DNA of 35,568 nucleotides, taken from positions 1-35,568 of the forward strand of contig JAJPIP010000109.1 of assembly GCA_021324655.1 (NCBI GenBank), in the 5' to 3' direction. The position numbers were made by a program, and so were the translations under genes. Below are positions 1 through 35,568 of the stretch, in pieces; positions within the stretch are counted from its first letter, which is position 1; the number at the start of each line of letters is the position of its first letter. The notes under the pieces were generated by a model. It was not told the origin of the DNA and searched no databases. It worked only from the letters and a program-made list of their open reading frames with translations. Source of the stretch: Pseudomonadota bacterium. GTDB lineage: Bacteria > Chloroflexota > UBA5177.

Positions 1-81
1 CGCCTTCTCGCCAACGATCAACCTATCCCCGTCTGCCTCCGCCTCCTCCCCGAGGCGCGAGCTCCGGTAAAACTGTCGTGA
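1..81 (+). CDS. Possible C-terminal end of a gene entering from the left
   Basis: Frame 1 is open from the window edge to a TGA at 79-81, giving 26 residues with mostly C or G in third codon positions, as in the real genes nearby. No domain can be recognised in so short a piece, and the stretch could equally be intergenic. It ends just before a repeat fragment at 91-125. The call rests only on the open frame and composition. Confidence 0.25.
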   Translation, partial: RLLANDQPIPVCLRLLPEARAPVKLS

Positions 82-90
82 AGCCAGCAC

Positions 91-125
91 TGCGGTGGGC
101 GAGGGGGTTAGGGGGTGAGGGCCAC
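91..125. repeat. Fragment of the palindromic repeat also found upstream of glmS
   Basis: Positions 111-125 read GGGGGTGAGGGCCAC, identical to the right end of the inverted-repeat element at 8648-8662. Positions 91-107 are the exact reverse complement of 8616-8632, the left arm of that element's second hairpin. No matching left terminus is seen upstream, so this is a partial or rearranged copy. It lies just before the promoter region of the HTH gene. It shows that the element belongs to a dispersed family. Confidence 0.7.
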
Positions 126-150
126 CGCGCTCACCTCCTATGACCGATGG

Positions 151-156
151 TATAGT
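151..156 (+). promoter_or_regulatory. Possible -10 element of the HTH/coiled-coil gene
   Basis: TATAGT lies 34 bases before the chosen ATG at 191. No good -35 is seen 16-18 bases upstream, where the repeat fragment ends. The assignment is weak and based on sequence resemblance only. Confidence 0.25.
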
Positions 157-190
157 CGGCTGCTTAATCACAGGGGGTCACCGCCGAGGG

Positions 191-697
191 ATGAGTACAC
201 AGAATGAACTTGATCAGTCAGAGGGCTGGCTGACTATTCAGCAGGCAGCGAGAGCGCTCGGGAAGTCTGATCTCACCATTCGGCGCCGCATCAAGGACGG
301 CTCACTGCCGTCGCGGCTGGCGGGTGGGAAGTATTGGGTCAGGCTGTCCGACAGGGAGACGGCCGGTCCTGCGAAGACGCAGCCTCCCGACGTAGACGAC
401 AACCTCGCCGGCCAGGGCAGCCCGCCCGCCGCGTCCGGACCCTCCCTCGACCTCTCCGCGGTCCTCAGCGAGCAGGCGCGGCTGGCGGAGCAGGCCGGCC
501 GTGCCGCCCTGCTGGAAGAGCAGCTGCGCGCTCTGGAGCAACGGTACGCCACTCTGCAGGATGGCGCGATCACTCTGGCGACCCGTAACGGATGGCTCGA
601 GAGCAAACTGGAAGAGCGCGAGAACGAGATCAAGCTGCTGGAAGATTCGCGTCGCCGGCGGCCGGCATGGTGGAAGCGTTTGCTAGGCGCATCGTGA
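191..697 (+). CDS. HTH (excisionase/MerR-like) protein with C-terminal coiled coil
   Basis: This 168-residue protein starts with a helix-turn-helix of the excisionase/HTH_17 type, roughly residues 12-55. The HTH has the typical pattern of a WLTIQQAARAL helix, then TIRRRIKDGSLP and a KYWVRLSD wing. A Pro/Ala/Ser-rich linker follows, and from about residue 85 a heptad-rich, Leu/Glu/Arg-rich helix predicts a coiled coil. The tail is very basic with two adjacent tryptophans (RRRRPAWWKRLLGAS), which could contact membrane or nucleic acid. I chose ATG 191 because the HTH starts soon after it and a GAGGG precedes it. The in-frame ATG at 140 would add 17 unconvincing residues. It is probably a DNA-binding regulator whose coiled coil oligomerises. 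Target and function are unknown. It lies 27 bases upstream of the MetF fusion gene and may share its transcript. Confidence 0.75.
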   Translation: MSTQNELDQSEGWLTIQQAARALGKSDLTIRRRIKDGSLPSRLAGGKYWVRLSDRETAGPAKTQPPDVDDNLAGQGSPPAASGPSLDLSAVLSEQARLAEQAGRAALLEEQLRALEQRYATLQDGAITLATRNGWLESKLEERENEIKLLEDSRRRRPAWWKRLLGAS

Positions 698-724
698 CCG
701 GCCGTTCGTTAGAATCGGCGGACT

Positions 725-2563
725 ATGAATCATCCTTTCCGCTCGCGCCTCGCTTCGGGCCGGCCCATCGTGGCCGATGGAGCCATGGGCACCCAGATCT
801 ATGGTCGCGGCATTGCCTACGACGAGTGCTTCGACTGGCAGTCGATCGAGCGCCCGGAGCTCATTGAAGCGATCCACCGCGAGTACATTCAGGCCGGCGC
901 CGAGATCATCGAGACCAATACTTTCGGTGCGAACCGTTTTCGGCTGGCGGCCCATGGGTTGGACGACCGCGTCGGGGACATCAATCGCAAGGCGGCGCGC
1001 CTGGCTCGCGGCGCCCGGGAGATCTGCGGCGAATCGGTATTCGTTGCCGGTTCCGTCGGTCCCACCGCCCGCACCCTGCTCCCGTACGGAAACGCCGAGC
1101 CATCCGACGTGCGTGAGGCTTTCGAGGAACAGATTGCCGCGCTGCTCGAGGGCGGCGTGGATCTGCTTGTGCTGGAGACGTTCAGCGATCTCGACGAGAT
1201 CGAGCTCGCCATCGAAGCGGCTCGCTCCGTCGCTGACGTTCCCATCATCGCCGAAATGACGTTTGGCGAGGACCTCTGCACGCCGCGCGGCTACACCCCG
1301 CAGCAGGTGGCCGACCGGCTGACGGCGCTCGGCGCCGACGTGGTCGGCGCCAATTGCAGCGTGGGGCCGAGCATGCTCCTCGACGTGGTGGAAGGACTCC
1401 TGGCGGCCGGCGCTCCGTGCGTCTCGGCCATGCCCAACGCGGGATTCCCCAACCGGGTCGACGGCCGGCTTATCTATCTGTCCTCCCCCGAGTATGTGGC
1501 GGACTACGGACGGCGCATGGTGGACCTGGGAGCCGTCATCGTCGGCGGATGCTGCGGCACGACGCCGTCTCACACATACGCCTTAAAACGTGCCCTCAGC
1601 GAGGGCGAGCGGCGGACCGCGGTCATCGAAGTTGCACTACCCCCGGAACCGGAGCCGCTCCATGAGCCGGCCGCCGAGGAGTCATCTTTCCGCGGGAAGC
1701 TGGGACGGCAGCGCGTCATCAGCGTGGAGATCCGGCCGCCGCGCGGCGCGAACCCCGCCAAAGCGGTGGCCGGCGCCTGTTTGCTTCGGGACGCGGGCGC
1801 GGACGCCGTCAACGTGGTGGACAGCGCCATGGCACGCGTCCGGATGGGAGCGGTGGCGACCGCGGTCCTGGTGCGTCAAGAGGCAGCGATCGACTCGATA
1901 CTCCACTTCACGACGCGCGACCGCAATCTCATGGCGATCCAATCCGATTTGATCGGCGCCCATGCCCTGGGCGTCCGAAACGTGCTCGCCCTCACCGGCG
2001 ACCCGCCCAGCCTGGGCGATTACGCGCACGCCAAAGCGGTGTACGACATCGACTCCATCGGGTTGATCAGGGTGATCAGTCAGCTTAATCAGGGAGTCGA
2101 TACCGGCGGCAATTCGATCGGAACGCCGACCAATTTCCTGATCGGCTGTGCGCTCAATCCGACGACAGACGATCTGGAGTACGAACTGGACCGCTTCGCT
2201 CGCAAGCTGGACGCCGGAGCGCACTTCGTCATGACACAGCCCGTGTATGACGCTGAGCTCTTCGAGAGCGTCCTTTCCCGGATCGGGCCGTGCGACGTCC
2301 CGATTCTGATGGGCATCCTTCCTCTGCAGAATTACCGACACGCGCTCTTCATTCACAACGAGCTGCCGGGCGTCCGCCTCACCGAGGAGGCTCTCGTCCG
2401 CATGGAGCGGGCCGGCGCGGAGGGCATACCGGAGGGACTGGCACTGGCGAAGGAGATGATCGACGACTGCGGTCACCTCGTCGCCGGCATCTATGTCATG
2501 CCGTCCTTTGGACGCTACGAGATGGCGGCGCAGCTGGTGTCCGATCTACTGGTGCCGGTGTAG
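725..2563 (+). CDS. Bifunctional homocysteine S-methyltransferase / methylenetetrahydrofolate reductase
   Basis: The 612-residue protein fuses two enzymes of methionine synthesis. The N-terminal half (about 1-300) is a homocysteine S-methyltransferase barrel. It starts with a VADGAMGTQ motif and carries the zinc cysteines, one in GANCSVGP near residue 210 and a pair in GGCCGTTPSH near 276. The C-terminal half (about 330-612) resembles MetF, with an EIRPPRG start, the ALTGDPP motif near 423 and a FVMTQPVYD segment. MetF makes 5-methyltetrahydrofolate with FAD. The fused methyltransferase presumably uses a methyl donor to make methionine. The fusion is a recognised architecture in Firmicutes, Chloroflexota and others. 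A GGCGG precedes ATG 725. It converges on the CAP-domain gene with only 12 bases between the stops. metK for the next step of the cycle lies far downstream at 31782-33011. Confidence 0.93.
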   Translation: MNHPFRSRLASGRPIVADGAMGTQIYGRGIAYDECFDWQSIERPELIEAIHREYIQAGAEIIETNTFGANRFRLAAHGLDDRVGDINRKAARLARGAREICGESVFVAGSVGPTARTLLPYGNAEPSDVREAFEEQIAALLEGGVDLLVLETFSDLDEIELAIEAARSVADVPIIAEMTFGEDLCTPRGYTPQQVADRLTALGADVVGANCSVGPSMLLDVVEGLLAAGAPCVSAMPNAGFPNRVDGRLIYLSSPEYVADYGRRMVDLGAVIVGGCCGTTPSHTYALKRALSEGERRTAVIEVALPPEPEPLHEPAAEESSFRGKLGRQRVISVEIRPPRGANPAKAVAGACLLRDAGADAVNVVDSAMARVRMGAVATAVLVRQEAAIDSILHFTTRDRNLMAIQSDLIGAHALGVRNVLALTGDPPSLGDYAHAKAVYDIDSIGLIRVISQLNQGVDTGGNSIGTPTNFLIGCALNPTTDDLEYELDRFARKLDAGAHFVMTQPVYDAELFESVLSRIGPCDVPILMGILPLQNYRHALFIHNELPGVRLTEEALVRMERAGAEGIPEGLALAKEMIDDCGHLVAGIYVMPSFGRYEMAAQLVSDLLVPV

Positions 2564-2575
2564 GACCCGACTGGG

Positions 2576-4009
2576 TTACCCGACGAAATCCTCGGTGAGC
2601 CACAGGGCGCCGTTGACGTAATCGAGGCCAATGCCGACCGAGGCGTACTTGCTGCTGACAATGTTGCAGGCGTGATCGTTGTACTGGGAGCAGAACGCCG
2701 GGTCATGCTGCTCTCCCATCATCTGTTGATCAAGCATCTGCATCGCTTGTAGCTCGCCGCCGCTGGTCATTCCGACGTTCTCCCCCGCCGAGCGCCAGTA
2801 CACGCATACATTGTTGGGCCAGGACGCCGCGGGGTAGTTGGCATTTTGATGCCAGATGCTGCCGCTCTGCTGCATGGCGATGGAGTGCCCGATCGATCCG
2901 ACGCAACTACCGGTGCCGTTCGACTGGACCGTATTGAGGGAGAGCGGTTGCAGACTCACGCCGTATTGGGCTGCGTAGGCCGCGCGATCCTGATTGAGGA
3001 TGTTGACCATCTGCTGCAGGCAGGCGGTCTGATCCGCGGGACAATTGGGAATCGGGGTGGAGGTCGGCACGGCGGTGGACGTCGGCAGTAGCGTCGCCGT
3101 CGGCAGGGGCGTGTCGGTGGGCAGCGGTGTGCTCGTGGCTACCGGTGTCGCCGTGTCCGTGGGGAGCGTGGGCGCGGTGGGGAGTACCGGGGTGGCCGGA
3201 GCAGCGGTGCTAGTCGGCATGGGCGTATCGGTTGGCACCGCGGTCGGGGGAGTCGGGGTTGTGGCGGGCGGAGGCAACACGGTCACCGGCACTGCTACCG
3301 TGCCCGTCACGTGATTGCCTTTCCATGAAACCCCGACCGACACCGAGACGGTGGCCGATGTCGGCAAGGCGGATGTGTCAAACCTCAGCATGGCGATGCC
3401 CGCGGCATTTGTCGGCGATGCCGCCGTCTGATCGGCACCGGCCACGGCCGCCGTCGCGGTCACGGTGACTCCCGATAAGTTGGATCCGCCGGCGTCCTGC
3501 ACATGGGCGGCGATCCAGATTGGGTTGGGCGCCGTCACCGTGGGAGGCGCGGCCACGGCGACAAGTGAGACTCCCGCCGTTGCGACGGGCGTCGCAGTCG
3601 ACGTGGGACTGGGCCCGGGAGTCGGGGTCCCGTTGGGCGGCGCCGACGGCAGAACGGTCAGATTCGCGCTGAGCGGGATGCTGAGGTACCCGCTGTGAAC
3701 GACAACGGAGACTTGAGCATGGGTCGAGCGGGACACCCGCGGGGTGACAATGCTGACGGCGCCGATCCCGCGGCTATTGGTCCACCCGGACCGGTGGTAG
3801 GTGTGCCGCGCTGAGAAGCGGAACGCGGCGAGGATCTGGGCATGACGAAGTGGCTCTCCGGACAGACCGAAAGCCCGCACCGTCAGGGTCTCGACTCGTC
3901 CACCGACGACGGAAACGCTACTGAGATGAAGGGAGCTTGCTGCGTGGCCGGCAAGGGCAGGCACCGGCAAAGCCAGCAGCAAGAGAACAGCACAGAATAG
4001 GGCTCTCAT
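2576..4009 (-). CDS. Secreted CAP/SCP-domain protein with Pro/Thr-rich linker
   Basis: The 477-residue protein has a clear signal peptide (MRALFCAVLLLLALPVPALA). It continues with a beta-rich, Ig-like N-terminal half, a long low-complexity linker of repeated PTDTP/PTSTA-type units, and a C-terminal CAP/SCP domain of about 150 residues. The CAP features visible are GHSIAM, AGENVGM, the acidic GEQHDP and YASVGIGL. This matches the bacterial CAP (allergen V5/Tpx-1) superfamily. Several cysteines suggest disulfides and an extracellular location. The start at 4009 is fixed by the signal peptide and by a strong AAGGAG about 8 bases upstream; the 26 extra upstream codons are not credible. No LPXTG-like anchor is seen at the C-terminus. 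The biochemical function of bacterial CAP proteins is mostly unknown. The linker style is common in Chloroflexota. Confidence 0.9.
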   Translation of the reverse strand: MRALFCAVLLLLALPVPALAGHAASSLHLSSVSVVGGRVETLTVRAFGLSGEPLRHAQILAAFRFSARHTYHRSGWTNSRGIGAVSIVTPRVSRSTHAQVSVVVHSGYLSIPLSANLTVLPSAPPNGTPTPGPSPTSTATPVATAGVSLVAVAAPPTVTAPNPIWIAAHVQDAGGSNLSGVTVTATAAVAGADQTAASPTNAAGIAMLRFDTSALPTSATVSVSVGVSWKGNHVTGTVAVPVTVLPPPATTPTPPTAVPTDTPMPTSTAAPATPVLPTAPTLPTDTATPVATSTPLPTDTPLPTATLLPTSTAVPTSTPIPNCPADQTACLQQMVNILNQDRAAYAAQYGVSLQPLSLNTVQSNGTGSCVGSIGHSIAMQQSGSIWHQNANYPAASWPNNVCVYWRSAGENVGMTSGGELQAMQMLDQQMMGEQHDPAFCSQYNDHACNIVSSKYASVGIGLDYVNGALWLTEDFVG

Positions 4010-4323
4010 GCGACGTCTCCTTCCCCATGGCACGGTGAACCCAACCGGGTGGGTTTTCCGCGCTCGCTGCAGCATGAGATGGGGCACAGCACGCTATGGC
4101 TACCTTACCGGAGAGGCGCGCCGGAGTCAAATTCACGTGTCGTAACACATGTCAAGGGGACGCGCCGGCGGCCCTCGCCGAGGGCTGGAGTCGGCACGAC
4201 CGCATCACGCTCCGTGATGCCGCTCGCCCGCGGGGCCGCCCGCCGCCCGGCCGGCACGCGCCCTAACAGCTACCTCAGTCCGCGTTGCGGTCGGGCCCCA
4301 AAAGCCGGCGGTAGAGCGCCGGT
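4010..4323 (-). other. Intergenic region between hemW and the CAP gene
   Basis: This 314-base stretch holds no convincing gene. It contains the ribosome binding site and a likely promoter of the CAP gene at 4102-4130, and near 4133-4155 a short inverted repeat (GTGT-TACG-ACAC on the minus strand). The side nearest hemW (about 4160-4323) shows nothing I can assign, and no U-tracted terminator was found after hemW. Confidence 0.5.
4102..4130 (-). promoter_or_regulatory. Predicted sigma-70-type promoter of the CAP-domain gene
   Basis: On the minus strand, TTGACT (4130-4125) is followed after exactly 17 bases by TAAGGT (4107-4102). The predicted transcript has a leader of roughly 85-90 bases before ATG 4009. 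The elements match the consensus in 5 of 6 and 4 of 6 positions. A second TTGACA lies further upstream at 4156-4151 but has no good -10 partner. Confidence 0.45.
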
Positions 4324-5505
4324 TCACGCCACTTGAGCGGGTGCCGGAGGGACGTTCAACCCGACGAAGCGCTGCCACACCTCGTTGCCGAGGAGACCGA
4401 GTCGCTCGGGAAGTATCAGGCGCTCGTCCCTGGACACGAGGAGGCCGCGTGCGATGAGCGGGAGGGCGGCTTCCCGTACCGCGCTGCTCGCGGCGGCGCC
4501 GAAGCGATCGCGCACGTCGGCCAGATCGAGGCCTTCCTGCAGGAGCCTGAGCCCCAGTACGACCGTTTCACCGAGTGCGGCCGGCACGTCGAGAGTCTCC
4601 CGTTCCGCGACCGGACTCTCGCCCGCCTCGATTCGTTCGATGTACCGCCTGGTTCCCGAGAGATTCACCGTGCGGTGCGGATGCAGATAAGCGTGCGCAC
4701 CCACGCCGGCGGCGAAGAACTCGTGATTGTGCCAGTACGCAAGGTTGTGCCGACACCGGCGCCCGGGGAGGGACCAGTTGGCGATCTCATAATGCTCATA
4801 TCCCGAGGATCTCAGGAGCCGGCAGGCCCGATCGTACATCGCCGCGACGTCGCCGTCCGGTGGTAACGTGAGCAATCCCCGGCGCTCCCGGTGCGCAAAG
4901 ACAGTGCGCGGCTCAATCGACAAAGGGTAGAGAGAGATGTGATCAGGCCGCGCCTCCAGTAGGGACCCCAGGCCCCGGCGCCAGCTCTCGACAGACTGGC
5001 CGGGGAGCCCGTACATCAGGTCGACTCCCACCGACTTAAAGCCGGCGCGCCGGGCCGCGCCGAGAACGCGGAGCACCGTTTCCGGTCCGTGGCTGCGTCC
5101 CAGTTCCGCCAGTTCTCCATGGCGCATGCTCTCGGCTCCCATGCTGAGCCTCGTCACCCCCGCTGCGCGGTACCCATGCAAGCGCGCCTCATCCACGGTC
5201 GCCGGGTGCGCCTCCAGCGAGATCTCGGCGTCGGCCGCCCATCCCCACAGCTCCCGGCTGCGCCGCAGCAGACGTTCGATCTGTGCAGGTTCGAGCATGC
5301 TTGGCGTGCCGCCGCCGATGTAGACCGTGTCCAGGGGACCGCACGGCCTCAGTGCGGCCGCTCGATCCATTTCCCGGCAGACGGCGTCAATATAGCGGTC
5401 CGCGAGCTTCAGGCTGCCCACGTGTGTCACAAAGGCGCAGTACGAGCATTTGGTCGGGCAGAATGGAACGTGCAGGTACAGGTGTCTAGTCGCGGCTCTT
5501 TCCAC
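4324..5505 (-). CDS. hemW: HemW-like radical SAM protein (heme chaperone family)
   Basis: The 393-residue protein opens with the radical SAM cluster motif C16-x3-C20-x2-C23 (VPFCPTKCSYCAF) and the SAM-binding IGGGTPSML. It continues with the barrel and the C-terminal domain typical of the coproporphyrinogen-oxidase-like family. The CxxxCxxCxF pattern fits HemW, a heme chaperone, rather than oxygen-independent HemN, which has a fourth cysteine. Length matches HemW (about 380-400). The start is a GTG at 5505; an upstream ATG at 5512 is out of frame. It is divergent from rdgB with only 20 bases between the start codons, so the promoters must overlap the opposite genes or be shared. It is often misannotated as coproporphyrinogen III oxidase. 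Confidence 0.9.
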   Translation of the reverse strand: MERAATRHLYLHVPFCPTKCSYCAFVTHVGSLKLADRYIDAVCREMDRAAALRPCGPLDTVYIGGGTPSMLEPAQIERLLRRSRELWGWAADAEISLEAHPATVDEARLHGYRAAGVTRLSMGAESMRHGELAELGRSHGPETVLRVLGAARRAGFKSVGVDLMYGLPGQSVESWRRGLGSLLEARPDHISLYPLSIEPRTVFAHRERRGLLTLPPDGDVAAMYDRACRLLRSSGYEHYEIANWSLPGRRCRHNLAYWHNHEFFAAGVGAHAYLHPHRTVNLSGTRRYIERIEAGESPVAERETLDVPAALGETVVLGLRLLQEGLDLADVRDRFGAAASSAVREAALPLIARGLLVSRDERLILPERLGLLGNEVWQRFVGLNVPPAPAQVA

Positions 5506-5525
5506 GTCCCATTATCGGGCGCCCT

Positions 5526-6113
5526 GTGCGGCTGATCGCCGCGACCAACAATCCGCACAAGATCCGGGAGTTTCGGCGGATACTTCTCCCCCTGGGAATA
5601 GAGGTCATCACGCCCGACGATCTTGGGCTGAGCGTCGCAGTGGAAGAGACCGGCACGACGTTCGCGGAGAACGCTCTTCTCAAGGCGCGGGCCTTTGCTG
5701 CCGGCTCCGGCCTGCCGGCACTCGCCGATGACTCCGGCATCGTGGTCGACGCCCTGGGCGGAGAGCCCGGCATCTATTCCGCCCGGTACGGGGGCCCTGG
5801 TCTCGACGATGCCGCACGGACCAATCTTCTGCTGTCCCGCCTCGCCAACACCCCCCCTGGCGCCCGGTCGGCGCGTTTCGTTGCCGCGGTCGCCCTGGTA
5901 CAGGGGAGCGACGAACGCGTCTTCGAAGGCACCGTGGAAGGCGTCATAGCGCCGGAGGCGCGAGGCCACAACGGCTTCGGGTACGATCCGGTTTTCTACT
6001 ACCCCCCTTTCGGCCACACCTTCGGTGAGGTCGCGCCGGAGCGCAAAGACACGGTTAGCCACCGGGCACGAGCGCTGAACGAGTTGGCTCGGTATCTACG
6101 AAACCGAGCCTGA
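5526..6113 (+). CDS. rdgB: RdgB/HAM1 family XTP/dITP pyrophosphatase
   Basis: The 195-residue protein cleans the nucleotide pool by hydrolysing ITP, dITP and XTP to monophosphates. It shows all family signatures: the N-terminal ATNNPHKIREF loop, ADDSGIVVDALGG with metal-binding acids, SARYGG, the HNGFGYDPVF segment and the C-terminal KDTVSHRARAL. Length is normal for the family. Translation starts at GTG 5526, with no strong ribosome binding site, directly after the divergent hemW start. The sortase gene follows 31 bases downstream on the same strand. Housekeeping function is likely; nothing unusual is seen. Confidence 0.95.
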   Translation: MRLIAATNNPHKIREFRRILLPLGIEVITPDDLGLSVAVEETGTTFAENALLKARAFAAGSGLPALADDSGIVVDALGGEPGIYSARYGGPGLDDAARTNLLLSRLANTPPGARSARFVAAVALVQGSDERVFEGTVEGVIAPEARGHNGFGYDPVFYYPPFGHTFGEVAPERKDTVSHRARALNELARYLRNRA

Positions 6114-6144
6114 CCAGCCTGCGATAATGACCGCGTGAGAGACA

Positions 6145-6765
6145 ATGTTCGCTAAGAGCGTGAGCGCGCTCGGGGCCCTGCTTGTGGTCGTGGGCGTCGT
6201 CATTCTGGGCTACGTGGGCTTCACGTACGCGCAGCAGAACCTGATCACGCCCCGGGACTCTCTGGGAACCTCGGCGCGCATCGCGGAGCTACTCAATCGT
6301 CGTCAGAAGGTTGCGCTTCCCAGCAATCTCCAGAACGCCCACGTCGTCGGACACGAGCCGGCACTGCGCATCGTCATTCCCGCCATCGCCGTGGATTCAC
6401 CGGTTGTGCAGACGCCGCCCGTGAACGGGGTATGGTCCGTGGCCGACTGGTCGGTCGGGCACCTGTCCACGACCCCGAATCCCGGCAGCGCCGGAAATGG
6501 CGCATACGCCGCGCACGACGACATCAAGGGCGAGGTGTTCAAGCGACTCGGCGAACTGAAAGTCGGCGATCAGATCCGCCTGGTCACGCAGCATGCCGTG
6601 TACATCTACCAGGTGACAGACCGGCAGGTTGTCAGCCCCAGCGATGTGGCGGTTCTCGATCCCACCAGGGCGTCCGCCGTCACGCTCATCAGCTGCACGC
6701 CCTACTGGGTCGACACGCAGCGGATCGCCGTGCAAGGTGTCCTCAAGTCAGTCTCGTCCGCCTAG
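6145..6765 (+). CDS. Membrane-anchored sortase (class D/E-like)
   Basis: The 206-residue protein has an N-terminal transmembrane anchor (about residues 7-28, ALLVVVGVVILGYVGF) and a sortase fold. The catalytic triad is visible: His124 in AAHDD, Cys184 in TLISCTPY and Arg193 in TQRIAVQG. The TLISCTPY motif and small size fit class D/E-like sortases. Sortases join secreted proteins carrying a C-terminal sorting signal to the cell surface or to each other. No substrate with an LPXTG-like motif is recognisable in this window, and the secreted CAP protein at 2576-4009 lacks one. It lies in line with rdgB, rsmA and pth; the rsmA start probably overlaps its end. Confidence 0.9.
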   Translation: MFAKSVSALGALLVVVGVVILGYVGFTYAQQNLITPRDSLGTSARIAELLNRRQKVALPSNLQNAHVVGHEPALRIVIPAIAVDSPVVQTPPVNGVWSVADWSVGHLSTTPNPGSAGNGAYAAHDDIKGEVFKRLGELKVGDQIRLVTQHAVYIYQVTDRQVVSPSDVAVLDPTRASAVTLISCTPYWVDTQRIAVQGVLKSVSSA

Positions 6766-7588
6766 GCGGGGGGCGGATCGCGACGATTCGCCGTCTGCCC
6801 GGCTGCGCGAGCAGGGTTTGCGGCCGCGCAAGCGGCTGGGGCAGAACTTCCTCCGTGACAGGACGTTTTTGCAGAAGATCCTGGACGCCGCCGACCTGCA
6901 ACCCAACGACCAGGTACTGGAGATCGGGTCCGGCACCGGCGTGTTGACGGCTGAAATCGTGAAAGCCGCGGCAAAGCTGATCGCCATCGAGCTCGATGAC
7001 GCGCTCGCGAATACGCTCTCCGCGGACTACGCGGGAAACCCTCGCGTCACTGTCTGGCACGGCAATGCGCTGGACTTCGATCCGTGCGAGCACTTCGATA
7101 CTCCTTACAAGCTCCTCGGCAACATCCCGTACTACATAACAGGGCCCATCTTGCGTCACTATCTCGAGTCGGCGTGCACGCCGTCTGTCATGGTCCTGAT
7201 GGTGCAACGCGAAGTAGCCCAGCGGATGGTCGCCGCGCCGGGGCATCTCAGCCTGCTCGGCGTGAGTGTCCAGTTCTATGCTCAGCCGGAGATCGTATCG
7301 CGGGTTCCCCCCGGCGCGTTCTACCCGCCCCCCAGGGTCGAGTCGGCCATTGTGCGGCTCGTTCCCCGACAGCCGCCGGTGCCCAGGGGCCGTCACCAGC
7401 GCTTCTTTCAGCTCGCTCGGGCCGGCTTCGGCACCCGACGCAAGACGCTGACGAACGCCCTCGGCATCGGCCTGTACATCTCACGGGACGAGGCGCGCAA
7501 CCTGCTCGACGCCGCCGGTATCGACCCGCATCGCCGCGCCGAGACTCTGACTCTCGGCGAGTGGGCGCGCCTGGCGGAGGTGGAGTGA
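6737..7588 (+). CDS. rsmA: RsmA/KsgA 16S rRNA dimethyladenosine transferase
   Basis: This SAM-dependent methyltransferase dimethylates two adjacent adenines near the 3' end of 16S rRNA. Visible motifs are LGQNFL at the start of the fold, the SAM loop VLEIGSGTGVLT, LGNIPYYITGPIL (the catalytic N-x-P-Y motif) and a C-terminal helical domain with FGTRRKTLTNAL. There is no ATG in a sensible place. The best start is GTG 6737, overlapping the sortase gene by 29 bases and giving 283 residues, the usual length. TTG 6818 is an alternative but would cut into the conserved N-terminal helix. Upstream in-frame ATGs at 6629 and 6644 lie inside the sortase gene and are unlikely. The stop overlaps the pth start (ATGA). 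Confidence 0.93.
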   Translation: MSSSQSRPPRRGADRDDSPSARLREQGLRPRKRLGQNFLRDRTFLQKILDAADLQPNDQVLEIGSGTGVLTAEIVKAAAKLIAIELDDALANTLSADYAGNPRVTVWHGNALDFDPCEHFDTPYKLLGNIPYYITGPILRHYLESACTPSVMVLMVQREVAQRMVAAPGHLSLLGVSVQFYAQPEIVSRVPPGAFYPPPRVESAIVRLVPRQPPVPRGRHQRFFQLARAGFGTRRKTLTNALGIGLYISRDEARNLLDAAGIDPHRRAETLTLGEWARLAEVE

Positions 7589-8205
7589 TGTGGCCCTTTC
7601 GACGGCATGACCCTGACCCCGCGGACTTGCGGCTCGTGGTCGGGCTCGGCAATCCGGGACCACGCTACGAGAAGACGCGGCACAACATCGGCTTCATGGT
7701 CGTCAACGAGCTGGCGCGCCGCGGCAACGCCGCCTTCAAAGCCTCCAGACAGCAAGCGGACGTCGCCAGGGTGACGCTGGACGGCATTCCCATCCTCCTG
7801 GCGCAGCCCCTCACCTACATGAATGAGAGCGGCCGCGCCGTCTCACTCCTGATGCACTACTACAGGGTTCCGCTCGATCGCCTGCTCATCGTGTGCGACG
7901 ACATCGATCTTCCCTTCGGAACCATCCGATTACGCCCCTCCGGCAGCTCGGGCGGACAGAAGGGACTGCGCTCAATCATGCATGAGCTGCACACAGAGGA
8001 CTTTGCTCGACTGCGTCTCGGCGTGAGCCGGCCGCGGGGGCAGGCCGCCTCTCACGTTCTCGCGCCATTTCCTCCGGGCGAGCTTCGCGCGCTGCCGGAG
8101 CTCGTCGGCATCGCGGCCGACGCCGTCCTCGCCGCGCTGCGCGACGGCACTCAGCCGGCCATAAACGCGTACAACCGCAACTGGCTAACCGAGGTACAGC
8201 GGTAG
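7588..8205 (+). CDS. pth: Peptidyl-tRNA hydrolase
   Basis: The 205-residue enzyme recycles tRNA from peptidyl-tRNA that drops off ribosomes. The signatures are VVGLGNPGPRYEKTRHNIGF, with Asn22 and catalytic His32, then QPLTYMNESG, CDDIDLPFG with the key Asp, and GSSGGQKGLRSI. The first 12 residues are an extension before the conserved core. ATG 7588 overlaps the rsmA stop (ATGA), indicating translational coupling; the long open frame upstream is the shadow of rsmA. The glmS leader begins right after its stop. Confidence 0.96.
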   Translation: MWPFRRHDPDPADLRLVVGLGNPGPRYEKTRHNIGFMVVNELARRGNAAFKASRQQADVARVTLDGIPILLAQPLTYMNESGRAVSLLMHYYRVPLDRLLIVCDDIDLPFGTIRLRPSGSSGGQKGLRSIMHELHTEDFARLRLGVSRPRGQAASHVLAPFPPGELRALPELVGIAADAVLAALRDGTQPAINAYNRNWLTEVQR

Positions 8206-8209
8206 CATC

Positions 8210-8238
8210 TTGCGGCCTGAGTCATTGTGTGCTACAAC
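8210..8238 (+). promoter_or_regulatory. Predicted promoter of the glmS ribozyme leader
   Basis: TTGCGG at 8210-8215 is followed after exactly 17 bases by TACAAC at 8233-8238, starting 4 bases after the pth stop. Transcription from here would begin around 8245, about 28 bases before the ribozyme cleavage site. The matches to consensus are partial, so the call rests mainly on position. Confidence 0.4.
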
Positions 8239-8261
8239 TCCCCGGTAAGGAGGGCCGGGGA

Positions 8262-8412
8262 CCGAACATACAGCGCCGGGCCCGCGTTGCGGGTGACGAG
8301 GTAGAGGTTTATCGAACGATTCGGCGGGTGACCTCTCGGTCGGCACGATCGTCACGAACGGAACAAATCAGGACGGCAACGCCCAGACAAAGACCGTTCG
8401 AGTGCAAGTCTT
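8262..8412 (+). ncRNA. glmS ribozyme (glucosamine-6-phosphate-activated self-cleaving RNA)
   Basis: The sequence matches the glmS ribozyme core in order. ACAGCGCC holds the cleavage site, predicted between A8272 and G8273. A short P1 hairpin follows (GCCCGC at 8280-8285 pairing with GCGGGT). Then come GACGAGG (8295-8301), GGTTTATCGA (8306-8315) and TTCGGCGGGTGACC (8320-8333). AGAGGT at 8303-8308 pairs with ACCTCT at 8331-8336. The GACAAAG block of the 3' domain is at 8386-8392, and CGAACGG (8355-8361) pairs with CCGTTCG (8394-8400). In known examples glucosamine-6-phosphate acts as a coenzyme for cleavage, and the processed mRNA is degraded, giving feedback on glmS. The location directly upstream of glmS agrees. 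The P3 region is less regular than in Bacillus, so exact ends are uncertain. Confidence 0.93.
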
Positions 8413-8487
8413 TCCATTCCCCGGATAGCAAACACTGCATACGCCACCCGTGGCGTGGCGTCGATCACTATATTCGGGATTCGGCGG
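8413..8487 (+). other. Leader segment between the glmS ribozyme and the inverted-repeat element
   Basis: This stretch contains no gene. It has a perfect hairpin, ACGCCAC (8441-8447) with GTGGCGT (8450-8456), without a T-tract, so it is not a convincing terminator. An open frame across 8229-8648 runs through the ribozyme and the repeat and is not coding. Confidence 0.4.
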
Positions 8488-8662
8488 GTGGCCCTCACCC
8501 CCGGCCCCTCTCCCATTGCGATGGGAGAGGGGAGGTATACACCGAGACAGGCTGGGAAAAGCCGTGCCTCGATAGCTACAGAGCATCGTCCCGGGGCGAT
8601 CATCCCCTCAGACTTCCCCCTCGCCCACCGCAGTGGGAGAGGGGGTAGGGGGTGAGGGCCAC
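8488..8662. mobile_element. MITE-like element with perfect 15-bp terminal inverted repeats
   Basis: The 175-bp element is bounded by GTGGCCCTCACCCCC (8488-8502) and its perfect reverse complement (8648-8662). Just inside the left end is a perfect 12-bp hairpin (CCCCTCTCCCAT at 8505-8516 with ATGGGAGAGGGG at 8521-8532, loop TGCG). Near the right end is a 13-bp hairpin with one mismatch (8616-8628 with 8633-8645, loop CGCA). It has no coding capacity. A shortened copy of the right tip follows at 8665-8678, and another fragment lies at 91-125. The structure fits a non-autonomous miniature transposable element or a paired REP-type repeat. It lies inside the glmS 5' untranslated region. Confidence 0.75.
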
Positions 8663-8664
8663 AC

Positions 8665-8678
8665 GGGGTGAGGGCCAC
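8665..8678. repeat. Duplicated tip of the inverted-repeat element
   Basis: GGGGTGAGGGCCAC repeats the last 14 bases of the adjacent element end (8649-8662) in direct orientation after two bases. It may be a trace of a second insertion or of slippage. It ends 32 bases before the glmS start codon. Confidence 0.6.
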
Positions 8679-8710
8679 GCCGACCGGATCCTGCACTCAG
8701 GGGGCTTGGA

Positions 8711-10462
8711 ATGTGCGGCATCTTTGGTTTCGTCTCGTCGCGGCAGCGCGAGGCGTCGGTTGTGTTTGAAGCGCTGCGGGAGTTGGAATACCGCGGCTAC
8801 GACTCGTGGGGGATCGCGGTCGATACCGGCGGGCGGCTCGCCGTCGAAAAACATGTCGGCCCGATCAGCCGCGCGACGGCGGCGCTCCCCGCCGGACGCG
8901 CCGCGCTCGGGCACACGCGCTGGGCGACGCATGGAGGGGTGACCGACGCGAACGCGCATCCGCACCTGGATTGTTCCGGACGCTTCGCGCTTATTCACAA
9001 CGGCATCGTCGAGAACCACCGGGAGCTGGCGGCGCGTCTTGGCTCGGGGCACTGCTTCCGCTCGCAGACCGACACGGAGGTGCTGGTGCACTCGCTGGAG
9101 GAGAGAGCAGGCGACGTCGACCTGCTACCAGCGCTGCTGGCGGTGATTAGAGACGTTCAGGGACTCAGCGCCGTCGCCGTTCTCGACGTGTGCACCGGGC
9201 AGATAGTGGCGGCAAAGAACGGCTCTCCCCTGGCTGTCGGATGGGGTGATGACGGCATCTACCTGTCGTCGGACCCGGCCGCCCTGGGGACGCACGCGCG
9301 CGAGGTCGCGTTCCTGGAGGACGGCCACGCGGTTGCATTGGGTGATCGCGGCGCAGCCGCATTTGACATCGCGACGGGGCTCCCCGTGACCCTCACGCGG
9401 AATCGGGTGGAGTGCGAGGCGCAGCGGGGAACGCTCGCCGGGTATCGGGACTACATGACGAAGGAGATCCACGAGCAGCCGGAAGCGTTGCGCCGGATCG
9501 CGCACGATCCCGGCCCGGCAGCTCTGGGTCAGCTATTCGAGCAGGCCCGAGAGATTGTCCTCACCGGTTGCGGGACCGCATACCACGCGGCGCTATCGGG
9601 CCGAGCCTACCTCGCCGCCGCCGGTCGTGCCGCTCATGTCGCCATGGCCTCGGAGATGCCGGCGCTGGAGCCGATGCTTGATGCGGACACCCTGGTTGTC
9701 GCACTGTCACAGAGCGGGGAGACGATTGACGTCCTGGAAGCCGTGCGGGCCGCGCGCGCGGCCGGTGCCCGCGTTGCCTCCGTCGTCAATGTTCCCGGGT
9801 CAACCCTGGACCGGTTGTGCGACGTCTCCGTGCACCTGGCGTGCGGCCCGGAAAAGTGCGTTCTGGCGACGAAGTCGTACACCGGCAAGCTTGCTGTTCT
9901 CCAGATTGCGGCGGGCTGCGCCGCAGGTAGGGAGAGCGAAACGCGCGCCGCCGTCGCCGCCTCCGCCGACGCGATCGAGACCGTCCTCCGGCAGGAGGCA
10001 TCCGATCGAGCGATCCGCCGGGCTGCCGAGCGGATCGCCGAGGACCAGCATCTCTTCATCCTGGGGCGCGGTCAGTGCTATCCGGCAGCGCTCGAGACCG
10101 CGTTGAAGATCAAGGAGGTGTCATACCTTCACGCCGAGGGATTCCCGTCGGGTGAGTTGAAGCACGGTGTCATCGCCCTCGTCACCAACGGCACGCCATG
10201 CATCATCCTCGCTCCCGACGGGCCGGGCAGGAAGGAGGCGCTGGCGGCGGCGGCTGAAGTCAGAGCCCGGGGCGCCTTCACCATTGGTGTCTCGCCCTGC
10301 GACGAGCCCGAATTTGATCTCACGCTGCGTGCCGGGAAAGAAAGTACAGCGCTCTTCGAGATCGCGGCGACCGCTCAGCTTCTGGCATACAACCTCGCCA
10401 TCCTCCGCGGCTGCGATCCCGACAAACCGCGCAACCTCGCCAAGAGCGTGACGGTCAAGTGA
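8711..10462 (+). CDS. glmS: Glutamine-fructose-6-phosphate aminotransferase (isomerizing)
   Basis: The 583-residue enzyme makes glucosamine-6-phosphate from fructose-6-phosphate and glutamine, the entry step to peptidoglycan and other amino sugars. Cys2 (MCGIFGF) is the N-terminal nucleophile of the glutaminase domain (about 1-220), followed by RGYDSWG and HTRWATHG. Two SIS domains follow, with LTGCGTAYHAAL, ALSQSGETIDVLEA and ATKSYTG in the first and LGRGQCYPAALETALKIKE with EGFPSGELKHG in the second. The end is the typical PRNLAKSVTVK. It is slightly shorter than the usual 600-610 residues. AGGGGG precedes the ATG by about 7 bases. Expression is very probably controlled by the ribozyme at 8262-8412. 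The stop lies 3 bases from the end of the convergent flavin-reductase gene. Confidence 0.97.
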   Translation: MCGIFGFVSSRQREASVVFEALRELEYRGYDSWGIAVDTGGRLAVEKHVGPISRATAALPAGRAALGHTRWATHGGVTDANAHPHLDCSGRFALIHNGIVENHRELAARLGSGHCFRSQTDTEVLVHSLEERAGDVDLLPALLAVIRDVQGLSAVAVLDVCTGQIVAAKNGSPLAVGWGDDGIYLSSDPAALGTHAREVAFLEDGHAVALGDRGAAAFDIATGLPVTLTRNRVECEAQRGTLAGYRDYMTKEIHEQPEALRRIAHDPGPAALGQLFEQAREIVLTGCGTAYHAALSGRAYLAAAGRAAHVAMASEMPALEPMLDADTLVVALSQSGETIDVLEAVRAARAAGARVASVVNVPGSTLDRLCDVSVHLACGPEKCVLATKSYTGKLAVLQIAAGCAAGRESETRAAVAASADAIETVLRQEASDRAIRRAAERIAEDQHLFILGRGQCYPAALETALKIKEVSYLHAEGFPSGELKHGVIALVTNGTPCIILAPDGPGRKEALAAAAEVRARGAFTIGVSPCDEPEFDLTLRAGKESTALFEIAATAQLLAYNLAILRGCDPDKPRNLAKSVTVK

Positions 10463-10465
10463 GCG

Positions 10466-11026
10466 CTAACGCAGGCGCGGATAGCGGCTTCGGTAATAGA
10501 TCAGAGGCTCGTCGTCGGCCCCCGCCCCCCGGCCCACCTCGACCGCTCGGGCCAGAAACGCGGTGTGGTCCCCTGTCTCGATCTCGCCCTCGACCCGGCA
10601 ATCCGCCCATCCAATGGCGGCCGTCAGCAGAGGAGCGCCGGTCACCGCCGTCACATGATCGATGCCCTGAAAGGTTTTCGGCGCCAGTGGCGCGAAACCC
10701 GCGAACTGATCGGCGAGAAACTGCTGGCGGACCGTGAGAAGGCTCAGTCCAAAATAGCCCGCCGCTCTGACCCAGGCTTCAATCTGGCTGTCGCGGTCGA
10801 GTGACACGAGAAAGAGCAGCGGCTCCAGAGACGCCATCAAGACGCCGGTGAGAGTGGCCGCCCGATAGCCGCCGTCGGCGACGGTCGTCAGAGCATAAAC
10901 GCCGCCGGCGTGGTGCCGGCGCAGCCAGCGCCCGCTCTCGGCGTTCGGCGAGGCCCGTTCCGGCATCTCGCCGGCCGGCGCCGTTCCTTCTCGCGGGCCC
11001 CCGGCGCGCCCAAAAATCTCACTCAT
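10466..11026 (-). CDS. Flavin reductase-like domain protein
   Basis: The 186-residue protein resembles the flavin reductase/FMN-binding split-barrel family. It has a VYALTTVADGGYRAATLTGV start, ASLEPLLFLVSLDRDSQ, then FGLSLLTVRQQFLADQFAG and a terminal cupped barrel with HTAFLARAVEVG. Such proteins bind FMN and either reduce flavin with NAD(P)H for a partner monooxygenase or act as stand-alone oxidoreductases. I chose ATG 11026 because it gives a normal length with a roughly 40-residue polar lead. The longer open frame up to 11767 is the shadow of the divergent PAC2 gene. The start codons of the two genes are 42 bases apart. Substrate and partner are unknown. Confidence 0.82.
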   Translation of the reverse strand: MSEIFGRAGGPREGTAPAGEMPERASPNAESGRWLRRHHAGGVYALTTVADGGYRAATLTGVLMASLEPLLFLVSLDRDSQIEAWVRAAGYFGLSLLTVRQQFLADQFAGFAPLAPKTFQGIDHVTAVTGAPLLTAAIGWADCRVEGEIETGDHTAFLARAVEVGRGAGADDEPLIYYRSRYPRLR

Positions 11027-11068
11027 TCGGTTCCATGGTACAGGCACGCAACATGCATACTGGGGCGC

Positions 11069-11941
11069 ATGCCCGACGAGGACGTCCTCCATATCGAGTC
11101 GTTCCCGGCGCTCCGGAGTCCGTACTTTTTGGCCGCATTTGCCGGCTGGAATGATGCCGCCCAGGTTGCGACCCACGCTCTGGAAACACTGGCGGAGGGA
11201 TGGGACGCCGACCCGTTCGCCGAGATCGATCCGGAGGAGTTTTACGACTTTTCGGAAACTCGCCCCACCGTCAGCATCGAGCCCAGCGGCATGCGAGCGC
11301 TTGACTGGCCGTCCAACATCTTCTACGGGCATGTCACGGGCGCAGCGCATGACGTCGTTCTCCTGATCGGCGTCGAACCGCAATTGCGGTGGCGGACGTT
11401 CGCGAGGGCGATCGTCGATCTGGCGCAGCGGCTCAATGTCCGCGCCCTCATCACCCTCGGGGGCCTGCTGGCGGACGTGCCGCACACGATTGAGCCAAGG
11501 CTGACCGGATTCGTGCTTGGCGGGGGGGACCTGCCGGGCCTGAGCGATCTGGGAATCCGAATGTCGAGCTACGAAGGGCCGACCGGCATTGTCGGAGTTC
11601 TTCACGATTTCTGGCGCGAAACCGGGCAGCCGGCCATCAGCCTGTGGGGTAATGTCCCGCACTACATCTCGGCGGCGCCCAACCCAGGGGTCGCCCTGGC
11701 GCTCCTGCGGCGCGTCGAAACCATCCTTGGCACACCGGTCCCGGTCGGCCCCCTGGAACTCCAGCAAGGAGCGTTTCAGACCCAGGTCGATGCCGCCCTC
11801 AGCCAGAATCCGGAAGCGGCGGCGTATGTGCAGGAGCTGGAGCAGGCATTCCGGGATGACACGCCGCCACCGGCCGGTCCCGATCTGATTGCCGACCTGG
11901 AGAATTTTCTCCGGCTCCGGCGCCCTGACGATGGAGAATAG
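11069..11941 (+). CDS. PAC2-family protein
   Basis: The 290-residue protein belongs to the PAC2 (proteasome assembly chaperone 2-like) family. It shows the early LRSPYFLAAFAGWNDA motif, the FYDFSETRPTVSI segment, LLIGVEPQLRWRTFA, ITLGGLLADVPHT, and a MSSYEGPTGIVGVLH region. Bacterial members are common in Actinobacteria and Chloroflexota; their molecular role is not settled, although an ATP-grasp or proteasome link has often been suggested. ATG 11069 is chosen over the in-frame start at 10910 because the upstream residues lie inside the divergent flavin-reductase gene. No proteasome gene is visible in this window. Confidence 0.88.
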   Translation: MPDEDVLHIESFPALRSPYFLAAFAGWNDAAQVATHALETLAEGWDADPFAEIDPEEFYDFSETRPTVSIEPSGMRALDWPSNIFYGHVTGAAHDVVLLIGVEPQLRWRTFARAIVDLAQRLNVRALITLGGLLADVPHTIEPRLTGFVLGGGDLPGLSDLGIRMSSYEGPTGIVGVLHDFWRETGQPAISLWGNVPHYISAAPNPGVALALLRRVETILGTPVPVGPLELQQGAFQTQVDAALSQNPEAAAYVQELEQAFRDDTPPPAGPDLIADLENFLRLRRPDDGE

Positions 11942-11956
11942 GGTGCGGCTCTTCCG

Positions 11957-13531
11957 CTAGGATGGCCCGCCCTCGGCCATGCGCTTTTGCAGTAGACGCA
12001 CGATCGGAAGCAGCTCCCCAGACCGGCGCCTCTGTATCGTTTCTCCTGCCCTGTCGGGGTGGCTCAGCGCGTCCTCGAGGACCACTCCGTCAGTGCCGGC
12101 CGAGGAGGCACCCAGGAGGTGCTCGACCGTCGGCGCGATGTCGACCAGGCGCGCCGGATAAGACGAGGTCGCCCCCCGCCGCACGCCGGGACCGGAGATG
12201 ATCAGCGGGATATGCTGGTCCTCCCACTGCGGCCCGAGGTGACCGCCCAGCCAGTGGTACGCGCCGTTGGGGCGGTCGCCCGTCGTCACGTGGGGGGCGT
12301 AGATCGCCAGCACGTCGGGACCGTTCGGATCGGCGGTCGTGTCGGCAAGGGCAATGTACGCGCGAAGCAGGGCGGGTGTGACTGGAGGGTGGACCGCCGC
12401 CGGCAGATAATGCCACTGCCGGTGGCTGTAGACCTTGTACAGAGTGGCGTCGACCGCTGCCCCGCCCAGCCGTCCCAGGTTCATCGCCACCTGCCATGCC
12501 CGGCCCGGCTGCGCAATCCCTATGGCGGTCGCGGTATCCGACTCGACGACGACTTTGGTGGCATGAGCCTCGTCCATGGACTGCCCGACGATGGAGAACG
12601 GCAGCCGGTAGTGGATACGGTCCATCCCGTGGTCGGAGGTGATGACGAAGTCGGTGCGGGAGAAAATGTGCGCCCGACGATAGGCGTTGATAATCTCCCC
12701 CAACTCACGGTCAAACCGCTGCATCAGGAAGTCCGTGACCTGAGTCGGATTGTTCGCGAAGTGCCCGAGGACGTCGGTCTCCGGCAGGTTGATCATCAGC
12801 ACTCGGGGGTAGTGAACGCGGTGGAACGTCCAGAGTGCGTATCGCACGGTCCAGTCGTTTTCTTCCCCCATGCGCCATTGCTCGACGCGCGGTGCGAAGC
12901 CCGAGCCGGGGGCCGGAATCGGCACATCCCAGCGGGCATTGTTGACGGCGCCTGGCGGCGGGCGGTGGCGGCCCATGGCCTGAGCCACCCAGCGGTCGTG
13001 GTAGATCATGGCGCACAGAATGTAGTCGGCCGCCGCCGTGCCCATCGCGTCCGACGCATAACACTTGTGTCCGCTTACCGACGCAATGCGCGCGCCCGGA
13101 TAAGCGGCTTTGACGGAAGCCGCAATAGACGGGACGTGTCGATCGGACATCACCGCCTCCAACGCCCCGGCATCGACCTTGTCGGTGTCCGTCGGGCGCG
13201 TCACGGTGTTCGTCCGCGCATCTTTCCACCAGAATCCAAAAACGCCATGGCGGCGCGGAAACACGCCGGTTCCGATCGTCGCGTGGGATGTTGGAGTGAT
13301 GGCAATGAGCTGTCCGACGAACGCCTGCCGGTACGTTATTCCGCGTTTGAGAAGAAAGCGGAGGTTCGGCATCCTCGACGGGACAAGCCCTGCCGGCGTC
13401 TGACCGTCAAGAACAATGATAACGGCGTACCGGCCGTCGCCCCTCGCCAGAGCACGAGAGGAATGTGACACCGGAGCGACGGCGGAGACCAGCAGCGCCA
13501 GTCCCGACGCCACGGCAAGCAGTCTTCTCAC
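11957..13531 (-). CDS. Secreted alkaline-phosphatase-superfamily phosphodiesterase
   Basis: The 524-residue protein has a signal peptide (VRRLLAVASGLALLVSAVAP) and a type I phosphodiesterase/nucleotide pyrophosphatase-like fold. Metal and catalytic motifs are intact: Asp in VIIVLDGQTP, the nucleophile region TPTSHATIGTG followed by FPRRHGVFGF, LPETDVLGHF, TSDHGMDRI and a late HLGPQWEDQHIPLIISGPG with metal histidines. It probably cleaves phosphate esters outside the membrane; the substrate is unknown. GTG 13531 is favoured because it overlaps the upstream gene's stop (GTGA), follows an AGGGGGA and leads straight into the signal peptide. The extra 39 upstream codons are not needed. It is the last gene of the flippase/glycosyltransferase operon, suggesting a role in trimming or modifying a surface polymer. 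Confidence 0.88.
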   Translation of the reverse strand: MRRLLAVASGLALLVSAVAPVSHSSRALARGDGRYAVIIVLDGQTPAGLVPSRMPNLRFLLKRGITYRQAFVGQLIAITPTSHATIGTGVFPRRHGVFGFWWKDARTNTVTRPTDTDKVDAGALEAVMSDRHVPSIAASVKAAYPGARIASVSGHKCYASDAMGTAAADYILCAMIYHDRWVAQAMGRHRPPPGAVNNARWDVPIPAPGSGFAPRVEQWRMGEENDWTVRYALWTFHRVHYPRVLMINLPETDVLGHFANNPTQVTDFLMQRFDRELGEIINAYRRAHIFSRTDFVITSDHGMDRIHYRLPFSIVGQSMDEAHATKVVVESDTATAIGIAQPGRAWQVAMNLGRLGGAAVDATLYKVYSHRQWHYLPAAVHPPVTPALLRAYIALADTTADPNGPDVLAIYAPHVTTGDRPNGAYHWLGGHLGPQWEDQHIPLIISGPGVRRGATSSYPARLVDIAPTVEHLLGASSAGTDGVVLEDALSHPDRAGETIQRRRSGELLPIVRLLQKRMAEGGPS

Positions 13532-15186
13532 GCATTCCCCCTGTACAGGACGCGGACGGCGGCTTCCACGGACGAAAAGCACTCGCTGCCGGTCCTGCCC
13601 GGAGTCAGATGGCGGTACAGGTCGATCACGTGGTCCATGTAGCGCCAATCGTGCGGCGCGTTATTGATGGGAAACTGGATGCCCAGGACGGCCGGCCTCG
13701 TCTCGAACTCGGCGACCTTCCGGTATCCGGGCGCGCGCGGCAGCCGGCTGAGAAAGGCATCGACGCGCGCGTTCGGGATCCGTGGATGTTCCTCCCACTC
13801 ATAGCTATCCACCGCTGCATAGTCTGCCTGACCGCGCAGCCGTTGCGCCAGAAAGTCCGAGATACAGGGGCGATACCCCGCGTCGCCGGCATAGTAGGCC
13901 AGGTTAAGCAGTCCGTCCGGAAGCTCGCCAAAACTGATGTAGGAGCCGCGGGCGGCATGATGCTGCAGCCAGGAGACCGCCTCGACACGGGTATCCGGGT
14001 GGGTGAAAAGTTGAGCGTAGGCCACATCGTACGCCAGGCCGTAGAGAAGGGAGCCTGCCGCCGCGGTCGCCGCGACGATGGTGAGGGCTCGGCGCCGAGC
14101 GGCGATGAGGTCGACGAGAAAGACCGCGGCCAGAACGGCCAGGGCAGGGAGCAGGGGAGCGCTGTAGCGCATGAATTTCGCGGGGGAGGCCGTTATCAAC
14201 ACAAAGTATGAGATCACCCAGGCCAACAAAATCAGCTCGGCCCGCCGCCGTGAGACGCATGCCCAGGCCGCCCCGAGCACAAGCCAGGCGGCGAGGGCGG
14301 CGCCGACCCCATACCCGAGGTCGTACCGCACCACGTATTGCCACGCGGGCCCGTAGCGCGCGAAGCGGCCCTGATATTGCGCGCCGCTGTCAACGGTTCT
14401 GATCCGCAGCGTGTGCAGCGTTGCCTGCCAGAATGCCGGAAACTCGACGAGAGCATAGGGATTTGTGATCACCCACGCGGCGGCTGCCGCCCCGGCCGCG
14501 ATCAGCAGCGTTCGGACGGAACGACACCCGGAGAGCCAATACGCCACGGCGAACGGAATCGCCAGCAGCACCATGTGGAACTCGCTGGCTGCGGCGAAGC
14601 CGGACAACATGCCGGCGATGGCAAAGCGGGGGATGCTGGGAGAGTCGGCCGCCCAGACCAGAGCGAGCAGTGCCGCGCTGAGCAAAAACACGGTGGTCGA
14701 ATCCGGCGTGGCAAAGTGGGCAAGCTGAATGAGCAAAGCAAAGGACGCAGTCAGGCCGGCCGCGATCAGACCCACCGCCGCCCCCCTTGTGAGGCGGCCG
14801 AGGTTGTACACGACCGGCACCGTGAGAGTGGAGACCAAGACCGATGTCAGGCGGCCGGCCAGCACGTTGTGGATGAAGATTGGGTCCGCGTGTCCAAATG
14901 GAGCGTGTGGCACCACGGCATAGACGGGGGAGAGCAGCAGCCGCGCGGCATAGCCAAGGTAGAGATAGGCGGCGCCCCAGTCAAAGAAGCACGAGGTGCG
15001 CACGTTGGGGCACGGGTTAAGCGCGTCATGACCAAACCACTGGAAAAGCCAGTAGACGGTCCACTCGTCCGGGTGCGGGCGCGTCGATATGGTCACATCG
15101 TGCATGCCCCAGGTGATGCCCCAGACGCGAAACGCAAGCGCGCCGAGCACAATAGCGCCCAGTATCAGGCGCCGGGCCGCCCGCAC
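13528..15186 (-). CDS. GT-C type membrane glycosyltransferase (dolichyl-phosphate-mannose mannosyltransferase-like)
   Basis: This polytopic membrane protein of about 552 residues has a first transmembrane segment (LILGAIVLGALAFRVWGI). An acidic luminal loop with HPDEWTVYW follows, where GT-C enzymes keep their catalytic Asp/Glu. Many more hydrophobic helices and a soluble C-terminal tail come next. It resembles the PMT/ArnT-like family, which transfers sugars from polyprenyl-phosphate donors on the outer membrane face. I favour GTG 15186, five bases after the flippase stop with GAGGG upstream. ATG 15264 would add 26 Ser/Lys-rich residues and overlap the flippase by 74 bases. Donor and acceptor are unknown. 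The gene lies between the flippase and the secreted phosphodiesterase and is translationally coupled to the latter. Confidence 0.85.
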   Translation of the reverse strand: MRAARRLILGAIVLGALAFRVWGITWGMHDVTISTRPHPDEWTVYWLFQWFGHDALNPCPNVRTSCFFDWGAAYLYLGYAARLLLSPVYAVVPHAPFGHADPIFIHNVLAGRLTSVLVSTLTVPVVYNLGRLTRGAAVGLIAAGLTASFALLIQLAHFATPDSTTVFLLSAALLALVWAADSPSIPRFAIAGMLSGFAAASEFHMVLLAIPFAVAYWLSGCRSVRTLLIAAGAAAAAWVITNPYALVEFPAFWQATLHTLRIRTVDSGAQYQGRFARYGPAWQYVVRYDLGYGVGAALAAWLVLGAAWACVSRRRAELILLAWVISYFVLITASPAKFMRYSAPLLPALAVLAAVFLVDLIAARRRALTIVAATAAAGSLLYGLAYDVAYAQLFTHPDTRVEAVSWLQHHAARGSYISFGELPDGLLNLAYYAGDAGYRPCISDFLAQRLRGQADYAAVDSYEWEEHPRIPNARVDAFLSRLPRAPGYRKVAEFETRPAVLGIQFPINNAPHDWRYMDHVIDLYRHLTPGRTGSECFSSVEAAVRVLYRGNA

Positions 15187-15190
15187 TCGT

Positions 15191-16729
15191 TTAGAAGCCC
15201 TTGAGGAGGGTGCGCCTTGCTTCGACGATGATGCGGCGGTCGAGGACGAGAAGCGAACCGACATAGACGAGCGCCCCCACGATCAGGCAGAGACCAAGCG
15301 TGACAGTCGCGCCGAGCTGCATTTCGCGCGTCAGCGCGAGCTCGACCGCGACGACGGCGCCGGCCATCACGAGGGTGGAGATCACCGGCACCGAAGCAGA
15401 GCGCGCGACCTGCGCCGGCGAGACCCCAAGTACCCGCCACGCGAGGATGAGAGCCACCGGGAACTCGATGATCTGAATCGGAATATACGTGAGAGCCAGA
15501 CCGAGGATACCGTGCTGAGCGCCAAAATACATCGCCGGCGCCATGATCGCGAGCTTGACCGCGTTGTACGCCCACACGAGCCACGGCTTGCCGATCGACT
15601 TGTAGCCCTCGAAAAAGATCGACAGCATCGTTCGGTTACCGGCATAGACGGCCAGCAACGTCAGGACCAGGTACTGATCCTGAAACCGGGCGAACTTGGT
15701 GCCGAGAATAGGGACGATTAACACGGGAGCCACGGCAGCGAGGAGAGCAGCGGCTGGGAACATGACGAGACCCAGTTGTCGAATCGCGCCGAGTAACGTC
15801 ACCCGCAGGGCGACGATGTCATCCCGCAGCCGGCTCAGGGTCGGAAAGACCATGCTGCTGGCGACAAGGGTGAAGACGCTGGCCGCAATGAAGGCCAGCT
15901 TCCATGAGGTCGTGTAGAAGCCAATGGCAGCGACGTCGCTGATTACATGGCTGCCGATGAACACATCCACGTTCTGGGACATGTACAGCACGGTGAGGCC
16001 CGCGCCGATCCAGAAGCCATACTTGAAGAGACGCCATGCGATTCTCGGAACAAACTCCAGAGTCGGCCGGTACGGGTAGACGGCCCACAGGAGGATCGTG
16101 CCCATGATGACGGAGGCCAGCTGACGTGCGACCAGCGAGCCGACGCCGAAGCCCCACACCGCGAAGAGCACGGAGAGATCGCCGGCGACGATGACCTGTC
16201 CGATAGGAGGCACGGCGCGCGCGCGGAAGTCCAGGTCGCGCATCAGCAGGAAGGAGTGCACGCTGGCCGCGGAGGCAAACAGATACCCGATCGCCAGGAT
16301 GCGAAGCAGGCCGACGATCTCGGGGTGATGAAAGAAGAGAGCTATCTGTGGGGCCAGGATCTCGAGCGCAGCCGTGACGATCGCGGCAAAGATCATATTG
16401 AGCGTCCAGGCCGTGTTCGCAACCTGACGGCTTACCTGACGCTCGAAGACAAGGGCCGGACCAGTGCCGAAGTTCCGGAAGTTGTCGAAAAAGTTGTACG
16501 GCACCATGGACTCGTCAAAGAGTCCGGACGCGCCCGGTCCAAGGAACCGGCGTAGCCCAATGGTGAAGATGGGCCCCAGGACTTTCGGGGTGGCCATGGC
16601 AAACAGCACCCAGAACGCCCCATGAGTGGACGGGAGCATATCGACGAGGCGGTGGCCGAACTCGGCCGCTTTCGAGATAAGCCCCTGCGTTGGCTCCTCT
16701 CGGACCGCCTCCTGTGTTTGGACGGACAT
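15191..16729 (-). CDS. Polysaccharide flippase (Wzx/MOP superfamily)
   Basis: The 512-residue protein has about 12-14 hydrophobic segments and the layout of oligosaccharide flippases in the MOP superfamily, including an ATPKVLGPIFTIGLRRFLG start and the repeated six-helix modules. Such proteins move polyprenyl-linked sugar units across the cytoplasmic membrane. A cytoplasmic N-terminus of about 40 polar residues precedes the first helix. AGGGGCG stands upstream of ATG 16729. It is the first gene of the minus-strand operon with the GT-C glycosyltransferase and the phosphodiesterase, and it is divergent from the TagA-type glycosyltransferase across a 73-base AT-rich gap that must hold both promoters. 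Confidence 0.9.
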   Translation of the reverse strand: MSVQTQEAVREEPTQGLISKAAEFGHRLVDMLPSTHGAFWVLFAMATPKVLGPIFTIGLRRFLGPGASGLFDESMVPYNFFDNFRNFGTGPALVFERQVSRQVANTAWTLNMIFAAIVTAALEILAPQIALFFHHPEIVGLLRILAIGYLFASAASVHSFLLMRDLDFRARAVPPIGQVIVAGDLSVLFAVWGFGVGSLVARQLASVIMGTILLWAVYPYRPTLEFVPRIAWRLFKYGFWIGAGLTVLYMSQNVDVFIGSHVISDVAAIGFYTTSWKLAFIAASVFTLVASSMVFPTLSRLRDDIVALRVTLLGAIRQLGLVMFPAAALLAAVAPVLIVPILGTKFARFQDQYLVLTLLAVYAGNRTMLSIFFEGYKSIGKPWLVWAYNAVKLAIMAPAMYFGAQHGILGLALTYIPIQIIEFPVALILAWRVLGVSPAQVARSASVPVISTLVMAGAVVAVELALTREMQLGATVTLGLCLIVGALVYVGSLLVLDRRIIVEARRTLLKGF

Positions 16730-16802
16730 AATCGCCCCTATGTTAGACGGTGATAGCCTGGTTCAGGGAGTAATCTCATTGACTGTAAAAGAAAGTTAAC
16801 GA

Positions 16803-17576
16803 GTGCACGCACTTGCTGCCGGCGACGCGCCGGCGACCGACCGGATCCGCGTGCTGGGAATCAGGATCGATTCGCTGCGTCTGCCCGATCTCCTGGCGCA
16901 TGTCCGCTCCACGATTGAGCAGGGGCGCCGGCTCACCGTCCTCTACGTCAACGTCCACTGCCTGAACGTGGCCCGCCACGATCCGGCGTACGCTCGCATC
17001 CTGTCCACGGCCGATCTCGTCTACTGTGACGGCACCGGAGTGCAGCTGGCGGCTCGGCTCCTCGGGACCCCGTTGCCGGCGCGGATGACCGGCGCCGATT
17101 GGATCTGGGATCTGGCCGCCCTCTGCGCCCAGCAGGACTTCTCCCTCTTCCTCCTCGGTGGTGGCGAGGGCGCGGCCGCCGAAGCCGCCTCCCGCCTCCA
17201 GCACCGCTACCCGCAGCTGCGGATCGTCGGAACGGCCGCCGGCTACCGGGTGGGGGCCGAGACGCTAGCCGCGATCACCCAGGCCCGGCCCGACATTCTG
17301 CTGGTGGGCATGGGGACACCGCGCCAGGAGAGGTGGATCGCCGCCCACCGCGCCGAGTTGCAGGTTCCGGTGGTGTGGGCGGTCGGCGCGCTCTTTGAGT
17401 TTGTGGCCGGCCGGATTCGGCGGGGACCGCGTCTGTTGACGGACCATGGGCTGGAGTGGCTCTGCCGCCTCCTGATCGAGCCCACCAAGCTCTGGCGCCG
17501 CTACCTCCTGGGCAATCCCGCCTTTGCCTGGGCCCTCTTCCGCGATTGGAGAGAGCGGCGGCGCGAGGGTAGGTAA
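16803..17576 (+). CDS. WecG/TagA/CpsF family glycosyltransferase
   Basis: The 257-residue protein belongs to GT26. It shows the conserved VNVHCLNVA segment, DLVYCDGTGVQLAA with its Asp, the GTPLPARMTGADW motif, FLLGGGEGAA, and LLVGMGTPRQERWI, followed by GALFEFVAGRIRRGP. Relatives add N-acetylmannosamine or ManNAcA to lipid-linked precursors in teichoic acid, enterobacterial common antigen or exopolysaccharide synthesis. The start is GTG 16803 with a weak GAAAG upstream. It is divergent from the flippase operon, supporting a joint role in building one surface polymer. The exact sugar cannot be told from sequence. Confidence 0.93.
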   Translation: MHALAAGDAPATDRIRVLGIRIDSLRLPDLLAHVRSTIEQGRRLTVLYVNVHCLNVARHDPAYARILSTADLVYCDGTGVQLAARLLGTPLPARMTGADWIWDLAALCAQQDFSLFLLGGGEGAAAEAASRLQHRYPQLRIVGTAAGYRVGAETLAAITQARPDILLVGMGTPRQERWIAAHRAELQVPVVWAVGALFEFVAGRIRRGPRLLTDHGLEWLCRLLIEPTKLWRRYLLGNPAFAWALFRDWRERRREGR

Positions 17577-17602
17577 GCCGCGCGCCGGCTGATGCTCTCC
17601 CT

Positions 17603-17627
17603 CCCTCGGAAGGAGACGCCCCGAGGG
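17603..17627. terminator. Hairpin between convergent tagA-like gene and sat
   Basis: CCCTCGG (17603-17609) pairs perfectly with CCGAGGG (17621-17627) around an 11-base loop, in the 64-base gap between two convergent genes. There is no clear T-tract on either side, so terminator function is only suggested by position. Confidence 0.35.
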
Positions 17628-17640
17628 CGACCGGCTTCCG

Positions 17641-18825
17641 TTACCGGTCCTTCATGGCCTCGACGAGGACCTGCGCGACTTCCGGACGCGAGAACGTGGC
17701 CGGCGGTTGCTCGCCCGAGCGCAACATCTCGCGCACCTTGGTGCCGCTGAGAACGACGCGATCTTCTATCGGATGCGGACACGTTTTGTCCGTTGCCATA
17801 TTTCCGCACCGATTGCAGAAGAAAGAGTTCTCAAAGAACAAAGGCTGGATTCCCAACTCTCCCGGCTCGAACTCGCTGAAGATGTGCTGCGCATCGTAGG
17901 GGCCGTAGTAGCTGCCGACGCCCGCGTGATCGCGGCCGACGATGAAGTGGGTACATCCGAAGTTCTTGCGGATGAGTGCATGGAACACCGCCTCTCGGGG
18001 ACCACCGTAGCGCATGGCGGCGGGATTGACGGCGAGAAGCACGCGGTTCTGGGGGTAGTAATTGTCGAGCAAGACCCGATAGGCCCGCATGCGGATGTCG
18101 GCGGGCACATCGTCCGATTTGGTCTCGCCGACCAACGGATGAAGCAGCAATCCATCCACGATTTCCAGGGCGCACTTCTGCAGGTACTCATGCGCGCGGT
18201 GCACCGGGTTGCGTGTCTGGAACCCGACGACCGTTCGCCACCCGCGTTCGGCGAACGCTGCTCGGGTTTCGACAGGTGGGAGCCGATACTCAGGGAAAGG
18301 TAACTCAGGCAGCGCGAAGACGCTGACGGGCCCACCGATGAGGATGTCGCCTTCACGGTACAGCGCGGCCACTCCGGGATGCGCTTCCTCGGTTGTTCGG
18401 TAGACCTGAAGCGCTTCATGTTCCTTATTCCGGCGAAACTTGTCCTCCACGTCCAGGACAGCCAGCGGCTGCCCGGCGTACGTCAGAGCAAGGCGGTCGC
18501 CCGGGTTCACTCTCGATGCTTGCTCCTCATCCAGGGACAGCGTCACGGGGATGGTCCACGGCAATCCATTGGCGAGGCGCATCTCGTCGACGACACGCCG
18601 GTAATCAGGCTCGGTCATGAACCCGGTGAGCGGGCTGAAGCCGCCGATGGCGATCATTTCGAGGTCGGAGAGCTCCCGGGCGTTCAACTCCCGCGCGGGC
18701 AAGCCGCGCGCTTCATCCGCCAGCCGCTCCGCGTCGGCCCCGATCACTTGCCGGTTGATCAACGTGCCGCCGTGCGGCTCAGCTCCAAACCTCTGCTCCG
18801 TCATCGTCTCCGTCGCCACGGTCAC
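17641..18825 (-). CDS. sat: Sulfate adenylyltransferase (ATP sulfurylase)
   Basis: The 394-residue enzyme makes adenosine phosphosulfate (APS) from ATP and sulfate. Key motifs are present: [11 protein letters not shown] (nucleotide and sulfate binding), [28 protein letters not shown], and a C-terminal [17 protein letters not shown] cysteine cluster that probably binds zinc, as in bacterial and archaeal homomeric Sat. I chose GTG 18825 because it overlaps the TGA of the upstream gene (GTGA) and follows GGGGG by 6 bases. ATG 18804 and TTG 18837 are alternatives. It is the last gene of an operon with two alkaline-phosphatase-superfamily proteins. No APS kinase, APS reductase or CysDN is visible in the window, so the fate of APS (assimilation or sulfation) is open. 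Confidence 0.95.
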
Positions 18826-20447
18826 ATGTACCCCCAACCCTTGAGCTTGTCTTTGATGAGTTGTTCTTCGTCCTCCGAGAGATGGCTCTCGGCGCTCTTG
18901 CGGGCGAGTTCGATCTCCACGGATTCGATCTCGCGCTCGCCGGTGAATATATCGGTCAGAACGCGTCCGTCCATGTCGGCGGGAACCGCCAGCTCCATGG
19001 CATGGAGCACCGTCGGCGTCACGTCGATGAGTTGCGCGCCCTCGATTTCCTTACCCGCCGCGATACCCGGTCCTTTCGCCAGGAAGATGCCCCATTCGTC
19101 ATGGCTTCCCGGAACCTGCTGCAGCTCATCGAACGGAACCTGCCCGACGACCGGTCCCGCGGCGAGAGGACCTTCCTTGTACATGTCGTGGCACCAGACG
19201 ACGAGGTCCGGGGCGCGCTCGACATAGGGCCCATGGTAGAGATCCTCGCGGCGATAGACCTCACGGACCACGGGCTCCCCGGTATTGGGATCGCGTAGCT
19301 CACGCAAGTCGTGGATGAGCTGCTCACGCAGCGGCTCGTAGTCCGTTTCCTCGACGATGCCCTGTGGCTGGCGGCCCTTGACATTGATCACGATCCCGGC
19401 GAGAGGCGGATTTTTCATGGGAAAGTGGTACGCCCGAGTCTTCGCGAAATCGATCCCCTGGAGACCCTGCCACAGGCCCCGCAGCTCCCCTTTCACTGCC
19501 TTCGGCGCCCGGCGGCGCAAGGCGGAGCGCACTCGCGCCGAGAGGAGCCGCTGATTCAATGCATACAACCGCTCCATCGGCGACTGTTCCTGCTTTTGCG
19601 GCGTGAGGAGGCCTTGCTGCGCCAGCCACACGTTGAGATTCAACTGGCGCGGCGGTGTGATGGCGCCGCCGTGGTCAGAGATCACGAACAGCGTGTCTTC
19701 CGGCCCAATGCGCTGCAGCATTTCGCCCAGGACGGAGTCCATCCTGCGGTAGAACCGATTGACCACGTCACCGTAGCGTTGGGCGTCGTCCGCGTTGTAG
19801 ACCGGAGTCCGGGGATCGACGAATCCGATGAAAAAGTGGTGGACGGGATCGGGCACGCGGTGCACCACCATGAAGAGGTCGTACGGCTTTTCCATAAGCC
19901 GGCCGATGACCCCCTCCATCCGCGCCATATGTCGCTCGAGCGTCTCGATCTGTTCATCCACCGTGAGCAGGCGGAAGTCCGGTGGGTCCGCTTCTCCGAT
20001 GGCGCCCAGATCGTGCAGTAACTCCGGCGGATAGTACGATTCGGGCGTGTCGCCGGGAGTGGGGAACCCCGAGATCATGATGCCGTTCACCGGCCAGGCG
20101 GGGAAGGACATCGGGACGCGAATGGCGGCCACACTCCCGCCCATCTCGCCGATCACGTCGAACAGCGTCTGCCCCGCGTAATACCGGGAGTTCGCGGTCC
20201 GCCCGACGTAGGTATAGCTAAGGGCATCGTAGTCCTGGAACATATAGATGCCGTGCTTGCCCGAGTTCTTGCCGGTCATGAAGCTGACCCAGGCCGGCGC
20301 GCTGTGGAAAGGCACGGTCGACTTGAGTTTTCCGTGCGTCCCCTCGTTAATCAGTCGCTGGAAGTTCGGCATCTCGCCCCGCTGCAACAGCGGCTCGATG
20401 AAGCGCCAGCTCGCGCCGTCAAAGCCGACGACGTAAACCTTGCGCAT
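18822..20447 (-). CDS. Alkaline-phosphatase-superfamily phosphodiesterase-like protein
   Basis: The 541-residue protein has the metal-dependent phosphohydrolase fold without a signal peptide. Visible are the first metal Asp in VVGFDGASW, the nucleophile region [13 protein letters not shown] with [30 protein letters not shown], and the late [17 protein letters not shown] with the last metal His. It resembles the uncharacterised COG3379-like group related to nucleotide pyrophosphatases. It is probably cytoplasmic; the substrate could be a nucleotide or a sulfate/phosphate ester. AGGAGAG precedes ATG 20447. It is coupled to sat by a 4-base overlap and has a paralogue 29 bases upstream. About 15-20 charged residues at the C-terminus form a helix-like tail. 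Confidence 0.88.
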
Positions 20448-20476
20448 GGACTCTCTCCTGACTCTCGTGACTTCGG

Positions 20477-21820
20477 TCAGCCCTCGATGATGATCCGGCC
20501 GTCGACATCGGCCGGGTCGGGCAAGCCTGCCAGACGCATCGCAGTTGGAAGCACGTCTCGCACCGATGCATGAGGGACGGTTATGCCACGCCCGCGAACA
20601 AAGAACGTGGCATTGTCATACTTATGCATTCCGACCAGCGGCCCTCTCCCAGTCAGCGTCGTGGACTCGAATGATCCCTTTATGTCGTAGCCATCGTGCG
20701 GCATAACGAGCAGATCGGGAGCCATCGCGCGATACGGGCCCTGGTAAATGTCATCTGCCCGATAGACATCTTTTACGATGGCGTCGCCCGTCTCCGGGTC
20801 GCGCAGACCAGCGAGCCTCTTCTGGAGCTCGGCCCGCACCCCGTCGAACTCTGAATCCCGAACGCTACCCTCAGCGCTCCGACTCTCTAGATTGACATAA
20901 ATTCGTCCCGGATCCAAACTATAGGCGCGCGTCCGCGGGTCCATGCCGGCGAGAGAACGTTCCCCATCGGGCTGGAACTTGAGGTACCCCTCCGCCTCGA
21001 GCCACGCGTTGAGGTACACCTCTTTCCGCAGCGACGTGAATCCGTGATCGGAGAGGACGATCAGCTCGTCGTCCGGACGCAGACGCTCGATAATCCGGCC
21101 GGCCAGTCGGTCCATCAGGCGGTAGGCGTCGACGAATCTCGGGGCGTACGTGGGGTCGCCGTCCGCGTAGTAATTCCACATAAAGTGATGGAGCCGGTCC
21201 GTCTCCATGAAGACCACCATGAAGAGATCCCAGTCCTGCTGGTCCATCAGCCAGAGCACTGCATCGGCCCGCTTTTCCGCCGTGATCCTGAAGTCGTCGA
21301 GAAAGGCATCGAGTGACTGGCGCGCGACCCAGGGGTCGGTGTCAATCCGATAGTCCAGCTGCTTCAGGTGTGGCAGCAGGTCCGGAGGCGAGACCGCGCG
21401 ATCAAGGGACGGAGCGAGGAAGTCGGATATGACGACGCCGTTGATGTGCTGGGGCGGGAAGCTGAGCGGCACATTGATAGCGACTGCCCGGCGGCCGGTT
21501 TCACTCGTCAGCTCCCAAATGGTTTTGGCCCGGACGTGCCTCGACGTCATGACTTCGAGCGAGGTAGTTCCCGGCTTGCGATCCACAAAGCCATAGATGC
21601 CGTGCTTCGCCGGATTCATTCCGGTGTTGACGGACGTCCACGCCACGGCTGACACGTCCGGCAACGATGAATCCATCTCCACCGCCGAGCCCGTTTCAAA
21701 GAGACGGGCCAGGTTCGGCAAGTCGCCGGATTGCATGAGGGCCCGAAGCAGTGGGAGGGGAGACCCATCCAGACCCAGGATAAAGAGGCGCGGCGTTCGT
21801 TGCCGCCGAAACAGACCCAT
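20477..21820 (-). CDS. Second alkaline-phosphatase-superfamily protein, paralogue of the downstream gene
   Basis: The 447-residue protein shares the architecture of its neighbour: ILGLDGSPL with the metal Asp, DVSAVAWTSVNTGMNP around the nucleophile Ser, KHGIYGF, ETDRLHHFMW, VLSDHGF and VGMHKYDNATFFVRG with the final metal His. All ligands appear present, so it should be catalytically competent. It lacks a signal peptide and is about 95 residues shorter than the paralogue, mainly in the C-terminal half. ATG 21820 is the first gene of the operon, divergent from gap with about 100 bases between. Substrate unknown; linkage to sat suggests nucleotide or sulfur-ester chemistry. Confidence 0.87.
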   Translation of the reverse strand: MGLFRRQRTPRLFILGLDGSPLPLLRALMQSGDLPNLARLFETGSAVEMDSSLPDVSAVAWTSVNTGMNPAKHGIYGFVDRKPGTTSLEVMTSRHVRAKTIWELTSETGRRAVAINVPLSFPPQHINGVVISDFLAPSLDRAVSPPDLLPHLKQLDYRIDTDPWVARQSLDAFLDDFRITAEKRADAVLWLMDQQDWDLFMVVFMETDRLHHFMWNYYADGDPTYAPRFVDAYRLMDRLAGRIIERLRPDDELIVLSDHGFTSLRKEVYLNAWLEAEGYLKFQPDGERSLAGMDPRTRAYSLDPGRIYVNLESRSAEGSVRDSEFDGVRAELQKRLAGLRDPETGDAIVKDVYRADDIYQGPYRAMAPDLLVMPHDGYDIKGSFESTTLTGRGPLVGMHKYDNATFFVRGRGITVPHASVRDVLPTAMRLAGLPDPADVDGRIIIEG

Positions 21821-21923
21821 ACGGAAGCGATTATCAGCGTTTCAGCACGGGCTCTCCAAAGCAGTTTCGAAGCGGGACATGGTAGCGTGAGCGAGCACCC
21901 CCGTGATGAAGGAGACCGAAGGG

Positions 21924-22937
21924 ATGGCTACCCGCGTCGCGATCAACGGCTTCGGCCGCATCGGTAGACAAGCTTTCAAAGTGGCCACGCAGACCCCCGA
22001 TCTGGAAGTCGTGGCGATCAATGAGCTCGGCGACCTGGACAACATGGCCTATTTGCTCAAGTACGACACCGTCTTTCACGTTGATCCGAATCCGGTGTCG
22101 GTCGAGGGGCAAACGCTCGTCGTGGGCCAGTGCCGATATCCGGTCGTCGCCGAATCGGTGCCGGAAAAGCTGCCCTGGGGAAAGATGAAGGTCGACGTCG
22201 TCATCGAGTCGACGGGACGGTTCGCCTCGAAGGAACAAGCCGAAGCCCACATTCGAGCGGGAGCCCGAGCCGTCGTGGTGTCCGCGCCCGCCTCCGGCGC
22301 CGCCTCTTTCGTCCTGAGCGTGAACGAGCACGAGTACAACGCGGACGCGCACAGCGTCATTTCGAACGCATCGTGCACCACGAATTCCGTCGCGCCGGTG
22401 ATGCGGGTGCTCAATGACGTCTTCGGAGTCAAGAAGGCGCTGATGACGACCGTCCACTCCTACACGGCAGACCAGCGTCTGGTGGATGGTCCGCATAAGG
22501 ACTGGCGGCGGGGTCGGGCCGCTGCCATGAACATAATTCCGACCAGCACGGGCGCCGCCCGCGCAGCGACCCAGGCGCTGCCCGCACTCAAGGGGCTGTT
22601 TGATGGCGTCTCCCTCCGGGTGCCGACGATTGACGTCTCGCTGTCGGATCTCAGCGTGCTGCTGAGCCGGCGCACCTCGGTTGAGGAAATCAACGACGCT
22701 TTCCGACAGGCGGCGGCGAGCGACCGCTATTCCGGCATCCTGACCGTCACGGATGAACCCCTGGTCTCGTCTGACTTTGTCGGCAACCCGTCGTCCACGA
22801 TCGTCGACCTCACGCTCACCATGGTCGTGGATGGCGATCTTGCAAAGGTTTTCGCCTGGTACGACAACGAGTGGGGATACGCAAACCGCCTCGTCGAGGA
22901 GACCGTCATGGTGGGCAAGGCGTTGCAGGGACAGTAG
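21924..22937 (+). CDS. gap: Glyceraldehyde-3-phosphate dehydrogenase
   Basis: The 337-residue enzyme shows the Rossmann start VAINGFGRIGRQAF, catalytic Cys151 in SNASCTTNS, His178 in TTVHSYTADQ, and the C-terminal WYDNEWGYANR. The cofactor loop reads INELGD, where strict NAD enzymes have Asp at the second position after Ile. Glu here leaves the NAD/NADP preference uncertain. I chose ATG 21924 because the protein then begins MATRVAINGFG and an AAGGAG lies about 9 bases upstream; the in-frame GTG at 21903 would add 7 residues. No pgk or tpi follows, as fmt comes next. Confidence 0.96.
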   Translation: MATRVAINGFGRIGRQAFKVATQTPDLEVVAINELGDLDNMAYLLKYDTVFHVDPNPVSVEGQTLVVGQCRYPVVAESVPEKLPWGKMKVDVVIESTGRFASKEQAEAHIRAGARAVVVSAPASGAASFVLSVNEHEYNADAHSVISNASCTTNSVAPVMRVLNDVFGVKKALMTTVHSYTADQRLVDGPHKDWRRGRAAAMNIIPTSTGAARAATQALPALKGLFDGVSLRVPTIDVSLSDLSVLLSRRTSVEEINDAFRQAAASDRYSGILTVTDEPLVSSDFVGNPSSTIVDLTLTMVVDGDLAKVFAWYDNEWGYANRLVEETVMVGKALQGQ

Positions 22938-22942
22938 AGGGC

Positions 22943-23881
22943 GTGGCGCGTGCCGTCTTCATGGGCAGCGATTCATTTTCGGTCCCGATCCTGCGCGCCC
23001 TGATCGAAAGAGGCCCGGGACTCGCTGAGCCTACGGCCGTGACGGCAGTTGTGACCAGGCCCGATCGGCCGGCAGGGAGGGGCCGCAAGCAGCAGTCGAG
23101 CCCGGTCAAGCTTCTCGCATCCGCCGAGAACATCCCCGTTCTGACGCCGGTCCGAGCGCGCGACCATGTGGCCGAGATCCTGGCCGGCAAGCCCGACGTG
23201 CTTGTCGTCGCGTCGTACGGCCAGATTCTGCCGGCCGCCCTCATCGACGCTCCGCCGCGCCGGTCGCTGAACCTTCACCCGTCTCTCCTTCCCCGATATC
23301 GGGGTCCATCTCCCGTGCAGAGCGCGATTCTCTCGGGTGACCGGGTGACAGGGACCAGCCTGATGGTCGTCACGCGTCGTATGGATGCGGGTCCAATCCT
23401 GGCGCAGCGTGAGATGCGCGTCGGCGAGGATGAGACGGCGGGCCGGCTGGAACACAGGCTGGCGGAAGCAAGCGCTGACCTTCTTCTTGAGCATCTGCCC
23501 GGGTGGCTTCGCGGAACGCTCGTTCCGCGAGAGCAGGACGAGTCGAACGCGACGTATTCGCGGCTGCTGTCGAAAGCGGACGGCCACATGGAGTGGGAAC
23601 TGCCCGCCGAGACATTGGCCAGACAGGTTCGCGCGTTCAATCCCTGGCCCGGCTCGTATACGTTCTGGGGGGACCGCCGACTCCGGGTGTTGCGAGCCTC
23701 GGTTGTGCCGGGAGCCGCCGACCCCGGAGAAGTGGTACGTGCGCCGGGGGGTATCGCCGTCGGAACCGGCGACAATCTGCTGCTGCTCGAGGAAGTCCAG
23801 CCTGAGGGCGGCCGCCCGATGGCTGGGACTTCATTCGCCGCCGGCAATCGCGCGTTCGTGGGAACCCGTCTGGAGGGTTGA
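22943..23881 (+). CDS. fmt: Methionyl-tRNA formyltransferase
   Basis: The 312-residue enzyme formylates initiator Met-tRNA using 10-formyltetrahydrofolate. The catalytic Asn and His are in LNLHPSLLPRYRGPSP and the Asp in RRMDAGPIL; the C-terminal OB-like domain contains the family's AFNPWPGSYT. The start is GTG 22943, which keeps the first beta strand (VARAVFMGSDSF); the ATG six codons later would remove it. It begins 5 bases after gap and ends one base before the DUF503 gene, so the three form a transcriptional unit. Confidence 0.95.
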   Translation: MARAVFMGSDSFSVPILRALIERGPGLAEPTAVTAVVTRPDRPAGRGRKQQSSPVKLLASAENIPVLTPVRARDHVAEILAGKPDVLVVASYGQILPAALIDAPPRRSLNLHPSLLPRYRGPSPVQSAILSGDRVTGTSLMVVTRRMDAGPILAQREMRVGEDETAGRLEHRLAEASADLLLEHLPGWLRGTLVPREQDESNATYSRLLSKADGHMEWELPAETLARQVRAFNPWPGSYTFWGDRRLRVLRASVVPGAADPGEVVRAPGGIAVGTGDNLLLLEEVQPEGGRPMAGTSFAAGNRAFVGTRLEG

Positions 23882-23882
23882 G

Positions 23883-24176
23883 ATGGTCATCGGCGCCGCC
23901 ATCGTGGTGTTCCACATACCCGACGCGCACTCCCTGAAAGAGAAGCGGCATGTCGTCCGCTCTCTCACCGACCGCGTGAGAAACCGCTTTGCGGTCTCCA
24001 TCGCCGAGGTGGACGCCCAGGATCAGTGGCAGCGAGCGGTGATCGGCCTGGCTTGCGTCAGCAACGATTCCCGCCACGCCGATTCCGTCGTCGCTCACGC
24101 CGTGGACTACCTGACGAGCGGCAGCGAGAACGCAACCCTTATCGAATTCCACACGGAGATCATCCACGCCTTTTAG
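23883..24176 (+). CDS. DUF503 (YlxP-like) small protein
   Basis: The 97-residue protein matches the DUF503/YlxP family. It begins MVIGAAIVVFHIPDAHSLKE, has KRHVVRSLTDRVRNRFAVSIAEVD, then WQRAVIGLACVSND and ends with an FHTEI segment. It has a ferredoxin-like fold, and its function is poorly known. In many genomes it lies between infB and rbfA and is thought to be linked to ribosome biogenesis. Here it follows fmt by one base, still a translation-initiation context. Confidence 0.9.
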   Translation: MVIGAAIVVFHIPDAHSLKEKRHVVRSLTDRVRNRFAVSIAEVDAQDQWQRAVIGLACVSNDSRHADSVVAHAVDYLTSGSENATLIEFHTEIIHAF

Positions 24177-24222
24177 AGCTTCTTCCCCGCGGGTCTCAGT
24201 TCGGCCACTCGATCTCGCCGAG

Positions 24223-24750
24223 GTGCGGAGTGCTCCCCCCATTCAGAGCAGCTACGAGACGGACCGTGTGTTTCGCCTGGAGCGAGACGAGGCGAGGATG
24301 TCCTGGCGTCTCCGTGAGGAGAAACTTGAGATTCCGTTCGGCAAGCTCTATGACGACGGCGTCGTGGACGACTGGATTGGCACGTATGAAGACGCGGGAG
24401 CACCGGAGGACCTGCGCTTCGCGGGGGCCTTTGCCGGCGACGAACTTCTCGGCCTCTTGACGTGGCGGCCCATGACCTGGAACGAGACGCTCTGGCTGGT
24501 CGACATCCGCGTGCAGGAGGCGGTTCGCGGCCGGGGTATCGGATCTCACCTCCTGGCGTATCTCGACCGGCAGGCCCCCGCGTTTCAGGCGCGGGGCATC
24601 TCCGTGGAAACGCAGATCAACAACTATCCGGCCGTCAGGTTCTATCAGAAGCACGGATACCGCGTCGCAGGCTTCCACGATCATCTGTACACGAACACCG
24701 ACGTGAAGCTTCAGAACGTGGCGGTGTACCTGTTTAAAGAGCTGCCATGA
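24223..24750 (+). CDS. GNAT family N-acetyltransferase
   Basis: The protein of up to 175 residues has a GNAT core in its second half: LWLVDIRVQEAVRGRGIGSHLL, the acetyl-CoA loop (RGRGIG), then VETQINNYPAVRFYQKHGYR with the usual NxxAxxFYxxxGF motif. The first 60 residues contain no recognised domain. The start is uncertain: GTG 24223 gives the full length, while GTG 24268 and ATG 24298 (with GAGGCGAGG just upstream) are alternatives. The stop abuts the stop of the small minus-strand gene at the palindrome TGATCA. The acceptor substrate is unknown. Confidence 0.85.
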   Translation: MRSAPPIQSSYETDRVFRLERDEARMSWRLREEKLEIPFGKLYDDGVVDDWIGTYEDAGAPEDLRFAGAFAGDELLGLLTWRPMTWNETLWLVDIRVQEAVRGRGIGSHLLAYLDRQAPAFQARGISVETQINNYPAVRFYQKHGYRVAGFHDHLYTNTDVKLQNVAVYLFKELP

Positions 24751-24948
24751 TCACTGCTCGCGTAGAGCGAGACGCATGGCGACTTCGATGGCGTGCGCAA
24801 GCTCGACAGTCGCCACGTAGACGTGTGTGGCATACAGATGACCCGTCTCGTGAGTGGTCTGGCGCGCCGCTTCCAGGGCCCGCAGCCCTGCGCGGCTGTG
24901 GCGAAGCGCCTCGTCGAGTGCCGCGATCGGTTCGGAATCTTCCGTCAT
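24751..24948 (-). CDS. Small hypothetical helical protein
   Basis: This 65-residue product is Ala/Glu/His-rich and entirely helical in appearance (ALDEALRHSRAGLRALEAAR). I recognise no family. ATG 24948 is preceded by GGAGGGCGGA, a good ribosome binding site, and codon third positions are G/C rich, supporting a real gene. The open frame upstream to 25245 is the shadow of the aldehyde dehydrogenase. It is divergent from that gene with an 85-base gap and convergent on the acetyltransferase. Confidence 0.6.
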   Translation of the reverse strand: MTEDSEPIAALDEALRHSRAGLRALEAARQTTHETGHLYATHVYVATVELAHAIEVAMRLALREQ

Positions 24949-25033
24949 TCCGCCCTCCTCGTGCGGGGTTGCCTCAAGGTACCAGCGCGGTAGGATGAAG
25001 CGAGACATGACTGGAATGGCGCAGGAGGTCAAC

Positions 25034-26611
25034 ATGGTCACAGCGCCCGAGGAAAAAGTAACGTACACGACGATGTCGGTCGGGCAGGCGGAGCGCTTCA
25101 ATCGCGCTTTCGACGCGGCCCTCGGTCGAGTAGAGGCCCAACTGGGGCGGGAGCATCCAATATACATCGCGGGCAAACCGGAAACGCCGGGGACGGGAAC
25201 CTTCGAGGACCGCAGCCCGAACGACACCCGCACCCTCCTCGGCACGTTTCAAGAGGCGGGCGAGGACGAGGCACGCCGCGCCGTGCAAGCGGCGAGATCA
25301 GCCCAGAGGGCATGGGGCAACACCCCATGGCAGCAGCGCCTGGAGGTACTGGCCAAGGCGGCGGCGAATTTCCGGGAGCGCAAGTACGACCTCGCCGCCT
25401 GGCTGTCCCTCGAGGCCGGTAAACCGCGTCTCGAGGCGATGGGAGAGGTCGAGGAAGCGGCGGACCTCATCGACACCTACGGTCGCTACATGGAAGAGAA
25501 CAACGGCTTCACGCGTCCCATGGGGCAGCTATCCGCGCAGGAAGTCAATAAGAGCGTGATGCGGCCTTACGGCGTTTTCGTCGTGATCGCGCCGTTCAAC
25601 TTCCCCATTGCTCTCGCCACCGGCATGATTGCCGGGGCCCTGATCGGCGGCAACGGCGTGGTCTTCAAGCCGTCGCACGAAACCCCTATGTCCGGAATCC
25701 TGGTGTACCAGGCGTTCGTCGACGCAGGTCTTCCGGAAGGGCTCCTGAACTTCCTCACCGGGTACGGCGCCCCGCTGGGAGAAGCGCTTTCGGCGCAAGA
25801 GGACGTGGAGGGAATCGCGTTCATCGGCTCGCGCGCGGTGGGCTGCCACATCTATGCCCAGTTCAGTGCCAACCGTCCCCGTCCCTGCATCGCGGAGATG
25901 GGGGGCAAGAACCCGGTCATCGTCACGGACCACGCGGACCTGGACAAAGCCGTGGAAGGCACAGTGCGGGCCGCTTTTGGGTATGCGGGGCAAAAGTGCA
26001 GCGCGGCCTCACGCATCTATGTCCAGGAGGGGATTGCTCCCGACTTCCTGCGCCGTGTCGTGGAGCGCACCGAAGAACTCGTCGTCGGGAATCCAACGGG
26101 CCCCGACGTCTTCATGGGCCCCGTTATCAACGAGCGTGCCTATAACAAGTTCAAGGATGCGGCCCAGCGATCACGACAGGATGGAGAAGTCCTGACGGGA
26201 GGCCATGCCTTGACGGAGGGAGAACTGCAGTACGGATACTACTGCGCACCGACGATCGTGCGGCTCCCCGCCGATCACCCGTTCTTCGCCGAAGAGCTTT
26301 TCGTCCCCCTCGTGGCCGTCGCGACTGTGAGATCGTTGGACGAGGCAATCGAGCTCTCAAACTCGACGGAGTACGGCCTCACGGCGGGCATCTACACTGA
26401 GGATCCGGAGGAGCAGCAGGAGTTCCTCGATCGGATCGAGGCCGGCGTTATCTACGTGAATCGGAAAGGCGGCGCCACCACCGGCGCGTGGCCGGGCGTC
26501 CAGTCTTTCGGTGGGTGGAAGGCCAGCGGGTCCACCGGCAAGAGCGCCCTCGGTCCGAACTATGTGCAGCAGTTCATGAGGGAGCAGAACCAGACGGTTG
26601 TCACGGAGTGA
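25034..26611 (+). CDS. pruA: L-glutamate gamma-semialdehyde (P5C) dehydrogenase-like aldehyde dehydrogenase
   Basis: The 525-residue enzyme carries the aldehyde dehydrogenase catalytic residues. Cys322 lies in [12 protein letters not shown], a form typical of 1-pyrroline-5-carboxylate dehydrogenases, and Glu288 in [24 protein letters not shown] and [11 protein letters not shown] form the NAD site, and a C-terminal [12 protein letters not shown] follows. Length agrees with bacterial P5C dehydrogenases of the RocA type. It would oxidise glutamate semialdehyde to glutamate in proline or arginine breakdown. ATG 25034 is chosen because a perfect AGGAGGT lies 4 bases upstream; in-frame ATGs at 24995, 25007 and 25016 have none. 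No proline dehydrogenase gene is present nearby. A 10-bp hairpin follows the stop. Confidence 0.87.
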
Positions 26612-26617
26612 GCATGA

Positions 26618-26643
26618 CCGGGTGGGGCAGGGTCCCCACCCGG
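26618..26643. terminator. Strong hairpin between convergent ALDH and Mec-like genes
   Basis: CCGGGTGGGG (26618-26627) pairs perfectly with CCCCACCCGG (26634-26643) around a 6-base loop, in the 33-base gap between two convergent genes. There is no T-tract, but its position and strength suggest a bidirectional transcription end or 3' protective hairpin. Confidence 0.55.
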
Positions 26644-26644
26644 C

Positions 26645-27061
26645 TTACTCCCCGGCCGGTGCCGCGGGAATGATCTCGAGAGGCTCCTCACTCACCTCCC
26701 CGGCGACGATCCGGAAGGCGTGCACATCTGGACGCGGGTAAGCGGCGAGCGACACGATGATCTGCAGGGCGTCCGGGTAGAAGGCAAGCTCAACATCCGT
26801 GCGTGACGGGTAGGCACGGGTGCGCGGATGTGAGTGGTAGATGGCCCCGAGTTCCCAGCCCTCCTCGTCGATGCGTTCCAGCGCATCCAGCTGCTGCTGC
26901 GGATCCATCTTGAAGACAACCGGGCTTTGCGAGACGTTGGCGATAGGAAAAACGTCGGTCGCGATACCGTCTTTGACCGAAATCAAGCCACAGCCCTCGT
27001 CTGGAAAGGCGTCCACGAGCTGTCGGACCATACGCTCATAGAGAGTCCTGTCGATCACCAT
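26645..27061 (-). CDS. Mec-like JAMM/M67 metallopeptidase of the CysO cysteine pathway
   Basis: The 138-residue protein has the JAMM motif: Glu22 in PDEGCGLIS, His76 and His78 in YHSHPRTRAYPSRTD, and Asp89. In Mycobacterium the homologue Mec cuts cysteine off the CysO-Cys adduct, releasing free cysteine and CysO. The gene is last in a four-gene group after the ThiF-rhodanese, CysO-like and CysM genes, exactly the partners of that pathway. Its start at ATG 27061 overlaps the end of cysM by 7 bases; the 17 codons upstream in frame are not supported. It could also trim the extra C-terminal alanine of the CysO-like protein (see findings), a role known for JAMM proteins in some other sulfur-carrier systems. 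Cytoplasmic. Confidence 0.88.
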   Translation of the reverse strand: MVIDRTLYERMVRQLVDAFPDEGCGLISVKDGIATDVFPIANVSQSPVVFKMDPQQQLDALERIDEEGWELGAIYHSHPRTRAYPSRTDVELAFYPDALQIIVSLAAYPRPDVHAFRIVAGEVSEEPLEIIPAAPAGE

Positions 27062-28005
27062 AGGAAAGCACCCGACAGGTTCTCGTCGAGGACGTCCGGA
27101 GACGCGTTCCACAAGTCTCCGCTCAAATACTTCCAGCCGCCGTCGGGCAATAGCGCGACGACCGTTCCACTCTCCATGTGCTCGGCGTCCCGCAGGGCGG
27201 CGGCCACAATGGCTCCCGATGACACGCCGGCAAAAATCCCTTCCTCAGACGCCAACCGACGCATCATGACCACGGCCTCGGAACTGGGAACGAGGTACTT
27301 GGCGTCGAGGATTGCCGGATCGAATATGGGTGGGACGAATCCTTCGTCAAGCGAGCGCAGCCCCTGCACCAGGTCGCCCGGAAGCGGCTCGGCCGCTACG
27401 ACCCGCACGCCCGGCTTCGCCTCCTTGAGGCGCCGGCCCACGCCGGTCAGCGTGCCCCCGGTTCCCAGGCCCGCGACGAAGACATCGATCTCCGGCACGT
27501 CGCGCAAGATTTCCGGCCCCGTCCCCCGGTAGTGGGCAAGCGGGTTCGCGCTGTTACCATACTGATTCAAGATCCAATAGCGGGGATCTTCATCGAGGGA
27601 GCGCGCGACTTCGATCGCGCCGTTTGTCCCGCGGTCGGCCGGAGAATCGACAATCTCGGCGCCAAAAATCTCAAGCAGGCGCCTCCGCTCCGCAGTGACG
27701 TTCGAGGGCATCACCGCCACCACGCGATAGCCGCGCACGCGGCCCACCATCGCTAGCGCGATCCCGGTGTTTCCGCTGGTTGGTTCCAGCAATATGTAGT
27801 CGGATGAATCGGCGCGCCGTTCAAACTCGTCGGCGAGTGCCACCGCAATACGGTCCTTGACGCTTCCGCTCGGGTTCGCGCCCTCCAGCTTGGCAAGCAA
27901 ACGAACGTCCGGGAACGGGTTGATGCGCCGCAGCTCTACAACCGGCGTGTCGCCGATCGCGTCCAGGATACTCGCGCCGACCGCGTGTGGGGAGGACAGG
28001 ACCAC
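27055..28005 (-). CDS. cysM: CysM-type O-phosphoserine sulfhydrylase (CysO-dependent cysteine synthase)
   Basis: The 316-residue PLP enzyme carries Lys50 (NPSGSVKDR) and the phosphate loop TSGNTGIALA. It resembles mycobacterial CysM more than CysK. It keeps the LR(x2)DEGFVP segment containing the arginine that, as I recall (Arg220 in M. tuberculosis CysM), selects O-phosphoserine. It has EEGIFAGVSSGA and a C-terminus ending in FLW like the active-site-covering tail of mycobacterial CysM (LWA). Such enzymes use the thiocarboxylate of CysO as sulfur donor. Translation starts at GTG 28005, immediately after the stop of the CysO-like gene, with no spacer. It overlaps the Mec-like gene by 7 bases, so all are coupled. 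Confidence 0.92.
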   Translation of the reverse strand: MVLSSPHAVGASILDAIGDTPVVELRRINPFPDVRLLAKLEGANPSGSVKDRIAVALADEFERRADSSDYILLEPTSGNTGIALAMVGRVRGYRVVAVMPSNVTAERRRLLEIFGAEIVDSPADRGTNGAIEVARSLDEDPRYWILNQYGNSANPLAHYRGTGPEILRDVPEIDVFVAGLGTGGTLTGVGRRLKEAKPGVRVVAAEPLPGDLVQGLRSLDEGFVPPIFDPAILDAKYLVPSSEAVVMMRRLASEEGIFAGVSSGAIVAAALRDAEHMESGTVVALLPDGGWKYLSGDLWNASPDVLDENLSGAFLW

Positions 28006-28274
28006 CTAGGCGCCGCCTGCCATCGCCGGCAGGAGGATGATCGTATCGGACGGACCGACCGGCGTGTCCAGTTTGTTCAGATACTGGATGTCCTGGTTAT
28101 TGACATAAACGTTGATGTACGGCTGCAGTCCGCCGTCGGCAAAGAGCTGGCTTTCCATGGACGGATATTGCGTCGCGAGTTCCCGTAGAACCTCGCCGAC
28201 GGTCGATCCGTTCGCCTCGACCTCGCGCGTCCCGCCCGTCTGCGCTCGCAGCACGGGCGGAATCCGGACGCTAC

Positions 28275-28278
<4 letters not shown>
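28006..28278 (-). CDS. CysO-like ThiS/MoaD-family sulfur-carrier protein
   Basis: The 90-residue ubiquitin-fold protein resembles CysO: VRIPPVLRAQTGG at the start, GEVLRELATQYP, YINVYVNNQDI and a terminal ILLPAMAGGA. The di-glycine at 88-89 is the site for adenylation and thiocarboxylate formation, but here one alanine (residue 90) follows it before TAG, whereas mycobacterial CysO ends in Gly-Gly. The start at ATG 28278 overlaps the stop of the upstream E1-like gene (ATGA) and has AAAGGAG 5 bases upstream; the longer open frame to 28338 is spurious. Its partners are the adjacent ThiF-rhodanese (activator), CysM (uses the thiocarboxylate) and the Mec-like peptidase (releases cysteine). Confidence 0.92.
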
Positions 28279-29420
<1,142 letters not shown>

Positions 29421-29442
29421 GAATTATCCCTGTAGTCGGTCC

Positions 29443-29459
29443 ATTGTACAGGACTGTAC
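29443..29459 (-). promoter_or_regulatory. Palindrome overlapping a -10-like box before the sulfur-carrier operon
   Basis: GTACAG (29446-29451), two bases, then CTGTAC (29454-29459) form a perfect inverted repeat in the 38-base gap between the UbiA gene and the ThiF-rhodanese gene. On the minus strand TACAAT (29448-29443), a 5 of 6 match to the -10 consensus, overlaps its end. No good -35 is seen 17 bases upstream. It could be an operator for a dimeric regulator acting on the cysteine operon, or chance. Confidence 0.35.
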
Positions 29460-30277
29460 TATCGCGGCAGTGCCGGAACGGCGGCAAGCGCGAGGAGAGC
29501 GAGAGCAGGGGCGATGCGATGGAAGAGCGCCACGCGGGCAGCCCTGCTTGTGGCACTGCACCTGGAGGCAGCCAAGGCGAGAAGCGCCGAGACGGCGATC
29601 GGCAGTAACGCTACCGGCGCGCGGACCAGGCAGAGAAATCCCAGTGGCACGGCGAGTGCGGCGTACAGCGAGAAAATGACCCTACGCGTCCGGGCCACCC
29701 CGAGAGTCACCGCCAGGCCTCCGGCCCCTGCCGCGCGATCGGACTCTATGTCCGGATACGATTGCGCCAGATGAGCGGCCGTGACCAGAATCGACGCGAC
29801 AGGATATGCCCACAGGATCCGCATGTCGAGAGACCCGGCAACATGGAAGATCCACGTCATCAACCCCAGGAACCCGACCACGTACCCGACGACGCTGAAT
29901 GAGGAGTGCTTGAGGCCGAGATCATAGGCAAGGCCGCCGAGCGTTGCGACGGTAATGATGACAAGTGATGCGACGCCGAAGCTCAAAGCGGCGGGAATCA
30001 GGAGCGCGAGCGACCCGAGAGTCATGAGCAGGGCCGCGTCCGGCGAGATCTCACCCGAGGGGATGGGCTTGTCGCGCTGGAAGACAGCATCCGAGCCCTG
30101 GTCCATCAGATCGTTGAGCGCGCCCACCGGGATCTGCGTGAGCAGTACGACTAGCGCTGCTCGTGCCACGAAACCTGCCGCGAGCGGGCGTGGCGAGACG
30201 GCGATGAGGAGAACCGTGGAAGTCGTCGCCACGACGGCAACTGGAAAAGGGTGGATGACACGCGCCATCCCGCGCAT
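29459..30277 (-). CDS. UbiA-family prenyltransferase
   Basis: The 272-residue polytopic membrane protein carries both UbiA aspartate motifs: GALNDLMDQGSDAVFQRDKP near residue 53-72 and SYPDIESDRAAG in the second half, plus YDLGLKHSS. These bind the Mg-diphosphate of a prenyl donor and allow transfer to an acceptor such as a quinone ring, heme or a glycerol phosphate. The acceptor cannot be told. ATG 30277 has GGAAG 7 bases upstream; GTG 30289 is an alternative. It follows the PAP2 gene by 13 bases and the DGK-like gene further upstream, suggesting a lipid-related unit. Confidence 0.88.
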   Translation of the reverse strand: MRGMARVIHPFPVAVVATTSTVLLIAVSPRPLAAGFVARAALVVLLTQIPVGALNDLMDQGSDAVFQRDKPIPSGEISPDAALLMTLGSLALLIPAALSFGVASLVIITVATLGGLAYDLGLKHSSFSVVGYVVGFLGLMTWIFHVAGSLDMRILWAYPVASILVTAAHLAQSYPDIESDRAAGAGGLAVTLGVARTRRVIFSLYAALAVPLGFLCLVRAPVALLPIAVSALLALAASRCSATSRAARVALFHRIAPALALLALAAVPALPR

Positions 30278-30290
30278 GGTGACTTCCACG

Positions 30291-30848
30291 CTAGAAGCCG
30301 GTGGGAAACGGGAGAAGAGGCGTGATGAGATTACTGAGCAGCAGGACGGCGCCCGCGGCGAGGGAGCCGATGATGATTCCGGCAAGAACGTCGAGCGGGT
30401 AATGGACGCCCACATAGATCCGCGAGTATGCCACGAGCAAGGCGAGCAGGAGGGCGGCGGGCGCCCACAGCGGATACGCAATTGCCAGTACCACGGCCGA
30501 AGCAAAGGATGAGCCGGCGTGCGCCGACGGCCATGAATGTGGCCCGGGGGCGGCGACGAGCAATCGTGCCAGTCCCGGAGTTTCGTACGGGCGCGCGCGA
30601 CGGAACAGCGGTTTGAGTACGAGGTTGATAGTTCCCTGAGCCACCAGTAGGGCAACCAGCATGAGGAGCGCGACCCACCGGCTGTGCACCCGGTCATTGA
30701 TCAGTAAACCGGCGGCGATCCCGGTCCACACTGTCCCCTTCGTTCCGGCCTTCGTCGCCCAGATCATGATGGGGTCGAGCCAGCGGGCTCGAAGCCGGTT
30801 GTGGACCAGGAGATAGACGTGGCGGTCAGCGTCGGCGACGGGATTCAT
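30291..30848 (-). CDS. PAP2-family membrane phosphatase
   Basis: The 185-residue membrane protein has the three PAP2 motifs: KPLFRRARP, PSAHAGSSFA and SRIYVGVHYPLDVLAG, with the catalytic histidines. Motif 2 reads PSAH where PSGH is usual, a tolerated variant. It would dephosphorylate a lipid phosphate such as undecaprenyl diphosphate, phosphatidate or an isoprenyl phosphate. I chose ATG 30848, which overlaps the DGK-like gene by 23 bases; the upstream in-frame start at 30884 is less likely. It lies between a lipid kinase and a prenyltransferase. Confidence 0.9.
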   Translation of the reverse strand: MNPVADADRHVYLLVHNRLRARWLDPIMIWATKAGTKGTVWTGIAAGLLINDRVHSRWVALLMLVALLVAQGTINLVLKPLFRRARPYETPGLARLLVAAPGPHSWPSAHAGSSFASAVVLAIAYPLWAPAALLLALLVAYSRIYVGVHYPLDVLAGIIIGSLAAGAVLLLSNLITPLLPFPTGF

Positions 30849-31743
30849 GGTGGCGCTCGGCAAATGTTTGAGGCACGAAGACACGAAGCGCGGCGGGCCT
30901 CACCTTCAAGACCATGGGGGTCGGGCCCGCCGTTTCACCGTCAACGGTGACCTCCAATGGCGGCACGCTGTCGATCTCGCCCCAGGCGATCGATAGAGTC
31001 TGGATTCCGGGCAGCCTACCGAGGTGACCGGTGAGGATCGCCGGGACATACCGGACAAGAGACCGGATTCCGAGACGTTCGACGACGACGACGCTCAGGC
31101 GCCGGCTGTCCAGTTCGGCCTCCGCCACTTCAAACTCCAGTGGGCCGGCAAACACCGGGGCGTTGACGAACGCCACTTCGTACGCATCGAAATGGTGGAC
31201 TTGATCCGTCGTCTTGAGCGTAAAGTGCGAACGGCGCCGATGCAAGTACGACCAGACGCCGGCAACCGGATACGACAACCGGCCCAGCACCGATCGTAAG
31301 GCCTCATCAGCGCGCACGAATTGGGTACTCAGGCCCAGCACGGCCGCGTGCACGAAGGTCCGCTCCCCGGCGACTCCGATGTCCACGCGCGTGGCAACCC
31401 CCCTTATCACGACGTCCAGAGCTCCGCGTGGATCAATCGGAATCAGGAGGCTCCGCGCGAAGTCGTTCGACGTTCCGGCCGGTATCACGCCGACCGTAAA
31501 GTCAGTACCGGCAACACGGCCCACGACGTGGCCAACGGTGCCGTCGCCGCCTGCGACAAGCACGATCTTGACGTCCTGGGTACGCGCCAGCTCGAGTGCT
31601 CTATCAATGCTGTCTGCGTCGAGCTGCAGGTGAGTGGACACCAGCTCAATGCCGAACTCGGCCGTCGCCTGAACAATGGGATCCAGCCAACGGCGCCCGT
31701 TGCCGGAGCGCACATTGGCAAAGAGGATAGCTCGGATGCGCAC
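30826..31743 (-). CDS. Diacylglycerol kinase-like lipid kinase (YegS/DagK family)
   Basis: The 305-residue protein has the catalytic domain of the DAGK superfamily: FANVRSGNGR at the start, LVAGGDGTVGHVV, and VIPAGTSNDFARSL, followed by the beta-sandwich domain with FVNAPVFAGPL and a late VTVDGE segment. It phosphorylates a lipid alcohol, most often diacylglycerol; the true substrate is unknown. The start is GTG 31743 with GGGGG about 6-8 bases upstream, 38 bases after metK. It is the first of a three-gene lipid group with PAP2 and UbiA genes. Confidence 0.92.
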   Translation of the reverse strand: MRIRAILFANVRSGNGRRWLDPIVQATAEFGIELVSTHLQLDADSIDRALELARTQDVKIVLVAGGDGTVGHVVGRVAGTDFTVGVIPAGTSNDFARSLLIPIDPRGALDVVIRGVATRVDIGVAGERTFVHAAVLGLSTQFVRADEALRSVLGRLSYPVAGVWSYLHRRRSHFTLKTTDQVHHFDAYEVAFVNAPVFAGPLEFEVAEAELDSRRLSVVVVERLGIRSLVRYVPAILTGHLGRLPGIQTLSIAWGEIDSVPPLEVTVDGETAGPTPMVLKVRPAALRVFVPQTFAERHHESRRRR

Positions 31744-31781
31744 GACGTGCCCCCGACTAATCGGGCCGCGCCGCCCGACGA

Positions 31782-33011
31782 CTATGCGGAGAGCGCCGGC
31801 TCGGTCGCGACCAGTCGCCGAATCTCGTCGACCTTATCGAGGAACTCCCACGGCGCGTCGATGTCATCTCGTCCGAAGTGACCGTAACGAGCCGTCTCCC
31901 GATAGATCGGGCGCCGCAAGCCGAGGTTATCGATGATGGCAGAGGGGCGGAAATCGAACACCTTGTCGATCCATTCGAGTATCTGCTGGTCAGAGTACTC
32001 ACTCGTGCCGAAGGTTTCGACCATGATTGACAGCGGCCTCGCCTTGCCGATCGCATACGCGACCTGGACTTCAAGCCGATCTGCCACGCCGGCGGCGACC
32101 AGATTCTTGGCGACATATCTCGCGTAATACGCGGCCGATCGGTCGACCTTTGTCGGATCTTTCCCCGAAAATGCTCCGCCTCCGTGGCGGGCCATTCCGC
32201 CATAGGTATCGACGATGATCTTGCGTCCGGTCAGGCCGGCGTCCCCCATGGGTCCGCCGATAACGAATCGGCCCGTGGGATTGACGAGGCATTGCGTTGA
32301 ACCGTCGAGAAGATCCGGGTTGAACTCACGGATGACCGGCGTGATCACAGAGTCAATGATGTCGCCCTCGAGCTGGTCATGCGTGACATCCTCGCTGTGC
32401 TGGGACGAAACCAGCACGGTGGAGACTTTGACCGGGCGGCCGAACTGGTACTCCACGGTGACCTGCGCCTTGCCGTCAGGTCGGAGATAGCCAAGACGTC
32501 CGGAACGGCGCACTTCAGACAGACGCCGCGCGATGCGGTGAGACAGCGCAATCGGCAGAGGCATATATTCCGGCGTCTCGTTGCAGGCGAAGCCAATCAT
32601 CATGCCCTGATCGCCGGCGCCCAGTTCCTCGATACTGCTCTGCGTCGCCGACACTTCCAGCGCGCGGTCCACGCCTTGCGCGATATCCGGAGATTGCTCC
32701 TTCAAAGAGACCAGGACGCCGCACGTTTGAGCGTCGAATCCGTATTTGGCCCGATCGTACCCAATCGCCGAGACGACCTCCCGGGCGATCCGGGCGGCAT
32801 CAACTGTCGCCTTGGTGCTGACTTCCCCAAAGATCAAGATGAGGCCAGTCGTGATCGCGGTCTCGCACGCTACCCGCCCGTACGGATCCTGCTCCAGAAT
32901 TGCGTCGAGCACGGCGTCTGAAATCTGATCACAAATCTTGTCCGGGTGCCCTTCCGTCACAGACTCCGACGTGAAGTACAACTGCGGCGAACCCATGAAG
33001 CTCGTTGTCAT
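31782..33011 (-). CDS. metK: S-adenosylmethionine synthetase
   Basis: The 409-residue enzyme makes SAM from ATP and methionine. The visible signatures are [35 protein letters not shown], the [19 protein letters not shown] loop with the conserved Lys residues, and a normal C-terminal domain. ATG 33011 has AAGGAG 6 bases upstream; the six extra codons in frame are not needed. It uses the product of methionine synthesis (MetF fusion at 725-2563). A -10-like TATAAT lies at 33058-33053. No SAM riboswitch fits in its 78-base leader region. Confidence 0.97.
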
Positions 33012-33052
33012 CAGATCTCCTTCGGGCACACTCTGCCCGTCAATATCCTCGA

Positions 33053-33080
33053 ATTATACGGGGCGGAGCCGTATGCTCCG
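33053..33080 (-). promoter_or_regulatory. Possible metK promoter and upstream hairpin
   Basis: A consensus -10 (TATAAT) stands at 33058-33053 on the minus strand, giving a leader of about 35 bases. No -35 is recognisable. Just upstream, CGGAGC (33064-33069) pairs with GCTCCG (33075-33080) around a 5-base loop, which may be the end of the aminotransferase transcript, though without a T-tract. Confidence 0.35.
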
Positions 33081-33089
33081 GCGCCGGCC

Positions 33090-34280
33090 TCAGTTCGGGA
33101 GTATAAGAGTCGCGCCGGTGGCGTGTAATCGTGCAATTGCGTCCCTGAGTGTCTCGAGACGCTTGGGGAACGCGAACCGAACCTGCGTCCGTCCGCGAAC
33201 CGGATCACTGTAAAAGCTGCTGCCGGGTACGACCGCGACACCGAGCTGCGCCGTCAGGGCGTGGGCGAAGGTGACATCGTCGGGGAAGCCGAACGACGCG
33301 ATGTCGCTCATGATGTAATACGCCCCGCGCGGCACGAACGGGACAAAGCCCGAGTCACGAAGTCCCTGCAGCATCAGGTCGCGCCGTTCCTCGTAGCCTC
33401 GGCGGAGCTGGTCGAAGTAGGAGGCCGGAAGGTTAAGCGCGACCGTGCCTGCCTCCTGTAGGGGAGCAGCCGCTCCCACGGTCAGAAAGTCGTGAACCTT
33501 GCGAATGGCCGTCGTTAAGTCGGGCGGCGCGATGATGTAGCCAACTCGCCACCCTGTCACGCTATACGTCTTTGACAGGCCATTGATGATGGCGGTGCGG
33601 CCGCGCAATCCATCAACCACGGCCGGCGATACGAACTCCTCGCCGTCGTAGGTCAGATGCTCGTAAATCTCATCGGAGAACACGACGCAGTCGTAGCGCT
33701 CACAGAGCCGGCCGATCATTTCGAGCTCGGATCGAGTGAAGATTTTTCCTGTCGGATTGTTTGGACTATTGATCACGACCGCCCGCGTACGGTCACTGAA
33801 CGCGGCCGCCAATTGGTCCGGATCAAACGTCCAGGCGGGCGCCTGCAGCGGGACGAATCTCGGGACAGCGTCGGCGAGGATGCAATCCGGGCCGTAATTC
33901 TCGTAGAAGGGTTCGAAGATTACCACTTCGTCGCCTGGGTTCACGGTGGCGAGCATGGAGGCCACCATTCCTTCCGTCGCGCCACAGGTAACCGTGATCT
34001 CGGTTTCAGGATCGACATCGAGTCCGAGAAACGTCGCGGTCTTGGCGGCAATCGCGTCGCGGAAGGATTTGGCGCCCCAGGTAATGGCGTACTGATTGAT
34101 GTCGGCCCGGATTGCGTCGCAGGCTGCTTCCTTCACGGCGGAGGGGGCCGGAAAGTCGGGGAAGCCCTGGGCAAGATTGATCCCATCGTGGGGGTGCGTC
34201 TCGCCAATGAGCCTCGTCATTTCACGGATGACGGATTCCGTGAACGGAATGGTGCGAGCAGCGACGCGCTGGACCGTCAT
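33090..34280 (-). CDS. Class I/II PLP-dependent aminotransferase
   Basis: The 396-residue enzyme carries the fold-type I signatures: INLAQGFPDFPAP, the NSPNNPTGK motif, VFSDEIYEHLTYDG and the PLP lysine in NGLSKTYSVTGWRVGY. It resembles the aspartate/kynurenine/methionine aminotransferase-like group (YbdL and KAT relatives). The specific amino acid is not clear; the next gene downstream is metK, so a role in methionine salvage is possible but only inferred. ATG 34280 overlaps the stop of the upstream MBL gene (ATGA). The longer open frame to 34397 is a shadow. Confidence 0.92.
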   Translation of the reverse strand: MTVQRVAARTIPFTESVIREMTRLIGETHPHDGINLAQGFPDFPAPSAVKEAACDAIRADINQYAITWGAKSFRDAIAAKTATFLGLDVDPETEITVTCGATEGMVASMLATVNPGDEVVIFEPFYENYGPDCILADAVPRFVPLQAPAWTFDPDQLAAAFSDRTRAVVINSPNNPTGKIFTRSELEMIGRLCERYDCVVFSDEIYEHLTYDGEEFVSPAVVDGLRGRTAIINGLSKTYSVTGWRVGYIIAPPDLTTAIRKVHDFLTVGAAAPLQEAGTVALNLPASYFDQLRRGYEERRDLMLQGLRDSGFVPFVPRGAYYIMSDIASFGFPDDVTFAHALTAQLGVAVVPGSSFYSDPVRGRTQVRFAFPKRLETLRDAIARLHATGATLILPN

Positions 34281-35074
34281 CCGAAGAGCGACAGCTGCTG
34301 GGGCCGTCGGGCTCCTGTCCACGTCAGGGACGGCCGGTCGCGTTGTGCCACCGCGACGCCGAGCGAGCCGAGTCCAACCGCTCGCAGGAACCCACATACT
34401 GTCTTGAGGGCAAGAGCCTGGGTGTTATTGTGCTTACTCAGATGAGCGAGCCATACTTCCGTTTCGTCGCACCGGACGTGGTCGGCCAGTACCGATGCCG
34501 CCTGGCGATTGGACAGGTGTCCGGTCGGACCGGCGACCCGACGCCGAAGGTGCGGAGGATAGCGGCCCGTGCGCAGCATGTCAGGATCGTGATTGGATTC
34601 CAACACCACGAGATCCGATGCTTCCACCGCCTCGCAGAGCTGGGCATTGGGTTCGCCCAGGTCCGTCGCAATACAAAGGCTCCGGCCGTCAGCCTCGACA
34701 AAAAAGCCCACCGGACAAGACGCATCGTGCGACACGGGAAACGGGGTGACAACGACGTCACGGAACCGTGTCGGGGCTCCCACCGGAAGCACGGCCGAGG
34801 CCCCTCCTGAGACGCCACAGGCGCGTAGAACCGGCTCATTGGCCCAGACAGGCACTCCGAGAGCGGCGAGATCCTCGACGGCGGCAGAGTGGTCACGGTG
34901 CTCGTGCGTGAGCAGAACTGCGTCCAACCGAGAGATTTCGACGCCTTCGAGCGACAGGTATTTGGTCAGCGTGGGGAGGCGGAGTCCCGCGTCGAAGAGG
35001 ATGCTCGCCTGGTCGGTGAGGAGAAGATAGGCATTCCCCGAACTGCCGCTGGCGAGAGATCGGAAGCGCAACAT
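34277..35074 (-). CDS. MBL-fold metallohydrolase (YycJ/WalJ-like)
   Basis: The 265-residue protein begins MLRFRSLASGSSGNAYLL, typical of the YycJ group, and has the metal motif THEHRDHSAAV, a later SHDASCPVGF, ATDLGEP, LESNHDPDML and HLSKHNN. It probably binds two zinc ions. YycJ relatives have been described as nucleases linked to repair; the present substrate is unknown. It is the first gene of the long minus-strand run and is divergent from the ferredoxin gene, with a 130-base gap. An extended -10 (TGATACTAT) lies about 30 bases before the start. Confidence 0.87.
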   Translation of the reverse strand: MLRFRSLASGSSGNAYLLLTDQASILFDAGLRLPTLTKYLSLEGVEISRLDAVLLTHEHRDHSAAVEDLAALGVPVWANEPVLRACGVSGGASAVLPVGAPTRFRDVVVTPFPVSHDASCPVGFFVEADGRSLCIATDLGEPNAQLCEAVEASDLVVLESNHDPDMLRTGRYPPHLRRRVAGPTGHLSNRQAASVLADHVRCDETEVWLAHLSKHNNTQALALKTVCGFLRAVGLGSLGVAVAQRDRPSLTWTGARRPQQLSLFG

Positions 35075-35101
35075 GGATGCTCGCTGAGATGGGATCGCCG
35101 C

Positions 35102-35110
35102 ATAGTATCA
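35102..35110 (-). promoter_or_regulatory. Extended -10 promoter of the MBL/aminotransferase operon
   Basis: TGATACTAT on the minus strand (35110-35102) fits the extended -10 form TGnTAnnnT and lies about 28 bases before ATG 35074. No -35 is evident, as is often the case for extended -10 promoters. Confidence 0.35.
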
Positions 35111-35141
35111 GTCCGAGGTGCTCCAGTGGCGGGGACTTTTC

Positions 35142-35147
35142 TATGAT
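35142..35147 (+). promoter_or_regulatory. Possible -10 element of the ferredoxin gene
   Basis: TATGAT matches five of six consensus bases and lies 57 bases before the GTG start at 35205. No -35 is recognisable 16-18 bases upstream. Confidence 0.3.
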
Positions 35148-35204
35148 GGAGCGAGATAACGACTGTCAAGACGATCCCGCGGAGGGGTCGCTGGGGAGAC
35201 GAAT

Positions 35205-35465
35205 GTGACCTACGTCATCACTGAGCCGTGCGTTGGGGTGAAGGACGGGTCGTGCGCCGACGTCTGCCCGGTCGAGTGCATTCACACCCGGCCGGAAGAC
35301 GACATGTACTTCATCGATCCCGATGAGTGCATCGACTGCGGTGTCTGCGTGCCGGAGTGCCCGGTCGATGCGATCTTTCCGGAGGAGGAAGTACCGATCA
35401 AGTGGGAGCGGTTCACGGCCCTCAACGCCGAGTACTTTGATCAAAACGCCGACTTGTTCCGTTGA
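35205..35465 (+). CDS. fdxA: 7Fe ferredoxin (3Fe-4S plus 4Fe-4S)
   Basis: The 86-residue electron carrier shows cysteines at 9, 17, 21, 25, 42, 45, 48 and 52. In the well-known 7Fe pattern, C9/C17/C52 hold a 3Fe-4S cluster and C21/C42/C45/C48 a 4Fe-4S cluster, leaving C25 free; the spacing C-x7-C-x3-C then CIDCGVCVPECPVDAI fits exactly. The C-terminal extension of about 30 residues is typical of mycobacterial-type FdxA. It starts at GTG 35205 with GGGGAG 7 bases upstream; the ATG at 35203 is out of frame. A strong terminator follows. Confidence 0.95.
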   Translation: MTYVITEPCVGVKDGSCADVCPVECIHTRPEDDMYFIDPDECIDCGVCVPECPVDAIFPEEEVPIKWERFTALNAEYFDQNADLFR

Positions 35466-35479
35466 GTCCTTCACCTGAG

Positions 35480-35505
35480 GGCCGGCCGGTGGGCCGGCCT
35501 TTTTT
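35480..35505 (+). terminator. Rho-independent terminator after the ferredoxin gene
   Basis: GGCCGGCC (35480-35487) and GGCCGGCC (35492-35499) form a perfect 8-bp stem around GGTG, directly followed by six T. It begins 15 bases after the ferredoxin stop. This is the clearest intrinsic terminator in the window. Confidence 0.93.
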
Positions 35506-35568
35506 ATTGCCGTGGATGAAGGTGCGGACAAAGACGTGGATGGCCGGCGCGGACAGGTGGAGGTAGCG

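Follow-up and report, generated by a model that had tools for sequence, protein, structure and literature searches.

An intact, compact glmS ribozyme in the glmS leader of a Chloroflexota genome, with relatives across the phylum

The window, by which we mean the whole 35,568-nucleotide stretch of DNA analysed here, carries a glmS ribozyme in the 5' leader of glmS and on the same strand, and we put at about 95% the probability that it controls this gene through glucosamine-6-phosphate (GlcN6P), where the dependence on GlcN6P, the cleavage and the ensuing decay are extrapolated from Bacillus subtilis. A search of the window with the covariance model RF00234 returned a full-length match (model positions 1-167 of 167) at 8261-8410 on the forward strand, with a score of 84 bits (E 4.1e-18), more than twice the gathering score of 37 bits that serves as the membership threshold for the glmS ribozyme. 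This copy is the sole match in the 3.8 Mb genome, which we take to belong to the Chloroflexota; its GlmS is 45-48% identical to those of Thermomicrobium and of another genome of the phylum. The downstream gene encodes the only full-length GlmS of the genome, all other matches being partial and 30-43% identical. An earlier note, made from the letters of the DNA, had proposed a glmS ribozyme ahead of glmS in a high-GC, non-Firmicute genome and had named the Rfam model as the way to check it. The match bears this out, the five core blocks listed in that note are all found in the right order, and the Rfam alignment places the cut where the note predicted it, between A8272 and G8273. Its further statement that glmS lies directly downstream holds for the identity of the gene but not for the distance, as the ATG at 8711 stands about 300 nt past the ribozyme. 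Taken by itself, the window adds one more ribozyme to a known class and holds little surprise.

Table 1. Coordinates of the features discussed; positions are those of the window unless a locus is named
Feature	Position	Strand	Basis or remark
pth, peptidyl-tRNA hydrolase, upstream neighbour	7624-8205	+	profile match (TIGR00447)
Possible -10 element TACAAC	8233-8238	+	by eye, weak; TTGCGG at 8210-8215, 17-nt spacer
TAAGGAGG, Shine-Dalgarno-like	8246-8253	+	8-nt match to complement of 16S anti-Shine-Dalgarno
Core block ACAGCGCC	8270-8277	+	sequence
Predicted cleavage site A(-1)/G1	8272-8273	+	Rfam alignment; AGCG kept in relatives
P2.2 5' strand	8274-8279	+	sequence; register as in PMC7125110
P1 hairpin, 6 bp, loop GUU	8280-8294 (8280-8285 with 8289-8294)	+	Rfam alignment, sequence, relatives
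GACGAGG, also a core block	8295-8301	+	sequence, Rfam alignment, relatives; G8298 = equivalent of catalytic G39 of B. subtilis
P2 5' strand	8303-8307, pairs with 8332-8336	+	Rfam alignment, P2 covariation
Core block GGTTTATCGA	8306-8315	+	sequence
Core block TTCGGCGG	8320-8327	+	sequence
P3 hairpin with L3, 5 bp	8337-8351 (8337-8341 with 8347-8351)	+	Rfam alignment, P3.1 test
P3.1, L3 strand GCAC	8343-8346	+	anchored pairing test
P4	8355-8400	+	outer helix CGAACGG/CCGUUCG, 7 bp (8355-8361 with 8394-8400)
Core block GACAAAG	8386-8392	+	sequence
P3.1, 3' strand GUGC	8402-8405	+	anchored pairing test
Dispersed inverted-repeat element between ribozyme and glmS	~8482-8684	+	~200 bp
glmS, glutamine--fructose-6-phosphate transaminase	8711-10462	+	TIGR01135, 554 bits, cut-off 418
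glnA-linked ribozyme, L151	3001-3218	+	
glnA-linked ribozyme, L153	3001-3220	+	
glnA-linked ribozyme, L155	3001-3218	-	
glnA-linked ribozyme, L158	3001-3204	+	
glnA-linked ribozyme, L159	395-602	+	
Further glnA-linked loci: L230, L232, L234, L237, L238, L240, L243, L244, L246, L248, L251, L253, L255, L258, L260, L262, L264, L266, L268			

Residues were mapped onto the B. subtilis numbering of PMC11602151, with P2.2 positions as in PMC7125110. The A(-1)/G1 site, the equivalent of the catalytic G39 and the pairs of P2.1 (C8297-G8314, G8298-C8313 and A8299-U8312) and of P2.2 (C8274-G8326, G8275-C8325, C8276-G8324, C8277-G8323 and G8279-C8322) are all present in the sequence. G8278 is bulged between pairs 5-53 and 7-52, which is the canonical register. 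Further along, L4 is a GCAA tetraloop (8376-8379), a member of the GNRA class, which faces G8292 in P1; this residue, in the receptor pair C8282-G8292, is the equivalent of G33 and the expected L4 receptor. The purine-rich internal loop of P4 consists of AAA at 8365-8367 and ACAAAG at 8387-8392. In all, the mapped residues, which serve catalysis, the ligand site and tertiary contacts, namely A-1, G1, G33, A37, C38, G39, A40, C54, G55 and G67 are kept, as are the P4 internal-loop purines and the GNRA L4. Two mismatched pairs in P4, seen in the Rfam alignment, together with the draft state of the genome, might be taken as signs of a degenerate ribozyme that survives as a sequence relic only. We consider this very improbable in view of a core in which every residue is kept, a P4 outer helix that is perfect over its 7 bp, the retained GNRA loop and receptor, and a score similar to those of the relatives.

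The P3.1 pseudoknot is not part of RF00234 and was assessed separately by strand pairing. The comparison covered the 60 Chloroflexota ribozymes whose two ends could both be located. L3 paired with the tail of its own sequence scores 9.88, as against 7.72 for shuffled tails (sd 0.21, maximum 8.3) and 8.46 for tails swapped between sequences (sd 0.25, maximum 9.17), so that the phylum-wide value exceeds all 200 control sets. Compensatory examples include GAACAG/CUGUUC in L017 and CGCAC/GUGCG in L013. The signal became clear once the regions were anchored on P3 and on the outer helix of P4; in an unanchored version of the test, run on loosely placed regions, the signal was absent (13.39 versus 13.20 shuffled).

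Judged by its sequence, the window element is thus an intact, compact and canonical glmS ribozyme, with no structural oddity. The earlier note had seen a possibly divergent variant, with a very short P1 and an irregular P3, and had implied that such ribozymes are rare outside the Firmicutes. Divergence is contradicted by the canonical core, bulge register, P3.1 and P4, by the score and by close relatives in the same family and order. P1 is indeed short, its 6 bp including one G-U and its loop having 3 nt, but the relatives share this trait; P3 turns out to be no defect but a hairpin of 5 bp, with a loop that makes the usual P3.1 pseudoknot; and roughly one in three of the Chloroflexota genomes sampled has a ribozyme of this class. 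The ribozymes of B. subtilis, B. anthracis and Thermoanaerobacter tengcongensis resemble the window copy in their core blocks, P2.1/P2.2, P3.1, full-length RF00234 match, GNRA L4 with a P1 receptor, and downstream glmS. Compared with these, the window copy is GC-rich, has a shorter P1 (6 bp) and a shorter L3/P3.1 (4 bp), bears a Shine-Dalgarno (SD)-like sequence 5' of the cut, and is separated from the glmS start by some 300 nt on account of the inserted repeat. The likeness to ribozymes of Thermomicrobium and other Chloroflexota (L002, L006, L007, L013, L017, L033-L039) extends to the compact form, the gene order, the P2.2 bulge at position 6, the GCAC/GUGC P3.1 and, in most of this set, the SD-like leader; in these relatives no repeat element separates the ribozyme from glmS, and the helices differ in minor features.

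The glmS ribozyme is a standard device in the Chloroflexota, rather than a Firmicutes oddity. With RF00234, 125 of 400 genomes sampled over the phylum match at E <= 0.001, with 111 exceeding the cut-off, and glmS lies downstream of 123 of the 130 phylum hits. Four of five genomes of the host's own family and the single genome of the next family carry the ribozyme, and orthologous copies stand ahead of glmS in related genomes from its family and order. Deinobacterium chartae, also a non-Firmicute, is RF00234 positive and served as a control. Two Clostridia-like genomes, searched for a ribozyme for comparison of Firmicutes leaders, yielded none. Some members of the phylum depart from the common form. 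In family f23, four species (L224, L225, L226 and L228) have matches of 28-31 bits upstream of glmS that start with UUGGUGCGUG rather than the usual AGCGCC. From the sequence, these ribozymes are possibly non-cleaving or re-registered, or else the start of the alignment is misplaced. In the glmS-linked copies L152, L154 and L156 of family f39, the stretch between P2 and P2.1 holds additional hairpins, and the P4 ACAAAG domain seems to be missing.

In B. subtilis, GlcN6P brings about self-cleavage of the glmS leader, and the product with its 5'-OH end then decays in an RNase J1-dependent manner (PMC3997798). The host genome holds one gene with the RMMBL domain of RNase J, which scores 591 bits against TIGR00649 (RNase J family; cut-off 400). 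Given that both RNase J and the ribozyme are present, the B. subtilis circuit is the best explanation here. By this analogy, transcription would start just 5' of the ribozyme, and the RNA would adopt the double pseudoknot of P2, P2.1 and P2.2, with P1, P3/P3.1 and P4 as braces. Plentiful GlcN6P would then bind as coenzyme and bring about self-cleavage at the predicted site. The cut would leave the glmS part with a 5'-OH end, after which RNase J would degrade the glmS part from that end and less GlmS would be made. To this we add a tentative proposal of our own, that 30S subunits bound at the leader TAAGGAGG would shield the uncut mRNA, in which case the cut would also remove this protector. 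TAC/TATA boxes similar to the window's TACAAC occur at comparable places in the relatives, and a consensus promoter scan gave nothing above threshold.

One peculiarity of this locus bears on the mechanism. The repeat element between ribozyme and glmS has arms of 35 nt (8498-8532 and 8617-8651) that are 83% complementary, and the genome contains about a dozen near-full copies of it and many partial ones; other copies are at loci L095-L105, and a fragment lies at 88-125 of the window. The inserted element makes up most of the gap between the ribozyme match and glmS and accounts for its extra length, 301 nt here against 90-157 nt in relatives from its family and order. The repeat could fold into a strong hairpin that slows a 5' exonuclease. 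Carried further, this line of thought has a ribozyme that is intact in sequence but whose regulation is weakened or lost, as the hairpin halts RNase J before the coding region. The position, arms and copy number of the element and the widened gap all accord with such a block, although the core and periphery of the ribozyme show no decay and the element lies apart from the ribosome-binding region by the ATG; we think it unlikely and retain GlcN6P control of glmS as the preferred reading. At the left edge of the element, a 16-nt direct repeat (94%; 8318-8333 and 8478-8493) copies the region of the P2.2 3' strand. This is probably due to chance; the copy could act as a decoy strand. Elsewhere, positions 14001-16000 have an AT skew (0.29) that greatly exceeds that of the remaining window.

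The leader itself offers a possible reason why cutting would destabilise the message. The SD-like TAAGGAGG lies 19 nt before the cut and near the expected transcription start, with no ATG, GTG or TTG at normal spacing after it, and so has the configuration that defines a STAB-SD, a strong SD without a start codon near the 5' end of an mRNA. In many Chloroflexota glmS leaders, too, an SD-like TAAGGAGG(UG) precedes the cleavage site and has no start codon. When the 55 nt before the cut of 130 phylum ribozymes were scanned for matches to UAAGGAGGUGAUC, with the same loci as background, matches of at least 8 nt were found in 17 leaders against a background of 0.85% (about one expected), and matches of at least 6 nt in 48 against 11%, both counts including kin within families. 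The longer matches occur in 10 of 28 families. Families f11, f18 and f37 are without the motif, which is thus not required for ribozyme control. Two patterns designed for the 16S 3' end had no match in the host genome or in 61 genomes, complete ones included, a result that points to a fault of the patterns or of masking.

According to the passage of PMC3997798 that cites the STAB-SD paper, a strong SD without a start codon stabilises mRNA in organisms with RNase J. Cleavage would sever the leader SD, which suggests a severable mRNA stabiliser. Tentatively, and with the odds somewhat against it, we propose that in many Chloroflexota, the host included, the glmS ribozyme would serve as scissors for a start-codon-less SD stabiliser, with the GlcN6P-driven cut both severing the 30S-bound protector and opening a 5'-OH entry for RNase J. 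If true, the conserved SD upstream of the cut gives a concrete reason why cutting destabilises the message. The arrangement recalls the 5' stabilisers of cry and other Gram-positive leaders in that a strong start-codon-less SD stands at the mRNA 5' end in an RNase J organism; it differs from them in that the ribozyme would remove the SD, and the present case is known from sequence. Alternatively, ribosomes might bind at TAAGGAGG to translate a short leader peptide, or TAAGGAGG might pair with the P2 3' strand in place of its normal partner and so keep the ribozyme inactive. In 3 of 48 relatives an ATG does follow at normal spacing, the GGAGG is similar to the 5' strand of P2, and the 3' strand of P2 often reads CCUCC. 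Nevertheless, a start codon at that spacing is absent from the window and from most relatives, and the match often extends to AAGGAGGUGA, as anti-SD pairing predicts. The leader and the P2 3' strand do not covary (13.24 versus 13.28 when swapped), while the two P2 strands do so with each other (13.98 versus 11.78, sd 0.23). We therefore regard either role as improbable. Pairing of the leader GGAGG with P2, tried as a candidate, is disfavoured by the same absence of covariation.

Two RF00234 matches are common in genomes of family f39. In the 24 genomes whose matches were read, glmS follows one of them and glnA the other. Such glnA-linked ribozymes occur in five Chloroflexota families other than the host's (f39, f92, f94, f95 and f99), and the three GlnA proteins checked with NCBIfam are type I glutamine synthetases (TIGR00653, 523-539 bits, cut-off 429). 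Several of the copies pass the Rfam threshold, with 40-53 bits, and others fall below it. An alignment of 15 sequences of this type, comprising 14 glnA-linked copies and L250, whose downstream gene is of another kind, shows compensatory changes in 34 of 52 pairs and keeps GACGAGG or AACGAGG, AUCGA and the GGNGAC tetraloop region, with P3.1 recognisable by eye.

The two types are set apart by position 4 of P2.2. Among the 24 scored copies of the glnA type this position is never C (G in 20, A in 3 and U in 1), whereas C stands there in each of the 136 other scored copies; 134 of these were shown to lie ahead of glmS, and for two the gene is off the contig or was not identified. Together with A53, this fits a P2.2 bulge moved from position 6 to position 4 in the glnA type, in the predicted register C2-G56, G3-C55, bulge, C5-G54, U6-A53 and G7-C52. 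A second register that is common in the Chloroflexota has AGCGCAUG with A53 and the bulge at 5, and shifted P2.2 bulges have been inferred from in-vitro double mutants (PMC7125110). The glnA-linked ribozyme may be a coenzyme-specificity variant, or may provide GlcN6P feedback on glutamine supply. If real, the glnA-linked paralogue with its moved bulge would be a glmS ribozyme controlling a gene other than glmS, possibly with another coenzyme. Our search of the open-access literature turned up no description of a glmS ribozyme ahead of glnA.

Several minor features accompany this group. L250 (251-465, forward strand, genome G437) is a third glmS-type ribozyme; it is of the glnA type, is upstream of neither glmS nor glnA, and precedes a short ORF (MAEENALPIEFNEIEDEYIEQRIQP...). 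In alignment A2 of the glnA-linked copies, columns 19-24 and 177-182 form a seemingly covarying helix (GGAGAU with UUCUCC) that connects leader sequence immediately before the cleavage site to the strand after P3 and might thereby keep the 5' product attached once the RNA is cut. Finally, a 6S RNA (RF00013, 47 bits) lies just upstream of the glnA-linked ribozyme in L158, at 2794-2969 on the forward strand.
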